Source: Palleronia rufa (GTDB taxonomy: Bacteria; Pseudomonadota; Alphaproteobacteria; Rhodobacterales; Rhodobacteraceae). From it: a stretch of DNA of 64,000 nt. The DNA is taken from contig NZ_JQEY01000002.1 of assembly GCF_000743715.1 (NCBI RefSeq), positions 201,620 through 265,619 on the forward strand, read 5' to 3'. Below are positions 1 through 64,000 of this stretch, piece by piece. The translations under genes and the position numbers were made by a program. The stretch's first letter is position 1. Each line of letters starts with the position of its first letter. The notes beneath the pieces are model-generated. The model did no database searches, was not told the origin of the DNA, and worked only from the letters and a program-made list of their open reading frames with translations.

Positions 1-305
1 ATGTGGCATTCCCGGACCAGCGGCCAGTTCCTGCACAGGGTCTCGAAGGCCGACAGGTCCACCTCGGCCTGGCTCTGCAACCCGACCATGGCGAACACCT
101 GAACCTCGAATCCCAGCTGCCGGACGTTGACCCTGGCGTGGTAGCCGCCGATGAACCCCGCCTCTTCCAGCGTCCGCACCCGGCGCAGGCAGGGCGGCGC
201 AGAGATGCCCACGCGCTTGGCCAGCTCGACATTGGTCATCCGGCCGTCGCGCTGAAGCTCCGCCAGGATCTTGCGGTCGATTGCGTCGAGTTTCTGTCCG
301 GGCAT
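1..305 (-). CDS. Lrp/AsnC family transcriptional regulator (3' part missing)
   Basis: The reverse strand reads from ATG at 305 leftward off the window edge, giving about 101 residues that start [20 protein letters not shown]. Residues 6-60 form the helix-turn-helix typical of AsnC/Lrp regulators ([13 protein letters not shown], then [11 protein letters not shown] and [14 protein letters not shown]). The C-terminal effector-binding domain begins near residue 65 and is cut by the window. The gene is divergent from trxB, with about 150 bases between the starts. Its target and effector amino acid cannot be told from what is visible. Confidence 0.93.
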
Positions 306-394
306 GGAGTCCTCAACCCTTTTGCCGAACCCTTACGCCCGACCGTCCCCATGCGCAATAAAGTTTCGCCGCTGGCCTGATTCCCGGTGCGGGG

Positions 395-423
395 TTTCGG
401 CCCGCGTCGCCAGCGCCTATATC
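395..423 (+). promoter_or_regulatory. Candidate sigma-70-type promoter for trxB
   Basis: TTTCGG at 395-400 and TATATC at 418-423 are separated by 17 bases, about 30 bases before the trxB start. The -10 box is good and the -35 is weak. This is motif reading only; no start site is known. Confidence 0.4.
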
Positions 424-453
424 GCGCCGCAACCCGGAGTTCGGAGACAGACC

Positions 454-1458
454 ATGCCGCAGGATCGCCACGTCAAGCTTCTCATCATCGGCTCCGGCCC
501 GGCCGGCTATACCGCCGCCGTCTATGCCGCCCGCGCGATGCTGGACCCGGTGCTGGTCCAGGGCATCCAGCCCGGCGGCCAGCTGACCATCACCACGGAC
601 GTGGAGAACTGGCCGGGCGACGCCTCTGTTCTGGGGCCCGATCTGATGCAGCGGATGGAGCACCACGCCCGCGAGATGGGCGCCGAGATCGTGTCCGACC
701 ATATCTCCTCGGTCGATCTTGGCCGCCGTCCGTTCACCGCCCGGGCCGACAGCGGCATGACCTTTACCGCCGACGCGGTGATCCTGGCCACCGGCGCCCA
801 GGCCAAGTGGCTGGGCCTGCGGTCGGAAGACGCGTTCAAGGGCTTCGGCGTCTCGGCATGCGCCACCTGCGACGGTTTCTTCTACCGCGGCCAGGAGGTC
901 GCCGTGATCGGCGGCGGCAACACCGCCGTCGAGGAGGCGCTGTTTCTCACCAACTTCGCCTCCAGGGTCACCGTGATCCACCGCCGCGACGAATTCCGGG
1001 CCGAAAAGATCCTTCAGAAGCGTCTGATGGACCACCCCAAGGTCAAGGTGATCTGGAACCACCGGCTGGACAGCGTTTACGGAACCGATGCGCCGAAAGG
1101 CGTGGAAGGCGTGCGTCTGGCCCATGTGGACAGCGGCAAGATCACCGATCTGCCGGTCAAGGGCGTGTTCATCGCCATCGGCCACGCGCCGGCGTCCGAG
1201 TTGGTGAAGGACCAGCTGGAAACCCATATGGGCGGCTATGTGGTGACCAAGCCCGATTCGACGGAAACCTCGATCCCCGGGGTTTTCGCGGCGGGTGACC
1301 TGACCGACCACATCTACCGCCAGGCGGTCACCAGCGCCGGGATGGGCTGCATGGCCGCGCTGGAGGCCGAGCGCTGGCTGACCGAACAAAGCCTCGACCA
1401 TGGCAAGGACGAAAGCGAACCGCTGGGCTACGGCGCACCGGTCGAACCGGCCGGCTGA
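454..1458 (+). CDS. trxB: Thioredoxin-disulfide reductase
   Basis: This FAD enzyme uses NADPH to reduce thioredoxin in the cytoplasm. The protein is 334 residues, normal for bacterial TrxB. Visible features are the N-terminal FAD-binding [15 protein letters not shown] (about residues 11-25), the redox-active CATC near residues 136-139, the NADPH-binding [13 protein letters not shown], and the C-terminal FAD motif [11 protein letters not shown]. The ATG at 454 is chosen because a GGAG-type ribosome site lies just upstream and the FAD motif then sits at the usual distance from the start. Longer in-frame starts add a low-complexity stretch overlapping the promoter. The gene is divergent from the Lrp-type regulator, a common pairing. 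Confidence 0.96.
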
Positions 1459-1732
1459 GCCGAGAGAACCGCCTCCTGCCGTGGAACACTCGGTCCGGCA
1501 AGGTCCGGACGCGGCAGCGGACGCACCGATGGCCCGCGATCCGTCCCGTTCGGCGACGAAGCGAACCGCGCCCCTGTTTCATCCGGTCGGGATCTTCCCG
1601 TTTGGGGGGCAGGTGTCCGTCCCTGCCGGCGAAAATGGCTAAAACACCCGGGCAAGGGTTGTGCGGCGGCCGATTTAGGGGGTAATCGCGCCTCGCCCAC
1701 CTCTGGCAGGCTCGAACAGACAGGCCCATCCG

Positions 1733-3439
1733 ATGCAAAAGCAGAATTTCGCTCCGGTCCCGGAGCTCTACGTTTCATACGACAGCGCGCAGAAGCTCAA
1801 GGTCGAGGCGGGCGAACTGCCCTCCCATGACCTCACGCCCCGGCAGACCTGCGATCTCGAACTCCTGATGAACGGCGGCTTCGCGCCGCTGAAGGGCTTT
1901 CTGAGCCAAGAGGATTACGACGGCGTCGTGAACGACATGCGCCTGGCGGATGGAAGCCTCTGGCCCATGCCGATCACCCTGGACGTGTCGGAAAAATTCG
2001 CCGACGCCATCGAGATCGGGCAGGACATCGCGCTGCGCGACCAGGAGGGGGTGATCCTGGCGACCATGACCGTCACCGACAAATGGGTGCCGGACAAGGC
2101 CCATGAAGCGCAAAAGGTGTTCGGCGCGGACGACAGCGCCCATCCGGCCGTGAACTACCTGCACAACCAGGCGGGCCCGGTCTATCTGGGCGGGCCGGTG
2201 ACGGGCATCCAGCAGCCGATCCACTACGATTTCCGCGCCCGGCGCGACACGCCCAACGAATTGCGCGCCTATTTCCGCAAGATGGGCTGGCGCCGGGTCG
2301 TCGCGTTCCAGACCCGCAACCCGCTCCACCGCGCGCACCAGGAACTGACCTTCCGCGCCGCGCGCGAAGCGCAGGCCAACCTGCTGATCCATCCGGTCGT
2401 CGGCATGACCAAGCCCGGCGACGTGGACCACTTCACCCGCGTACGCTGCTACGAGGCCGTGCTCGACAAGTATCCCGCCGCCACCACGCACATGTCGCTG
2501 CTGAACCTGGCCATGCGCATGGCCGGCCCGCGGGAGGCCGTGTGGCACGGGCTGATCCGCAAGAACCACGGTGTCACCCATTTCATCGTCGGCCGCGACC
2601 ACGCCGGTCCGGGCAAGAACTCCGCCGGTGACGATTTCTACGGCCCCTACGACGCGCAGGAACTGTTCAAGCAGCACCAGGAAGAGATGGGCATCGAGAT
2701 GGTGCCGTTCAAACACATGGTCTATGTCCAGGAGCGCGCCCAGTACGAGCCTGCGGACGAAATCGAGGAGGGCGTCACCGTCCTCAACATTTCCGGCACC
2801 GAACTGCGCCGCCGCTTGCAGGAAGGGTTGGAGATCCCCGAATGGTTCTCCTTCCCCGAAGTGGTGAAGGAGCTGCGCCGGACCCGTCCGCCACGCGCCA
2901 ACCAGGGCTTCACCGTGTTCTTCACCGGCTTCTCCGGGTCCGGCAAGTCCACCGTCGCCAACGCGCTCATGGTCAAGCTGATGGAGATGGGCGGCCGGCC
3001 GGTCACACTTCTGGACGGCGACATCGTGCGCAAGAACCTCAGCTCCGAACTCGGCTTCTCGAAAGAGCATCGCGATCTCAACATCCGCCGCATCGGCTAC
3101 GTCGCCTCCGAGATCACCAAGAACGGCGGCATCGCCATCTGCGCGCCGATTGCGCCCTACGCGACCACCCGCCGCGCGGTGCGCGAGGACGTGGAGGCCT
3201 TCGGCGCCTTCGTGGAAATCCACGTGGCCACCCCGCTAGAGGAATGCGAGGCGCGGGACCGCAAGGGACTCTACAAGCTGGCGCGGGCGGGCAAGATCAA
3301 GGAATTCACCGGCATTTCGGACCCCTACGACGTGCCCGAAAGCCCTGAACTCAGGCTCGACACCACCAATGTGGACGTGGATCACTGCGCCCACCAGGTC
3401 CTGCTGAAGCTTGAAAACATGGGGCTGATCGCGGCGTGA
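1733..3439 (+). CDS. sat: Bifunctional sulfate adenylyltransferase / adenylylsulfate kinase
   Basis: This 568-residue fusion makes APS from sulfate and ATP, then phosphorylates it to PAPS, covering both steps of assimilatory sulfate activation. The N-terminal two thirds is an ATP sulfurylase of the Sat type, with QTRNPLHRAH at residues 193-202 and VGRDHAGPG near 287. The C-terminal part from about residue 385 is an APS kinase (CysC), with P-loop GFSGSGKST near 399, LLDGDIVRKNLS, and the lid segment near KEFTGISDPYD. This domain order is familiar in Rhodobacterales. It stands alone, with 274 bases before it in which I see no clear element. No cysH or reductase gene is adjacent. Confidence 0.96.
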   Translation: MQKQNFAPVPELYVSYDSAQKLKVEAGELPSHDLTPRQTCDLELLMNGGFAPLKGFLSQEDYDGVVNDMRLADGSLWPMPITLDVSEKFADAIEIGQDIALRDQEGVILATMTVTDKWVPDKAHEAQKVFGADDSAHPAVNYLHNQAGPVYLGGPVTGIQQPIHYDFRARRDTPNELRAYFRKMGWRRVVAFQTRNPLHRAHQELTFRAAREAQANLLIHPVVGMTKPGDVDHFTRVRCYEAVLDKYPAATTHMSLLNLAMRMAGPREAVWHGLIRKNHGVTHFIVGRDHAGPGKNSAGDDFYGPYDAQELFKQHQEEMGIEMVPFKHMVYVQERAQYEPADEIEEGVTVLNISGTELRRRLQEGLEIPEWFSFPEVVKELRRTRPPRANQGFTVFFTGFSGSGKSTVANALMVKLMEMGGRPVTLLDGDIVRKNLSSELGFSKEHRDLNIRRIGYVASEITKNGGIAICAPIAPYATTRRAVREDVEAFGAFVEIHVATPLEECEARDRKGLYKLARAGKIKEFTGISDPYDVPESPELRLDTTNVDVDHCAHQVLLKLENMGLIAA

Positions 3440-3445
3440 TGCTCG

Positions 3446-3478
3446 GACGGGTCGCGGCCGCACGGGCCGGGACCCGTC
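3446..3478 (+). terminator. GC-rich hairpin after the sat-cysC fusion
   Basis: GACGGGTC (3446-3453) pairs perfectly with GACCCGTC (3471-3478), and the loop contains a nested GCGGCC/GGCCG pairing. It lies 7 bases past the stop. There is no T-run, so it may act as an RNA 3' stabiliser or a factor-dependent site rather than a classical intrinsic terminator. Confidence 0.4.
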
Positions 3479-4068
3479 GCACCGGCGGCAGTCGGACCGG
3501 TTCGCGGGATAGACATATCCGCCGCTCTCCGCCGGCACGGAACTGTGGCTGGAGCATTGCAGCAGGTGCCGTTCCGCGCGCATCGTACAGGCGCAACTCA
3601 TCGCACAGCTTTGCCTTGTCCCCTCCCTGCTGGACGCCTTCGGACACCCGGTGACGGGTCAGGGGCTGCCCGAGCGTTCCTGAGAATCGAGAATCTGCCC
3701 GGCGGGATCATGTGGATTACCTCTGCCGAGGGGGGTGATCGGTGTGCGTGCCAGTTTTTTCGCGCATGGTCGCCCTGACCCGCAGGCGTCGGTCGCGCAG
3801 GGTTTTCGTGCCTGGGCCGCTTTGCCGACCTTACACAGGTCGGGGTATCCCGGGCCCGCATCTTGCCTGCCAGTGGTGCCGAAGGTCTGCTCGTCCGTAC
3901 ATCTCCGTCGCGTCGTCCCGAAGAAAAGTCGGAGCCGATGAGGTCTGTATATCGATGCTTCCGCACGGACCCGCTTTTACCTCTCTCGACGCGGTGCGGG
4001 GATGCGTCCCGGTCCGTGCTCTGCTAGGACGGCAGGGACCCTCGGCCACATCACCGGAGATGCGTTCC
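3479..4068. other. Long non-coding interval before the carboxypeptidase gene
   Basis: About 590 bases contain no reading frame that looks like a protein. One structured element is visible: a 7-base inverted repeat, CCGACCT (3825-3831) and AGGTCGG (3837-3843), with a 5-base spacer. Codon use in the open frames here is unlike the neighbouring genes. It may hold the promoter and leader of the downstream operon; I cannot point to a convincing -35/-10 pair. Confidence 0.4.
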
Positions 4069-5262
4069 ATGACCCTTACCCGCATTGCCGCCGCGCTATG
4101 CCTTGCGCTGCTTGCCGCCCTGCCCGCCCGCGCCTTCGAAACCCAGGCGCGCGCGGCCTATGTCTACGATGTCACCACCGACACCGTCCTTCTGTCGAAG
4201 AACGCCGAAGAGCCGCTGCCGCCGGCCTCCATGTCGAAGTTGATGACGCTCAACATGCTTTTCGAGGCGCTGCGCGACGGACGCGTGGAGATGTCCACCC
4301 GGTTCGCCGTATCCTCGAAGGCCCGCGCCATGGGCGGGTCGACGATGTTTTTGAACGAGCGCGACCGCCCGACGGTAGAGGAGCTGATCCAGGGCATCAT
4401 CGTGATGTCCGGAAACGATGCCTGCGTGGTGGTGGCCGAAGGGCTCGCCGGATCCGAGGACGCCTTCGCGCGGCAGATGACGGAACGGGCGCGCGACCTG
4501 GGGATGACCGACTCCAACTTCACGAACGCGTCCGGCTGGCCCGACCCCGACCACCGGATGTCCATGCAGGACCTGGGCATTCTGGCGACCCGGCTGATCA
4601 CCGAGTTTCCGGATTACTACGGCTATTTCGCGCAGAAAGAGTTCGCCTACGATAATCGCGCGCCGCAGAACCGGTTCAACCGCAATCCGCTGCTGGGCCT
4701 GGGAATCGGGGCCGACGGGCTGAAGACCGGGCACACGCAGGAGGCCGGCTACGGCCTTGTCGGATCCGCGGCGCAAGGGGACCGGCGCATCGTCTTCGCG
4801 ATCACGGGTCTGGAGAGCCAGAATGACCGCGCCGAAGAGGCCGAGCGCATCGTCAGCTGGGCGTTCCGCCAGTTCGTGCAGAAGACCGTGGTCGAAAAGG
4901 GCCAGCGGATCGCGACGGCCGACGTCTGGCTGGGCGCGGAGCGGCAGGTGGACCTGGTGACCATGGCGGACCGCTCCTTGCTGATACCGGCGCTGGAACA
5001 GGGCGGTCTCCAGGCCGAGGCGCGCTTCGTCTCGCCCCTGCGGGCACCCGTCGCGGAGGGAGAGGAGGTCGGCACGCTGGTGGTCTCCATGGCCGGCATG
5101 CCGGACGCGGAACTGCCCCTGGTGGCGGCCCGCACCGTGGCGAAAGGCGGCTTCGTGCCGCGTCTGCGCACTGCCGCGTCGGTCCTGCTGGCCCGGGCCA
5201 TGAACAGGGCGTCCGACGCGACAGCAGAGCCTGGCCCGGACGCCCAGACCGTCACCGAGTGA
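4069..5262 (+). CDS. D-alanyl-D-alanine carboxypeptidase (penicillin-binding protein, S11 family)
   Basis: This periplasmic enzyme trims the terminal D-Ala from peptidoglycan pentapeptides. The 397-residue product has a Sec signal peptide (MTLTRIAAALCLALLAALPARAF, cleavage after ARA), then the three active-site motifs of the family: SMSK with nucleophile near Ser54, SGN near 114 and KTG near 219. A PBP5-type C-terminal beta domain follows, ending without an obvious amphipathic anchor. The ATG at 4069 is preferred over one at 4060 because GGAG at 4056-4059 is properly spaced and the signal peptide then begins cleanly. Its stop overlaps the tmk start by 4 bases, so it heads the operon. Confidence 0.94.
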   Translation: MTLTRIAAALCLALLAALPARAFETQARAAYVYDVTTDTVLLSKNAEEPLPPASMSKLMTLNMLFEALRDGRVEMSTRFAVSSKARAMGGSTMFLNERDRPTVEELIQGIIVMSGNDACVVVAEGLAGSEDAFARQMTERARDLGMTDSNFTNASGWPDPDHRMSMQDLGILATRLITEFPDYYGYFAQKEFAYDNRAPQNRFNRNPLLGLGIGADGLKTGHTQEAGYGLVGSAAQGDRRIVFAITGLESQNDRAEEAERIVSWAFRQFVQKTVVEKGQRIATADVWLGAERQVDLVTMADRSLLIPALEQGGLQAEARFVSPLRAPVAEGEEVGTLVVSMAGMPDAELPLVAARTVAKGGFVPRLRTAASVLLARAMNRASDATAEPGPDAQTVTE

Positions 5263-5891
5263 GCCGCGGCCTCTTCCTTAGCTTCGAGGGGATCGATGGG
5301 TCCGGCAAATCCACCCAGGCGAGGCTGCTGGCCCGGCACCTGCAGGAATGCGGCCGGGAGGTTGTCCTGACCCGGGAACCCGGCGGATCCGAGGGCGCCG
5401 AGGAAATCCGGCGGCTGGTGCTGGAGGGCCCGCCCGACCGTTGGTCCGCAGAGACCGAGCTGTTGCTGTTCACCGCCGCACGGCGCGATCATCTGGAGCG
5501 GCTGATCCGTCCGGCGCTGAGCCGGGGCGCGGTGGTGATTTCGGACCGGTTCGCGGATTCGACGCGGGTGTATCAGGGGCTGACCCGGGGCGATCTGCGG
5601 TCCGCAGTCGATCTGCTACACGACAAGATGATCGGGATGGAACCGGACCGGACGTTCCTTATCGACATGGATCCCGCGCGTGGCCTGGCCCGGGCACTGG
5701 GGCGGCAGGGCGGCGAGGAGCGGTTCGAGAGCTTCGGCCTGGAGATGCAGTCCCGCATGCGCGCGGGTTTTGCGGATCTGGCAAAGGACGCACCGGAGCG
5801 GATCGTCGTCATCGACGGGGCGCGGGACGCCGACGCGGTCGCGCGGTCGGTGATCGAAGCACTGCCATCGGGGGCGGCAGGGGGCGGATGA
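5259..5891 (+). CDS. tmk: Thymidylate kinase
   Basis: This enzyme phosphorylates dTMP to dTDP in the cytoplasm. The 210-residue length is normal. The P-loop FEGIDGSGKST lies at residues 9-19, the dTMP-binding TREPGGSEGAEEIR near 37-50, and the DRFADST motif near 92-98. The GTG start overlaps the carboxypeptidase stop (GTGA), implying translational coupling. Unusually, holB does not follow immediately: 276 bases (5892-6167) separate them, in which I see no convincing gene. Confidence 0.96.
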   Translation: MSRGLFLSFEGIDGSGKSTQARLLARHLQECGREVVLTREPGGSEGAEEIRRLVLEGPPDRWSAETELLLFTAARRDHLERLIRPALSRGAVVISDRFADSTRVYQGLTRGDLRSAVDLLHDKMIGMEPDRTFLIDMDPARGLARALGRQGGEERFESFGLEMQSRMRAGFADLAKDAPERIVVIDGARDADAVARSVIEALPSGAAGGG

Positions 5892-6167
5892 CGCAAGCAT
5901 GGCCCTTTTTCGCTGCCCGCACCCGAAGGCGGAATGATCCGGTGCGGGGCATGGGCGGTGCGCGCGTCCCGACGTGATCTGCCGATGGCGGCGAATGGCC
6001 GGATCGGAGCAAGCCAAAGCTGCCTGACGGACAGAGGGTGGGCGCCGCAAAGCCGGATGCGCGGTTTGCATCGCGGCAACCTCCGGGCGGCCAGGCCGCG
6101 GTCACGCCCCCGCACGGCCGAGGCGACCCCGTGGCGGCGGAGCGCGCGGCGTGCTAGCTGCGGGGCG

Positions 6168-7289
6168 ATGAGCGATCCAGAGGAATACGAACCCGACAGG
6201 GTCGAGGGCGTGCCGCATCCCAGGCAAACCGCCGTTCTCTTTGGGCAGGCCGCGGCGGAGCGGGCGATGCTCGATGCCATTGCCCGCGACAGGCTTCACC
6301 ATGCGTGGCTTCTGACCGGCCCACGCGGCGTCGGCAAGGCGACGCTGGCCTGGCGGATCGCGCGCTTCCTGATCGCCGCTCCAAATCCGGGGGGCATGTT
6401 CGGCGGCCCGGAGACGCTGGACATCGCGGCCGACCATCCGGTAGCGGCGCGCATCGCCGCCCTATCCGAGCCGTCGCTGTTCCTCATGCGTCCCACCCGG
6501 TCCGACACCGGCGCCGAGCGGCGTGACATCACCGTTGACGTGGCGCGGTCCCTGCGCGATTTCCTGCATCTCAGCGCGGCCGACGGAGGCCGTCGCGTGG
6601 TCCTGGTGGACGCGGCCGACCAGCTCAACACCCAATCGGCCAACGCGATCCTGAAACTGGTCGAGGAACCCCCCGCCCGGACCGTGTTCCTGCTGGTCTG
6701 CCACGCGCCGGCGCGTCTGCTGCCGACGATCCGGTCGCGCTGCCGGACTTTGCGGTGCGACCCGCTGTCCGGCCCGGATCTGGCAGAGGCCATCGCCGCC
6801 GCCGGGCTGGATCCCGCGGTCGAGCCTGCCGCGCTGTCCCAGCTTGCCTCCGGCTCCGTCGGAGAGGCCGCGCGCCTCTTGCAGGAGGACGGTCCGGCCA
6901 TCTACGCCGACCTCGTGAGCCTTGGCGCGACCGTGCCCGAAATGGACCGCGCGCGGCTGTTGAAGCTGGCCGATACGGTGACGACGGTCCGCAACCGCGG
7001 CCGGGCGGACGCGGTGTTCCGCCTCATGGACCTCCTTTTGGCCCGGCTGGCGCGGGCCGGCGCGGGGCATCCGCCGGCAGCCGAAGCCGCCCCCGGCGAG
7101 GCCGCGTTGCTGGCGCGGCTGGCACCCTCTGCCGTGGCGGGCCGCGCCTGGGCGACGCTGGCGCAAGAGGTGGGCGAGCGGGTCTCCCACGGGCGGGCGG
7201 TCAACCTTGACCCTTCGGGACTGGTCCTAGATACCGGCCTCAGGATCAACGAGACGGGCCGCGCCCTGCTCACCGGCCGGACCCCATGA
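6168..7289 (+). CDS. holB: DNA polymerase III subunit delta'
   Basis: The clamp-loader delta' subunit is an AAA+-fold protein that helps load the sliding clamp. The 373-residue product has GPRGVGKAT near residues 51-59 and the clamp-loader sequence VLVDAADQLNTQSANAILKLVEEPP, followed by FLLVCHAPARLLPTIRSRCR, which is diagnostic of DnaX/HolB proteins. The zinc-binding cysteines of DnaX are absent, as expected for delta'. The ATG at 6168 gives a normal N-terminus; upstream in-frame starts run into low-complexity arginine-rich sequence. The tmk-holB-tatD order is widely conserved. The stop overlaps tatD as ATGA. Confidence 0.94.
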   Translation: MSDPEEYEPDRVEGVPHPRQTAVLFGQAAAERAMLDAIARDRLHHAWLLTGPRGVGKATLAWRIARFLIAAPNPGGMFGGPETLDIAADHPVAARIAALSEPSLFLMRPTRSDTGAERRDITVDVARSLRDFLHLSAADGGRRVVLVDAADQLNTQSANAILKLVEEPPARTVFLLVCHAPARLLPTIRSRCRTLRCDPLSGPDLAEAIAAAGLDPAVEPAALSQLASGSVGEAARLLQEDGPAIYADLVSLGATVPEMDRARLLKLADTVTTVRNRGRADAVFRLMDLLLARLARAGAGHPPAAEAAPGEAALLARLAPSAVAGRAWATLAQEVGERVSHGRAVNLDPSGLVLDTGLRINETGRALLTGRTP

Positions 7290-8068
7290 CCACGATCACC
7301 GACAGCCACTGCCATCTGGACTTTCCCGACTTCGACGACACGCGCGACGCGGTCGTTGCCCGTGCGCTGGAGGCCGGCGTGGCGCGCATGGTCACCATCT
7401 GCACGCGGCTGGACCGTGCGGACCGGGTCCGCGACATCGCCGAGACCCATGCCCCCGTCTACTGGGCCGCCGGCACCCATCCCATGTCCGCGGCCGACGT
7501 GCCGCTGGTTGCGGTCGAGGACCTCGTGACGCTGGCGGAACATCCCAAGTTCGTCGGCATCGGGGAAACCGGGCTGGACTACCACTACACCGCACAGACC
7601 AGGGCGATTCAGCAGCAGAGCCTGCGCGTGCATATCGAGGCCGCGCGGGCGACCGGCCTGCCGCTTATCATCCACGCCCGCGACGCGGATGAGGACATGG
7701 CCCGGATCCTGACCGAAGAACACGCGGCGGGCGCCTTCGGATGCGTCATGCACTGTTTCTCCTCCTCCGCGGCGCTGGCCGCCGCCGCGCTGGATCTCGG
7801 GTTCTACCTGTCCATGTCCGGTATCGCGGCCTTTCCGAAGTCCGGCGCCCTGCGCGAGATCTTCGCCGCGGCACCGCTCGACCGCATCCTGGTAGAGACG
7901 GACAGCCCCTATCTGGCCCCGCCGCCCCATCGCGGAAAACGCAACGAACCCGCCTTTGCAGCCCATACCGCGCGGGTGGGCGCGGGCATCTTCGGGCTGT
8001 CCGATGAGGCGTTCGCCGCCCGGACGGAGGCGAATTTCGAGCGCCTGTTCCCGAAGGCCGTGGGGTGA
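7286..8068 (+). CDS. tatD: TatD family metal-dependent hydrolase
   Basis: A TIM-barrel DNase/hydrolase of the TatD family, 260 residues. Metal-binding motifs are visible: DSHCHLDF near the N-terminus (HxH), GETGLDYH with the conserved Glu, LIIHARDADEDM, MHCFSSS, and VETDSPYLAPPPHRGKRNEP near the C-terminus. Family members are 3'-5' DNases and may act on D-aminoacyl-tRNA; the true substrate here is unknown. It overlaps holB by ATGA and the next gene by GTGA, so it belongs to the same tight operon. Confidence 0.94.
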   Translation: MTTITDSHCHLDFPDFDDTRDAVVARALEAGVARMVTICTRLDRADRVRDIAETHAPVYWAAGTHPMSAADVPLVAVEDLVTLAEHPKFVGIGETGLDYHYTAQTRAIQQQSLRVHIEAARATGLPLIIHARDADEDMARILTEEHAAGAFGCVMHCFSSSAALAAAALDLGFYLSMSGIAAFPKSGALREIFAAAPLDRILVETDSPYLAPPPHRGKRNEPAFAAHTARVGAGIFGLSDEAFAARTEANFERLFPKAVG

Positions 8069-8862
8069 GCCTGCGATTCACGATCCTGGGCTGCGGCTCA
8101 TCCGGCGGGGTGCCGCGGATCGGCGGACACTGGGGCGATTGCGACCCCGATGAGCCGCGGAACCGCCGCCGCCGTTGTTCCCTGCTGGTCGAGCGCGACG
8201 GACCCAAGGGCACCACGACCGTGCTGATCGACGCCTCCCCCGACATGCGCGCGCAACTGCTCGACGCCGGGGTGGGGCGGCTCGACGGCGTGGCGTTCAC
8301 CCATTCCCACGCGGATCATTGTCATGGGCTGGACGACCTGCGGATGGTGGTCATCAACATGCGCCAGCGGGTGCGGGTCTGGGCGGACGATGCCACCGCC
8401 GACGCGTTGGAGGACCGCTTCGACTACGCGTTTCGCGCGCCGGAGGGCTCTGCCTACCCGCCGATCCTTGACATGAACCGGATCGGGGGGCCGATCACCA
8501 TCGACGGGCCGGGCGGCGACGTGACGCTGACCCCCTTCCCCGTCAGGCACGGCAACATCGACGCGCTGGGGTTCCGGATCGCCGGCCTGGCCTACCTGCC
8601 CGACGCCGGCGCGATGACGGATGCCGCCTGGGCGGCCGTTCACGGGCTGGATATCTGGGTCGTGGACGCTTTGCGCCGGACGCCGCACCCGAGCCATTCG
8701 CACCTTGCGCAGACGCTGGAGTGGATCGCCCGCGCCCGGCCCGCCCGCGCGGTGCTGACCAACATGCACAACGACATGGACTATGCGACGGTCATGGCCG
8801 AAACCCCCGAGGGCATCGAGCCCGCCCATGACATGATGGTATTGCGCCTGGACGACGCGTGA
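8065..8862 (+). CDS. MBL-fold metallo-hydrolase (PhnP-like)
   Basis: The 265-residue product has the metallo-beta-lactamase metal site THSHADHCHGLDDLR near residues 75-90 and a second histidine motif FPVRHGNI. The N-terminus, FTILGCGSSGGVPRIGGHWG, matches the PhnP-like cyclic-phosphodiesterase group of MBL proteins. In Rhodobacterales this gene commonly follows tatD, and there is no phn operon here, so a general phosphodiesterase or nuclease-linked role is more likely than phosphonate breakdown. The GTG start overlaps the tatD stop by 4 bases. Confidence 0.88.
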   Translation: MSLRFTILGCGSSGGVPRIGGHWGDCDPDEPRNRRRRCSLLVERDGPKGTTTVLIDASPDMRAQLLDAGVGRLDGVAFTHSHADHCHGLDDLRMVVINMRQRVRVWADDATADALEDRFDYAFRAPEGSAYPPILDMNRIGGPITIDGPGGDVTLTPFPVRHGNIDALGFRIAGLAYLPDAGAMTDAAWAAVHGLDIWVVDALRRTPHPSHSHLAQTLEWIARARPARAVLTNMHNDMDYATVMAETPEGIEPAHDMMVLRLDDA

Positions 8863-9785
8863 GCGCGCTGCTCGACGTCATCCTGCCGGTGTTCCTGGTC
8901 ATCGGCGGGGGCTATCTGGCCGTCTGGCGGGGGCTGTTTTCGGATGCGTCGGTCGATGGGCTGATGGCGTTCACCCAGGGGTTCGCCATCCCCATGCTGC
9001 TCTTTCGCGCCATCGCCACGCTGGACCTGGGGGCAGAATTCACCTGGCCGCTGCTGGCGTCCTTCTATCTTGGCGCGGTGTCGGGATTTCTGGCCGGGCT
9101 GCTCGGCGCGCGGGCTTTGGGCCGAAGTTGGGAGGACTCGGTCGCCATCGGCTTCTGCGGTCTCTTCTCCAACTCGGTGCTGCTGGGTCTGCCGATCGCG
9201 GAGCGTGCCTTCGGGGCCGAGGCGCTGCGGTTCAACTACGCCATCATCGCCGTCCACGCACCGTTCTGCTACCTTCTGGGCGTCACCGCCATGGAGACGG
9301 TCCGCGCCCGGGGCGCGCCGCTCTCGGGCCTGCCGCGCAAGGTGGGCCGCGCGATGTTCCACAATGCGCTGGTGATCGGAATTGCGCTGGGGTTCGCGGT
9401 CAACCTGGCCGGCATCACCCTGCCCAAGGTGATCGACGACGCGCTGTCGCTGATGATCCGCGCAGCACTTCCGGCGGCGCTGTTCGGTCTGGGCGGGATC
9501 CTGCTGCGCTATCGGATCGAGGGCGACTTGCGGATCATAGCGCTGATCTCCGCCGCATCGCTGGTGCTGCATCCCTCCGTCGCCTGGGTCGCGGGCACGG
9601 CCCTGGGGCTTTCGGTGGACCAGCTGAGGGCGGCGGTCCTGACGGCGGCCATGGCGCCGGGGGTGAACACCTACATCTTTGCCAACATCTACGGCACCGC
9701 CCGGCGCTCTGCCGCATCCGGGGTGCTGATCGGAACGGCCGCGTCGATCCTGTCGGTCTGGGTCTGGCTGCTGATCCTGCCATGA
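8859..9785 (+). CDS. AEC family transporter (auxin efflux carrier type)
   Basis: An integral inner-membrane protein of 308 residues with about ten hydrophobic segments in the two five-helix halves typical of the AEC family. Family members export small organic acids or similar anions; the substrate cannot be read from sequence. Helix-breaking glycines and the ANIYGTARRSAASGVLIGTAASI C-terminal region fit the family. The GTG start overlaps the previous stop (GTGA). It is the last gene of the run starting at 4069 and is followed by hairpins and a repeat. Confidence 0.88.
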   Translation: MSALLDVILPVFLVIGGGYLAVWRGLFSDASVDGLMAFTQGFAIPMLLFRAIATLDLGAEFTWPLLASFYLGAVSGFLAGLLGARALGRSWEDSVAIGFCGLFSNSVLLGLPIAERAFGAEALRFNYAIIAVHAPFCYLLGVTAMETVRARGAPLSGLPRKVGRAMFHNALVIGIALGFAVNLAGITLPKVIDDALSLMIRAALPAALFGLGGILLRYRIEGDLRIIALISAASLVLHPSVAWVAGTALGLSVDQLRAAVLTAAMAPGVNTYIFANIYGTARRSAASGVLIGTAASILSVWVWLLILP

Positions 9786-9810
9786 ACGGCTGCACGCGGT
9801 CGCGGGCGTC

Positions 9811-9877
9811 GGGAGGGGCTACGCGCCCCGCCTGCCTGACGGCAGGCCCCCGCGGGATATTTTTGGAAAGATGAAGG
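9811..9877 (+). repeat. Dispersed repeat, copy A: two GC hairpins plus a conserved tail
   Basis: Hairpin GGGGC (9815-9819)/GCCCC (9825-9829) is followed by GCCTGCC (9830-9836)/GGCAGGC (9841-9847). Then comes the tail GGGATATTT at 9854 and GGAAAGATGAA ending near 9875. The same tail occurs near 39351 and, inverted, near 39531. Here it lies just past the AEC gene, between convergent genes, so the hairpins may also end transcription. Confidence 0.65.
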
Positions 9878-9951
9878 CCCCGGGTCCCGACCGGCAAGGC
9901 CCCGCGGCGGTCCGTTGGGTCTGCCAGGCGGGGTTGAGACGCCTGGCCGCG

Positions 9952-10803
9952 TCAGCCGGGGCTCATGCCGCGGAGGCGCTCGGAGCGGCGGCGCAGGAGT
10001 TCGACCGTGGTCAGCAGGCCGATGGAGATGACCACCAGAATGGTGGCGACGGCGAGGATGGTGGGGGAGATCTGCTCGCGCAGTCCGATGAACATCTGCC
10101 ATGGAAGGGTCTTCTGGCCCGCCGAGCCGACGAAGAGGACGACGACGACCTCATCGAAGGAGGTGATGAAGGCGAAGAGCCCGCCCGAGATCACGCCCGG
10201 CAGGATCAGCGGCATCTGCACCCGGAAGAAGGTGCGGACCGGGCCCGCACCCAGGTTCGCGGAGGCACGCGTGAGCGAGCGGTCGAACCCCACCAGGGTC
10301 GCCGTGACGGTGATGATGACGAAGGGGATGCCCAGGGCCGCATGGGCCAGGACCACCCCAAGATAGGTGCCCTGCAGGCCGATCCGGCTGTAGAAGAAAT
10401 ACATCCCCGCCGCGGAGATGATCAGCGGCACGATCATGGGCGAGATCAGGATCGCCATGATGAGGCGGCGGAACGGAACGTGGGATTGCGACAGGCCCAC
10501 CGCGGCCAGCGTTCCCAGCGACACCGACAGCAGCGTGGCCACGGGCGCGATCTTGATCGAGTTCCACATGGCCTGCTGCCAGCCGGAATTGGTGAAGAAG
10601 TCCCTGTAGTGCTTGAGCGAATAGGCCTCCGGGTCGAACGCCAGCATTCCCGGCGTGAAGGTAAAGAAATTCTCGGCGTTGAAGCTGAGCGGAATGATCG
10701 TGAGGATCGGCGCGATCAGAAAGAAGAAGATCAGCCCGCAGATCGTCAGGAACGTGTAGTGCCAGATCTTCTGGCCCAGGGTGGCATAGGGGGGCAGTTC
10801 CAT
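9952..10803 (-). CDS. ABC transporter permease, PotC type
   Basis: The second inner-membrane permease of a spermidine/putrescine-type importer, 283 residues. Six transmembrane segments are expected: one at residues 15-45 (FLTICGLIFFFLIAPILTIIPL), then the typical loop with FTPGMLAFDPEAYSLKHYRDFF. The ABC-permease EAA loop is readable as RASANLGAGPVRTFFRVQMP near residue 190. It starts 12 bases after the upstream permease stop and ends the operon. The substrate is inferred from family only. Confidence 0.92.
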   Translation of the reverse strand: MELPPYATLGQKIWHYTFLTICGLIFFFLIAPILTIIPLSFNAENFFTFTPGMLAFDPEAYSLKHYRDFFTNSGWQQAMWNSIKIAPVATLLSVSLGTLAAVGLSQSHVPFRRLIMAILISPMIVPLIISAAGMYFFYSRIGLQGTYLGVVLAHAALGIPFVIITVTATLVGFDRSLTRASANLGAGPVRTFFRVQMPLILPGVISGGLFAFITSFDEVVVVLFVGSAGQKTLPWQMFIGLREQISPTILAVATILVVISIGLLTTVELLRRRSERLRGMSPG

Positions 10804-10815
10804 TCCGGTCTCTCC

Positions 10816-12588
10816 TCAGCCCAGGCTCACGTTGTCGATGCCGACGATGCGGTCGTAGAGGTAGTAGAGCACCAGCACGAGGGCGAGCAGGATCGTGCCC
10901 AGCGCCGCGGCCAGTCCCCAGTTCAGCGATTGCGAGATGTGATAGGCGATCCGGTTCGAGATGAACGTGCCGGTGGTGCCGCCGACGATCTCCGGCGTGA
11001 TGTAGTAGCCGATCGACAGGATGAACACGAGGATGCAGCCCGCTCCGATCCCCGGCACCGACTGCGGGAAATAGACCCGCCAGAAGGCCGTCCAGTTGGT
11101 CGCGCCCAGCGATTTCGCGGCGCGGACGTATTGCGGCGGGATGGTCTTCATCACCGAATAGAGCGGCAGGATCATGAACGGCAGAAGGATATGCGTCATC
11201 GCGATGATCGTGCCGGTCTGGTTGTTGATGAGCTGCAACCGTCCGACATCGGAGATCGCGCCCGCCCAGACGAGGATGGCGTTGATCACGCCCTCCTGCT
11301 GGAGCAGCACCTTCCACGCGGAGGTCCGCACCAGCAAAGAGGTCCAGAACGGCAGCAGCACCAGGATCAGCAGCAGGTTCGAGGTGCGGAGCGGCAGGTT
11401 CGACAGCAGGAATGCGATCGGATAGCCCAGCAGCACGCAGGAGAACATGATCGTCAGGGACATGAACATGGTCCGCTTGAAGAGCAGGGCATAGATCTTC
11501 TGGTCGTCCGGCTGCGGCTCGATCCCCTGGGGGGTGAGCTGGTAGTCGATGGCGGAGAGGAAATAGCCCGCCGTGTAAGGCGACGAGAACGCCTTGATCG
11601 TGCCCCAGACCTCCGGATCGCCCCAGTCCTCGTCCACGTTCTCGATAAAGAATTCCTTGACGGGAAGGGTGTCGAACGCGGCGACCGCGTCGGCGGCGCG
11701 CGACAGCAGCCGGGCCTGGGCGCCGTCGTAGGATTCGCCGGTGAACCCGCCGCTCAGATCCTCATAGAGGGCCTGATAGACGATGGCCCAGGGCTGCTCC
11801 TGGGTGGGGGAGTCGCCGTCTTCGGACCGGATGACGCTCGCGAACTGCTGATAGATCCGTGACGTTCTGGGCAGCGCGTCCCGGGCGGTACCGGAGAGGC
11901 GGAAGCGCGGCTCCGGCTCCGTGAATTCCAGGGCGCGCGCCTCTTCCGCGGTGGCGGCGGCGTCCTGTGCGGCCTCTGCCTCTTTGGCGCGGGCGCTCCA
12001 GTCTGCCTGTGCCGCGATCCAGTCGGGATCGGCCATCAGCGACACCCAGGTGGCGGGCTCTTCCCAGGCCGCGTCCAGGGCGACGAACTGGTCCATGTAG
12101 ATCTCACCCGCCTCGTCGATGTCCCGGCCGGTCTTGCGGAAAAGCGAAGAGATTCCGGTGGTTTCGTAGTTCAGTCGGGACCCCAGGCGGGTGTGGTTCT
12201 TCAACTCCGTCGCCACCATGAGATCGGCGGCGAGGGCGCGGTACGTCTCTTCGTCGGGCGTGCCCTCACCGTCCCAGCGGTCGAGTTCCACGACGGTGCG
12301 GGGCAGCGTCTGGCTGACGATGTCGTTCTCGACGGAGCGGAACAGCATGTCCGCGATCGGCGCGATGAAGGTGATCAGGATAAAGATCAGCAGCGGTGCG
12401 ATGAGCATGAGGGCGCGCAGCTTCTGGGCCCGGAGGGCGCGGTTGAGCGACCGCTTGAGGGGCGTTCCGTCGGCGGCGAGGACCCGGCCGGCCTTGGCGC
12501 GGTCCGCGTCGCGGATGGCGTTGTCGGGCGTGGCGCCGGTGAACTGGTCGGGGCCGGTGGCCCTGGCGGGGGGAACGCTGTCGGTCAT
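10816..12588 (-). CDS. ABC transporter permease, PotB type, with large inserted soluble domain
   Basis: The first permease subunit is 590 residues, about twice the usual PotB length of roughly 280-300. A cytoplasmic N-terminus (residues 1-45) and a first membrane segment (LRALMLIAPLLIFILITFI) are followed by about 260 hydrophilic residues. The permease core resumes near KRTMFMSLTIMFSCVLLGYPIAFLLS, and the EAA loop is AAKSLGATNWTAFWRVYFPQ. The insert is acidic, helix-rich and predicted to lie outside the membrane. The ATG at 12588 overlaps the upstream VOC stop (ATGA). Confidence 0.92.
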   Translation of the reverse strand: MTDSVPPARATGPDQFTGATPDNAIRDADRAKAGRVLAADGTPLKRSLNRALRAQKLRALMLIAPLLIFILITFIAPIADMLFRSVENDIVSQTLPRTVVELDRWDGEGTPDEETYRALAADLMVATELKNHTRLGSRLNYETTGISSLFRKTGRDIDEAGEIYMDQFVALDAAWEEPATWVSLMADPDWIAAQADWSARAKEAEAAQDAAATAEEARALEFTEPEPRFRLSGTARDALPRTSRIYQQFASVIRSEDGDSPTQEQPWAIVYQALYEDLSGGFTGESYDGAQARLLSRAADAVAAFDTLPVKEFFIENVDEDWGDPEVWGTIKAFSSPYTAGYFLSAIDYQLTPQGIEPQPDDQKIYALLFKRTMFMSLTIMFSCVLLGYPIAFLLSNLPLRTSNLLLILVLLPFWTSLLVRTSAWKVLLQQEGVINAILVWAGAISDVGRLQLINNQTGTIIAMTHILLPFMILPLYSVMKTIPPQYVRAAKSLGATNWTAFWRVYFPQSVPGIGAGCILVFILSIGYYITPEIVGGTTGTFISNRIAYHISQSLNWGLAAALGTILLALVLVLYYLYDRIVGIDNVSLG

Positions 12589-13022
12589 CGTGTCGCCTTT
12601 TCTGCGGTGCGGGCGCGGTCCGCGATCTGGTCCTCGACATGGGTGGAGATCCACCACCGGTTGCCGGCCGGATCCTCGACTCCGCCGTCGTCGGCTCCGT
12701 AGAAGCGGCGCTCCACCGGCATGACCCGGGTCGCGCCATGGGCGACGGCGCGCGCCGGGGTCGCGGCGGCGTCGGGAACGGTGACGTAGAGAAAGCCGGG
12801 GCGGACCATGTCACCGTCCGCCCGGGAAATCGTGATCGTGCTGTCGCCGATATTCATCTCTGTATTCCAGAGGGTTCCGTCCGACTTGCGGATCGGCGCG
12901 GCACGGGGAACGGCGCCGAAGACGGCGGTCGCGAAGGCCACCGTGCCCTCTGCGTTCGGGACCGTCACGAAGGTCGCCACCCGGCTGCGGCCGGGGGCGG
13001 CCCATGACGGTCCGGCGGTCAC
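12585..13022 (-). CDS. VOC (glyoxalase/bleomycin-resistance fold) family protein
   Basis: The 145-residue product has the paired beta-alpha-beta-beta-beta units of the VOC fold: VATFVTVPNAEGTVAFATAVFGAV at the start, TLWNTEMNIGDSTITI mid-protein, and ATPARAVAHGATRVMPVERRFYGADDGGVEDPAGNRWWIST at the end. It resembles PhnB/YdeE-like VOC proteins. No enzymatic function can be assigned. It overlaps DUF1330 upstream and the permease downstream by 4 bases each, so it is embedded in the ABC operon and co-translated. Confidence 0.85.
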   Translation of the reverse strand: MTAGPSWAAPGRSRVATFVTVPNAEGTVAFATAVFGAVPRAAPIRKSDGTLWNTEMNIGDSTITISRADGDMVRPGFLYVTVPDAAATPARAVAHGATRVMPVERRFYGADDGGVEDPAGNRWWISTHVEDQIADRARTAEKATR

Positions 13023-13309
13023 GCGACGCCCTCGACCAGGATGATGGTGCTGGTTGCGCAGCGCCGCCGGATCTCTGCGACCTCCTGGTAGTCGGGGTCG
13101 TCATAGGCGGCTTTCGCGGCCTCGTAACTGTCGAATTCGATCACCACGTGGCGGCCCATCTCTTCTCCCTCCGGGGTCTCGGAGCGGCCGCCGCGGATGA
13201 CGAAACGCGCGCCGTGGCTCTCCAGGATGGGCGTGTCGCGGGCCACGTATTCGGGGTAGCCCTCCGGGTCCGTCACCTTGATATGGCCGATGATGTAGCC
13301 CTTGGGCAT
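13019..13309 (-). CDS. DUF1330 domain-containing protein
   Basis: A 96-residue protein of the dimeric alpha/beta-barrel type. The family pattern is clear: GYIIGHIKVTDPEGYPEYV, then ESHGARFVIRGG, then HVVIEFDSYEAAKAAYDDPDYQEV. Function is unknown for the family. ATG at 13309 has GGGAG about ten bases upstream. It follows the substrate-binding protein gene, after a hairpin, and overlaps the VOC gene by 4 bases. Confidence 0.88.
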   Translation of the reverse strand: MPKGYIIGHIKVTDPEGYPEYVARDTPILESHGARFVIRGGRSETPEGEEMGRHVVIEFDSYEAAKAAYDDPDYQEVAEIRRRCATSTIILVEGVA

Positions 13310-13387
13310 GGTGAAATCTCCCGTCTCGGACGTGTCGGACCCTTGTCGGACTCCTGTAGGAGTCCTGTAGGAGGGTCCGTACGGTGC

Positions 13388-13413
13388 GGCAGGGCGGCGT
13401 GAACCGCCCTGCC
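13388..13413 (-). terminator. Perfect 10-bp hairpin after the substrate-binding protein gene
   Basis: GGCAGGGCGG (13388-13397) and CCGCCCTGCC (13404-13413) form a perfect stem with a six-base loop, 11 bases past the binding-protein stop and inside the operon. There is no T-run. Such intercistronic hairpins after binding-protein genes often protect the abundant upstream mRNA from 3' decay, or partly terminate transcription. Confidence 0.55.
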
Positions 13414-13423
13414 CCGGCGTCGC

Positions 13424-14575
13424 TTACTGGGCGAGCCAGCTCTGGAACTTGGCGTCCAGATCGTCGCGGTAGTCGGCCCACCACTCGTAGTTGATGACGA
13501 ACGCGTTGGAGGCGTTCTCCGGGTTGGTGGGCATGTGCGGCGCCATGTCGATGCCGAGTTCGGCGTGCTGGCCGACCAGCGGCGCCGAGGACTGGCGCGC
13601 CGGTCCGTAGCTGATGTACTTCGCCTGATCGGCGAGGCGCTGGGTGTCGGTGGCGAACCACAGGAAGTCCTTGACCCGGTTCAGCGCCTCTTCCTCAAGG
13701 CCCGTGGGGATGATCCAGCCGTCCAGGTCATAGGCCTGCGCGTCCCACATCATCGCCACCGGCTGGTCCTGCTCGGCGATCAGGCTGAACAGCCGGCCGT
13801 TGTAGGTCGAGCCCATCACGACCTCTCCGTCGGCCAGAAGCTGGGGCGTGTCGGCGCCGGCGCTCCACCACACGGTCTGGTCCTTGATCGTGTCGAGCTT
13901 GGCGAAGGCCTGGTCCTGGCCCTCGTCGGTTTCGAGCACGTCGTACACGTCCTCCTGGGGAACGCCGTCGCACATCAGCGCCCATTCCAGGTTGTTGAGC
14001 GGACGTTTCTCAAGGCTGCGCTGGCCCGGGAACCTTTCCAGATCGAAGACGTCGCAGATCTGCGACGGCGTCTCGCCGTTCCACTCGGAGACGTCCGTCC
14101 GGTAGCCGAAGGTGTAGGAATAGGCGATCTGCGGAATGAAGCAGTCGCTGACCAGCATGTCTTCGGTGAAATCGTCCTCTGCGGAGGTGCCGTCCGGGGC
14201 GGGGGCGGCGATCTCGTTGATGTCGACCTCCATCGCCAGGCCCTCGTCGCACAAGCGCATGGCGTCGGCGGCGGTGACATCGACCAGATCCCAGGACAGG
14301 TTGCCCGCCTCGTTCATGGCGCGCAGCTTGGCGACCGCCTCTGCGGAGGATTCGTCCCAGGTGATCGTGACCTCCGGGTTCATCTCCTGGTAGGGATCGG
14401 TATAGGCCTTGCGCTGGCTTTCCTGGTAGGCGCCGCCCCAGGAGGAGATGACCAGCTCATCGGTCATCGGCTCACCGGCGACGGGGCTTTCGGTGGTCTG
14501 GCTGTCCTGGGCGAAGGCGCCCGTCGCCGCGACGGCGAAGGCGGCAGAGCCCATCATCAAAGTCTTGAGTGTCAC
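13424..14575 (-). CDS. Extracellular solute-binding protein, polyamine type
   Basis: The periplasmic substrate receptor of the ABC importer is 383 residues. The GTG at 14575 is chosen because AAGGAGAAC sits seven bases upstream and a clear Sec signal follows (LMMGSAAFAVAATGAFAQ, cleavage before QDSQ). The mature domain starts LVISSWGGAYQESQRKAYTD, a common opening for family-1-like polyamine receptors. The rest fits PotD-like proteins, including WDLVDVTAADAMRLCDEG and LLADGEVVMGSTYNGR. It lies between the ATPase gene and the DUF1330/VOC/permease genes. Confidence 0.92.
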   Translation of the reverse strand: MTLKTLMMGSAAFAVAATGAFAQDSQTTESPVAGEPMTDELVISSWGGAYQESQRKAYTDPYQEMNPEVTITWDESSAEAVAKLRAMNEAGNLSWDLVDVTAADAMRLCDEGLAMEVDINEIAAPAPDGTSAEDDFTEDMLVSDCFIPQIAYSYTFGYRTDVSEWNGETPSQICDVFDLERFPGQRSLEKRPLNNLEWALMCDGVPQEDVYDVLETDEGQDQAFAKLDTIKDQTVWWSAGADTPQLLADGEVVMGSTYNGRLFSLIAEQDQPVAMMWDAQAYDLDGWIIPTGLEEEALNRVKDFLWFATDTQRLADQAKYISYGPARQSSAPLVGQHAELGIDMAPHMPTNPENASNAFVINYEWWADYRDDLDAKFQSWLAQ

Positions 14576-14657
14576 GTTCGGTTCTCCTTGATAAATGCCC
14601 GTTTCACGCTTTTGTCCTTCGGCTCCGGGCGAGGCCATGAAGGTTGAGCCGCGGCAC

Positions 14658-15764
<1,107 letters not shown>

Positions 15765-15953
15765 CTCCCCGTTGTTGCTGTTGACCAGCGATTTTGGCGG
15801 AGCAAAGCAAAGCGGCGTCTGCAATGCAAGCGCGCCGCAGGATAAATCGAGCGAATCGGGAATGTGCCGGAAATTTGCCCGCAGGTGCCGCGAAATCGGG
15901 AAATCCGCCTGCGAAGGGGCCGTCGGGAGGAAAGGTCAGACCCGGCCGGAGAG

Positions 15954-16039
15954 TGGTGCGGTCGAGAGGACTTGAACCTCCACGGGTGTTACCCCACAGC
16001 GACCTCAACGCTGCGCGTCTACCATTCCGCCACGACCGC
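15954..16039 (-). tRNA. tRNA-Leu (GAG anticodon)
   Basis: The reverse strand folds as a class II tRNA of 86 bases including an encoded CCA. The acceptor is GCGGTCG/CGACCGC. The anticodon stem CAGCG/CGCTG encloses loop TTGAGGT with anticodon GAG. A long variable arm follows, then the T loop GGTTCAAGTCC. It reads CUC/CUU leucine codons. It sits between the ABC operon and lipB. Confidence 0.96.
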
Positions 16040-16198
16040 CCGAGGCGTCTCGGGGCCCTCTCCGGCCGGGTGGCGGCGGTGTAGCGAAAGGCCGGCCCGA
16101 TGGAAAGCGGTTTTTTGGCCGCCGGGCGGGGCGGCGGGTTGCCTTCGGCGGGGCGGCGTGGAGACTGCCGGGGGGCAGCGGAAAGGGGCGCGGTGGCG

Positions 16199-16891
16199 AT
16201 GGTCGAATGGCGGATCTCCGAAGGGCTGGTCGCCTATGAGGACGCCGTCGCCGCGATGGAGGCGCGGGCGGCCGCGATCCGCGCGGGCACGGCGGGGGAG
16301 CTGGTGTGGCTGCTGGAGCATCCGCCGCTCTACACCGCCGGCACCTCCGCGCAGGCGCGCGATCTGGTGGATCCGGAGCGGTTTCCGGTCCATGCGGTGC
16401 GGCGCGGCGGGCAGTACACCTATCACGGACCGGGCCAGCGGGTCGTCTACGTGATGCTCGACGTGGCCGCGCGGGGGCGCGACGTGCGCCGCTTCGTGGC
16501 CGATCTGGAGGCCTGGGTGATCGCCACGCTGGCGCGGTTCAACGTGCGCGGCGAGATCCGGCCCGGCCGCGTCGGGGTCTGGGTCGTGCGGCCCGACAAG
16601 GCGCCGGGGCCGGACGGGGCCACGCGCGAGGACAAGATCGCAGCGATCGGCGTGCGGCTGACGCGCTGGGTGTCGATGCACGGCATCGCCATCAACGTGG
16701 AGCCGGACCTGAGCCATTTCGACGGCATCGTGCCCTGCGGCATCGCCGATCACGGCGTCACCAGCCTGGTGGACCTGGGTCTGCCGGTGACGCTGGAGGA
16801 TGTGGACGTGGCGCTGCGCGGAACCTTCGGCGCGGTCTTTGGAAAAGACGATTTTTCATCGAAAAATCGCGGGCCTAGCGTCGCGCCCTGA
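16199..16891 (+). CDS. lipB: Lipoyl(octanoyl) transferase
   Basis: This enzyme moves octanoyl from acyl carrier protein to lipoyl domains, the first step of endogenous lipoate synthesis. The 230-residue protein has the family motif [13 protein letters not shown] near residues 68-80, catalytic Lys near 146 (EDKIAAIGV) and catalytic Cys near 180 ([13 protein letters not shown]). ATG at 16199 is used; a GTG six bases upstream is equally possible given AAAGGGG at 16182. The last sixteen codons encode a palindromic terminator-like sequence, and the 3' end overlaps tadA by 17 bases tail to tail. Confidence 0.95.
16849..16869. terminator. AT-rich palindrome serving convergent lipB and tadA
   Basis: CGATTTTT (16849-16856) and AAAAATCG (16862-16869) form an 8-bp stem with a five-base loop. 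Runs of five T lie on both strands, so it can act in both directions. It sits inside the lipB coding end and just beyond the tadA stop at 16875. Confidence 0.6.
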
Positions 16892-17330
16892 AAAAGGACC
16901 TCAACAGTTCGTCCGCCTCCGCGGCGCCGATCCCGTCGTAGACCTCCGGCGCGTGGTGGGACTGGGGATGGGCGAACACCCGCGCGCCATGGGCGACGCC
17001 GCCGGATTTCGGGTCCGCCGCCCCGTAGTAGAGCCGGGCGATGCGGGCCGCGGCGATGACGCCCGCGCAGGCCGCGCAGGGCTCCAGCGTCACGTAGAGA
17101 TCGCAGCCCGTCAGCCGGTCCCGGCCCAGAGCGGCGCAGGCGGCGCGGATCGCCTGGACCTCCGCATGGGCGGAGGGGTCGCGCCGCGCGCGCGTCTCGT
17201 TGCCCCGCGCGGCCAGGACGCGGCCCTGGCGGGAGACCACGACCGCGCCGACCGGCACCTCGCCGCGGGCGGCGGCGGCGCGGGCCTGGGCCAGGGCCGT
17301 GCCCATGTGGCTGCGGAAGGGGCTTTGCAT
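16875..17330 (-). CDS. tadA: tRNA-adenosine(34) deaminase family protein
   Basis: This zinc deaminase converts A34 to inosine in tRNA-Arg(ACG). The 151-residue length is normal. The zinc site is complete: HAE at residues 55-57 and PCAAC with Cys85 and Cys88. The downstream [15 protein letters not shown] and the tail [10 protein letters not shown] are typical of TadA rather than of guanine or cytosine deaminases. It is convergent with lipB and divergent from rluB, with 28 bases between the starts. Confidence 0.92.
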
Positions 17331-17358
17331 GGCCCCTGACTGCCCCTAGACGAAGCCC

Positions 17359-18144
17359 ATGACAAGCCGAACCCCAGAGGGCGAACGCATCGCCAAGGTC
17401 ATCGCCCGCGCCGGCCGCGCGTCGCGCCGGGAGGCCGAGCGGCTGATCGCGGAGGGCCGCGTGGCTGTGAACGGTCGCCGTATCGACGGCCCGGCGCTGA
17501 ACGTCACAAGTGCCGACCGGATCGAGGTGGACGGACAGGCGCTGGCGGCGGCGGAGACGCCGCGGCTGTGGCTCTATCACAAGCCCGCGGGTCTGGTGAC
17601 CACGGAGCGGGACGAGAAAGGGCGCAGGACGGTCTTCGAGAGCCTGCCCCCCGAATTGCCGCGGGTGATGTCGGTGGGGCGGCTGGACCTGACGTCCGAG
17701 GGGCTGCTGCTTCTGACCAACGACGGCGGGATCAAGCGGCGGCTGGAACTGCCCAGGACCGGCTGGCTGCGGAAGTACCGCGTCCGGATCAACGGCACCC
17801 CCGAGGATGCGGCGTTCGAGCCGCTGCGCCGGGGCATCGTGGTCGAGGGGCAGCGGTATCAGCCCATGGAGGTGCGCATCGACCGCCAGCAGGGCGCCAA
17901 CGCCTGGGCCACGGTCGGCCTGCGCGAGGGCAAGAACCGCGAGATCCGCCGCGCCATGGACGTGCTGGGATTCCCGGTGAGCCGGCTGATCCGGGTGTCC
18001 TTCGGGCCGTTCCGCCTGGGCGATCTGAAGGCCGGCGAGGTCGAGGAGGTCAAACCCCGCGTGTTGCGCGACCAGCTTGGCCTGCCGACCGAGGGCCATG
18101 CCGAAAAATCCGCCGCGAAGCGGAGCGTCAGGCGGCGGCGCTGA
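17359..18144 (+). CDS. rRNA large-subunit pseudouridine synthase, RluB/RsuA type
   Basis: The 261-residue protein has an N-terminal S4 RNA-binding domain (IAKVIARAGRASRREAERLIAEGRVAVNG). The RsuA-family catalytic region reads VGRLDLTSEGLLLLTNDG, with Asp as the nucleophile near residue 115. A later motif is LREGKNREIRRAMDVLG. The family makes pseudouridine in the 23S peptidyl-transferase region (RluB) or nearby; RluB is the likeliest assignment. A basic tail (KSAAKRSVRRRR) follows. The stop is only three bases from the convergent livF stop. Confidence 0.9.
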   Translation: MTSRTPEGERIAKVIARAGRASRREAERLIAEGRVAVNGRRIDGPALNVTSADRIEVDGQALAAAETPRLWLYHKPAGLVTTERDEKGRRTVFESLPPELPRVMSVGRLDLTSEGLLLLTNDGGIKRRLELPRTGWLRKYRVRINGTPEDAAFEPLRRGIVVEGQRYQPMEVRIDRQQGANAWATVGLREGKNREIRRAMDVLGFPVSRLIRVSFGPFRLGDLKAGEVEEVKPRVLRDQLGLPTEGHAEKSAAKRSVRRRR

Positions 18145-18147
18145 GGG

Positions 18148-18843
18148 TCAGACGCCCAGGTGGCGGCGCAGTCGCGCGGGGTCCGCGGCAAGGTCGGCGC
18201 GGGTCAGGGTGCCGCGGGTCCGGCCGGTGTCGATCAGCGTCACCCGGTCGGCCAGCGCCGTGATCGCGTCGATGCGGCTTTCGACCAGCACGACGGCCAG
18301 CCCCGCGTCCCGCATCCGCAGGGTCACGTCGCGGATCAACGCGGTCATGGAGGGCTGCAACCCCTCCGTCGGTTCGTCCAGCAACAGCACCCGCGGCTCC
18401 AGCGACAGGGCGCGGGCGACGGCGAGCATCTGCTGCTCGCCCCCCGACAGGCTATGCGCCCGCTGGTCAAGCCGCTCTCCCAGGCGGGGAAAGAGGCCGA
18501 TCATGCGGTCGCGGATCCCGGGGCCGGCGGTGCCGGCGCGGCGGCCCATCTCCAGGTTCTCGGCCACCGTCATGTCCGGGAACAGGCGGCGGCCCTGGGG
18601 CACGTAGCCGATGCCCCGGGCGGCGATCCGGTGGGCGGGAACGCCCGTCAGATCGGCCCCGTCCAGCGCGATCCGGCCCGCGCCCGGCACCACCAAGCCC
18701 ATGACGGCGCGCAGCGTGGTGGTCTTGCCCGCGCCGTTGCGGCCCGCAAGGCAGTGGATCTCACCCGCGCGGGCCGCCAGATCGACGCCGGCAAGGACCT
18801 TGACGCGCCCGTAGGCGGCGTGAACGCCCGCAAGCTCAAGCAT
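18148..18843 (-). CDS. livF: Branched-chain amino acid/amide ABC transporter ATPase, LivF type
   Basis: One of the two ATPases of a HAAT-family importer, 231 residues. Walker A is AGRNGAGKTTT near residue 36, the signature SGGEQQMLAVARAL near 133, and Walker B VLLLDEPTEGLQP near 154. The VPQGRRLFPDMTVAENLEMG segment is the LivF hallmark. Its start overlaps the livG stop by 8 bases. The imported solute could be branched-chain amino acids, amides or a related compound. Confidence 0.92.
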   Translation of the reverse strand: MLELAGVHAAYGRVKVLAGVDLAARAGEIHCLAGRNGAGKTTTLRAVMGLVVPGAGRIALDGADLTGVPAHRIAARGIGYVPQGRRLFPDMTVAENLEMGRRAGTAGPGIRDRMIGLFPRLGERLDQRAHSLSGGEQQMLAVARALSLEPRVLLLDEPTEGLQPSMTALIRDVTLRMRDAGLAVVLVESRIDAITALADRVTLIDTGRTRGTLTRADLAADPARLRRHLGV

Positions 18844-19561
18844 CCGCCGTGCCCAGATAGGCGGCCTGCACCGCCGGGTCGGCCCGGATCCGGTCGGGCG
18901 GACCCACGGCGATCAGCCCGCCGGCGTCCAGCACCGCAATCCGTCCGGCCAGGCGCATGACCACGTCCATGTTGTGCTCGACCAGCAGCACGGCGGTGGC
19001 GGCGGGCAGGTCGTCCATGAGGGCCACGAACTCGGCCACCTCGGGTTCCGACAGGCCCTGGGTGGGTTCGTCCAAGATGAACAGGGCCGGGTTCTGCGCA
19101 AGGCCCATGGCGATTTCCAGCACGCGCTGGTGGCCGTAGCTGAGATCGCCCGCGGGCTGGTCGGCGCGCGCCAGGAGGCCGACGCGGCCCAACGTCTGCT
19201 CGGTGCGGAGCTGGACCCGGCCTTCGCCGCGGACGGTGCGGCGCAGTGCCAGGGCCACGTTCTCGCGCACCGGCAGGTCGGCGAAGACGGAGGTGATCTG
19301 GAACGTATAGGCCATGCCCATGGCGATCCGCGCATGGGCCGGCAGCGCGGTGACATCGCGGCCGCGCAGCAGCACTCGGCCCCGGTCGGGCCGGATGCGG
19401 CCCGCGATCATGGCGGTGAAGGTGGATTTGCCCGACCCGTTCGGCCCGATCAGCGCCAGCGTCTCCCCCGCCGGCAGGGCAAGGTCGATGCCGTCGCAGG
19501 CGGTGACGCCGCCGAAGGATTTCGACAGGCCGCGGGTCTCCAGCAGGGTCACGGCAGCCAT
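18836..19561 (-). CDS. livG: Branched-chain amino acid/amide ABC transporter ATPase, LivG type
   Basis: The second ATPase of the importer is 241 residues from ATG at 19561. Walker A is GPNGSGKST near residue 39, the LivG-type Q-loop segment is MAYTFQITSVFADLPVRENV, the signature LSYGHQRVLEIAMGLA near 140, and Walker B FILDEPTQGLSE near 161. The longer frame upstream is out-of-frame shadow of livM. The start overlaps the livM stop region by 13 bases, so the genes are translationally coupled. Confidence 0.92.
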   Translation of the reverse strand: MAAVTLLETRGLSKSFGGVTACDGIDLALPAGETLALIGPNGSGKSTFTAMIAGRIRPDRGRVLLRGRDVTALPAHARIAMGMAYTFQITSVFADLPVRENVALALRRTVRGEGRVQLRTEQTLGRVGLLARADQPAGDLSYGHQRVLEIAMGLAQNPALFILDEPTQGLSEPEVAEFVALMDDLPAATAVLLVEHNMDVVMRLAGRIAVLDAGGLIAVGPPDRIRADPAVQAAYLGTADA

Positions 19562-20493
19562 GGCGCCGCCTTCCTGCGGATCAGCCCGGCCACTCCCTGC
19601 GGGGCAAAGAGCGTGAGGCCGATCAGCGCCGCCCCCGCGACCAGCATGTAGGCGTCGGTCACGCGGCTGGACCAGTCGATGAGATAGAACATGAGCGCCA
19701 CGCCGACGAGCGGGCCGACCGTGGTCCCCGCCCCGCCCAGAAGCACCCAGAGAAGCGGCAGGATCGAGTACTGCACGGTGGCGAAGCTGGCCCCCACATA
19801 GCCGAAGAGCATGGCATAGGCCGCCCCCGCCAGCCCCGAGAGCGTGCCCGACAGCACCACGGCGACAAGCTTCAGCCGCGCGGTGTCGTAGCCGAGCATC
19901 CGGGCGCGCTCCTCGTTCTCGCGGATGGCGATCAGGGTGCGGCCGAGGCGGGATCCGGTCAGCGCGGCGGTGGCGAGGAAACAGGCGGAAAAGAGGGTGA
20001 GCGCGGCGACCAGCCGCGCGCCGTCGCCGCGCAGGTCGAAACCGGCAAGGCGGCGCGCGGCGGCGGGCAGCACGAAGCCCTCGTCGCCGCGGGTCCAGGT
20101 GCCGAGGTAGAGGATCGTCAGGTATCCGGCCTGGGCGAACATCAGCGTCACGATCATGAAGGCGACATCGCGGGTCCGCAGCGCCAGCGCGCCGGTCAGC
20201 CCCGCCACCAGGGCGGCGGCGGCGACGCCGGCCAGAAGTGCGGCGCCCGCGGACAGGCCGCCCAGGGCCGCCGAGAGGCCGAAGCCGTACATGCCGGCCG
20301 CGAAGAACAGGGCGTGGCCCAGGCTCAAGAGCCCGGTGTAGCCGAACAGCAGATTGTAGCCCATGGCATAGACGGCCAGGACCAGGATCCGCGTCAGGTT
20401 GCCGGCGTGGTAGGCCGGAAGGGTCGCGGCCAGCAGCGCCAGGCACGCCACGATGCCGCCGTGGAGCAGCAGGCTGCGGCGCGCGTCGATCAT
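19549..20493 (-). CDS. livM: Branched-chain amino acid/amide ABC transporter permease, LivM type
   Basis: An inner-membrane permease of 314 residues with about nine hydrophobic helices. Family marks are LVLAVYAMGYNLLFGYTGLLSLGHALFF near residue 35-62 and the cytoplasmic coupling segment IRENEERARMLGYDTARLKLVAVVLSG. The ATG at 20493 overlaps the livH stop as ATGA. It pairs with LivH to form the transmembrane channel. Confidence 0.92.
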   Translation of the reverse strand: MIDARRSLLLHGGIVACLALLAATLPAYHAGNLTRILVLAVYAMGYNLLFGYTGLLSLGHALFFAAGMYGFGLSAALGGLSAGAALLAGVAAAALVAGLTGALALRTRDVAFMIVTLMFAQAGYLTILYLGTWTRGDEGFVLPAAARRLAGFDLRGDGARLVAALTLFSACFLATAALTGSRLGRTLIAIRENEERARMLGYDTARLKLVAVVLSGTLSGLAGAAYAMLFGYVGASFATVQYSILPLLWVLLGGAGTTVGPLVGVALMFYLIDWSSRVTDAYMLVAGAALIGLTLFAPQGVAGLIRRKAAPWLP

Positions 20494-21416
20494 GCCCGGG
20501 CGCGGCCCATCAGCCCCTGGGGGCGGAACACCAGCACCAGCGCCACGGCGAGGGTGGCGACGATCTTGGCCAGGGTGGGCGACAGGAACACCGACACGAT
20601 CCCGTCGGTCATCCCGATCAGCAGTGCCGCGACCACGGTACCGGGCAGGCTGCCGAGTCCGCCGATGATCACGACGATGAAGGACAGAAGCAGCGGATCG
20701 CCGCCCATCAGATAATGGGCCTGCTGGATCGGCACCACCAGCACCGCCCCCATGGCCGCCAGCGCCGCGCCCAGTCCGAAGACCCGGGCAAACACGCGGG
20801 AAACGGGAACGCCGAAGGCCCGGGCCATGTCGCGGTCCTGCTGGGTCGCGCGCATCACCAGGCCCGCGCCGGTGCGGGTCATCAGCGCCCAGAGGCCGGC
20901 CAGGATCGCGGCCGCCGCGGCGATGACGAAGAGCTTGTAGGCGGTGATGGACAGACCCCAGGGCCAGTAGAGCGCCAGGCCCTCGGCGGTGCGCTCGACC
21001 CAGGGCAGCGCGATGCGGGCGTCGAAGGGCGGCGCCACCGGGCGCGCGTCGGGGCCGAAGCCCATCAGCACGGTCTGCTCGATGACGTACATGAGGCCGA
21101 TGGTGGCGACGATGGTGCGCTCCGGGTCGTAGCCGACGCGGGCCAGGATCAGCCGGTCGGCCAGCATGGCGCCCGCCCCCACCAGCAGCGGTGCGGCCAG
21201 AAGCGCCGCGGCGAAGCCCAGCGCGGGATGCGCGCCGACAAGCTGTGCGATCCACCACGCGGCGACGGCGCCCAGCATGAAGAACGCGCCATGGGCCACG
21301 TTGACGACGCGCATCACACCGAACACCAGGCTGAGGCCCATGGCCGTCAGCGCCAGCACGGCCGAGGTGACCGCGCCCTCCAGCAGGGCCAGCATCAGGT
21401 GGGGACCGAACTCCAT
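20490..21416 (-). CDS. livH: Branched-chain amino acid/amide ABC transporter permease, LivH type
   Basis: The partner permease has 308 residues and about eight helices. The opening GAVTSAVLALTAMGLSLVFGVMRVVNVAHGAFFMLGA is characteristic of LivH. The coupling segment is MRATQQDRDMARAFGVPVSRV, and a C-terminal LVFRPQGLMGR motif is seen. It starts four bases after the binding-protein stop and overlaps livM by 4 bases. Confidence 0.92.
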   Translation of the reverse strand: MEFGPHLMLALLEGAVTSAVLALTAMGLSLVFGVMRVVNVAHGAFFMLGAVAAWWIAQLVGAHPALGFAAALLAAPLLVGAGAMLADRLILARVGYDPERTIVATIGLMYVIEQTVLMGFGPDARPVAPPFDARIALPWVERTAEGLALYWPWGLSITAYKLFVIAAAAAILAGLWALMTRTGAGLVMRATQQDRDMARAFGVPVSRVFARVFGLGAALAAMGAVLVVPIQQAHYLMGGDPLLLSFIVVIIGGLGSLPGTVVAALLIGMTDGIVSVFLSPTLAKIVATLAVALVLVFRPQGLMGRARA

Positions 21417-21420
21417 CGCG

Positions 21421-22707
21421 TCAGAACGGACGCGTCGTGTAGTCCACCTCGTCCTCGTAGAGCGTGTCCTCGACCGAGGTCTCGTGGACGCGGATCAGAC
21501 GGCCGCCCTCCACCCGGCTGACGCTCTGGCGGCCGAACACCTGGTGGGTGCGGCCGTTGAAGAGCTTGTCGCCCTGGGGGTGGTCGTCGGACAGCGGCAT
21601 GTCGGTCATGGCCTCCACCGCCTCGATCAGCGCCGGGCGGTCGGAGGGGCCGCGGTATCCCGCCGTCTCCATGCCGGCCTTGATGACCGACAGCGTTTCC
21701 CATACGCCGAACATGTGCGCGTAGGTGGAGACGTCCCGGGGATCGTCGATCGAGGCGCCGGTGTCGTCCACCCCCACGGCGGCGCGGTAGCGCGCGTCGT
21801 GCCCGGTCTGGTCGGGCTGGGCGAAGCGCGGCATCCCCTCCCACAGATGGGAGCCTTCCAGGAACTCCAGGCCGGGGCTGGCGATGTCCACCGCCTCCAG
21901 GCTGTCGATGAAGCCGAAGAGCGCAGGACCGCGGCCGCCGAAGAATTCGCCCATCTCGCGCACGAAGGTCAGGACGGCGGGGCCGACCATGACATGGTAG
22001 AGCACCTCCGTCTCACGCGGGATGCGGGGAAAGTAGCGGGTAAACGAGGTCTCCGCCGGCGGGACCGGGATCTGGGCGATGACCTCACCGCCCTGGGCCG
22101 CGATGGCGTCGGTGAAGAATTCCCGGTGATCGTGACCGAAGGCGAAGTCGGGGAAGATCATGGTGACCTTCCGGCCGATGTTCGCGGCGACATAGGGCGC
22201 CACGGAGCGGACCTGGCTTTTGACGTCGGTGATGCCGGGTTGCAGCGTGTAGCGGTTGAGCGTCCCGGAGGCGACGTGATGCCCCTCGGACACCACGAAA
22301 TAGGGCATCTTCAGCTCTGCGGCCCGGGGCGCGGAGCCGATCACCACATTGGAGAACAAGGGCCCGAACACCAGGTCGGCGCCGTGGAGATTGGCGAAGC
22401 GGTCCAGCACCTCGGCGCCGCGGCGGGGGTCGGTGCCGTCGTCCTCTGCGATCATCCGCACCTGACGGCCCGCGATGCCGCCGGCGTCGTTGATCCGGGC
22501 GACGGCGGCGGTGGCCACACGCTCGTACCAGCGCCCGTAGGCGGCGCCGATGCCGGTGCGGTGGACCTGAAACCCCAGCTTCAGCGGGCCGGCGCCCTGG
22601 GAATGGGCCATGCGCGCCACATCCCCCAGCAGCACCGCGGCCCCGGCGGCGCCGAACGTGGCAAGCGCCCTGCGGCGCGTCGGGGCGGGTCGGGGGGGCT
22701 GGGTCAT
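21421..22707 (-). CDS. HAAT-family ABC transporter substrate-binding protein with Tat signal
   Basis: The receptor of the LivHMGF importer is 428 residues. The N-terminus carries a twin-arginine signal (TRRRALATFGAAGAAVLLG), so the protein is probably exported folded. The mature part has the periplasmic-binding-protein type 1 fold, with LKLGFQVHRTGIGAAYGRWYE, VRMIAEDDGTDPRRGAEVLDRF and VVIGSAPRAAELKMPYFV. The ATG at 22707 is chosen over one 25 codons upstream because it places the Tat motif near the start. It is the first gene of the operon and divergent from the next cluster. Confidence 0.9.
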   Translation of the reverse strand: MTQPPRPAPTRRRALATFGAAGAAVLLGDVARMAHSQGAGPLKLGFQVHRTGIGAAYGRWYERVATAAVARINDAGGIAGRQVRMIAEDDGTDPRRGAEVLDRFANLHGADLVFGPLFSNVVIGSAPRAAELKMPYFVVSEGHHVASGTLNRYTLQPGITDVKSQVRSVAPYVAANIGRKVTMIFPDFAFGHDHREFFTDAIAAQGGEVIAQIPVPPAETSFTRYFPRIPRETEVLYHVMVGPAVLTFVREMGEFFGGRGPALFGFIDSLEAVDIASPGLEFLEGSHLWEGMPRFAQPDQTGHDARYRAAVGVDDTGASIDDPRDVSTYAHMFGVWETLSVIKAGMETAGYRGPSDRPALIEAVEAMTDMPLSDDHPQGDKLFNGRTHQVFGRQSVSRVEGGRLIRVHETSVEDTLYEDEVDYTTRPF

Positions 22708-22887
22708 GGCGGCCTCTGATTGGGGCGGGGTCGATACACGTAATGGCCCCGCGCCGCGCCGCGGTCCAGCCTTTCGCGGCAATTGCGGGGCAGGGCCCGC
22801 GGGAAATCGGCACCCTGCGCGGCCGGTCGCTGGCGCCCGGGCCGGTTGGTCCCTATATCGGAGGCGAACCGTTGCCGGGGGCCGCCC

Positions 22888-23133
22888 ATGCCGCGCCTTC
22901 TTCTGACCGCCCTGGTTGCCGCGCTGGTCGCGGCGCTGATCGCGCTTGCCGCCCGCAGCCTGGCAGAGGCCGGGCGGGGACTGCGCGGCCGTCTGGCGGG
23001 AGCGCAGGACGCCGACGGGACGGGAACCGGACGGACGGCCCGCAACAGACTGGGAGAGACACCGATGCAGCGCCTGTCCTTCGTCCTTCTGGTGGCGCTG
23101 ATCTTCTACGCGGCTATCTGGGGGGCCGGATGA
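22888..23133 (+). CDS. Small two-helix membrane protein, function unknown
   Basis: The 81-residue product has a hydrophobic N-terminal helix (LLLTALVAALVAALIALAA, residues 4-22), a short polar arginine/glycine loop, and a second helix near the C-terminus (LSFVLLVALIFYAAIWGAG). I do not recognise a family. The stop overlaps the XpaC start by 4 bases, so it heads the cluster. A purine-rich GGGGG precedes the ATG by about five bases. It may be an envelope partner of the downstream proteins. Confidence 0.7.
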   Translation: MPRLLLTALVAALVAALIALAARSLAEAGRGLRGRLAGAQDADGTGTGRTARNRLGETPMQRLSFVLLVALIFYAAIWGAG

Positions 23134-24002
23134 TGGCCGAACGCTACGGAGGCGTCCATTCGCCGGGCGGCCCGCCGGCGGCCGCCGCGCGGCCCCGGCG
23201 ACGCAGCCGCGCCGGCGCGCGGGCCAACGCGCTCTTCGTGGCGCCCGTGCCGCTGCTCTTGACCGCCTTTGGGCAGGACCCGCTGGGCCTGGCCTTCGAC
23301 CTGGCCGCCTTCTTCGTGCTGATCGGCGCCGCGTGGCTGACCCGCGAGGGGCTGCGGGCCGAAGACGCCTATGACGCGCGGCCGACCGCCCGCCGCCCCG
23401 CCCTGCCCCGCAAGATGCTGGGCGCCGCGGCCACCGGCGCGGGCCTGGCGCTGGCCGGGCTGCCGGCGCTGGGCGGCGCGCTCGTGCTGGCGGTGCTGGG
23501 GATGGCGCTGCATGTGGCGGCCTTCGGCATCGACCCGTTGCGCAACAAGCACGCCGCCGGCGCCCCCGGCTGGCAGTCAGAGCGCGTCGCCCGCGCCGTG
23601 GACGAGGCCGAGGCGCATCTGGCCGCCATGCGGGACGCCGTGGCGCGGACCGGCGACCGGCCCCTCACGGCGCGGGTCGAGGGGTTCGCGGCCACCGCCC
23701 GCGCGCTCTTCCGGCGGGTCGAGGAAGACCCCCGCGACCTGCCCCAGGCCCGCCGCTGGCTGGGCGTCTACCTGCTGGGCGCGCGCGACGCGGCGCGCAA
23801 ATACGCCGATCTTTCCGGCCGGGTGCGGGACCCGCAGGCGCGCGACGCGTTCACATCGTTGCTCGACGACCTCGAACAGGGATTCGCGCGCCGGACCGAG
23901 ACGATGCTGCTTGACGACCGTTCCGATCTGGACATCGAAATCGACGTGCTCAGGGACCGTCTGGACCGCGAAGGCGTTGCCATGGGACGAAAGGACGACT
24001 GA
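23130..24002 (+). CDS. XpaC-like (5-bromo-4-chloroindolyl phosphate hydrolysis) family protein
   Basis: The 290-residue product has a proline- and arginine-rich N-terminus and about four hydrophobic segments between residues 30 and 130. A charged coiled C-terminal half follows (AVDEAEAHLAAMRDAVARTGDRPL, then RRWLGVYLLGARDAARKYADL). This arrangement and the gene next door fit the XpaC family, named for a colony-colour phenotype in Bacillus; no phosphatase motif is seen. XpaC and TelA genes are commonly adjacent in bacteria. TelA starts four bases after the stop. Confidence 0.8.
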   Translation: MMAERYGGVHSPGGPPAAAARPRRRSRAGARANALFVAPVPLLLTAFGQDPLGLAFDLAAFFVLIGAAWLTREGLRAEDAYDARPTARRPALPRKMLGAAATGAGLALAGLPALGGALVLAVLGMALHVAAFGIDPLRNKHAAGAPGWQSERVARAVDEAEAHLAAMRDAVARTGDRPLTARVEGFAATARALFRRVEEDPRDLPQARRWLGVYLLGARDAARKYADLSGRVRDPQARDAFTSLLDDLEQGFARRTETMLLDDRSDLDIEIDVLRDRLDREGVAMGRKDD

Positions 24003-24006
24003 CGCG

Positions 24007-25167
24007 ATGCCGAACGACACGCCGAAAGACCCGCTGCAGACAGAGGTCGCGGATATCGCCGCCGAACCCGCCACCGCCCCGGCGGCCACCACGGTGCCGG
24101 ACTACGCCCTCACCGAAGGCGCGGCGCGGCGCGCGCTCGACGCGCGTCTGGCCGAGATCGATATCGCCGACGCCGGCTCGATCATCGGCTTCGGGTCCGC
24201 CGCGCAGGAGGAGCTGCAGCAGATCAGCCAGTCGATGCTGGCCGACGTCAAGAACAAGGAGACCGGACCGGCGGGGGACAGCTTGCGCCGGATGGTGTCT
24301 GCGCTGCGGGGGTTTTCCACCGCCGAACTGGACGTGCGGCGGCAACGGACGCTGTTCGAGCGGCTTTTGGGACGCGCCGCGCCGGTGTCGCGCTTCATCG
24401 CGAAATACGAGGACGTCCAGAGCCAGATCGACGACATCACCGGAGAGTTGCAGGGCCATGAGCACCGGCTGCTGAAGGACATCAAGGCGCTGGACCTGCT
24501 CTACGACAAGACGCTGGAATTCTACGACGAACTCGCCCTCTACATCGCCGCCGGGGAGGAAAAGCTGCGCCGGATCGACGCCGAGGACATCCCCGCGGCA
24601 GAGGCCCGCGCCGGCGACGGCACGGGCGACGACGTGATCGACGCCCAAAGCCTGCGCGACCTGCGCGCCGCCCGCGACGACCTGGAGCGGCGGGTCCACG
24701 ACCTGCGGCTGACCCGTCAGGTCACGATGCAGTCCCTGCCGTCGATCCGGCTGGTGCAGGAGAACGACAAGTCGCTGGTGATGAAGATCAACTCCACCCT
24801 GGTCAACACCGTGCCCCTGTGGGAGACGCAGCTGGCCCAGGCGGTGACGATCCAGCGGTCCGAGGAGGCCGCCGACGCGGTGAGATCGGCCAACGACCTG
24901 ACCAACGAGCTGTTGACCTCGAACGCCAGGAACCTGCGCGGGGCCAACGCCAAGGTCCGCACCCAGGTCGAGCGCGGCGTGTTCGACATCGAGGCGGTCA
25001 AGACCGCCAATGCCGAGCTGATCGCCACCATAGAAGAGAGCCTGGCCATCGCCGACCGGGGCAAGGCCGCGCGCAGCGCCGCCGAGGGCGACCTGGCGAA
25101 GATGGAATCCGACCTGCGCGACACCCTGTCCCGCGCCCGCGGCCGCGCCACCGCCGGGGGCGGCTGA
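24007..25167 (+). CDS. TelA family (toxic anion resistance) protein
   Basis: A 386-residue, largely alpha-helical cytoplasmic protein with extended coiled-coil stretches. The family core is readable: AQEELQQISQSMLADVKNKETGPAGDSL, LFERLLGRAAPVSRFIAKYEDVQSQID, and IRLVQENDKSLVMKINSTLVNTVPLWETQLAQA. The name comes from tellurite-resistance loci, but many TelA homologues have no role in tellurite resistance. Together with XpaC and the SPFH protein it suggests envelope or phage-type stress. Only one base separates its stop from the DUF2927 gene. Confidence 0.9.
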   Translation: MPNDTPKDPLQTEVADIAAEPATAPAATTVPDYALTEGAARRALDARLAEIDIADAGSIIGFGSAAQEELQQISQSMLADVKNKETGPAGDSLRRMVSALRGFSTAELDVRRQRTLFERLLGRAAPVSRFIAKYEDVQSQIDDITGELQGHEHRLLKDIKALDLLYDKTLEFYDELALYIAAGEEKLRRIDAEDIPAAEARAGDGTGDDVIDAQSLRDLRAARDDLERRVHDLRLTRQVTMQSLPSIRLVQENDKSLVMKINSTLVNTVPLWETQLAQAVTIQRSEEAADAVRSANDLTNELLTSNARNLRGANAKVRTQVERGVFDIEAVKTANAELIATIEESLAIADRGKAARSAAEGDLAKMESDLRDTLSRARGRATAGGG

Positions 25168-25168
25168 G

Positions 25169-26131
25169 ATGGGCGGGCGCGCGGCCCTGTCGGCTCTGGC
25201 GGCGGTCCTGGCCGCCGCGGGGTGCGTCCAGTCCACCGACACGGTGCCGGACAAGACCCCCCCCCAGGCGCGCGCCGCCCCTGAGCCGCCGCGCTCTCCC
25301 CGGCCCCCGGCCGCCCTACGAACCGATCCCGAGAGCGAGGCTCTGCGGGCCTATTACACGCGGGTCCAGGCCGGGCTGGAGGCTCAGGGGCTGCTGCGCC
25401 GGGACGGCGGCGGGCCGGATACGCCCTATGACGCCGACCGGCTGGCCGAGACGTTCCTGCAGCTGGCCTTCTACGAGGAATACGCCCCCGATACGGGCGT
25501 GCTGATCGCGCGCGAGACGCGCTCTCGGCTGCACCGCTGGACGGAGCCGGTGCGGATCGAGACCCGGTTCGGACGCTCCGTGCCGGCCGGTGAGCGGGTG
25601 CGCGACCGGGGCGACGTGGCGCGGTTTGCCGGCCGGCTGTCGCGGGCCGCGAACCACCCGATCTCTGCCGTGCCCCAGGGCGGCAACTTCGTGGTCTACA
25701 TCGTCAATGAGGCGGAGCGCCGCGCGCTTGGCCCGGAGCTTTCGGCCCTGGTGCCGGGCATGGGGCCCACGGCGCTGGATTCGGTTCTGAACCTGCCGCG
25801 GTCCAGCTATTGCCTGGTCTTCGCCGCCGACCGGGAGGAGACCGGCGGCTACAGCCGCGCCGTGGCGATCATCCGGGCCGAGCACCCCCCCCTCCTGCGG
25901 CTGTCGTGCATCCACGAGGAGGTGGCGCAAGGGCTGGGGCTGGCCAACGACAGCCCGCGCGCCCGGCCGTCGATCTTCAACGACGACGAGGAATTCGCGC
26001 TTCTGACCACCATGGACGAGCAACTGCTGCGGATCCTCTACGACCCGCGGCTGAAACCCGGCATGAGCGAGGAAGAGGCGCGCCCCATGGTCTTTCGCAT
26101 CGCGCGGGAGATCATGGGCGCGCAAAGCTGA
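25169..26131 (+). CDS. DUF2927 domain lipoprotein
   Basis: The 320-residue product has a lipoprotein signal (LAAVLAAAGC, lipid on Cys near 21), then a proline-rich linker and a globular domain from about residue 55. The conserved block near residues 248-290 contains CIHEEVAQGLGLANDSP and SIFNDDEEFALLTTMDEQLLRILYDPRLKPGM. The HEEVAQ piece resembles a partial metalloprotease-like helix (HExxx) but is not a canonical HExxH. The family is uncharacterised; the protein should sit in the periplasm on a membrane anchor. Confidence 0.85.
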   Translation: MGGRAALSALAAVLAAAGCVQSTDTVPDKTPPQARAAPEPPRSPRPPAALRTDPESEALRAYYTRVQAGLEAQGLLRRDGGGPDTPYDADRLAETFLQLAFYEEYAPDTGVLIARETRSRLHRWTEPVRIETRFGRSVPAGERVRDRGDVARFAGRLSRAANHPISAVPQGGNFVVYIVNEAERRALGPELSALVPGMGPTALDSVLNLPRSSYCLVFAADREETGGYSRAVAIIRAEHPPLLRLSCIHEEVAQGLGLANDSPRARPSIFNDDEEFALLTTMDEQLLRILYDPRLKPGMSEEEARPMVFRIAREIMGAQS

Positions 26132-26203
26132 GGCGCCGCCCCATCCGCAGGCCGGGCCGACAAGGCCCCGGGGATGGCGGGCGGCGCGGAAAAAGGGACG
26201 GAC

Positions 26204-27313
<1,110 letters not shown>

Positions 27314-27364
27314 TCCGGCACGCATTCCCAGCGGGATTCCGGCCCGGATCGAAGGATATGTTCC

Positions 27365-27847
27365 ATGGCCCAGAGAGACTCCTACTCCGCGTCCCAGATC
27401 GCGCTGCACTGGGCCATCGTGCTGGCCGTCGCCGCGACCTGGCTGGCCAGCGACGGCATGGGCAAGCTGGTGGATCAGAAAATGCAGGGCACCCTGACCA
27501 CGACCTGGCCGCTGCACGTGATCCTGGGGCTGACGGTCCTGACCCTTGCGGCGATCCGGCTGGTCGTGCGCCTGTCGCGGGGGGCGCCGGGCGCCAAGCC
27601 GGGCACGCCGGAACCGCTTGCCAAGGCGCGGCACTGGGGGCACGTCCTGCTCTACGTGCTGTTGATCGGCACGCCGCTGGGCGGGATCGCGGTGTGGTTC
27701 CTGGGGATCGACGCCGTCGCGCCATGGCATCCGATCGCCGGCAACGCGCTGGTCATCCTGGCCGGTCTGCACGCGGCACTGGGACTCTACCATCATTATG
27801 TGCGCAAGGACGGCACGCTGCGGCGGATGATGACGCCGAACCCCTGA
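27365..27847 (+). CDS. Cytochrome b561 family protein (CybB type)
   Basis: A 160-residue, four-helix inner-membrane di-heme protein. Candidate heme histidines are His15 (ALHWAIVLAV), the His in PLHVILGLTVL, the pair in KARHWGHVLLYVLLIGTP, and GLHAALGLYHHYV. The CybB family moves electrons between quinol and membrane or periplasmic acceptors, and some members act as superoxide oxidase. It lies 51 bases after the SPFH gene and 16 before a second cytochrome-like gene. Confidence 0.9.
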   Translation: MAQRDSYSASQIALHWAIVLAVAATWLASDGMGKLVDQKMQGTLTTTWPLHVILGLTVLTLAAIRLVVRLSRGAPGAKPGTPEPLAKARHWGHVLLYVLLIGTPLGGIAVWFLGIDAVAPWHPIAGNALVILAGLHAALGLYHHYVRKDGTLRRMMTPNP

Positions 27848-27863
27848 ACCTGGCCGCGCGCGG

Positions 27864-28469
27864 ATGAGCATGGCGAAACTCCGCGCCGCGCGCCCGCGTG
27901 GCTTGGCCATGTCGCTTGGCCGATCGCTCCACCGCCGCCTGCCGGCCCGCCGGGCCTGGCTGAAGTCGCTGCATCTGGCGATGATCCCGCTGTTCGCCTG
28001 GTTCATGGTGATGCAGCCCGACGACGTGGTGCCCATGGGTGAGCTTGCCTGGGACATCCATTCCAAGCTGGCGCTGGTGTTCGTGTCCATGGTGCTCTTC
28101 TGGTATGCCGACTACCTGCGCCGCGGTCTGGCGGGACGGCCGGGGCCGAAGCTGGGACCCCGCGCACGGGCGTTTCACCGCGGCCTGCACCGCACGCTGA
28201 TCTGGGGGCTGTTCCTGGTGGCGCTGTCGGGGTTCGGGCTGGGGCTGACCTCTGCCACGCTTCTCAAGGCGGGCGACATCCTGCCCGTGGCGCCGCCCCT
28301 GGACATGCCGCGGCTCAACGCGCTCATCGGCTGGTTCCACACGGTGGAGTTCTACGCGCTGGGCGGCGTCGTCCTGGTCCATGCGGGGTTCCATGTCTGG
28401 CGCCATGTCCGCCTGCGCGACAACGCGCTCAGGATCATGGCGCCCCGGGCGCTGCACCGGTTCCTGTAG
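27864..28469 (+). CDS. Cytochrome b/b6-like membrane protein
   Basis: A 201-residue protein with about four hydrophobic segments. Conserved histidines are in KSLHLAMIPLFAWFM, AWDIHSKLALVFVSM, FHRGLHRTLIWGLFLVALSG and VVLVHAGFHVWRHV. This fits a cytochrome b561-type domain with two hemes. Arginine-rich cytoplasmic flanks are seen at both ends. It follows the CybB-like gene closely, and the two may form a redox pair. Confidence 0.85.
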   Translation: MSMAKLRAARPRGLAMSLGRSLHRRLPARRAWLKSLHLAMIPLFAWFMVMQPDDVVPMGELAWDIHSKLALVFVSMVLFWYADYLRRGLAGRPGPKLGPRARAFHRGLHRTLIWGLFLVALSGFGLGLTSATLLKAGDILPVAPPLDMPRLNALIGWFHTVEFYALGGVVLVHAGFHVWRHVRLRDNALRIMAPRALHRFL

Positions 28470-28522
28470 GCCCGGCGGACGATTGCGAAGGCCCGCGGGC
28501 TCTTCTATCCCGGGGGGGGCGG

Positions 28523-29620
28523 ATGACCGACGCGAGAGGCCCTTCGATGGTCGAGGATCAGCGCTTTCCCTGCCCTTCCTGCGGCGCGGACCTGACCTTC
28601 GACCCCGGCTCCGGCGATCTGGTCTGCGGGTTCTGCGGCCACCGCGAGGCGACCGCGGGCGCCGCCTATGCCGGGCCGGCGCTGCGAGAGATCGACTTCG
28701 CGCGCGCCATGGCCGACGGCCTGGGCGGCGCCGACACCGCCGAGACGCGGGTGAGCCATTGCCCGAACTGCGGCGCCGACATCACCCTGTCGCCGCAGAT
28801 CCACGCCACGGTCTGCCCGTTCTGCGCCACCCCCTTCGTGGGCGATACCGGGGTGGAGCGGCGGATCAAACCCCAGGGCGTGCTGCCCTTCCGTGTCACG
28901 GAAGCCGAGGCGCGCAAGGCCCTGACCGACTGGCTGCACGGTCTGTGGTTCGCGCCGAACGCGCTGCGCCGCTTCGCGCGCAAGGGGCGGGCGATGACCG
29001 GGGTCTATCTGCCGTTCTGGACCTTCGACGCCCGGACCCGGGCGCGCTATCGCGGCGCGCGGGGCCATGTCGAGACGCGCAGCTATACCGATGGGGAAGG
29101 CCGGCGCCGGACCCGCACCGTGACCAGCTGGTTTCCCGCCTCCGGCGAGGTGTCGCGCGTCTTCGACGACATTTTGGTGTCCGGCTCAGGCACCCTCCCC
29201 GACGCGGATCACGCAGGCCTGGCACCCTGGGATCTGGCCGCCCTGGCGCCCTATTCCCCCAGCTATATCGCCGGTTTCCAGGCAGAGGCCTACGCCGTCG
29301 GCCCCGAGCCGGCCCGCGACACGGCCATGGCGATGATGGAACGCGCGATCCACGCCAACATCCGCCGCGACATCGGCGGCGACCGGCAGCGGATCGACCA
29401 TGTGGCGTTCCAGGCCCGCGACGTGACCTTCAAGCACGTGCTGCTGCCGGTCTGGCTGGCCGTCTACACGTTCCGCGGCCGCATGTTCCGCGTCGCGCTG
29501 AACGGCCAGACCGGCCGGGTGACCGGAGAGCGGCCCTATTCGTGGATCAAGATCGGGCTTGCCGCCCTATTGGCGTTGATCGTGGCGGGCATCGCCTATT
29601 ACACCGGGCAGCAGTCCTGA
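28523..29620 (+). CDS. Zinc-ribbon membrane protein (YdjG/TFIIB-type zinc finger)
   Basis: The 365-residue product begins with two zinc ribbons: CPSCGADLTF with CGFCGH (residues 13-40) and CPNCGADITL with CPFCATPF (residues 80-115). A central beta-rich region with KAFVYxPFW-like FDARTRARYRGARG follows. A C-terminal transmembrane helix (IGLAALLALIVAGIAYYTG) ends the protein. This architecture matches the YdjG-like group often mis-named primosomal protein N' or replication factor Y. ATG at 28523 sits close to a G-run; a second ATG eight codons on is possible. Confidence 0.82.
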   Translation: MTDARGPSMVEDQRFPCPSCGADLTFDPGSGDLVCGFCGHREATAGAAYAGPALREIDFARAMADGLGGADTAETRVSHCPNCGADITLSPQIHATVCPFCATPFVGDTGVERRIKPQGVLPFRVTEAEARKALTDWLHGLWFAPNALRRFARKGRAMTGVYLPFWTFDARTRARYRGARGHVETRSYTDGEGRRRTRTVTSWFPASGEVSRVFDDILVSGSGTLPDADHAGLAPWDLAALAPYSPSYIAGFQAEAYAVGPEPARDTAMAMMERAIHANIRRDIGGDRQRIDHVAFQARDVTFKHVLLPVWLAVYTFRGRMFRVALNGQTGRVTGERPYSWIKIGLAALLALIVAGIAYYTGQQS

Positions 29621-29634
29621 ACGGAGGCGACACC

Positions 29635-30558
29635 ATGATCCTGTGCGCGGGCGAAGCCCTGATCGACATGCTTCCGCGCGAAAGCGCCGCCGGAGAGCCT
29701 GCCTTCGCCCCCCATGTGGGCGGCGCGGTGCTGAACACCGCGGTGGCGCTGGCGCGGCTGGGGCGGCCGACGGCGTTCTTCTCGGGCATCTCCACGGATC
29801 TCTTCGGCGCGCAGATCGCCGGGGTGCTCAAGGCGGACGGGGTGGATGTGTCCTGGTCCCATCGCAGCGACCGGCCCACGACGCTGGCCTTCGTCACGCT
29901 GACCGGCGGCCAGGCGAAATACGCCTTTTACGACGAGAACACCGCCGGGCGGATGCTGGCAGAGGCCGACATCCCGCACGACATCGCGGCTGAGGCCTGT
30001 TTCTTCGGCGGCATCTCCCTGGCGGTGGAGCCCTGCGCGGACACCTATGAGGCGCTGTCGGCCCGGCTTGCGCCCGGCATGCCGATGATGATCGACCCCA
30101 ACGTGCGCCCGGGCTTCATCCGCGACCGCGACGCCTATACGGCGCGGATCTGGCGGATGATCGGGCGGGCGGACGTGGTGAAGATCTCGGACGAGGATCT
30201 GGACTGGCTGATCGCGGGCGGCACGCTGGAGGACAAGGCACGCGCCGTGCTCGACCGCGGCCCGTCGCTGGTCTGCCTGACCCGCGGCGCAGAGGGCGCG
30301 ACCGGGATCACGCGGCAGCACAGCGTTCCCGTCGCGTCGCGCCGGGTCACGGTGGTGGACACGGTGGGCGCGGGCGACACGTTCAACGCCGGCCTGCTGG
30401 CGTCGCTGTCGGAACAGGGGCTGCTGACGAAGGCGGCCATCGGCGCGCTGCCGGCCGAGGCGATCGAGGCGGCGCTGTCCCTGGGTGCGGCGGCCGCCGC
30501 CGTCACCGTGTCGCGCGCCGGGGCCAACCCGCCGCGCCGGGACGAGCTGACCGCCTAG
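29635..30558 (+). CDS. PfkB family carbohydrate kinase (fructokinase-like)
   Basis: A 307-residue sugar kinase. The N-terminal ILCAGEALIDMLP opening, the VGGAVLNTAVALARLGRPTAFFSGIS substrate lid, and the C-terminal VVDTVGAGDTFNAG motif with catalytic Asp are all present. Fructokinase-type specificity is the best guess; ribokinase-like specificity is possible. It follows the zinc-ribbon gene after 14 bases and ends the cluster. Its stop codon TAG is formed at the boundary of the IS630 element, so the coding sequence is intact. Confidence 0.9.
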   Translation: MILCAGEALIDMLPRESAAGEPAFAPHVGGAVLNTAVALARLGRPTAFFSGISTDLFGAQIAGVLKADGVDVSWSHRSDRPTTLAFVTLTGGQAKYAFYDENTAGRMLAEADIPHDIAAEACFFGGISLAVEPCADTYEALSARLAPGMPMMIDPNVRPGFIRDRDAYTARIWRMIGRADVVKISDEDLDWLIAGGTLEDKARAVLDRGPSLVCLTRGAEGATGITRQHSVPVASRRVTVVDTVGAGDTFNAGLLASLSEQGLLTKAAIGALPAEAIEAALSLGAAAAAVTVSRAGANPPRRDELTA

Positions 30559-30583
30559 AGCGGGATGAAATCAGCCTGAATCG
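30558..30583 (+). repeat. Left terminal inverted repeat of the IS630 element
   Basis: It begins GAGCGGGATGAAATCAGC and follows a TA at 30556-30557. It pairs with the right repeat at 31578-31603. Confidence 0.85.
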
Positions 30584-30649
30584 ATAGAGGATTCACAGGC
30601 CTGCATTTTGGTGATTCACTGTTGCCGACCACAAGATGGAGGGCGAGTA

Positions 30650-31590
30650 GTGGGTAGAGCACTTTCAATGGACCTTCGAGAGAGGGCAATGGCGCGGCTG
30701 TTGGGGGGCGAGAGCGTGCGTCAGGTCGCAGCGGCCCTGGATGTGGCTCCGTCCAGTGTTGTGAAGTGGTCGCAGCGTTTGCGTGCGACCGGGAGTTGCG
30801 CTCCGGCAGGGACAGGCGGCCACCCGCCACGCAAGATTGCAGGCGGGCATGAGGCGTGGCTTCTGGAGCGGATAACGGAGCCGTTCACACTGCGCGGACT
30901 GGTGGTGGAACTGGCCGAGCGCGGGCTCAAGGTCGACTACCGCACCGTCTGGGCCTTCGTGCGCCGCACGGGCTACTCGTTCAAAAAAAGACCCAACTCG
31001 CCGAGGAGCAGAACCGCCCCGACGTGAGCCGCCGCCGTGTGCGCTGGAAGCGGCACCAGGGCCGGATCGACCCCCGTCGTCTCGTGTTCATTGATGAAAC
31101 CTGGGCCAAGACCAACATGGCCCCGCTGCGCGGCTGGGCTCCCAGAGGTGAACGCCTGATCGGGCGGGCCCCGCATGGTCACTGGCGCACCATGACCTTT
31201 ATCGCAGCGCTGCGTCATGATCGGATCGACGCGCCCTTTGTTTTGGACGGTCCCGTCAACGGCGAAGCGTTCCGGGCTTATGTCGCGCACGTGCTCGTCC
31301 CAACCCTGCGCCCGGGCGATGTGGTGGTTATGGACAATCTGGGCAGCCACAAAGGGCAAGCCGTGCGGCAGGCGATCCGTAACGCGAAAGCGCATCTACT
31401 TTTTCTGCCGCCCTACAGCCCCGACCTGAACCCGATTGAACAGGTCTTCTCGAAGCTCAAACACATGCTCCGCAACGCAGCCGAGCGCACAATGGAGGCA
31501 ACGTGGCGCAGGATCGGGACACTGCTCGACCGCTTCAGCCCACAGGAGTGCGCGAACTACCTCGCCAATACTGGATACGCTTCAAGCTAA
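30650..31590 (+). CDS. IS630-family transposase, two frames joined by a -1 shift
   Basis: The first part (from GTG 30650, or ATG 30668) encodes a helix-turn-helix DNA-binding domain ([20 protein letters not shown], then [17 protein letters not shown]). The second part, continuing to 31590 in the -1 frame, carries the DDE catalytic domain: [21 protein letters not shown] and [14 protein letters not shown]. The frames meet at a run of seven A at 30983-30989. A -1 slip there restores a continuous reading frame, as expected for programmed shifting in this family. Confidence 0.9.
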
Positions 31591-31603
31591 TCTCATCATG
31601 CTC
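31578..31603 (-). repeat. Right terminal inverted repeat of the IS630 element
   Basis: Read on the reverse strand it begins GAGCATGATGAGATTAGC, matching the left repeat at 20 of 26 positions. TA follows at 31604-31605. Confidence 0.85.
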
Positions 31604-31613
31604 TAGGGGCGGT

Positions 31614-32309
31614 TCAGCCGTCCGGGCCGTGGATCGCCTGTTGCACGATCCCCGCAAGGGCCAGATAGAGCGACGCGGCGATCAGCCCGACCTGAAGCGC
31701 CGGCCAGGGTTCGAAATCCTGCCAGGCCGCGGCGCCGGCCATCAGCGTCCAGGCCAGGGCCACCGGCAGCGTCACCCGGCGCCAGCGTTTGGTGCGCACC
31801 GGGTGGACGAATTTCAGCGGCAGGAACATCGCCACGGCCAGAAGCACCGTGATGGCCAGGATCGTCCACCACCGGGGCTCGACCGCGAAGAACACCAGCA
31901 CAGCCATGTTCCAGCAGCCCGGAAAGCCCGAGAACGAATAGTCCCGCATCTTCATGCGGGTATCGGCGAAATAGACCACGCCGGCATAGGTGATGACGAT
32001 GATCGCGATCCATCCGGTCCATCCCGGCAGCAATCCCGACGCGAAGAGCGCGTAGGCGGGGATGAACACATAGGTCAGGTAGTCGATGATGAGGTCCATC
32101 AGCACGCCGTCGTACTCTGGCGCGTTGGACTTGACGTCGTAGCGGCGGGCAAGGGGGCCGTCGATTCCGTCCACGGCGAAGGCCACCACCAGCCAGAGCC
32201 ACATCAGACCCCAGGCGGACTCGACGGCGGCCAGCATCGCCAGCATGGCGAAGACCGCGCCGCTGGCGGTGAGAAAGTGAACCGAAAGGGCCTTGAGCGA
32301 CGCGGTCAT
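31614..32309 (-). CDS. pcs: Phosphatidylcholine synthase (CDP-alcohol phosphatidyltransferase)
   Basis: This inner-membrane enzyme condenses CDP-diacylglycerol with choline to make phosphatidylcholine. The 231-residue protein has about seven hydrophobic helices. The modified CDP-alcohol motif reads VDGIDGPLARRYDVKSNAPE followed by YDGVLMDLIIDYLTYVFIPAYA; the wide spacing between the AR and GxxxDxxxD halves is seen in bacterial Pcs enzymes. The N-terminal HFLTASGAVFAMLAMLAAVE also matches Pcs. ATG at 32309 is used. The stop lies nine bases from the IS630 right end, and it was close to the sugar-kinase stop before insertion. Confidence 0.9.
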   Translation of the reverse strand: MTASLKALSVHFLTASGAVFAMLAMLAAVESAWGLMWLWLVVAFAVDGIDGPLARRYDVKSNAPEYDGVLMDLIIDYLTYVFIPAYALFASGLLPGWTGWIAIIVITYAGVVYFADTRMKMRDYSFSGFPGCWNMAVLVFFAVEPRWWTILAITVLLAVAMFLPLKFVHPVRTKRWRRVTLPVALAWTLMAGAAAWQDFEPWPALQVGLIAASLYLALAGIVQQAIHGPDG

Positions 32310-32352
32310 CGGGCAAGGATGGCAGGGAGAGGGAGGCGGCGCAACGGGCGGA

Positions 32353-32817
32353 TCAGCGGTTCGCGGCCGGCTTGCGCTCGACCTTGACGGCAAGCCTGTC
32401 GAGCCGCCGCGACAGCCGCCGCTCCAGCGCGCCGCGCGCCAGCTTGAGCGACTGGATCAGGATCCGCGCCGTCATGGTCGACGGCTTGAGATCGACCGAG
32501 GCGAAGACCCGCGTGCCCTTGTCGCCCAGGTCCATGAGTTCGACGTTGCCCAAAGCCATCAGCCCGTCGATGGTCCCGCGGATCGCAAGCTGCTGATCGG
32601 GATCGAAGGTCACCACGGCCATGTCGGCCCGGCGCCGCCGCCCGCGATAGTCGAAGGCCACCCGCCACGCGGCCCGTGCCGGCGCGCTGCCGTCGTCCAG
32701 CCGGGACACGTCCACATCGGCGCCGCGGGCCTGGGCCTCATGGGCGGGGAAGTCGGCCAGCTTCGCGAAGACGTCGGCGGGCTGTGCTGCGATATCCTTG
32801 CGGGTTGAGATCTTCAT
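32353..32817 (-). CDS. SRPBCC family protein
   Basis: A 154-residue protein of the START-like (SRPBCC) fold. It begins MKISTRKDIAAQPADVFAKLADF, the common START-like opening. A beta-strand region follows (WRVAFDYRGRRRRADMAVVTFDPDQQLAIRG), and a long C-terminal helix (ARILIQSLKLARGALERRLSRRL) completes the fold. Ligand and function are unknown. It is 43 bases upstream of pcs on the same strand, which may hint at lipid binding, but that is speculation. Confidence 0.82.
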   Translation of the reverse strand: MKISTRKDIAAQPADVFAKLADFPAHEAQARGADVDVSRLDDGSAPARAAWRVAFDYRGRRRRADMAVVTFDPDQQLAIRGTIDGLMALGNVELMDLGDKGTRVFASVDLKPSTMTARILIQSLKLARGALERRLSRRLDRLAVKVERKPAANR

Positions 32818-32860
32818 GGCGATAGGCCCGGGATTCGCGCGGTTGGGCGGCAGGGTGAAG

Positions 32861-33826
32861 TCAATTCAGCCGGTCCGCAAGCCAGTTCATCAACAGGAAA
32901 TGCGCGATCGCGCCCGGGCGGGCGGCGCCGACCCTTGGGTGCTCTCCGGCCATAACGGTCAGCACCTCCTCGCGCCGCATCCAGATCGCGTCCTCGATCT
33001 CGGTCGGATCGACGCGGATGCCGGTGCTGACGGCCGCGGCGTGGCAGCCGATCATCAGCGATGCGGGGAAGGGCCAAGGCTGGCTGGAAAGGTACGATAC
33101 CGTCCCTATCCGCACGCCGGTCTCTTCCCATGTCTCGCGGCGGACGGCGGCCTCCACGGTCTCACCCGGCTCCACGAACCCCGCGAGCAGCGAATACATC
33201 CGCTCCGGCCAGCCGGGGGAGCGGCCCATGAGGACGGCGTTGCCGGCGGTGACCAGCATGATCACCACCGGATCGGTGCGCGGGAAATGATGGCGTCCGC
33301 AGGCGGGACAGGTGCGCTGCCAGCCAGCCTGGGACGGCAGGCTGGCTGCGCCGCATCGCGCGCAGAAGCCGTGGGTTCGGTGCCATTCGAAGAGCCCGCG
33401 CGCGGTGGCCGACAGTTCCGCGTCGCGGCGCGACAGCAGCGTCATGGCGGCGCGCAGGTCGGTGAAGGCACCCGTGGCGATCAGCGGATGACGCTGCACC
33501 GATGCATCCGCGAACGTCCCCGGCGCGCCCGCGCCCTCGGCGGGCGTCCAGTGCGACAGGTCCACGGCAAAGCGCGGCACGCCGCCGTCGCGGCCCAGGA
33601 ACAAGGGCGGCGGCGCCCCATCGAGCGCCGGATGATCGGCGGCCAGGTCCACCAGCAGATGGCCGCCGCTTTCCGCATCGGTGTCCAGAAGCGGCTTGCC
33701 GCGCCAGAGCACGATGGTGCGCGCGGCGGGATCCGACAGGAGCGCCTTTTGCGCCGCCGCGCCGCGCTCTGCCGCCGCGCGATCCAGGCCGGAGCTGCCG
33801 AAGGTCACCTGTTCCGCGGTCCTCAT
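32861..33826 (-). CDS. nudC: NAD(+) diphosphatase / decapping Nudix hydrolase
   Basis: A 321-residue NudC-type enzyme that hydrolyses NADH and NAD caps on RNA. A four-cysteine zinc ribbon (CARCGAASLPSQAGWQRTC, CPACGRHHFPR) is followed by the Nudix box GFVEPGETVEAAVRRETWEE then TGV. The NADH-pyrophosphatase motif SQPWPFPASLM comes after. ATG at 33826 has GGATGG upstream; an alternative ATG lies at 33838. It is divergent from the nucleotidase gene with about 100 bases between. Confidence 0.93.
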   Translation of the reverse strand: MRTAEQVTFGSSGLDRAAAERGAAAQKALLSDPAARTIVLWRGKPLLDTDAESGGHLLVDLAADHPALDGAPPPLFLGRDGGVPRFAVDLSHWTPAEGAGAPGTFADASVQRHPLIATGAFTDLRAAMTLLSRRDAELSATARGLFEWHRTHGFCARCGAASLPSQAGWQRTCPACGRHHFPRTDPVVIMLVTAGNAVLMGRSPGWPERMYSLLAGFVEPGETVEAAVRRETWEETGVRIGTVSYLSSQPWPFPASLMIGCHAAAVSTGIRVDPTEIEDAIWMRREEVLTVMAGEHPRVGAARPGAIAHFLLMNWLADRLN

Positions 33827-33927
33827 GGGCCGGACCATCCCCCGCCGGGCGCCGGGGTGCAAGGCGCAAGCCAACGGCGTTTGCAACCTATGCGTGAAGT
33901 GATACGGAAGGGCATACACTGGGGAGT

Positions 33928-35793
33928 GTGTCGGTGACAGTGACTTTACGGCAGCCGGCGATGGCGGCCGCACGGGTTCTTCTGCGGATACTGGCGACGA
34001 CGGACCTTCATGCGGAGATCCGGCCGTTCGACTATGCCGCGCGCCGGGCCGACCCCTCCAAGGGCCTCAGCCGCGCGGCAAGCGTCATCGCGCGGCTCTC
34101 GCAGGAGGTGCCCAACCGCATCCTGCTGGACAATGGCGACTTCCTCTTCGGCCGCAGTTACGGGGGGTTGTCGGATCGCGGCACCCGCGGCGTGGTGGCG
34201 GCGATGAACACGCTCGGCTACGATGCGGGCACGCTGGGCAACCACGAGTTCGACGCCGGAGTCGGGATGCTGGAAAGCGCCATGGCCGGGATCGACCGGC
34301 CGCTGGTCTGTGCCAACCTGTTCCTGAGAGAGACCGGCGCACCCTTCCTGCCGCCCGACGTGCTGATTCGGCGCGACGTCGAGGACGTGGCCGGCAACCG
34401 CACGACGGTGCGGATCGGCGTGGTGGGCTTCCTGCCGCCATCGACCATGCAGAGCACGGGACAGGCGGTGTCCCGCAAGCTGATCGTCGCGCCGGTGGCC
34501 GAGATCGCGGCCGAGCGGATCGCGGATCTCAGGGCGCGGGGTGCGGATCTGGTGATCGCGCTCTGCCACGAGGGGCTTTCGGCGGCGGATGGCGACGATC
34601 TGGCCCGGCAGCTTGCGGGGATGGGCGGGATCGACGCCATGGTGCTGGGCCACAGCCACGGGCTCTTTCCCGGGCCGGGCTATGACAAGGCGCCCGGCGT
34701 GGACCTGCGGCGCGCGACGGTGATGGGCGTGCCGACCGTCATGCCCGGATTCTGGGGGCGGCACGTGGGCCAGATCGACCTGGCGCTGGATCCCGCCCCC
34801 CGGGGATGGCGTGTCGCCCCCCTGGCGGCGCAATGCCATCCGGTGGCGCGTCTGGCCCAGGACCGGATCGTGGCGCTGGTTCCCTGCGCGCCGGCGGTGC
34901 TGCGGGCCAGCGCGCCGCTCCATGCGGAGGCGCTGCGCCAGAGTGGTCAGGCGCTGGGCCGCGTGTCGGCGCCGATGCAGACCTATTTCACCCGCGCCGG
35001 CAGTTGCCGGGCCACCCGCACCGTGGCCCGCGCCATGCGCCGCGCGGTCGAGCGGAAGCTGGCCGGCACGCGATGGGCCGAAATCCCCGTGGTGGGCCTG
35101 GCCGCACCCTCGGCCTGCGGCGGCCGCGGCGGGCCCGAGGACTACCTGGACCTGCCTGCGGGGCCGGTCTTCGACGCCGATCTGCGTCGGTTGCACCCGT
35201 TCAGCGACCGCGTCGCGGGGATCGTCACCGACGCGGGCCAGCTGACGCTGTGGCTGGAACGCAGCGTCAGCGCCCTGGCCCAGGTGCTGCCCGGACGGCT
35301 GGTGCCTTCGTTGGTCGACCCGGAGTTCCCGGCCGCCGATTTCGACCTGCCGGAGCCGGCGACGTTTCGCGTGGATCTGTCCCGCCCGGCGTCCTTCGGG
35401 CCGCGCGGCACGCGACGTGGCGCGCCCGCCGGCCGGGTCCATGGGCTGGAGCTGGACGGCGCGCCACTGGATCCGCGGCGGCCCGTGGTGCTGGCCACCA
35501 CGGCGCATCGCGTGAACGGCGGCGCCGGATTTCCGCGCCCCGACGGCCGCACAGTGATCGAGACGGACGAGACCGTTCCCCTGGCGATCCAGCTGCTGCT
35601 GAGCGGGCCGGAGGATCTGGCCGCGGCGACGGCCTTCCGGCTCGACCCGCTGGCCCAGGCGCTGGCGCTGTTCCAGACCGGGCCAGCCGCATCGCTGCAC
35701 CGTCCCGCCTTGCCGGGCATTCAGGTGCGGGACATGGGGGTCAACGCCAACGGGTATCTGTCCTATCTTCTGGCCTTCGGCGGCGAGGCTTGA
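33928..35793 (+). CDS. 5'-nucleotidase / 2',3'-cyclic phosphodiesterase family protein
   Basis: A 621-residue bifunctional metallophosphatase. The N-terminal calcineurin-like domain has LATTDLHAEI (metal site), LLDNGDFLFG, LGNHEFDAG and a later ALCHEGLSAADG and LGHSHGLFPGPGYD. A C-terminal 5'-nucleotidase domain covers roughly residues 350-600. No secretion signal is convincing with the GTG start used (GGGGAG upstream); a short hydrophobic stretch VLLRILATT is too weak. Substrates are likely cyclic or mono-nucleotides. Confidence 0.87.
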   Translation: MSVTVTLRQPAMAAARVLLRILATTDLHAEIRPFDYAARRADPSKGLSRAASVIARLSQEVPNRILLDNGDFLFGRSYGGLSDRGTRGVVAAMNTLGYDAGTLGNHEFDAGVGMLESAMAGIDRPLVCANLFLRETGAPFLPPDVLIRRDVEDVAGNRTTVRIGVVGFLPPSTMQSTGQAVSRKLIVAPVAEIAAERIADLRARGADLVIALCHEGLSAADGDDLARQLAGMGGIDAMVLGHSHGLFPGPGYDKAPGVDLRRATVMGVPTVMPGFWGRHVGQIDLALDPAPRGWRVAPLAAQCHPVARLAQDRIVALVPCAPAVLRASAPLHAEALRQSGQALGRVSAPMQTYFTRAGSCRATRTVARAMRRAVERKLAGTRWAEIPVVGLAAPSACGGRGGPEDYLDLPAGPVFDADLRRLHPFSDRVAGIVTDAGQLTLWLERSVSALAQVLPGRLVPSLVDPEFPAADFDLPEPATFRVDLSRPASFGPRGTRRGAPAGRVHGLELDGAPLDPRRPVVLATTAHRVNGGAGFPRPDGRTVIETDETVPLAIQLLLSGPEDLAAATAFRLDPLAQALALFQTGPAASLHRPALPGIQVRDMGVNANGYLSYLLAFGGEA

Positions 35794-35823
35794 AACCGGT
35801 CCCCGCCGGGGGTATCTGATCGG

Positions 35824-35921
35824 CTGAGAGGTTGGCACGGGCAGGCACCTCGCCAACCCGGTCAGGTCCGGAAGGAAGCAGCCGTAACGAGCCTCGTCTG
35901 GGTCGTTGTCCAGCCTCTCAC
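35824..35921 (+). ncRNA. ffs: Signal recognition particle RNA, small bacterial type
   Basis: The conserved SRP tetraloop region reads GGTCAGGTCCGGAAGGAAGC followed by AGCCGTAACGAG, the signature bound by Ffh. The outer helix GAGAGG (35826-35831)/CCTCTC (35914-35919) closes a molecule of about 95-100 bases. It targets membrane and secreted proteins co-translationally. Exact ends are uncertain by a few bases. Confidence 0.95.
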
Positions 35922-35955
35922 CCCTCTCCCACGGCCCGCCCGGCCCCGTGCCGCG

Positions 35956-36579
35956 TCAGCGCACGCGGGGCGGCCTGGAGCGATAGACCGGCAGCCGCCA
36001 GCCAAGCGCCAGAGAGCCGGCGCGGAGCGCGAAGGTGGCGACCGCGCCCGCGGTCAGCGCCGGGGGAGGGCCCGCGCCCAGCCATGTGGCCAGGACCGAC
36101 GCTGCGGACCCGGCAAGCGCGGCGGTCGCGTAGATCTCACCCTGCCGCAGCACCAGCGGCACCTCGTTCGCGACCACGTCGCGCAGCAGCCCGCCGAAGG
36201 TGCCGGTGGCCACGCCCATGACCAGCACGATGGGCCAGCTCTGCCCGCTTTCCAGCGCGACGCCGGTGCCTGCCGCGACGGCCGTCGCCAGCGCGCCGGC
36301 GTCCAGCCAGTAGAGCGCGCCGAGCCGGCTTTCCAGCAGATGGGCGGTGAAAAAGACCAGCACGGCGGCAAGCCCGGCCAGTCCGAGATAGCTGGGGCTT
36401 TCGATCCACAGCACCGGCCTGTCCAGCAGCAGGTCGCGCAGGGTGCCGCCGCCCAGGGCGGTGACCGTGGCCAGGAACGCAAAGCCGACCAGGTCGAGCT
36501 GCGCGCGCGAGGCGGTCAGCGCGCCGGTCAGCGCGAACACGAACACCGCCGCGTGGTCGAGGATCGAGACCGCGGTCAT
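35956..36579 (-). CDS. Trimeric intracellular cation channel (TRIC/UPF0126) family protein
   Basis: A 207-residue membrane protein with about seven hydrophobic helices. The duplicated family motif is visible in both halves: ALTGALTASRAQLDLVGFAF with GGGTLRDLLLD, and TGTFGGLLRDVVANEVPLVLR. Bacterial TRIC proteins conduct potassium or other cations. ATG at 36579 follows the rnhA stop by seven bases, so the pair is co-transcribed. Confidence 0.9.
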   Translation of the reverse strand: MTAVSILDHAAVFVFALTGALTASRAQLDLVGFAFLATVTALGGGTLRDLLLDRPVLWIESPSYLGLAGLAAVLVFFTAHLLESRLGALYWLDAGALATAVAAGTGVALESGQSWPIVLVMGVATGTFGGLLRDVVANEVPLVLRQGEIYATAALAGSAASVLATWLGAGPPPALTAGAVATFALRAGSLALGWRLPVYRSRPPRVR

Positions 36580-36586
36580 GGCGCGC

Positions 36587-37039
36587 TCACCGCTTGTAGG
36601 GTGCCATGCCGGCGCGGGCCAGTTCGTCCGCGCGCTCGTTCTCCGGGTGGCCGGCGTGGCCCTTGACCCACTCCCATTGTACGCGATGGGTGGCCTGCGC
36701 GGCATCGAGGCGCTTCCACAGATCCTCATTCTTCACCGGCTTCCTGGCCGAGGTCTTCCAGCCGTTCTTCTTCCAGCCGTGGATCCAGGAGGTGACGCCG
36801 TTCTTCACGTACTGGCTGTCGGTGACCATGGTGATCGTCGTGGGCCGGGTCAGCGATTCCAGCGCCGCGATGGCGGCCAGAAGCTCCATGCGGTTGTTGG
36901 TGGTCCCGGCCTCTCCGCCCGACAGTTCACGGCGCTTGACCTCAGACGGGCCGTCGCGGGCGATCAGCAGCGCGCCCCAGCCGCCGGGGCCGGGGTTTCC
37001 GGAGCAGGCTCCGTCGGTATAGGCGTAGAGATCGGGCAT
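36587..37039 (-). CDS. rnhA: Ribonuclease HI
   Basis: This enzyme degrades RNA in RNA-DNA hybrids. The 150-residue length is standard. The catalytic acidic residues are visible in [16 protein letters not shown] (Asp10 type), [12 protein letters not shown] (Glu), [10 protein letters not shown] (Asp), and the C-terminal [13 protein letters not shown] (Asp). It lies seven bases before the TRIC gene. Confidence 0.95.
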
Positions 37040-37096
37040 CGGGCCTCCGCTGGTCCGGGCCTTCCTAGGGCAGGGCGGCGCCGGACAGAAGGGGGG

Positions 37097-37546
37097 TCAG
37101 AGCGCCACGGGAAGAAGGCAGATCACGACCACGCCCGTCAGGATCAGCCGCAAGGAGAGCCACCAGACAGGGGCCAGCCCCTGAGCCTGGAACATCGCGT
37201 CGAGTCCCAGGATGCCGACGAACCCCGCGATCAGGTAGATGGCCGCCGAGGTCGGTCCGCCGCCGACGAAGAAAAACGCCCACAGCGCGGGCAGGGTCGA
37301 CAGCGCATAGCCGGTCGCCGCGACCACGCCCGCCGCGCGGGTGGCAAACCCCCAGAGCACGCCGGACATGAAGCTGAGGATCACCGTCCCGTAGGCCAGC
37401 TGTACATACGGTCCGGTGAATCGCGGGCCCAGGACCCCGGCCGACCATTGCGCCAGAGACGGGTTCAGCGTCGTGGCAAGGCCCCAGAGAAACGGCATCA
37501 GCCCTGCAAGGCCGAGGGTAAGCGGTGCTGTGGGGATGCGTGTCAT
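37097..37546 (-). CDS. DUF3429 family membrane protein
   Basis: A 149-residue membrane protein with about five hydrophobic segments (LTLGLAGLMPFLWGLATTL, YGTVILSFMSGVLWGFATRA, YALSTLPALWAFFFVGG). The LSFMSGVLWGFA motif is typical of DUF3429 proteins, which have no known function. ATG at 37546 is used. It is the upstream neighbour of rnhA with a 57-base gap. Confidence 0.82.
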   Translation of the reverse strand: MTRIPTAPLTLGLAGLMPFLWGLATTLNPSLAQWSAGVLGPRFTGPYVQLAYGTVILSFMSGVLWGFATRAAGVVAATGYALSTLPALWAFFFVGGGPTSAAIYLIAGFVGILGLDAMFQAQGLAPVWWLSLRLILTGVVVICLLPVAL

Positions 37547-37642
37547 GTCTGGCCTTCGGCGTCGTGGACAGCAGAGCCTAGGGCGGTCGGGCCCGGGCAC
37601 AAGCGCCGCGATGGCCGATTTCGGCGGCGGCGCGCGCGCCGG

Positions 37643-38257
37643 TCAGGCGCGCTCCAGCGCCAGCCGCGCGGCAAGCCCAGCAAAGAGCGCCGCGATGCCG
37701 CGCGAAAGCTAGCGAAGCGCGGACGGGTTCTGGAGCACGCGGTCCCGCGCCCGGGCCGCAAGCGCGCCGTAAAGGACAAAGACCGCGAAGGTGAGCGCCA
37801 TGAACAGGCCCCCGAGGACGGCCATCTCCAGGGTCGCGGTGCCGGGATCGCCGGACAGGAACGGCGGCAGAAGCGCCAGAAAGAACACCGACAGCTTCGG
37901 GTTCAGGATGTTGATGAGCGCGCCGCGAAGGGCGATGCGGGGGCCGGACAGGGGCGCCGCATCCGGCGCGACAGACAGCGCGCCGCCCGTGCGGAGCGCC
38001 TGCCACGCCAGCCAGAGAAGATAGGCGATGCCTGCCAGTTTCACGACCTGGAAGGCCAGCGCGCTGGCGTGAAGAAGGGCGGCGAGCCCCACGGTGGCCG
38101 CGGCCAGATGCGGCACGATCCCGATGGTGCAGCCCAGCGCCGCCCAGACCGAAGCGCGCCGTCCGCGTCCCAGCCCCAGCGCGACGCAGTAGAGCACGCC
38201 GGTGCCGGGGATCACGACCACCACGAGCGCGGTCAGCAGGAACTGGAGCGAGATCAC
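37643..38257 (-). pseudogene. LysE/RhtB family exporter with an apparent nonsense codon near the 3' end
   Basis: The GTG start at 38257 opens a LysE-type exporter with about six helices (FLLTALVVVVIPGTGVLYCVALG, INILNPKLSVFFLALLPPFL). Reading stops at TAG (37709-37711) after NPSALR, leaving 182 residues. The same frame then continues LSRGIAALFAGLAARLALERA to TGA at 37643, the expected last helix of the family. A TGG tryptophan codon would make the frame continuous (SALRWLSRG). This is a likely G-to-A mutation or a base-call error, and the export function may be lost. Confidence 0.75.
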
Positions 38258-38308
38258 CGGCGGCTCTCCCCGGGTGGACGTGACGGCACGGGCGCGCGCG
38301 TCAAAGGC

Positions 38309-39259
38309 TCAGGCCGGTTCGCGCAGCACGCGGGGGACCTTGAACTCGACGTGTTCCTCGGCGGTGACGACCTTTTCGACGGTGACCGCGAAACGGGCGC
38401 GGAACGCATCCACGACCTCGTCGATCAGGACTTCCGGTGCGGAGGCTCCGGCGGTGATGCCGACGGTCGAGATCCCGTCCAGCGCGCGCCAGTCGATGTC
38501 GTCGGCACGCTGGACCAACTGGGCGTAGGGACAGCCGGCGCGGCGCCCGACCTCGACCAGGCGCCGGGAGTTCGAGGAGTTCGGCGCGCCCACCACCAGC
38601 ATCGCGTCGATGGCGGGTGCCATGGCCTTCACGGCCTCCTGACGGTTGGTGGTGGCGTAGCAGATGTCTTCCTTGTGGGGGCCGACGATGGCCGGAAAGC
38701 GGGCCCTGAGGGCAGCGACGATCTCTGCGGTGTCGTCCACCGACAGGGTGGTCTGGGTGATGAACGCCAACCGCTCGGGATCGCGCACCTCCAGCTTGGC
38801 CACATCATCGGGCGTTTCGACCAGCAGCACCTCTCCCGGGGGCAACTGGCCCATGGTACCCAGCGTCTCCGGGTGGCCGGCATGGCCGATCATCACCATC
38901 TGGCGGCCGTTCTGGGAATGCCGCTCCGCCTCGATATGGACCTTCGAGACCAGCGGGCAGGTGGCGTCCACATAGACCATTTCTCTGGCGCGGGCTTCGG
39001 CGGGCACGGATCTGGGCACGCCATGGGCCGAGAAGATCACCGGGCGGTCGGAGGGCGCGTCGTCCAGATCCTCGACGAATACCGCGCCCTTGCCGCGCAG
39101 ACCGTCCACGACGAACTTGTTGTGCACGATCTCATGGCGGACATAGACCGGCGCGCCCCATTTTTCGAGCGCCATCTCCACGATCTTGATCGCGCGGTCC
39201 ACGCCGGCGCAGAATCCGCGCGGCGCGGCAAGGTAGAGGGTGAGCGGCGGTGCGGTCAT
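38309..39259 (-). CDS. ispH: 4-hydroxy-3-methylbut-2-enyl diphosphate reductase
   Basis: The last enzyme of the methylerythritol phosphate pathway, an iron-sulfur reductase making IPP and DMAPP. The 316-residue protein shows cluster cysteines in [15 protein letters not shown] (residue 17), [13 protein letters not shown] and [14 protein letters not shown], and the substrate site [11 protein letters not shown]. Conserved [14 protein letters not shown] is also present. ATG at 39259 lies about 90 bases from the nearest dispersed repeat, so its promoter is probably in the 39260-39600 interval. Confidence 0.96.
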
Positions 39260-39335
39260 GGAACGGTCTCCTTGCCCGACACCTAGTCGCCCGCGCGCCG
39301 CGCGTCCAGATCGGCCGGCCCGCCCGGAGCGACGG

Positions 39336-39377
39336 CCGGAGCCTCCGGCGGGGATATTTTGGGGAAAGATGAAGGGG
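39336..39377 (+). repeat. Dispersed repeat, copy B: hairpin plus conserved tail
   Basis: CCGGA (39336-39340)/TCCGG (39344-39348) forms a short stem. The tail GGGATATTTTGGGGAAAG, then ATGAAGG, ends at 39375. It is oriented plus and is not downstream of a plus-strand gene, unlike copy A. Confidence 0.65.
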
Positions 39378-39386
39378 CGCGTCACC

Positions 39387-39424
39387 CCGATCCGGCATGC
39401 GGCGCGGCCGGCACGCCGGATCGG
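39387..39424. repeat. Ten-base inverted repeat between repeat copies B and C
   Basis: CCGATCCGGC (39387-39396) and GCCGGATCGG (39415-39424) pair perfectly around an 18-base loop. It lies between two inverted copies of the dispersed repeat, upstream of ispH. No gene occupies 39260-39602. Confidence 0.6.
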
Positions 39425-39507
39425 AGCTTCACCTTTCACGGCCATCGGCTTCCCAGCCTGTACCGCCCCCCTACGATGACGCACGAAGCCTAACGGATGG
39501 TGAACGT

Positions 39508-39566
39508 CATTCATCTTTCCGCAAATATCCCGGGGGAGCCCGAAGGGCGGGGGCAGCGCCCCCCCT
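39508..39566 (-). repeat. Dispersed repeat, copy C, inverted: two GC hairpins plus conserved tail
   Basis: On the reverse strand the GGGGGCGCTGCCCCC hairpin and a CCCGCCCTTCGGGC stem come first. The tail GGGATATTTGCGGAAAGATG follows, ending near 39509. It lies just past the YqaA-type gene stop, so the hairpins could terminate that gene. It points at copy B. Confidence 0.65.
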
Positions 39567-39602
39567 GTACCCGTTCGGGCCGCGCGGCGCGGTCACGATG
39601 CC

Positions 39603-40040
39603 CTATCCGGTCAGACCTGCGGTGGCCGCGGCCAGGACGGCGTAGCGGCCGGTCTTGGCGACGCTTACCAGCGTCAGGAACAGCCAGAACGGCGTTCGAA
39701 GCACTCCGGCGATCACGGTGATGCCGTCGCCGAACGGTGCCCAGCTCAGCAGCAGGCTCCACACCCCCCAGCGCCGGTACCAGTCTTGTGCGCGGTCCAG
39801 TTGCGCATCCGTCGCGGGAAACCAGCGCTTGCCGCGGAATCGCTCGAGGCCGAGGCCCATCGCGTAGTTCACGACCGATCCCAGGACGTTGCCGACCGAC
39901 GCCACCAGCAGCAGCGCCCAGACCGGAAGCGTGCCGCGCAGCTGGAGACCGGCGAAGACGATCTCGGACTGGAAGGGCAGGATCGTCGCGGCGCCGAAAG
40001 CCGCGACGAAGAGCCCGGCGAGCGATCCGGCCAGTTCCAA
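39603..40040 (-). CDS. YqaA family membrane protein (DedA-like VTT fold)
   Basis: A 145-residue protein with about four hydrophobic segments. It has the short YqaA pattern: FGAATILPFQSEIVFAGLQL, LLLVASVGNVLGSVVNYAMG, RAQDWYRRWGVWSLLLSWAPFGDGITVIAGVLR. This is a half-DedA VTT-type fold, linked in the wider superfamily to lipid scrambling or membrane homeostasis. Function here is unknown. It lies 12 bases downstream of the LabA-like gene. Confidence 0.85.
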   Translation of the reverse strand: MELAGSLAGLFVAAFGAATILPFQSEIVFAGLQLRGTLPVWALLLVASVGNVLGSVVNYAMGLGLERFRGKRWFPATDAQLDRAQDWYRRWGVWSLLLSWAPFGDGITVIAGVLRTPFWLFLTLVSVAKTGRYAVLAAATAGLTG

Positions 40041-40052
40041 GGCCCGTCCCGT

Positions 40053-40619
40053 TCAGGCGCTGGCAGAGCGGGCGGCTTGCTGCTCTTCGCGCGGCGGACG
40101 GCCGATGACCTCACGCAGCTCGGCGAGTTCGATGAAGTTGTCGGCCTGGCGGCGCAGCTCGTCCGCGATCATCGGCGGCTGCGAGCGGATGGTCGACACC
40201 ACCGATATCCGGACGCCGGCGCGCTGCAGCGCCTCGACCAGGGGGCGGAAGTCGCCGTCGCCGGAGAACAGCACCGCATGGTCGATCCGCGGCGCAAGCT
40301 CCATGGCATCGACCGTCAGTTCGATGTCCATGTTGCCCTTCACTTTCCGGCGACCGCTGGCGTCGGTGTATTCCTTGGCCGGCTTCGTCACCAGGGTGAA
40401 GCCGTTGTAGTGCAGCCAGTCCACCAAGGGCCGGATCGGGGAATATTCTTCGCTCTCCAGAAGCGCGGTGTAATAGAAGGCCCGCAGAAGTTTGCCGCGC
40501 CGCATGAATTCCTGGCGCAAAAGTTTGTAGTCGATATCGAATCCCAAGGCCTTCGCGGCCGCGTAGAGATTCGCTCCGTCGATGAACAGAGCCAATCGCT
40601 CGTCCCGGTAAAACATCAT
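40053..40619 (-). CDS. LabA-like NYN domain protein
   Basis: A 188-residue PIN-like (NYN) protein. The nuclease-type acid residues are visible in RLALFIDGANLYAAAKALG (Asp), KGNMDIELTVDAMELA (Asp) and VLFSGDGDFRPLVEALQRAG (two Asp). LabA/DUF88 proteins are thought to be RNases. ATG at 40619 follows AAGGAAAC by five bases; an ATG one codon later is also possible. It is divergent from folK with 117 bases between, including a strong hairpin. Confidence 0.9.
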   Translation of the reverse strand: MMFYRDERLALFIDGANLYAAAKALGFDIDYKLLRQEFMRRGKLLRAFYYTALLESEEYSPIRPLVDWLHYNGFTLVTKPAKEYTDASGRRKVKGNMDIELTVDAMELAPRIDHAVLFSGDGDFRPLVEALQRAGVRISVVSTIRSQPPMIADELRRQADNFIELAELREVIGRPPREEQQAARSASA

Positions 40620-40736
40620 GTTTCCTTTTCGCGCGCGGACCGAGGAAATGCTCGTTTCTCCGCGCATAGATGATGGCGTCCGTCGGCCTTATATAAGTGG
40701 CGCGGGACGCTCAACATATCCCTACGGACTAGAAAC

Positions 40737-41297
40737 ATGACATCCATGCTTGTCGCGCTTGGCGCCAATATTCCGGGTCCGGCAGGGCCGCCGGCCGACA
40801 CGATCGCCGCGGCGATCCAGGCCATTGGAAACAGGGGCGTTTCCGTTCACAGCATGGCCCGCCTCTATGTCAGCGACGCGGTTCCGGCCGGGTCCGGTCC
40901 GGCATTCGTGAACACATGTGTCGCGGTCGAGAACGCGGCGTCGCCGCGATCCTTTCTGGACATGCTGCACGGGATCGAGGCGGAACTGGGCCGCCGCCGC
41001 ATCCGCCGCTGGGCGCCGCGCACACTGGATCTCGACCTGATTGCCGCCGGGGATCTGGTGCTGCCGGACCCGCCGACGCAGACACGCTGGCGGATGCTGT
41101 CCCCGGACGCGCAGGCGCGGGACGCGCCGGACGGACCCGTCCTGCCGCACCCCCGGATGCAGGACCGCGCCTTCGTTCTGAAGCCGCTTGCCGACATCGC
41201 GCCGGACTGGCGCCACCCGCTGCTGGGCCTGAGCGTCGCCGACATGCTGTCGGCCCTGCCGCAGGCCGACCGCGATGCCGTGCGGCCCATGGCCTGA
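40737..41297 (+). CDS. folK: 2-amino-4-hydroxy-6-hydroxymethyldihydropteridine diphosphokinase
   Basis: The folate-pathway pyrophosphokinase, 186 residues. It starts with the typical LVALGANIPGPAG. The active-site motif RRRIRRWAPRTLDLDLI (Mg-binding Asp pair) is present, along with LPHPRMQDRAFVLKPLADIAP, the family C-terminal signature. The stop is at 41297, with the rpoZ promoter 25 bases beyond. folK-rpoZ order is common in Rhodobacterales. Confidence 0.94.
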   Translation: MTSMLVALGANIPGPAGPPADTIAAAIQAIGNRGVSVHSMARLYVSDAVPAGSGPAFVNTCVAVENAASPRSFLDMLHGIEAELGRRRIRRWAPRTLDLDLIAAGDLVLPDPPTQTRWRMLSPDAQARDAPDGPVLPHPRMQDRAFVLKPLADIAPDWRHPLLGLSVADMLSALPQADRDAVRPMA

Positions 41298-41321
41298 GGC
41301 GGCAGGCACCGTCCTTTCGCC

Positions 41322-41350
41322 TTGTCAATCCCCATCGGTTCGCCTATCTC
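41322..41350 (+). promoter_or_regulatory. Sigma-70-type promoter for rpoZ-rel
   Basis: TTGTCA (41322-41327) and TATCTC (41345-41350) are separated by exactly 17 bases and lie about 60 bases before the rpoZ start. Both boxes are good matches to the vegetative consensus. This probably drives rpoZ and the downstream rel gene. Confidence 0.6.
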
Positions 41351-41408
41351 GGCAGTCTCATTCCCCGGGGCCGCCGACCGGCCCGACCGTATCTGCTGGA
41401 GGCATCCA

Positions 41409-41762
41409 ATGGCCCGCGTGACCGTCGAAGACTGTGTTGACAAGGTTCCGAACCGGTTCGAACTGGTGATGCTGGCCGCGCATCGCGCGCGGGAGATCAC
41501 TGCCGGCTCTGCTCCGACGGTGGACCGCGACAACGACAAGAACCCGGTGGTGAGCCTGCGCGAGATCGCGGACGAGACCCAGCAGGCCGACCAACTGCGC
41601 GAGCGGATGATCGAGAGCAACCAGACCCAGATCGAGGTCGACGAGCCTGAGGAGGACGCCATGGCGCTCCTGATGGGGGTCGAGCAGGACAAGCCGGCCG
41701 AGGACGACATGTCCGAGGAAAAGCTTCTGCGCGCGCTGATGGAAGCCCAGAAGCAACAGTGA
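41409..41762 (+). CDS. rpoZ: DNA-directed RNA polymerase subunit omega
   Basis: The small chaperone-like subunit of RNA polymerase, 117 residues. It has the family core [20 protein letters not shown], then [10 protein letters not shown], then [20 protein letters not shown] long acidic tail follows, as usual in alphaproteobacteria. GGAGG precedes the ATG at about seven bases. The rel gene starts 25 bases downstream, the classical rpoZ-rel/spoT pairing. Confidence 0.96.
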
Positions 41763-41787
41763 CCCGGAGCGCAGAGGCGCTTGTTGA

Positions 41788-43929
41788 ATGGATGACGGCG
41801 CGATCTGGACGGGAGATGCGGAACGGCTTGCCGCCCGCGTTCGCGCCTACAACCCGAAGTCCGACGCCGACCTGATCCGCCGCGCCTATGTCTACGGCGC
41901 CCAGATGCATGAGGGCCAGTACCGCCATTCAGGCGAGCCCTACATCACTCATCCCGTCGCCGTGGCCATGGTCCTGGCCGAGCAGCAGCTGGACGACGCC
42001 ACCATCGTCACCGCGCTGCTCCACGACACGATCGAGGACACGCGATCGACCTACGGCGAGATCTCGAACACGTTCGGGCATGAGATCGCGGACCTGGTCG
42101 ACGGGGTCACCAAGCTCACCAAGCTGCAGCTGAGCTCGACCGAGACCAAGCAGGCCGAGAATTTCCGCAAGCTCTTCATGGCGATGAGCCGCGACATGCG
42201 GGTGATCCTGGTCAAGCTGGCCGACCGGCTGCACAACATGCGCACGATTAAGTCCATGCGCCCCGACAAGCAGGAGCAGAAGGCGCGCGAAACCATGGAC
42301 ATCTACGCGCCGCTGGCCGGGCGCATGGGGATGCAGTGGATGCGCGAAGAGCTGGAGGACCTGGCCTTCGGCGTGCTCAATCCGGAAGGGCGGCAGTCGA
42401 TCATCCGCCGCTTCGTGACCTTGCAGCGCGAGACCGGCGATGTCGTGGACAAGATCACCGCAGACATCCGCATCGAACTCGACCGCGCCGGGATCGCCGG
42501 AGAGGTGCAGGGGCGGGCCAAGAAGCCGTTCTCGATCTGGCGCAAGATGGAAGAGAAGAAGATCGGCTTCTCGCGGCTCAGCGACATCTACGGGTTCCGG
42601 GTGATCGTCGATACGGAGGAGGCGTGCTACCGGGTGCTGGGGGCGATCCACCAGCGCTGGCGGGCCGTGCCGGGCCGGTTCAAGGATTACATCAGCCAGC
42701 CGAAGTCGAACGGATACCGGTCGATCCACACCACCGTCTCGGGGCGCGACGGCAAGCGGGTGGAGGTCCAGATCCGCACCCGCGCCATGCACGAGGTGGC
42801 CGAGACCGGCGTGGCCGCGCATTGGTCCTACCGCGACGGGCAGCGGGTCGAGAACCCGTTCGCCGTCGATCCCAAGGGCTGGATCAGCGATCTGACAGAG
42901 CAGTTCGACGCGGCCGCGGACCACGACGAGTTCCTGGAGGCGGTGAAGCTGGAGATGTACACCGACCAGGTGTTCTGCTTCACCCCGAAGGGAGAGGTGG
43001 TGAAGCTGCCCAAGGGCGCCACGCCGCTGGATTTCGCCTATGCCATCCATACCCGTATCGGGGACCGGGCGGTGGGCGCCAAGGTGGATGCGATCCGGGT
43101 GCCGCTGTGGCATCGCCTGAGGAACGGCCAGTCCGTGGAGATCCTGACCGCCGAGGGCCAGAGCCCCCAGGCCAGTTGGCTTGACCTGGCGGTAACGGGG
43201 CGGGCGAAGTCGGCGATCCGCAAGACCCTGCGGGAGGCCGACCGGGACCGCTTCATCCGGCTGGGCACAGAGCTTCTCCGCGTGGCGTTCGACCAGATCG
43301 ACAAGCGCGTGACGCAAAAGGTGCTGACCACCGCCGCGCGCGCTCTGGGACTGTCTTCGCCGGACGATTTGCTGGCTCAGCTCGGCTCGGCCGAGATCGA
43401 GACCCGGCGCGTGATCGAGGCGCTGTATCCGGGCCTGTCGGTCGACAACCGCGATGAGATCGACGCAGCCGCCGCCATCGTCGGGCTGGACCCGGAAGCC
43501 GCGTTCCGCCGCGCGCGCTGCTGCCAGCCGTTGCCCGGAGAGCGGATCGTCGGCATCACCTATCGCGGTGAAGGGGTTCTGGTCCATGCCATCGACTGCG
43601 AGACCCTGATCGACTACGAGAACGAGCCGGAGCGCTGGATCGACCTGGCCTGGCACGCCGGCAACCACCCCCCCGTCCACGACACGACCTTCGATCTGAC
43701 GATCGCCAACGACGCCGGCGTGCTGGGGCGGATCTGCACGCTGATCGGTGCCCAGAAGGCCAACATCTCCGACCTGAACTTTCTGGAGCGGCGGCAGGAC
43801 TTCTTTCGCGTGAAGATCGACGTAGAGGTGAAGAGCGTCGAGCACATGCACGCCGTGCGCATGGCGCTGGACGCCGAGCCCGACGTGGCCACGATAGAAC
43901 GGGTGCGCGATCCCGGCCGCCTGCTCTGA
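41788..43929 (+). CDS. Bifunctional (p)ppGpp synthetase/hydrolase (RelA/SpoT family)
   Basis: This enzyme makes and degrades the alarmone (p)ppGpp, the stringent-response signal. The 713-residue protein has an HD hydrolase domain with HDTIED at residues 79-84 and intact flanking residues (VKLADRLHNMRT). The synthetase domain has RLSDIYGFRVIV and YISQPKSNGYRSIHT. A TGS domain follows (DQVFCFTPKGEVVKLPKGATPLDFAYAIH), and an ACT domain near 635-705. Both catalytic halves look complete. It follows rpoZ, and DUF2062 is six bases on. Confidence 0.94.
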   Translation: MDDGAIWTGDAERLAARVRAYNPKSDADLIRRAYVYGAQMHEGQYRHSGEPYITHPVAVAMVLAEQQLDDATIVTALLHDTIEDTRSTYGEISNTFGHEIADLVDGVTKLTKLQLSSTETKQAENFRKLFMAMSRDMRVILVKLADRLHNMRTIKSMRPDKQEQKARETMDIYAPLAGRMGMQWMREELEDLAFGVLNPEGRQSIIRRFVTLQRETGDVVDKITADIRIELDRAGIAGEVQGRAKKPFSIWRKMEEKKIGFSRLSDIYGFRVIVDTEEACYRVLGAIHQRWRAVPGRFKDYISQPKSNGYRSIHTTVSGRDGKRVEVQIRTRAMHEVAETGVAAHWSYRDGQRVENPFAVDPKGWISDLTEQFDAAADHDEFLEAVKLEMYTDQVFCFTPKGEVVKLPKGATPLDFAYAIHTRIGDRAVGAKVDAIRVPLWHRLRNGQSVEILTAEGQSPQASWLDLAVTGRAKSAIRKTLREADRDRFIRLGTELLRVAFDQIDKRVTQKVLTTAARALGLSSPDDLLAQLGSAEIETRRVIEALYPGLSVDNRDEIDAAAAIVGLDPEAAFRRARCCQPLPGERIVGITYRGEGVLVHAIDCETLIDYENEPERWIDLAWHAGNHPPVHDTTFDLTIANDAGVLGRICTLIGAQKANISDLNFLERRQDFFRVKIDVEVKSVEHMHAVRMALDAEPDVATIERVRDPGRLL

Positions 43930-43935
43930 ACCGGA

Positions 43936-44586
43936 ATGTTCAAGCGCCGCGATCCCAGGACCATCCTTGCCCGCACGGGCCGTCTGCTCTGGCCCCGCGG
44001 CGGTTGGTTCAGGGCGCTCACCTACGTGGCCCACCGGGTGCGCCGGCTGCCCGATCCCGCCTACAAGATCAGCCGCGGCATCGCGGCAGGCGTGTTCACC
44101 TGCTTCACCCCGTTCTTCGGCCTCCATTTCCTGATTTCTGCCGGACTGGCCTGGATCATGGGCGGCAATGTCCTGGCGGCCCTTCTGGCGACGTTCTTCG
44201 GCAATCCGCTGACCTTCCCGATCATCGCCGGTCTCTCCGTGGAACTGGGCAACCGGATGCTTGGCCGTGAGACCTACGTGCCGCTCTGGCAGGTGTTCGA
44301 CGCCTTCAGCCGCGTGTCGATCGAACTGTGGCTGAACCTCAAGGCGGTGTTCACCTCTCGCACCGTGCAATGGATCCACATGGAGAGCTTTCTCGACAAC
44401 GTGTTCCTGCCCTACCTTGTCGGCGGGCTGATTCCCGGGATCATCGCGGGCATCGCGGCCTATATGATCTCTCGGCCCGTCATCGGGGCCTACCAGAAAA
44501 CCCGGACCGCCCGTCTGAAGGCGCGCGTCGCCAGGCGGCGCGAGCAGATAGAGGAGCGCATGGCCGAAAAGGGGGGCGACCCATGA
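43936..44586 (+). CDS. DUF2062 domain-containing membrane protein
   Basis: A 216-residue protein with three to four hydrophobic segments. The family core is [23 protein letters not shown] and [22 protein letters not shown]-terminal basic coil ([25 protein letters not shown]) follows. Function is unknown. It overlaps pdxJ by 4 bases and follows rel by six, so the run rpoZ-rel-DUF2062-pdxJ is one operon. DUF2062 next to pdxJ is recurrent in Rhodobacterales. Confidence 0.88.
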
Positions 44587-45326
44587 ACGACAGGCTGAGG
44601 CTTGGGGTGAACATCGACCACGTGGCGACGGTCCGCAACGCGCGCGGCGGCGACCTGCCCGATCCGGTGCGCGCGGCCCGGCTGGCAGAAGAGGCGGGTG
44701 CGGACGGGATCACCGCCCATCTGCGCGAGGACCGCCGCCACATCTCGGACGCCGATATCGAGGCGCTGATGGACGCCCTGTCGCTGCCGCTGAACCTGGA
44801 GATGGCGGCCACCGACGAGATGAAGGCCATCGCGCTGCGCCACCGGCCCCACGCGGTGTGCATCGTCCCCGAGCGGCGCGAGGAGCGAACCACCGAAGGC
44901 GGGCTGGAGGTCGCGCGCGACGAGAACCGCCTGGCGCATTTCATCGGGCCGCTGGCGGAGGCGGGCAGCCGGGTGTCGATCTTCATCGCCGCCGACCGTC
45001 CGCAGATCGAGGCCGCGGCGCGGATCGGCGCGGCGGTGGTGGAACTGCACACCGGAGCCTATTGCGATGCCCATGCCGACGGCCGGATCGCCGATCGCGA
45101 CGCCGAGCTGGCGCGGCTGACCGACATGGCGGCGCTCGCTCAGGATCTGGGGCTGGAGGTCCATGCCGGCCATGGGCTGACCTACGACACGGTGCCGCCC
45201 GTCGCGGCACTGCCGCAGGTGCGCGAGCTCAATATCGGGCATTTCCTGATCGGCGAGGCGATCTTTCGCGGCCTGGCCCCGGCGATCGCGGAGATGCGCC
45301 GGGTGATGGACGCCGCGCGGACGTAA
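44583..45326 (+). CDS. pdxJ: Pyridoxine 5'-phosphate synthase
   Basis: The enzyme joining 1-deoxyxylulose 5-phosphate and 3-amino-2-oxopropyl phosphate, the last ring-forming step of vitamin B6 synthesis. The 247-residue TIM barrel carries [58 protein letters not shown] and [16 protein letters not shown] at 44583 overlaps the DUF2062 stop (ATGA). Confidence 0.96.
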
Positions 45327-45348
45327 GGTCCCGTGTGCGCGGCGGGCT

Positions 45349-47880
45349 TCAGTCCTGCGCGCGGAGGATCCGGGCGGGACGCGCGCCCAGCGGCGCCCAG
45401 GCAAAGGCCAACCCGGCCGCCAGCGTGACCAGCACGCCGCCCGCCACGATAACCAGGGCGGAGAGCGGCGCGAAACGGAACTCGGTCTCCATGATATAGA
45501 CCGAAACGCCCCAGCCGGCCGCCGCACCCGCCGCGGCGGCCACCAGACCGGCCGCCAGACCCAGGATCGCCCAGCGAAGCGCGAAGCTGGCAAGGATCGT
45601 GGCGCGGGCGGCGCCGACGGTCTTGAGCACCGCGGCCTCATAGGTGCGCGCCCGCGTTCCCGCGGCCGCGGCCCCGATCAGAACCACGGCGCCGGTGACC
45701 AGCGTGGCCCCCGCGCCGTAGGTGACCGCCGCCGCGACCCCGGCCAGGATATCGGCCACCCGGTCGATTGCGTCGCGGACGCGGATGGCGGTGATGTTGG
45801 GATAGGCGTCGGCCACCTCCCGCAGGATCCGCGCCTCGGCCCCCGGTTCGGCATAGACGGTGGCGATCCAGGTGTGCGGCGCGCCGTTCAGCGCCGCCGG
45901 GTTCATGGCCATGACGAAGCCGATTCCGGCATTCGAGAAATCGACCTCGCGGAACGAGGCGATCTCTGCCTCGATGTCGCGGCCCAGGATATTGACGGTC
46001 AGCCGGTCGCCCAGCGACAGGCCCAGCTCCGCGCCCTCCTCTGCGGCGAAGCTGATGAGGTTCGGGCCGGTATAGTCGGGCGGCCACCATTCGCCCGCGA
46101 TGATGTCGGTGCCCGGCGGCGGCGTCCGGGAGTAGGTCACGCCGCGGTCGCCGCGCAGAACCCAGTGGTCGCCGGCCACTTCCGTCGCGTCCCGGCCGTT
46201 GATCCGGGTGATGATGCCGCGCAGCATCGGCGCGGCCTCTACCTCCGTGACTGCATCGTCGGCGGCAAGGATGTCCTTGAAGCCGTCGATCTGGCCGGGC
46301 TGGATGTCGACCATGAAATAGGACGGCGCGCGCTCTGGCAGATCACGCTCGATGGCGGCGCGGAGGTTGGCGTCGATCTGTCCCACCGCGGCCAGGACCG
46401 TGAGCCCGAGTCCCAGCGACAGCACCACGGCCACGGCCTCTCCTCCCGGACCGCCCACGGCCCCCAGCGCGGTCCTGAGTGCCGTGCGGCCGCGAAGCGC
46501 TGGACGGCGGGCGGCGGCGCGGGCCAGCCGCCGCGTCAGGACCGCCGTGCCCAGAAGTGCCGCAAAGGCGGCGATCAGCCCGCCCGCAGTGTAGAACGTC
46601 AGGGCGGGGATCCCCGAAAGCCACGCCGCGCTGCCGGTCAGCAGGACCAGAAGCGCGCCGGTGGCCACGATATAACCGCGCCGGGGCAGTCCCGCAGGCA
46701 GCCCGCCCGCATCGCGAAAAAGGGCCGCGGCGCGGATGTCCTGCGCCTTGGCCAGCGGCCAGAGCGTGAAGAGGGCCGCGGCGAGGGTTCCGTAGAGCGC
46801 GGCTTCGGCCAGCGGCCCGGGATAGACGGAGATCGCCGCGGGCACGGGCAGCCGCGTGGTCAGCAGCGGTTCCGCCAGCAGCGGCAGCGCCGCGCCGAGG
46901 GCCAGTCCAAGGAGCGTCGCCAGCGCCGTGATCGCGCCGATCTGCAGGGCGAAGGCGGTGAAAAGCGTGCGGGACTCGGCGCCCAGCGTCTTGAGCGTGG
47001 CGACGGTGGCGGTCTTTTCCACCATATGCGCGCGCACCGCAGAGGCGACCCCGATGCCGCCCACCGTCAGCCCGGCCAGGCCGACGAGCACCAGGAACGC
47101 CGACAGGCGTTCGACGAACATCTGGATGCCCGGCGCGCCGTTGCGACGGTCCCGCCAGCGATAGCCGCCATCGGGCAGGGCGGCGGACAGCCGCGCCTCT
47201 GCCGCGTCGAGGTCGGTGCCGGGCGGCATGCGGATGCCGTATTCGGTCTCGTAGAGCGTTCCTGGTGCGATCAGCCCGGTGCCGTCCAGGTCGTCGGTGA
47301 AGAGCAGCGTGCGGGGGCCGAGGGCGAAGCCGCCGCCGGCGTCGTCGGGTTCCGAGACGATCCGGGCGGCAAGGCGAAAGGTTTTTTCGCCCAGCCGGAA
47401 GGTGTCGCCGGTATCCAGGCCCAGCCGGTCGGCCAGAACCGGGTCCATGGCGGCCCCCGGCGGATCCCCCGCCAGCGTGTCGGCCAAGGCGCCGGGCGGA
47501 TCGAGGGTGAGCGTGCCGTAGAGCGGATAGGCGGCATCCACGCCCTTGACCTCTGTCAGGGCCCGCTCCGTGTCCCCGTCGCGGGGGACGGTGACCATCG
47601 ACCGAAAGGAAATCTTCTCTGACACATCGCCCAGGGCGTCCAGCGCGGCACGTTCGGCGGGGTCGGCGAAGCGGTAGGTGAACTCCGCGCTTGCGTCTCC
47701 GCCCAGCAGGGTGGCGCCCTCACGCGACAATCCTTCGGTGATCGCCGCGCGGACCGACCCCACGGCGGCGATGGCGGCGATGCCCAGCGTCAGGCAGGCC
47801 AGGAACACGCGAAACCCGCGCAGGCCCTGGCGAAAGCCGCTGCGCAGCTCTCTTCGCGCGATGCGAAGGGCGGGGGTCAT
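45349..47880 (-). CDS. ABC transporter permease with two FtsX domains (YbbP type)
   Basis: An 843-residue permease. The N-terminal helix (RVFLACLTLGIAAIAAVGS) is followed by a periplasmic MacB-type domain. Two FtsX blocks, each with about four helices, lie near residues 255-400 and 690-840. The ALKTLGAESRTLFTAFALQ and VLKTVGAARATILASFALR motifs are equivalent cytoplasmic coupling segments. YbbP pairs with YbbA and is often beside TesA-like esterases. The stop is 23 bases from the convergent pdxJ stop. Confidence 0.9.
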   Translation of the reverse strand: MTPALRIARRELRSGFRQGLRGFRVFLACLTLGIAAIAAVGSVRAAITEGLSREGATLLGGDASAEFTYRFADPAERAALDALGDVSEKISFRSMVTVPRDGDTERALTEVKGVDAAYPLYGTLTLDPPGALADTLAGDPPGAAMDPVLADRLGLDTGDTFRLGEKTFRLAARIVSEPDDAGGGFALGPRTLLFTDDLDGTGLIAPGTLYETEYGIRMPPGTDLDAAEARLSAALPDGGYRWRDRRNGAPGIQMFVERLSAFLVLVGLAGLTVGGIGVASAVRAHMVEKTATVATLKTLGAESRTLFTAFALQIGAITALATLLGLALGAALPLLAEPLLTTRLPVPAAISVYPGPLAEAALYGTLAAALFTLWPLAKAQDIRAAALFRDAGGLPAGLPRRGYIVATGALLVLLTGSAAWLSGIPALTFYTAGGLIAAFAALLGTAVLTRRLARAAARRPALRGRTALRTALGAVGGPGGEAVAVVLSLGLGLTVLAAVGQIDANLRAAIERDLPERAPSYFMVDIQPGQIDGFKDILAADDAVTEVEAAPMLRGIITRINGRDATEVAGDHWVLRGDRGVTYSRTPPPGTDIIAGEWWPPDYTGPNLISFAAEEGAELGLSLGDRLTVNILGRDIEAEIASFREVDFSNAGIGFVMAMNPAALNGAPHTWIATVYAEPGAEARILREVADAYPNITAIRVRDAIDRVADILAGVAAAVTYGAGATLVTGAVVLIGAAAAGTRARTYEAAVLKTVGAARATILASFALRWAILGLAAGLVAAAAGAAAGWGVSVYIMETEFRFAPLSALVIVAGGVLVTLAAGLAFAWAPLGARPARILRAQD

Positions 47881-47947
47881 GGGCGCACGGGCAGGGCGGC
47901 CGGCCCCTCTGTCCCCCGGCGATGCCGCATGGCGGGCGGCGGGCAGG

Positions 47948-48641
<694 letters not shown>

Positions 48642-48643
<2 letters not shown>

Positions 48644-49316
48644 GGCGGGCTCCCTGTTCCGCAGGGCATATGGGGCCGTGCGCGCGGGCCTCAAGCCGGT
48701 CGCGGCGATGTGTCTGCTGGCAGGACCGGCGGCGGCAGAGGTCACGGTGGCCGCTTTGGGGGATTCGCTGACCCAGGGCTACGGGCTGCCGCAGGAAGAC
48801 GGGTTCGTGCCGCAATTGCAGGCCTGGCTGGATGCGCGGGGCGCGGAGGCGACCGTGGTGAACGCGGGCGTGTCGGGCGACACCACGGCGGGCGGCCTCA
48901 GCCGGGTGGACTGGACGCTGACGCCGGACGTGGATGCGATGATCGTGGCGCTGGGCGGCAACGATCTGCTGCGCGGCATCGATCCGGCCAACAGCCGCGC
49001 CAATCTGGACGGCATCCTGTCGGCCGCCGACGCCAGGGGCGTGGCGGTGCTGCTGGTGGGCATGGAGGCGCCAGGGAACTACGGGGCCGACTACAAGGCG
49101 GCGTTCGATGGAATGTACGGCGATCTGGGCCGCAAATGGGACGTCCCGGTGGCGGGGTCCTTCCTGGGTGCGCTGGCCGGTATCGCGGACCGGCAGGGCG
49201 CGATGCGCGACTACATGCAGCAGGACGGGATCCATCCCAATGCGGATGGCGTGGCCCTCATCGTCGAGGCGCTGGGTCCCGCGGTGCTGGATCTGGTCGA
49301 GCGCGCGGGCGGCTAG
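48642..49316 (+). CDS. TesA-like SGNH (GDSL) esterase, secreted
   Basis: A periplasmic lysophospholipase/arylesterase-type hydrolase. With the ATG at 48642 it has 224 residues and a long basic N-terminus before the hydrophobic signal (LKPVAAMCLLAGPAAA). The SGNH motifs are all present: GDSLTQGYGL (Ser), VNAGVSGDTTAGG (Gly), ALGGNDLLRG (Asn) and DGIHPNADGVAL (His). A GTG at 48678 gives a more normal signal peptide and would avoid the start overlap. Its stop overlaps the next convergent stop. Confidence 0.9.
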
Positions 49317-49552
49317 GGGGCGCCGCGGCGGATCTTGTAGGCGCCTTCCGGCAGATCCAGGGCGGCGGCCAGGTCCGACAGCTGCACCGGCGACAGGGTG
49401 ATCGTCACCACCCGATCGGTCTGCGGATCCAGTTGTTCGAGCGTCACGCAATCCTCGAAGGCGTTCACGGTGACGTCCTCCTGCCGGTGGCTGGCGGGCT
49501 CATCCACCAGGGTGATGACGGTGGCGTCGAATTCGTGCTCGATGGTGAACAT
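49313..49552 (-). CDS. Small conserved-looking hypothetical protein
   Basis: A 79-residue acidic protein. It begins MFTIEHEFDATVITLVDEP, and ITLSPVQLSDLAAALDLPEGAYKIRR ends it. Codon use and residue composition look like real coding, and the sequence reads as a beta-rich small domain. I do not recognise the family. The two stop codons (tesA-like TAG at 49314-49316 and this TAG at 49315-49313) share bases, tail to tail. Confidence 0.7.
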   Translation of the reverse strand: MFTIEHEFDATVITLVDEPASHRQEDVTVNAFEDCVTLEQLDPQTDRVVTITLSPVQLSDLAAALDLPEGAYKIRRGAP

Positions 49553-49663
49553 GGGGACTCTCGGGGTCTGGGCGCGCTGGGGTTAGCGTAACCCGCTGGC
49601 CTGCGCGATGCACCCGGGTATTGTGGGGATCGAAACCGTTCGAGGCCCGTTCCGGAGACCCCC

Positions 49664-50392
49664 ATGCGCGCGATTGTCGTCAGTCTTTTCCTTCTCGTGG
49701 TGACCGCTTGCGGTCCGCAGGTCATCATCGGGGTGCCGGCCCCCGTGGCGCCGGGCCCCGCCGGCGCCGGGCCGCGCGCCCCGGTCCCGGTCCCGGCCCG
49801 CGGCCCCAGCCGGGCGGCGCAGGATTTCGTGCAGGTTGTGGACGACGTGATGCCCGTGGCGCGCGCGCTTTGCCGAAGCCGCACCCGGGGCGTGCGCTGC
49901 GACTATGCGGTGGTGGTGGACGACCGTCCGGGCCTGCCGCCCAACGCCTTTCAGACCCTGTCGCCACAGGGCCAGCCGGTGGTGGGATTCACCCTGCCGC
50001 TGATCCTGCTGGCGCGAAATATCGACGAGTTGGCCTTTATCCTCAGCCACGAGGCCGCGCATCACATCGAAGGTCACATCGCCCGCGGCCAGCAATCCGC
50101 GGCGGTCGGCGCGACGCTGGCGGCTGCGCTTGCCACCGCGGGCGGCGGCGACCCGGTGGCGATAGAGCGGGCGCGCAACTTCGGGGCCTTCTACGGCGCC
50201 CGGCGCTACGCCAAGGGGTTCGAACTGGAGGCGGACGCCCTGGGCGCGGTCATCGCCCGCCGGGCGGGGTACGATCCCGTGCGCGGGGTCATGTTCTTTC
50301 AGGACGCGCCGGATCCAGGCAACCAGTTCCTGGGCACCCACCCGCCCAATGCCGACCGCATCGCCACCGTGCGCCGGGTCGTCGGGCGCTAG
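49664..50392 (+). CDS. M48 family metalloprotease, lipoprotein
   Basis: A 242-residue periplasmic zinc protease. The signal MRAIVVSLFLLVVTACG has a lipobox with the lipidated Cys near 16. A proline/glycine-rich linker follows. The M48 catalytic motif is HEAAHH near residue 128, with the third ligand in FELEADALG. This matches small M48 lipoproteins related to LoiP/YcaL that handle misfolded outer-membrane proteins. Confidence 0.9.
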   Translation: MRAIVVSLFLLVVTACGPQVIIGVPAPVAPGPAGAGPRAPVPVPARGPSRAAQDFVQVVDDVMPVARALCRSRTRGVRCDYAVVVDDRPGLPPNAFQTLSPQGQPVVGFTLPLILLARNIDELAFILSHEAAHHIEGHIARGQQSAAVGATLAAALATAGGGDPVAIERARNFGAFYGARRYAKGFELEADALGAVIARRAGYDPVRGVMFFQDAPDPGNQFLGTHPPNADRIATVRRVVGR

Positions 50393-50493
50393 GCCGCGTC
50401 CGGACGCCCGGCCCGGCCGGGGGCCTGTCAGTCGCCCGCCGGTTCGGACGGGCGGGCGGTGCATGGGCGCTGTCCGCCGATCCATTCCGAAAG

Positions 50494-50515
50494 CCCGGCC
50501 GAGTGTCAGGCCGGG
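50494..50515 (+). terminator. Candidate terminator after the M48 lipoprotein
   Basis: CCCGGCC (50494-50500) pairs with GGCCGGG (50509-50515) around an 8-base loop. A T-rich stretch (TCGTCATTTT) follows. It lies about 100 bases past the M48 stop. Confidence 0.45.
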
Positions 50516-50628
50516 TCGTCATTTTGGACGGCCCTTTGGGATTGTCGGCCGAGAGGCGTTGGCGCCGGGCACTCGACCGCAGCGGGCTTGGGCCGCCGGC
50601 CAGTCCGGACCGCCCTCAAAGGGCGATG

Positions 50629-52065
50629 CTACCCGTCCAGCGTCCCCCACAGATCGTAGGCCCCGGCCTCGTCGACGGTGACGCTGACGATCTGGCCCGG
50701 CGACAATCCCTTATGCCCGGCGTCGATGTAGAGATGGCCGTCGATCTCGGGCGCGTCGCCCATGGTGCGGCAGGTGGCGGCGTCCTCTTCGACCAGATCG
50801 ACGATGGCCTGGAGGCGCGTGCCGACCTTGGCGGCCAGCTTCGCCTCCGAAATGGCCTGGGCCTTTTCCATGAACCGCTCCCAGCGGTCCTGTTTGACCT
50901 GCGGCGCCACGTGATCGGGCAGGGCGTTCGACCGCGCGCCGGCGACGTTCTCATACTGAAAGCAGCCCACACGGTCGAGCTGCGCCTCGTCCAGCCAGTC
51001 GAGCAGGGTCTGGAATTCGGTTTCCGTCTCACCCGGATAGCCGACGATGAAGGTCGAGCGCAGGGTCAGGCCGGGGCAGGACGCGCGCCAGGCCGCGATC
51101 TCGTCCAGGGTACGGGCGGCGGCGGCGGGGCGGGCCATGCGCTTGAGCAAGTCCGGGTGGGCATGCTGGAACGGAATGTCGAGATAGGGAAGCAGGCCCG
51201 ACGCCGGATCGGCCATCAGCGGCACCAGTTCGCGCACATGGGGGTAGGGATACACATAGTGGAGCCGCACCCAGGCGCCCAGCGTGCCGAGATCCCGCGC
51301 GAGGTCGATAATCGGCGCCTTGGCCGCGCGGTCGCGCTGGTCCGTGCCATAGGCAGAGGTATCCTGAGAAATCACCAGGAGTTCGCGGACCCCGGCCTCG
51401 ACCAGCCTCTCGGCCTCGCGCATCACCGCGAGGTGGGGACGCGATTCCAGCCGTCCGCGCATGTCGGGAATGATGCAGAAGCGGCATGTGTGATTACAGC
51501 CCTCCGACACCTTCAGGTAACTGTAGTGCCGGGGCGTCAGGCTGACCCCGCTGGCCGGCAGCAGATCCACGAACGGGTCGGGGCTGGGCGGCACGGCCGC
51601 ATGCACCGCGTCGAGCACCCGTTCGTATTGGTGCGGACCGGTCACGGCCAGCACCCGGGGGTGCGCGCCGGTGATGTAGTCGGGCTCCGCTCCCAGGCAG
51701 CCGGTGACGATGACGCGCCCGTTCTCGCGCAGGGCCTCTCCGATCGCCTCCAGGCTCTCGGCCTTGGCGGAGTCGAGAAAACCGCAGGTGTTCACGATGA
51801 CCGCGTCCGCGCCGGTGTAGTCGGAGGAGATCGCGTAGCCCTCGGCGCGCAGGCGGGTCAGGATGCGCTCGCTGTCCACCAGCGCCTTGGGGCAGCCAAG
51901 CGACACCATGCCGATGGTGGGCCGGCCGTCGCGCCTGGGCCGCGCAGCGTCCGATGGCAGGGCCGGACCGGTGGTGTCGAGGTCGCGCGCAAGCCGGGCG
52001 TTCGCGTCCTGCGGAACGCGGGCATTCGCCATATCCGGGCGGAGGTTCGGGGGGTTCTGGGCCAT
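50629..52065 (-). CDS. rimO: Ribosomal protein S12 methylthiotransferase RimO
   Basis: This radical-SAM enzyme adds a methylthio group to the conserved Asp of ribosomal protein S12. The 478-residue protein has the N-terminal UPF0004 cysteines ([31 protein letters not shown]), the radical-SAM CNHTCRFC near residues 187-194, and a C-terminal TRAM domain. The N-terminus has an extra 45-residue arginine/alanine-rich extension before the conserved core. An ATG at 52032 would shorten it. Confidence 0.95.
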
Positions 52066-52422
52066 GTGCCGCCTCTAGCGTATTGCCCCGGTCACGGAAA
52101 GGGCGTCGACGCAGCGCCATTTACAGCGCGGGGCGGGCGCCAGAACCGTGCCCGAGAGGACCTGTTAGCGGCGCGTGCCCGCCTCCAGCCGCGCCCGTGC
52201 GACGAGAGCGGAGAGGCCACCAGCTTGTCCCGCGCAAAGTTCGCCGCCGCCCGGGCCACCGGCGCGGCGGCGAACCGCGTGACCGTCAGCCGGGGACGGT
52301 CCCCCCGCCCACCGCCACCCGGCATGCAGACCCTCCATCGCCGGATCCGGACCGGGCGGCCCTGCGCGCATGGGCGTCGTGAGGGCTTGCATCGGGTGGC
52401 CATCGCGGCAAGTGTCGGTTCC
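52066..52422. other. Non-coding interval between rimO and the lytic transglycosylase gene
   Basis: About 357 bases. A minus-strand frame from 52323 to 52092 reads PRLTVTRFAAAPVARAAANF in part and could encode a small basic protein. Its arginine-rich composition is equally typical of out-of-frame GC-rich sequence. No clear RNA hairpins or promoter boxes are evident. It should hold the divergent promoters of the two flanking genes. Confidence 0.35.
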
Positions 52423-52911
52423 GTGATCCGCGCCATTGTCCTGTTGTCTCTGTCCCTTGCCGCCTGCGCGCCCCGCCCAGGTGTCGAAGTGGCGCGTGCG
52501 CCGGCCGCTGCCGCCGGCCTCTACCCGAACGAGACCCCGCGCCTTCGGAGCCTGATCCGGCGGTACGCGCAACTCCACGGCGTGCCGGAGAGCCTTGTCC
52601 ATCGGGTCATCCAGCGCGAGAGCGGCTACCGCCCCGCCGCCCGCAACGGTCCCTACTACGGGCTGATGCAGATCCTGCCCCAGACCGCACGGACCATGGG
52701 CCATGACGGCCCGCCCAGCGCGCTGCTGGAGGCCGAGACAAACCTTGCCTATGCGGTGAAATATCTGCGCGGTGCCTGGATGATATCGGGAGGCGACGAG
52801 TCCGAGGCCGTAGGCTGGTACGCGCGCGGCTACTATTACGAGGCCAAGCGCCAGTGTCTTCTGGTCGAAACCGGCCTTAATTCGCGGGAGACCGCGGCCA
52901 GCTGCCGCTGA
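52423..52911 (+). CDS. Lytic transglycosylase (SLT domain) lipoprotein
   Basis: A 162-residue periplasmic peptidoglycan-cleaving enzyme. A short lipoprotein signal (IRAIVLLSLSLAAC) is followed by the SLT catalytic domain, with catalytic Glu in VIQRESGYRPAARN, then YYGLMQILPQTARTMG and LEAETNLAYAVKYLRG. The GTG at 52423 gives the cleanest signal; a GTG nine codons upstream is possible. No ATG is available and no clear ribosome site is seen. Confidence 0.88.
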   Translation: MIRAIVLLSLSLAACAPRPGVEVARAPAAAAGLYPNETPRLRSLIRRYAQLHGVPESLVHRVIQRESGYRPAARNGPYYGLMQILPQTARTMGHDGPPSALLEAETNLAYAVKYLRGAWMISGGDESEAVGWYARGYYYEAKRQCLLVETGLNSRETAASCR

Positions 52912-53029
52912 TCCAGCCCCGCCGGGAAACCGGGCATTCTGCCCGCAATCCGGTCGCCGGCACCAGGCTGACGTCCAGGGCCGCGCCGCGACCTTTCCGA
53001 TTTCCGTCGGCGCGCCTAAGTCTGCGGCC

Positions 53030-54175
53030 ATGACATTTGCCGATCTCATCGATACACAGGCCGCGCAGATCCTTCTGCTGGGCGCGATCCTCGTGGCGGT
53101 CTTCTTGATTCACAAGATCGCGTGGCGCTTCCTCGGCCGCTGGTTCGACGCGCGCCGGGGCGTGTTCTGGCGCATCGCCGGGCAGTTGCGCCGTCCGTTG
53201 CGCATGGCGCTGCTGGTGCTGGCGCTGGCCCTGTCGATGCCGTTGCTGACCCTGCCTCTGGGGTGGGAGACCGTGCTGGAGCGCGTCGCCCGCGCCGCGC
53301 TGGTCGTGGCCGGCGGCTGGGTGGCGCTGGTCACCGTGTCGGTCCTGACCGAGCGCGCGATTTCGCGTGTCTCGTTGGATGAGGAGGACTATGGCTCTCG
53401 CAGCCACGCCACACAGTTGCGGGTGCTGCAGAAGGTGGCGCAGATCCTGATCGTGCTCCTGACGGCCGCGGTGGTGCTCTGGTCCTTCGAAAGCGTGCGC
53501 TCCGTCGGCGTGTCGCTCTTCGCTTCCGCGGGGGCGGCAGGGCTGGTGCTGGGCTTCGCCGCGCGGCCGGTGCTGGCCAATCTGATCGCCGGGATACAGA
53601 TCGCGCTGACCCAGCCGATCCGCCTGAACGATGTGGTCATCGTCGAGGGGGAGTGGGGCTGGATCGAGGAAATCCGCGCCACCTACGTCATCGTTCGCAT
53701 CTGGGACCTGCGCCGTCTGGTCGTGCCGCTGAGCTATTTCATCGAAAAGCCGTTCCAGAACTGGACCCGGGACAGCTCGACCATCATCGGCCAGGTCATC
53801 TGGTATCTGGACTGGACCGCGCCCGTGGGGGCGATGCGAGAGAGGCTGGCCGAGATCCTGGCGGCGAGCGATCTCTGGGACGGCAATACCTGCGTGCTGC
53901 AGGTGGTCGAGACCACGGCGGACGCGATCCAGCTCCGTGCGCTGATGAGCGCGCGCAACGCGCCGCGCGCCTGGGATCTGCGCTGCGAGGTGCGCGAGAA
54001 GATGATCGCATGGCTGCAGGAACATCACCCGAGCGCGCTGCCGCGCCTGCGCGCGGAAATGGCGCATGGCGCGTCGGACTATCCCGGCGGGGTGACGCAG
54101 CTGGAGTCCGAGACGGACACGCCGGGAATCGCCGATATTTCCGACCCGTCCCCCCGCCGCCATGATGAGGACTGA
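53030..54175 (+). CDS. Mechanosensitive ion channel family protein (MscS type)
   Basis: An inner-membrane channel of 381 residues that relieves osmotic pressure. Four membrane helices lie in residues 10-165, the last (ILIVLLTAAVVLWSFESV) next to the pore helix SLFASAGAAGLVLGFAARPVLANLIAG. The cytoplasmic beta-domain motif is PIRLNDVVIVEGEWGWIEEI, and the MscS C-terminal domain follows. ATG at 53030 follows a purine-poor region. It lies 118 bases after the transglycosylase gene. Confidence 0.92.
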   Translation: MTFADLIDTQAAQILLLGAILVAVFLIHKIAWRFLGRWFDARRGVFWRIAGQLRRPLRMALLVLALALSMPLLTLPLGWETVLERVARAALVVAGGWVALVTVSVLTERAISRVSLDEEDYGSRSHATQLRVLQKVAQILIVLLTAAVVLWSFESVRSVGVSLFASAGAAGLVLGFAARPVLANLIAGIQIALTQPIRLNDVVIVEGEWGWIEEIRATYVIVRIWDLRRLVVPLSYFIEKPFQNWTRDSSTIIGQVIWYLDWTAPVGAMRERLAEILAASDLWDGNTCVLQVVETTADAIQLRALMSARNAPRAWDLRCEVREKMIAWLQEHHPSALPRLRAEMAHGASDYPGGVTQLESETDTPGIADISDPSPRRHDED

Positions 54176-54354
54176 GCGCGGCGGGAGCAGCGGTTCCGGG
54201 ACGGGGCCATCGGTTTCCGGGGTCCGATCCCGCCGCGTTCGCCCGGATTGCACGGCATACGTCCCTGCACCTCACCGTGGAAAACAGCCAGGCGAGTGCG
54301 CGCATCGACGGGCGGTCGTTCCCGGAGCAGGGCGGAGCCGTGGGGAGCTGGATG

Positions 54355-54431
54355 TGGTAGCGTGGGGCGGACTTGAACCGCCGACCCCAGCATTATGAGT
54401 GCTGTGCTCTAACCAGCTGAGCTACCACGCC
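54355..54431 (-). tRNA. tRNA-Met (CAT anticodon), elongator type
   Basis: The reverse strand folds into a 77-base tRNA with encoded CCA. The acceptor is GGCGTGG, with a G1-U72 wobble at the end. The D arm is AGCTCAGCTGGTTAGAGC, the anticodon stem CAGCA/TGCTG with loop CTCATAA, and the T arm GGCGGTTCAAGTCCGCC. The body matches the elongator pattern of E. coli metT and lacks the three G-C pairs of an initiator anticodon stem. Confidence 0.93.
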
Positions 54432-54607
54432 ACATCCGCGCCCGCAGGTATCCCCGGCGGAATCGGCTGTCAAGGACCGCGCGGCGCGCGCCGCGGATTT
54501 GGCACCTCCGGCCGGACCGGCATAAGCGTACGGTATGCGATCGAAAGGGGTTCCTTTCGCCGCAGCGCTCCCACAATATGGATGTTCCCTTTCGAAGGCC
54601 GCCGCCC

Positions 54608-55165
54608 ATGCCCGCTCCGCCCGATTTCTGGTCCCGCCGCCGCCGTGCCGTCGCCGAGGACGCCGCGCGACAGGACGAGGCGCTCGCGGCAGCCGAGACT
54701 GCCCGCGCGCAAGATGCGTTTGCCGCCAAGGACGATGCGGAGCTTCTCGACCTTCTGGGGCTGCCGGAACCGGAGAGCCTGACACCGGCGGATGCCGCGG
54801 CGTTCATGGCGCGCACGATCCCCGTCCGGCTGCGGCGCCGCGCGATGCGCGCGCTGTTCCACCGCTTTCCGGAGCTTTCCGTGCCAGACGGACTGCTGGA
54901 CTACGATGACGACTATACCGATGCCGGGCTTGCGGACCGTCCCGAGCCGAGGGTCTGGAACGCGGTGCAGCGTATCGCGCGATCCATCCCCGAGCCGCAG
55001 CCGGAGGGGGCCCCGGCGCAGACCGCGCATGATCCGGCCGCCGGGGCGGGTATCTCGCCGCCGGACGTTTCGCCGGCCGCAGGGACCGATGCCGATGCCG
55101 ATGCCGACGGGCCGGAACCGCCGCCGCGCCGCATGGTGTTCCGCTTCGAGGACACGGACCGATGA
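54608..55165 (+). CDS. DUF3306 domain-containing protein
   Basis: A 185-residue protein beginning MPAPPDFWSRRRRAVAEDAA. The DUF3306 core is AELLDLLGLPEPESLTPADA, FMARTIPVRLRRRAMRALFHRFPELSVPDGLLDYDDDYTD. The acidic DYDDDY patch is characteristic. The family is found beside formate dehydrogenase maturation genes. The stop overlaps the TorD start by 4 bases. A short ATG ten codons upstream is less likely. Confidence 0.87.
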   Translation: MPAPPDFWSRRRRAVAEDAARQDEALAAAETARAQDAFAAKDDAELLDLLGLPEPESLTPADAAAFMARTIPVRLRRRAMRALFHRFPELSVPDGLLDYDDDYTDAGLADRPEPRVWNAVQRIARSIPEPQPEGAPAQTAHDPAAGAGISPPDVSPAAGTDADADADGPEPPPRRMVFRFEDTDR

Positions 55166-55764
55166 CGCTTCCCGACCCGCCCGACATCGCGCCGGAGGAT
55201 CGCGCCCGCGCGGAGGTCTATTCCTACCTGTCGCTGATGCTCGCCGCGCCGCCCGATGCGGCGCTTCTGGCGCGGACCGCCGCCCTGACCGGAGACGACG
55301 AGACCGCGCTGGGACGGGCCATCGCGCGGATCTCCGCGGATGCCGCCCGGATCGACGTGGTCCAGGCGGAGCGCGAGTTCAACAAGCTCTTCATCGGGAT
55401 GGCGCACGGAGAATTGCTGCCCTACGCCAGCCATTACATCACCGGTTTTCTCAACGACAAGCCGCTGGCCAACCTGCGCGGCGACATGGCCCGGCTGGCG
55501 ATCTCCCGCGCACCCAACGTGTTCGAGCCGGAAGACAACATCGCGTCGGTCCTGGAGATGATGGCCGGGCAGATCATGGGCCGGTACGGCGCCATCGCTC
55601 CCGTTGCCGCGCAGCAGAGGTTCTTCGATGCGCATCTTCGGCCCTGGGCCGGGAATTTCTTCGACGATCTGGCGGAGTCGCCGACCGCGCGGCTCTACGC
55701 GGGCGTCGGCGTGCTGGGGCGCGATTTCATGGCGATCGAGCGCGAGGCGTTCGATCTGCTCTGA
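55162..55764 (+). CDS. TorD/DmsD family molecular chaperone
   Basis: A 200-residue helical chaperone for Tat-exported molybdoenzymes. It begins RARAEVYSYLSLMLAAPPD, a typical TorD opening. REFNKLFIGMAHGELLPYASHYITGFLNDKPLANLR is the central motif. FEPEDNIASVLEMMAGQIMG includes the conserved E-x-D-N-I. DUF3306-TorD usually precede DUF3305 and formate dehydrogenase subunits; none of these is here. Confidence 0.9.
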   Translation: MTLPDPPDIAPEDRARAEVYSYLSLMLAAPPDAALLARTAALTGDDETALGRAIARISADAARIDVVQAEREFNKLFIGMAHGELLPYASHYITGFLNDKPLANLRGDMARLAISRAPNVFEPEDNIASVLEMMAGQIMGRYGAIAPVAAQQRFFDAHLRPWAGNFFDDLAESPTARLYAGVGVLGRDFMAIEREAFDLL

Positions 55765-55773
55765 GCCCCGCGT

Positions 55774-56451
55774 TCATGCGCGGCCGATGTCGGCCCAGAC
55801 GGGCAGGTGGTCGGACGCCCTGAGTGCCGAGGCATCGTGGAACACACCGGCCCGTTCGCAGCGCCAGTGCGATCCCAATGCGATCCGGTCGAGGCAGGCG
55901 ACCGGACGCGCCGCGTGAAAGCTGGGGCCGGGGCAAAGCAGATCGAACCGGTCGAGAGGGGCGAAGCCGGCAACCCGCGACCATTCGTTCATGTCGCCTG
56001 CGATCACCGCACGTTCGTGCCGTGCCCCGATCTCTGCCACGATCCGCTGAAGCTGCTTCTGCCGGCTGCGGCGAGCCAGGCCCAGATGGGTCGCGCAGAA
56101 CAGCAGCGGGCCGAGCGCCGTGTCGATCTCCGCCATCAGGGCGCCGCGCGGCTCCAGCCCCGGCAGATGGATGCCGTGGGCGACGCGTGCGGCAAGGCCG
56201 TTCCGCACCAGGATGGCGTTGCCGTGCACCCCGATGCTGGGTCCGTTGTCGACGGAGAGGGCGGTCATCCCGGCGGCGGAAAGCGCCTCCGGCGGCATCG
56301 CGCTGGGCCGGGAGCCGAGGCGCTTGTCGGCCTCCTGCAGGGCCAGGATATCCGCGTCCAGCCGCGCGATCGCACGGGCCACGCGCAGCGGATCGCGCCG
56401 CCAGTCGAGTCCCACCGCCTTGCGGATGTTGTACGAGGCGATTCGGATCAT
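55774..56451 (-). CDS. Endonuclease/exonuclease/phosphatase family protein
   Basis: A 225-residue EEP-domain protein (DNase I-like fold). Motifs are IRIASYNIRKAVG, DILALQEADKRLG (Glu), FCATHLGLARRSR, IAGDMNEWSRV (Asp/Asn) and ASDHLPVWADIG (Asp-His). This is the YbhP-like small group, often beside a phospholipase D/cardiolipin synthase gene. ATG at 56451 overlaps the cls stop (ATGA). Confidence 0.9.
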   Translation of the reverse strand: MIRIASYNIRKAVGLDWRRDPLRVARAIARLDADILALQEADKRLGSRPSAMPPEALSAAGMTALSVDNGPSIGVHGNAILVRNGLAARVAHGIHLPGLEPRGALMAEIDTALGPLLFCATHLGLARRSRQKQLQRIVAEIGARHERAVIAGDMNEWSRVAGFAPLDRFDLLCPGPSFHAARPVACLDRIALGSHWRCERAGVFHDASALRASDHLPVWADIGRA

Positions 56452-57842
56452 AGCTGCGGTGCCATCAACCGCGAGACGCGTGCCAGAACCCGGCGCAGCG
56501 CGGGCTGGTCGGACAGGGACTTTTCCAGCCGGTAGGCGTTCTCCATGTCGCGGGCCAGCATCGTCTCGACCGCCCGGGCGGCCCGTTGGCTTTCGATCAG
56601 CACCGTCAGCTCGAAATTCAGCAGACCGGAGCGGATGTCCAGATTGACCGACCCGACGGACACCAGGTCGTCGTCGATCAGCGCCACCTTCTGGTGCAGG
56701 AAGGCCGGGGTGTAGCGGTGGATCCTGCCGCCCGCCTGCCGCAATTCGTCGAAATAGGAGTACGCGGCCCAGTACGGCAGCCACTGATCGGGCGTGTCGG
56801 GCACCAGGATGCGCAGATCCACCCCGCGCAGCGCGGCAAGCTGCAGCGCGCCCATCACATCGGTGTCGGGCACGAAATAGGGGGTCGCGATCCACAGACG
56901 CTTTTGTGCGCGCTGGGCGAGGGCGACGAAATAGAGATTGCCGCTGTCGAGCCGATCGGTCGGCCCGATGGGCAGGGCGACGGCGCGCATGTCGCCGGAA
57001 GGCGGGGCCGGGCGCAGCATCCCGCGGATGTCCTCATCGATGGCCCAGGCCCAGTCGGCGGCGAAACTGCGCTCGAGCTGGTCCACCACCGGGCCGTTGA
57101 CCTCGCAGAACGTGTCCCGCCAGGGCCCCAGGCCGGACTGCCCCAGATAGGCGCGGGTGCAGTTCAGCCCGCCTGTGAAACCGCGCGTGCCGTCCACCAC
57201 CACCAGCTTTCGGTGGTTGCGGTAGTTCCACTGGAACGGTCCCAGGGCGCGGGTCGGCCCCTTGGGGCGGGCATGGCGGACGCCGGCCTGAGAGGCGTGA
57301 CGCCAGTAGCGCCGGGGCAGGCCGATCAGCGGAAGTTCGTCGTGGAGAAGATAGACCTTCACCCCCGCCCGCGCCCGCGCGCACAGAATATCGCGCAAGC
57401 GTCGGCCCACATGGTCGTCGGCGATGGTGTAGTATTGCACCAGAACGTAGTGCTCGGCCGCTTCGATGGCCGCGAAAACGGCGTCGAAGGTCTGTTTCCC
57501 GTCGATCAGGAGGCGCATGTCGCAGCCTTCGCATACCGGGTTCGAGGACAGTCGCGAAAACACCGAAAGCCTGTCGTCGGGGGCCGCCGGTGCATGGGGG
57601 TCGATCCCGTCCTCACCGATGCGGGCATCGGATTCGCGGCGCCTCTGCGCGAACTTGGCGTAGTTGGCATAGCCGAAGACCGCATAGGCCGGCACGCCCA
57701 CGTACGGATAGGCAAGGATCAGCACGATCCACCCGACCGCGCCCTGCGGTGTATGCGCGGTCCTGATCGCAAGATAGGCGGCGCCGACGGCCGGGATGGT
57801 AAAGATCGCCCGCGCGATCAGGTCTTCGATCTGGAAGAACAT
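56448..57842 (-). CDS. cls: Cardiolipin synthase (phospholipase D family)
   Basis: An inner-membrane enzyme joining two phosphatidylglycerols to cardiolipin. The 464-residue protein has two N-terminal helices (IFTIPAVGAAYLAIRTA, GWIVLILAYPYVGVPAYAVFG) and two HKD motifs (HRKLVVVDGTRGFTGG near 210 and HQKVALIDDDLVSVGSVNLD near 382). ATG at 57842 has GAGG upstream. It heads the two-gene unit with the EEP nuclease and is divergent from secE. Confidence 0.92.
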   Translation of the reverse strand: MFFQIEDLIARAIFTIPAVGAAYLAIRTAHTPQGAVGWIVLILAYPYVGVPAYAVFGYANYAKFAQRRRESDARIGEDGIDPHAPAAPDDRLSVFSRLSSNPVCEGCDMRLLIDGKQTFDAVFAAIEAAEHYVLVQYYTIADDHVGRRLRDILCARARAGVKVYLLHDELPLIGLPRRYWRHASQAGVRHARPKGPTRALGPFQWNYRNHRKLVVVDGTRGFTGGLNCTRAYLGQSGLGPWRDTFCEVNGPVVDQLERSFAADWAWAIDEDIRGMLRPAPPSGDMRAVALPIGPTDRLDSGNLYFVALAQRAQKRLWIATPYFVPDTDVMGALQLAALRGVDLRILVPDTPDQWLPYWAAYSYFDELRQAGGRIHRYTPAFLHQKVALIDDDLVSVGSVNLDIRSGLLNFELTVLIESQRAARAVETMLARDMENAYRLEKSLSDQPALRRVLARVSRLMAPQL

Positions 57843-57908
57843 CGGTCCTCTTGGGATAATGCTGCGGCGGCATCCTAGCGCGGGTCGGCGCGGAGATGCC
57901 ATCCGTGC

Positions 57909-57937
57909 TTGAAACATGCGCGCCGGCGCCGTATCTG
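57909..57937 (+). promoter_or_regulatory. Sigma-70-type promoter for secE
   Basis: TTGAAA (57909-57914) and TATCTG (57932-57937) are separated by 17 bases, about 26 bases before the secE start codon. It should drive secE and possibly the genes beyond. Confidence 0.65.
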
Positions 57938-57963
57938 CGGCCTGTCCGCTCCGGAGTTTCGAC

Positions 57964-58164
57964 ATGGCCGCCAAGACCAATCCGTTCCAGTTCATCCAGC
58001 AGACCCGCGCGGAGATCGCCAAGGTCGTCTGGCCGACCCGGCGCGAGGTCCTGCTGACGACCGTGATGGTGTTCATCATGGCGTCGCTCACCGCGGTGTT
58101 CTTCTTCTTCGTCGATTTCCTGATCCGCACCGGGCTGGAGATCCTTCTGGGCGCCGTCGGCTGA
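57964..58164 (+). CDS. secE: Preprotein translocase subunit SecE
   Basis: A small single-helix-type subunit of the SecYEG channel, 66 residues. The conserved cytoplasmic segment FIQQTRAEIAKVVWPTRREV precedes one transmembrane helix (TTVMVFIMASLTAVFFFFVDFLI). This short form is normal for alphaproteobacteria. nusG follows after 157 bases containing a hairpin and a second promoter-like pair. Confidence 0.96.
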   Translation: MAAKTNPFQFIQQTRAEIAKVVWPTRREVLLTTVMVFIMASLTAVFFFFVDFLIRTGLEILLGAVG

Positions 58165-58200
58165 ACCTGCCGGGCCCGGCGCTCCGCTTCGGCGCGCCTA

Positions 58201-58229
58201 TTGAAATCTCCGAAACAGCCGCGTATGTG
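58201..58229 (+). promoter_or_regulatory. Candidate promoter between secE and nusG
   Basis: TTGAAA (58201-58206) and TATGTG (58224-58229) are 17 bases apart, mirroring the secE promoter's -35. The predicted start, near 58236, is only about six bases before a terminator hairpin. Confidence 0.45.
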
Positions 58230-58241
58230 GGCGCCGAACGT

Positions 58242-58277
58242 GGCGTGCAGCAGATCCGGTTGCACGCCGCTTTTTTT
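58242..58277 (+). terminator. Intrinsic terminator/attenuator between secE and nusG
   Basis: GGCGTGCA (58242-58249) pairs with TGCACGCC (58261-58268) around an 11-base loop. Two bases later a run of seven T (58271-58277) follows. This is a classical intrinsic terminator shape inside an operon that usually reads through. Confidence 0.7.
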
Positions 58278-58321
58278 ACTCCGGACGGCAAGGTCCGCAT
58301 CCAGGTCGAGGAACGCGTCAT

Positions 58322-58855
58322 ATGGCGAAGCGGTGGTATTCGGTCAGCGTGCTGTCGAACTTCGAGAAGAAGATCGCCGAGCAGATCCGCTCCGAGGTCG
58401 CCGAGAAGGGCCTCGAGGCGCAGATCGACGAGGTGCTGGTTCCCACCGAAGAGGTGATCGAGGTCCGGCGCGGCAAGAAGGTCTCGACCGAGCGGCGGTT
58501 CATGCCGGGCTACGTGCTGGTCCATATGGAGATGTCCGACCTGGGCTACCACCTCATCACCTCCATCAACCGCGTGACCGGGTTCCTGGGGCCGCAGGGC
58601 CGTCCGATGCCGATGCGCGACGCCGAGGTCGAGGCGATCCTGGGCCGCGTGCAGGAGGGCGAGGATTCGCCGCGGATCGAGATCAGCTTCGAGACCGGCG
58701 AGAAGGTGCGTGTGATCGACGGCCCGTTCGAGGGGTTCGACGGAACGGTGGAGGACGTGGACGAAGGTCAGCAGACGCTCAAGGTGTCGGTGTCGATCTT
58801 CGGACGGGCAACACCGGTCGAGCTGGATTACTCTCAGGTCTCCAAGGAGATGTGA
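58322..58855 (+). CDS. nusG: Transcription termination/antitermination protein NusG
   Basis: NusG binds RNA polymerase and modulates pausing, Rho action and coupling with ribosomes. The 177-residue protein has the NGN domain ([22 protein letters not shown]... [16 protein letters not shown]) and the KOW motif ([23 protein letters not shown]) near the C-terminus. ATG at 58322 follows GAGGAACG. It sits in the conserved secE-nusG-rplK order. Confidence 0.96.
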
Positions 58856-58965
58856 GCGTTCGACGTGGGAGCTTCGGGCCACGGGTCCAGGCGAACCACG
58901 GCATGCGCCTTCGGGCGCGACTGTAGGGCGGGGATGCCCCCGCCGCGAACCGAAAGGAGGCCGTG

Positions 58966-59391
58966 ATGGCCAAGAAGAAGATCGGCAGCATGAAGCTGCA
59001 GGTGCCCGCGGGCCAGGCGAACCCATCGCCCCCCGTCGGCCCGGCGCTGGGTCAGCGCGGCATCAACATCATGGAGTTCTGCAAGGCGTTCAACGCCAAG
59101 ACGCAGGAGATGGAACAGGGGTCCCCCTGTCCGACCGTGATCACCTATTACCAGGACAAGTCCTTCACCATGGAGATCAAGACGCCGCCGGCGTCGTGGT
59201 ACCTGAAGAAGGCCGCCAAGGTGAAGTCCGGCGCCAAGACGCCCAGCCGCGAGACCGTGGGCACCGTCACCGTCAAACAGGTCCGCGAGATCGCCGAGGC
59301 GAAGATGAAGGACCTGAACGCCACCGATGTCGAAGCCGCGATGAAGATCATCCTGGGTTCCGCGTCCTCCATGGGTATCGAGGTGAAGTGA
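58966..59391 (+). CDS. rplK: 50S ribosomal protein L11
   Basis: A component of the ribosomal GTPase-associated centre. The 141-residue protein has the typical [34 protein letters not shown] and [27 protein letters not shown] precedes the ATG at 58966 by a normal spacing; a GTG directly before it is less likely. A GC-rich hairpin (around 58925-58943) lies in the leader. The stop overlaps rplA by one base (TGATG). Confidence 0.97.
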
Positions 59392-60092
59392 TGGCCAAAC
59401 TGACCAAACGCCAGAAAGCCCAGAGTGCCGCTCTCGAAGGCAAGGAGAACCTGTCGGTCGAGGAGGCCGTCGCGCTGATCAAGCAGAACGCGACCTCGAA
59501 ATTCGACGAGACGGTGGAGATCGCGATGAACCTCGGCGTCGATCCGCGCCACGCCGACCAGATGGTCCGCGGCACGGTGACGCTGCCCGCGGGCACCGGC
59601 AAGACGGTCCGCGTGGGCGTGTTCGCGCGCGGCGCCAAGGCCGAGGAAGCCGAGGCCGCTGGAGCCGATGTCGTGGGCGCCGAGGATCTGATGGAGCAGG
59701 TGCAGGCCGGCAACATCAATTTCGACCGCTGCATCGCCACGCCCGACATGATGCCCATCGTCGGCCGGCTGGGCAAAATCCTCGGCCCGCGCAACCTGAT
59801 GCCGAACCCCAAGGTCGGTACCGTGACCATGGACGTGAAGGAGGCCATCGAGGCCGCCAAGGGCGGTCAGGTCCAGTTCCGCGCCGAGAAGGCGGGCGTC
59901 GTCCATGCCGGAATCGGCAAGGCATCCTTCGACGAGGCCGCCCTGGCCAAGAACGTCCGCGCCTTCGTGGACGCTGTCACCAAGGCGCGGCCGGCGGGCG
60001 CCAAGGGGACCTATATGAAGCAGGTCTCCCTCAGCTCGACCATGGGCCGGGGTGTCACCGTGGACGTCGTGTCGGCGACCGGCAACGACTGA
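59391..60092 (+). CDS. rplA: 50S ribosomal protein L1
   Basis: An L1 stalk protein that binds 23S rRNA and, when free, commonly represses translation of its own L11-L1 mRNA. The 233-residue length is normal. Key regions are [66 protein letters not shown], and the C-terminal [20 protein letters not shown] terminator hairpin follows 26 bases past the stop. Confidence 0.97.
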
Positions 60093-60118
60093 CGGACCCT
60101 GGTGCGGGGGTCGGGAAA

Positions 60119-60145
60119 GGGCGCATCCGGACGATGCGCCCTTTT
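60119..60145 (+). terminator. Intrinsic terminator after rplA
   Basis: GGGCGCATC (60119-60127) and GATGCGCCC (60133-60141) form a perfect 9-bp stem with a five-base loop, followed by TTTT (60142-60145). It separates the L11-L1 unit from L10-L7/L12-RNA polymerase. Confidence 0.8.
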
Positions 60146-60560
60146 GCCGCCGTGCAGGTGTGACGCGCCATCCTCCGGCTGGCACCTTTGAACGCGTTGG
60201 GGCGGCGATCTGCGGTGCCCGGGCCGTCGCCGCTCCGTGCGGACCATGCCCCGGCTGCGCATGCGTCGCGGGACGCCGCCGTGCCGGTTCGCGAATCGGC
60301 CCTTGCCCCTGCCGGCCCCAGACCTTAGTGAGACCACCGGAGACCCCGTCGCGATTCGCGTGGGGTCTTCATTCGTCCGAGACGGTGGGTGGGGTCGCCT
60401 GAGCGATGCCCGTAATTCCTGCCCGAGGCGGGAAGAGACATGTCTTGGGGCCGTTCCGATGGCCGCCACAGGGATGCGACGACCCGTTCGGACTGCGGTG
60501 CATCGGCCGATGCACCGTGACTGAGCCGGAGGGGTCGCCCTCCAAACTTGGAGTGAAACT
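60146..60560 (+). promoter_or_regulatory. Long leader of rplJ (probable L10 autoregulation region)
   Basis: About 415 bases before rplJ contain no gene. A bipartite hairpin AGACCCC (60341-60347)/GGGGTCT (60362-60368), with nested CGCG/CGCG, is the most evident structure. In other bacteria the L10-(L7/L12)4 complex binds the rplJ leader to repress translation, and the position here fits. I could not identify a convincing promoter pair. Confidence 0.5.
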
Positions 60561-61079
60561 GTGGATAGAGCCCAGAAAGAGAAAGTGGTCGAGGAACTCG
60601 GCCAGATCTTCGCAAGCTCTGGCGTCGTGGTCGTGTCGCACTACCAGGGCCTCACGGTGGCGGAGATGCAGGATCTGCGGGCGCGGATGCGTTCCGCCGG
60701 CGGGTCCGTTCGCGTGGCCAAGAACAAGCTCGCCAAGATCGCCCTGGACGGTGCGCCGATGGCCGACATCAGCGAGCTGTTCCTGGGCCAGACCGTCCTG
60801 TCCTATTCCGAAGACCCCGTGGCTGCGGCCAAGGTGGCGGACGAATACGCCAAGGAGAATCAGAAGTTCGTGATTCTCGGCGGCGCCATGGGCGAGACGA
60901 AGCTGGACACCGCCGGTGTCACGAGCGTGGCGAAGATGCCCAGCCGCGAGGAGCTCATCGCTTCCATCGCGGGCTGCATCGGCGCTCCCGCCTCGAACAT
61001 CGCCGGTGCGATCGGTGCGCCTGCGTCGAACATCGCGAGCATCCTGTCGACCATCGAGGAGCGGGCGGAAGCCGCCTGA
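60561..61079 (+). CDS. rplJ: 50S ribosomal protein L10
   Basis: The stalk base protein that anchors L7/L12 dimers. The 172-residue protein begins at a GTG with TTGGAG nine bases upstream. The core is [31 protein letters not shown] and [14 protein letters not shown]. The C-terminal part contains a tandem [18 protein letters not shown] repeat before the last helix ([12 protein letters not shown]). Confidence 0.96.
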
Positions 61080-61144
61080 CCCTCACGAGGCGCGGGTTGA
61101 AACCCGCGACGTTGGAACACATCTGAACGAACGGAAACAAGACA

Positions 61145-61522
61145 ATGGCTGACCTGAAAGCACTTGCTGAACAAATCGTGGGCCTGACGCTTCTCGAAGC
61201 GCAGGAACTCAAGACCATCCTCAAGGACGAATACGGCATCGAGCCCGCCGCCGGCGGCGCGGTGATGATGGCCGGCCCCGCCGACGGCGCCGCCGCCGCA
61301 GAGGAGGAGCAGACCGAATTCGACGTGATCCTGAAGAGCGCCGGCGCTCAGAAGATCAACGTCATCAAGGAGGTTCGCGCCATCACCGGCCTGGGCCTCA
61401 AGGAGGCCAAGGATCTGGTCGAGGCCGGCGGCAAGGCCGTCAAGGAAGGCGTCGACAAGGCCGAGGCGGAGACCATCAAGGGCAAGCTCGAGGCCGCTGG
61501 CGCCGAGGTCGAGCTCAAGTGA
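61145..61522 (+). CDS. rplL: 50S ribosomal protein L7/L12
   Basis: The flexible stalk protein that recruits translation GTPases. The 125-residue protein has the N-terminal dimerisation helix ([31 protein letters not shown]), an alanine-rich hinge ([13 protein letters not shown]), and the conserved C-terminal domain [24 protein letters not shown]. It is 65 bases after rplJ. Confidence 0.97.
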
Positions 61523-61554
61523 TCCTGGGGCTTCGGCCCGCATGATCGGACATT

Positions 61555-61586
61555 GACCGACCCCGGAGATTTCTCCGGGGTCGGTC
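61555..61586 (+). terminator. Perfect 14-bp hairpin between rplL and rpoB
   Basis: GACCGACCCCGGAG (61555-61568) and CTCCGGGGTCGGTC (61573-61586) pair perfectly with the 4-base loop ATTT. There is no T-run. In E. coli the equivalent spot holds a partial terminator and an RNase III site, so this is a likely attenuator/processing element limiting rpoBC expression. Confidence 0.7.
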
Positions 61587-61751
61587 GCCGCGTCTCGGCA
61601 AGGGTCAGATGACCTTTTCCCAGGTGCGGCGCCGGATCGGGAGGCTGCCTGTGGGAGGGCAGCCAGGTATGGATCCGGCCCCCCGTTTCGCCCGGACGCC
61701 CGGCCTTTCCCAGAGGCCGGCGCGTCTGCGAAGAGAAAAGGTGCACTCTAC

Positions 61752-64000
<2,249 letters not shown>

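Follow-up and report, generated by a model that had tools for sequence, protein, structure and literature searches.

Three tag copies and a predicted RNA gene in the window

The window, a 64,000-nucleotide stretch of the Palleronia rufa genome (G000; 3.85 Mb in 33 contigs; other G numbers denote related genomes and L numbers loci), contains three copies of a short repeat, hereafter the tag, whose form in the window is GATATTT-NNN-GAAAGATGAA. Pattern matching located tag 1 at 9856–9875 (plus strand), tag 2 ('tail+') at 39353–39373 (plus strand; spacer one base longer) and tag 3 ('tail−') at 39510–39529 (minus strand), all where a first-pass annotation had read them; dinucleotide shuffles of the window (n=100) gave 0 tag matches. 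The GC-rich inverted repeat that this annotation had reported ahead of each copy was evident by eye at all three: GC-rich hairpins precede tag 1 (9811–9855, plus strand) and tag 3 (39530–39573, minus strand), and the hairpin-like GCCGGAGCCTCCGGC precedes tag 2 (39334–39352, plus strand). Copies 1 and 3 lie after genes in the sense direction (8859–9785, plus strand, and 39603–40040, minus strand, respectively), as had been claimed for two of the three; copy 2 is not behind a sense frame and is instead upstream of a minus-strand gene, which we take to be ispH.

Missed in that first pass, the copies at 39353 and 39510 form the two flanks of a conserved RNA gene, predicted at 39353–39467 on the minus strand with a start at about 39467 reading leftward and, in homologues, promoter-like sites upstream of its hairpin. 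The gene opens with a conserved 5′ core hairpin of 28 nt (39439–39466, minus strand), supported in 84 distinct homologues by covariation and by strand-specific wobbles, followed by a 12-nt copy of the tag (a 'mimic'), TGAAAGGTGAAG (39427–39438, minus strand), which equals the tag except for G in place of A, and by a long hairpin 3′ of this copy (39385–39424, minus strand; fold of 39340–39467 on the minus strand, MFE −65.2, z −2.85). The predicted fold pairs the tag copy with the complement of tag 2. A weak CtrA-like box, a poor match, lies at 39489–39505 (minus strand).

The RNA locus had no Rfam match at gathering score when the window was searched, and none was found up to E 5 in the 401 bp around the core; among 14 core loci searched up to E 1 there was one weak match, below its gathering score. 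Among the matches listed from the open-access literature, no description of the repeat or the RNA was found; one article mentions other Rhodobacterales motifs (PMC8632094).

Tags are abundant and occur in genome-specific dialects

Genome-wide counting bore out the proposal of a dispersed repeat, with 44 exact copies of GATATTTNNNGAAAGATGAA in G000 versus 0 for the reversed pattern. A further 8 copies had one mismatch, 3 had two and 2 had three (57 at ≤3), and this steep drop from 44 exact to 8 one-mismatch copies indicates that the tail is strictly constrained. The exact copies have a 3-nt spacer, and one additional copy has a 4-nt spacer; in the 45 copies thus listed the tail is invariant by construction and only the middle bases are free. 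Directly upstream of these 45 copies the DNA is GC-rich and very variable in sequence.

The exact GATATTTNNNGAAAGATGAA was absent from the 13 other genomes of the genus and from 298 other genomes of the phylum, 14 of which belong to the same family. It does occur in scattered Rhodobacteraceae, among at least 109 stretches listed from named genome contigs, with several copies each in Paenirhodobacter enshiensis, Sinirhodobacter populi and Actibacterium naphthalenivorans among the matches listed; single matches in unrelated, mostly AT-rich bacteria, again among the matches listed, look like chance. These contigs and a scan of family genomes substantiate the statement in the first-pass annotation that similar motifs exist in Rhodobacteraceae.

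When up to three mismatches were allowed, the tag pattern matched all 14 genus genomes, with just 2 matches in each of two genomes; sister genomes proved to have other spellings, or dialects, such as GAACGATGAA, CAAGGATGAA and AAAGGGTGAG. The spelling GGTATTTNNNCAAGGATGAA is found in G299, GGTATTTNNNGAAAGATGAA in G302 and G304, and GGTATTTNNNGAACGATGAAG in G308 (51 exact copies), and forms of AAAGGGTGAG number 16 in G311 and 4 in G309. A looser pattern matched 140 of 218 family genomes, many with only one or two matches (control columns, 0–2), the highest count being 125 in G416 (65+60); spellings in the family include, among the matches listed, at least GCCAG, GCAAG, CGAAG, ACAAG, CCAAG and mixtures of these. 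The dialects are not all private, as GAAAG is common to G000, G302, G304 and G485. A 47-kb plasmid-like contig of G299 (C6; L232, L247) has its own core spelled GAAAG.TGAT and two tags ending in GATGAT, which differ from the dialect listed for the remainder of G299, so dialects are possibly replicon-specific. On rhizobial plasmids (L258, L259, L263 and L318) tags take the form CCGAGGATATTTNNNAAGGGTTAGG, and copy and tag can be identical.

A conserved hairpin on the minus strand

Covariation establishes, at the level of sequence comparison, that the core hairpin is conserved as a structure on one strand. Among the 84 distinct cores compensatory changes are seen at pair 1–29 (GC57/AT16/GT11), at pair 4–26 (GC82/TA1/AT1) and at pair 12–17 (TA56/GC23/AT2/CG1, with 2 unpaired). 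Nine hairpin pairs gave 756 cells, comprising 725 Watson–Crick pairs, 26 G·U pairs as read on the minus strand, 2 A·C and 3 others, and the ratio of 26 G·U to 2 A·C identifies minus as the structured strand. In 65 of 86 cores a TTAA lay 10–40 bp ahead of the hairpin on this strand, against an average of 2.1 and at most 7 in 200 control draws; GANTC was present within 45 bp in 21 of 86, against a control average of 4.4 and a maximum of 10. Some cores appeared by eye to have −10-like sites instead. We take the TTAA box to be CtrA-like, by the Rhodobacterales CtrA motif, and GANTC is presumably a CcrM site. From these features we infer that the RNA is transcribed from the minus strand. A start codon in the tag or a small open reading frame in the RNA was rejected, since there are dialects without RTG and the rhizobial copies stop after five codons (by eye), and a Shine–Dalgarno mimic was ruled out by CGAAGAAG dialects.

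At ≤3 mismatches the core was found in 13 of the 14 genus genomes (1–4 per genome, 24 places) and in 29 of 30 family genomes, the latter chosen from 218 mainly for high tag counts; taken together, 42 of the 44 genomes searched contain it, and it was not found at this threshold in G300 and G351. With window positions 38309–40660 as query, the stretch between tags 2 and 3 turned up elsewhere in sister genomes. Similar sequence was present in 36 plasmid records (E≤1), with query coverage of ≥80% in 15; the genera represented include Paracoccus, Rhizobium, Shinella, Mesorhizobium, Azospirillum, Cereibacter and Thiothrix. Of six annotated plasmids inspected, three small ones (L258, L259 and L263) have the core 500–610 bp downstream of a RepA gene, and the other three do not.

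Clustering of nearby open frames revealed one neighbourhood, between genes that we take from their protein sequences to encode an acyl-CoA dehydrogenase and a glutathione S-transferase, at up to 24 of 54 core loci and across genera, and this neighbourhood recurs with different tag copies. A second recurrent neighbourhood (L249, L250 and L252) has the spelling GACCAGTGATG, and there the copy does not differ from the local tags. Neither an effector gene, among the clustered nearby open frames, nor a transposase, among the recurrent neighbours, was recognized beside the cores. A phage origin was rejected, with no core in a phage collection and no exact match of two core patterns in viral contigs; the short tag pattern gave many single matches in viral contigs, among the matches listed.

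The copy in the RNA corresponds to the tags around it

The 12-nt tag copy stands directly 3′ of the core hairpin, and a matching local tag, defined as one within 700 bp, beside TA(C/T)TT and with ≤2 differences in ten from the copy, was found for 77 of 81 cores, compared with a mean of 16.9 (maximum 26) when the copies of other cores were used and 7.3 (maximum 16) for shuffled copies (200 draws each). Comparison of 141 local tags with their copies revealed a single change from G in the copy to A in the tag in 110, identity in 11, two G-to-A changes in 7 and other differences in 13. As judged by eye, an Azospirillum plasmid with a non-purine spelling follows the same rule, its copy being CACCGACCTTGAC and its tag CACCAACCTTGAC; in some genomes the wobble position of the tags is A or G. 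A tag lies on the left of the core in 63 of the 81 cases, on the right in 65 and on both sides in 57.

The correspondence extends to whole genomes. Among 12 genomes with ≥10 dispersed tags listed, genomes with mixed or partial tag lists being left out, 9 have a core that spells their own dispersed dialect, a number that 0 of 20,000 permutations reached; G420 counts as a miss in this strict test because of its last base. Predictions written beforehand for 10 genomes were fully right for four (G504, G503, G420 and G429) and right for one of three spellings in G433; they failed for the other five, as no core was found in G351 and the cores of G485, G491, G511 and G397 have other spellings, which match local tags. 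Judged by their spellings, RNA genes and dispersed tags agree within a genome and diverge in step from one genome to another.

G000 itself has two core copies. The second (L251, C6:187848–187875) spells AAAGGGTGA, which is the main dialect of G311, and no dispersed tags of this spelling were found in G000; it looks like a superseded partner.

Tag placement, turnover and re-spelling

Placement relative to genes, as called by a simple hexamer gene caller, was compared for 107 tags (45 from G000, 47 of the 71 G304 matches and 15 from G311), of which 97 were called outside genes or at an edge. Thirty tags lay in convergent gaps, 32 and 24 in co-directional gaps in sense and antisense, respectively, 10 in divergent gaps, 10 in genes and 1 at an edge; random intergenic positions in the same loci were 19% convergent, 29% sense, 28% antisense and 24% divergent. 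Convergent gaps are enriched (30 of 107 tags versus 19% of control positions), and the 10 divergent cases versus 24% of controls indicate that tags are rarer in divergent, promoter-rich gaps. There was no significant orientation bias in co-directional gaps (32 sense versus 24 antisense, P=0.35; 13 versus 7 in G000 alone), and the median distance from stop codon to tag in the sense cases was 47 nt.

The 50-mers upstream of the 45 G000 tags folded with a mean of −27.6 kcal/mol, compared with −16.7 kcal/mol when 50-mers were drawn at random from these loci, and the values across the three placement genomes were −27.6, −23.2 and −23.6 versus about −17 kcal/mol at random. In the G000 copies the hairpin is usually present, with a C-run or GG between it and TATTT, and several G311 copies have no obvious hairpin by eye. 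Because hairpin sequences vary and these G311 copies lack an obvious one, the constant part of the repeat is the tail and not the hairpin.

Twenty of the 23 frames upstream of tags in sense were scanned at the protein level and 15 matched a family (E 1e−10), with names including GbcA-like, precorrin-6A reductase, GlpK, CobT, FzlA, GlcD, Eda, BchX, DnaN and IscR; a functional regulon of upstream genes was rejected for lack of a common theme. The first-pass annotation had offered two readings of the element, an RNA-binding or processing site at gene 3′ ends and a small non-autonomous element. The former is not supported, given the missing orientation bias, the copies inside coding sequence and the absence of a function shared by the scanned neighbours, and the latter is supported by tags that are dispersed, mostly intergenic, subject to positional turnover and in places in frame within genes.

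A strand or replichore code resembling KOPS was unconvincing in G308, where the leading strand carries 36 of 63 copies (0–1 mismatch) and the lagging strand 27. In this genome dnaA is located at base 16, and the largest tag gap on the main contig C1 (0–1 mismatch) spans 1.415–1.821 Mb and is centred opposite dnaA, at the presumed terminus; a single two-mismatch copy falls within the gap.

Several tags lie in frame within long open frames, among them those of XdhA, XdhB and geranylgeranyl diphosphate reductase, and one copy lies inside a gene in antisense. In the G000 XdhB and XdhA proteins the tags fall in segments that have no aligned counterpart in the solved xanthine dehydrogenase chains 1jro_B and 2w3r_A, and by eye the Xdh proteins of G000 and G304 are longer at these segments. 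Repeat-derived peptides such as DISGKMK inside enzymes (L040 and L188, XdhA/XdhB; L012 and L037) are a trace of the element at the protein level. In the reductase, the residues between AP and Y/F-D number 5, 5, 5 and 11 in four other species, 16 in G311 and 28 in G000; at this site G311 has a AAAGGGTGAG tag and G000 a GAAAGATGAA tag with hairpin, so that an insertion common to both genomes bears the dialect of each.

Positions turn over as well. When G000 was compared with G304, 5 of 45 sites proved to be shared in orientation and in both flanks and 1 in a single flank, and at least 3 were flipped; at 18 AAAGGGTGAG sites (15 in G311 and 3 in G309) an orthologous G000 tag was found at 2 with both flanks, at 1 with one flank and at 1 flipped. 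At the shared sites listed, each genome has its own dialect. These comparisons show tags to be gained and lost, to lie inside some genes and, as the paired spellings indicate, to be re-spelled in place.

A possible RNA-addressed tag system

We tentatively read the repeat, at somewhat less than an even chance, as one half of a two-part nucleic-acid system in which an RNA would recognize dispersed DNA tags; of the anatomy and of the coupling between RNA and tag we are highly confident. The first half comprises dozens of tags per genome, each consisting of RRTATTT, three free bases and about 11 dialect bases, usually beside a GC hairpin, and the second comprises one to four RNA genes per genome, each with the conserved hairpin followed by the 12-nt tag copy.

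An unlikely alternative, although the strongest, is that the tags belong to miniature selfish DNA resembling REP/REPIN and are multiplied by a putative transposase, and that the RNA gene is merely where the master copy resides. Tags are dispersed between genes and occur within some, five inverted pairs within 300 bp were found among the 31 of 58 G000 positions checked, and the putative master element is flanked by tags on both sides in 57 of 81 cases. Turnover also fits, in that the 420 bp upstream of ispH contain no tag in 12 of the 13 sister genomes and one in G308, a comparison in which the neighbouring gene also differs in several of these genomes. Against a purely selfish, REP-like origin, possible as it is, stand the covariation of the RNA hairpin, the recurrent promoter-like region and the neighbourhood that recurs across genera; moreover, master and tags usually show one fixed difference, and the hairpins of the tags are not conserved in sequence.

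Two further explanations are both rather improbable. In one, a sequence-specific DNA-binding protein binds tags and core, and the sites change along with a specificity that drifts from species to species, which would suit the rough palindrome of the tag (ATNTTT-N4-AAANAT) and the spelling common to most sites of one genome. However, different spellings coexist in single genomes (G504, G397 and G433), each with its own core and local tags, which makes a protein reading the tags less likely, and two of the features seen, a usual difference of G to A and a hairpin that tolerates wobbles, are typical of nucleic acids. In the other, a small regulatory RNA uses its 3′ part, the complement of the flanking tag, to pair with tags in mRNA, and the internal copy is a weaker lock through G·U. 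The left tag, on the 3′ side of the RNA, is a reverse complement able to fold onto the copy, the G-to-A difference becomes a G·U pair in this fold, and the presence of such a tag in 63 of 81 cores makes an RNA–RNA role possible; the occurrence of both A and G at the tags' wobble position in some genomes and the median distance of 47 nt from stop codons point the same way. An mRNA role is less likely given tags without orientation bias and one copy antisense inside a gene, and cores without a left tag (L247, L248, L282, L311 and L316) keep the G-to-A rule. Ordinary intrinsic terminators with lineage-specific downstream sequence are very improbable: the GC hairpin with TATTT and the enrichment in convergent gaps recall them, but termination or 3′-end processing is rejected on orientation and in-gene copies, the hairpin is set off from TATTT by a C-run or is not evident, and the strict constraint is located beyond the T-run.

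Within the two-part system, a guide mechanism is a possibility that we hold more loosely still. A putative conserved host protein would hold the RNA, and its 12-nt segment would act as a guide locating tags in DNA; the constant TATTT would be the adjacent motif, as in TnpB/Cas12-type recognition, and the usual G-for-A difference would form a G·T wobble in the RNA–DNA hybrid, which might keep the action at binding or marking and not cutting. Recognition of this kind could maintain, spread or re-spell tags. A match of guide to target beside a fixed motif is present as a match of letters, up to the one usual wobble. Counting against the guide reading, the three bases between TATTT and tag mismatch the RNA, unlike in a usual guide, 11 of the 141 local tags are identical to the copy and the second G000 core has no dispersed tags. 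The five failed predictions, the lack of a recognized effector gene among the clustered open frames beside cores and the dialects common to several genomes also weigh against the two-part reading. Its fullest version, an alphaproteobacterial programmable RNA with a host protein, a 12-nt wobble guide, dozens of tags beside TATTT, in-place re-spelling and an address code for genome or replicon, is doubtful.

If the two-part reading is correct, these loci would represent an undescribed RNA gene family in well-studied bacteria, with a variable segment tied to dispersed genomic tags, and would amount either to a novel type of DNA system addressed by RNA or to the first instance of an RNA running a repeat family. 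How dozens of genomic sites change sequence together would become testable, and the many natural matched guide/target pairs would be a resource for finding the effector.

Comparison with known repeats and guide RNAs

DNA uptake sequences are dispersed motifs spelled by genus or species in about 2000 copies; tag spelling is likewise lineage-specific, but tags number dozens (up to 125) and an RNA gene spells the motif. The naRNA4 of Escherichia coli is a small RNA related to dispersed REP hairpin DNA, and in this respect resembles the RNA described here; we know of no matched dialects in that system. TnpB/Cas12-type systems have a 5′ scaffold hairpin, a 3′ guide and a T-rich motif 5′ of the target, and the scaffold hairpin, short 3′ guide-like segment and fixed motif 5′ of the target are found here too. 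The differences are that no such protein gene was recognized near cores, that there are dozens of chromosomal targets per genome and that three unmatched bases separate motif and target. TnpB-derived TldR guides are nearest in layout, although their defining features are not present in full; guides as short as 6 nt work in that system and natural mismatches are tolerated (PMC13418256).

Nearest in behaviour is REP/REPIN–RAYT, whose defining features are likewise found here only in part. REP/REPIN sequences are reported to be short, dispersed and mostly extragenic, with inverted pairs, a repeat-flanked low-copy master and lineage-specific versions (PMC3116915, PMC3733652), and the tags share each of these traits. 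They differ in that the constant part is the tail, in place of a palindrome ending in GTAG or CGTC, that the master found here is an RNA gene and not a transposase, and that the master copy is usually one base off the tags; no constant GTAG or CGTC end was seen by eye in the 45 G000 copies, whose hairpin sequences vary. CGTC-tagged REPs are described as dispersed, predominant in alphaproteobacteria and without a known dedicated transposase (PMC3733652). The tags, too, are dispersed repeats without a known dedicated transposase, but they have neither the CGTC end nor a stem sequence common to the family. The main text of that report nowhere uses the words Rhodobacter, Paracoccus or Roseobacter. 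Elsewhere in the window, Rfam identified a Rhodo-rpoB RNA (RF03074) at 61634–61724 (plus strand) above its gathering score, an SRP RNA at 35826–35922 and two tRNAs.
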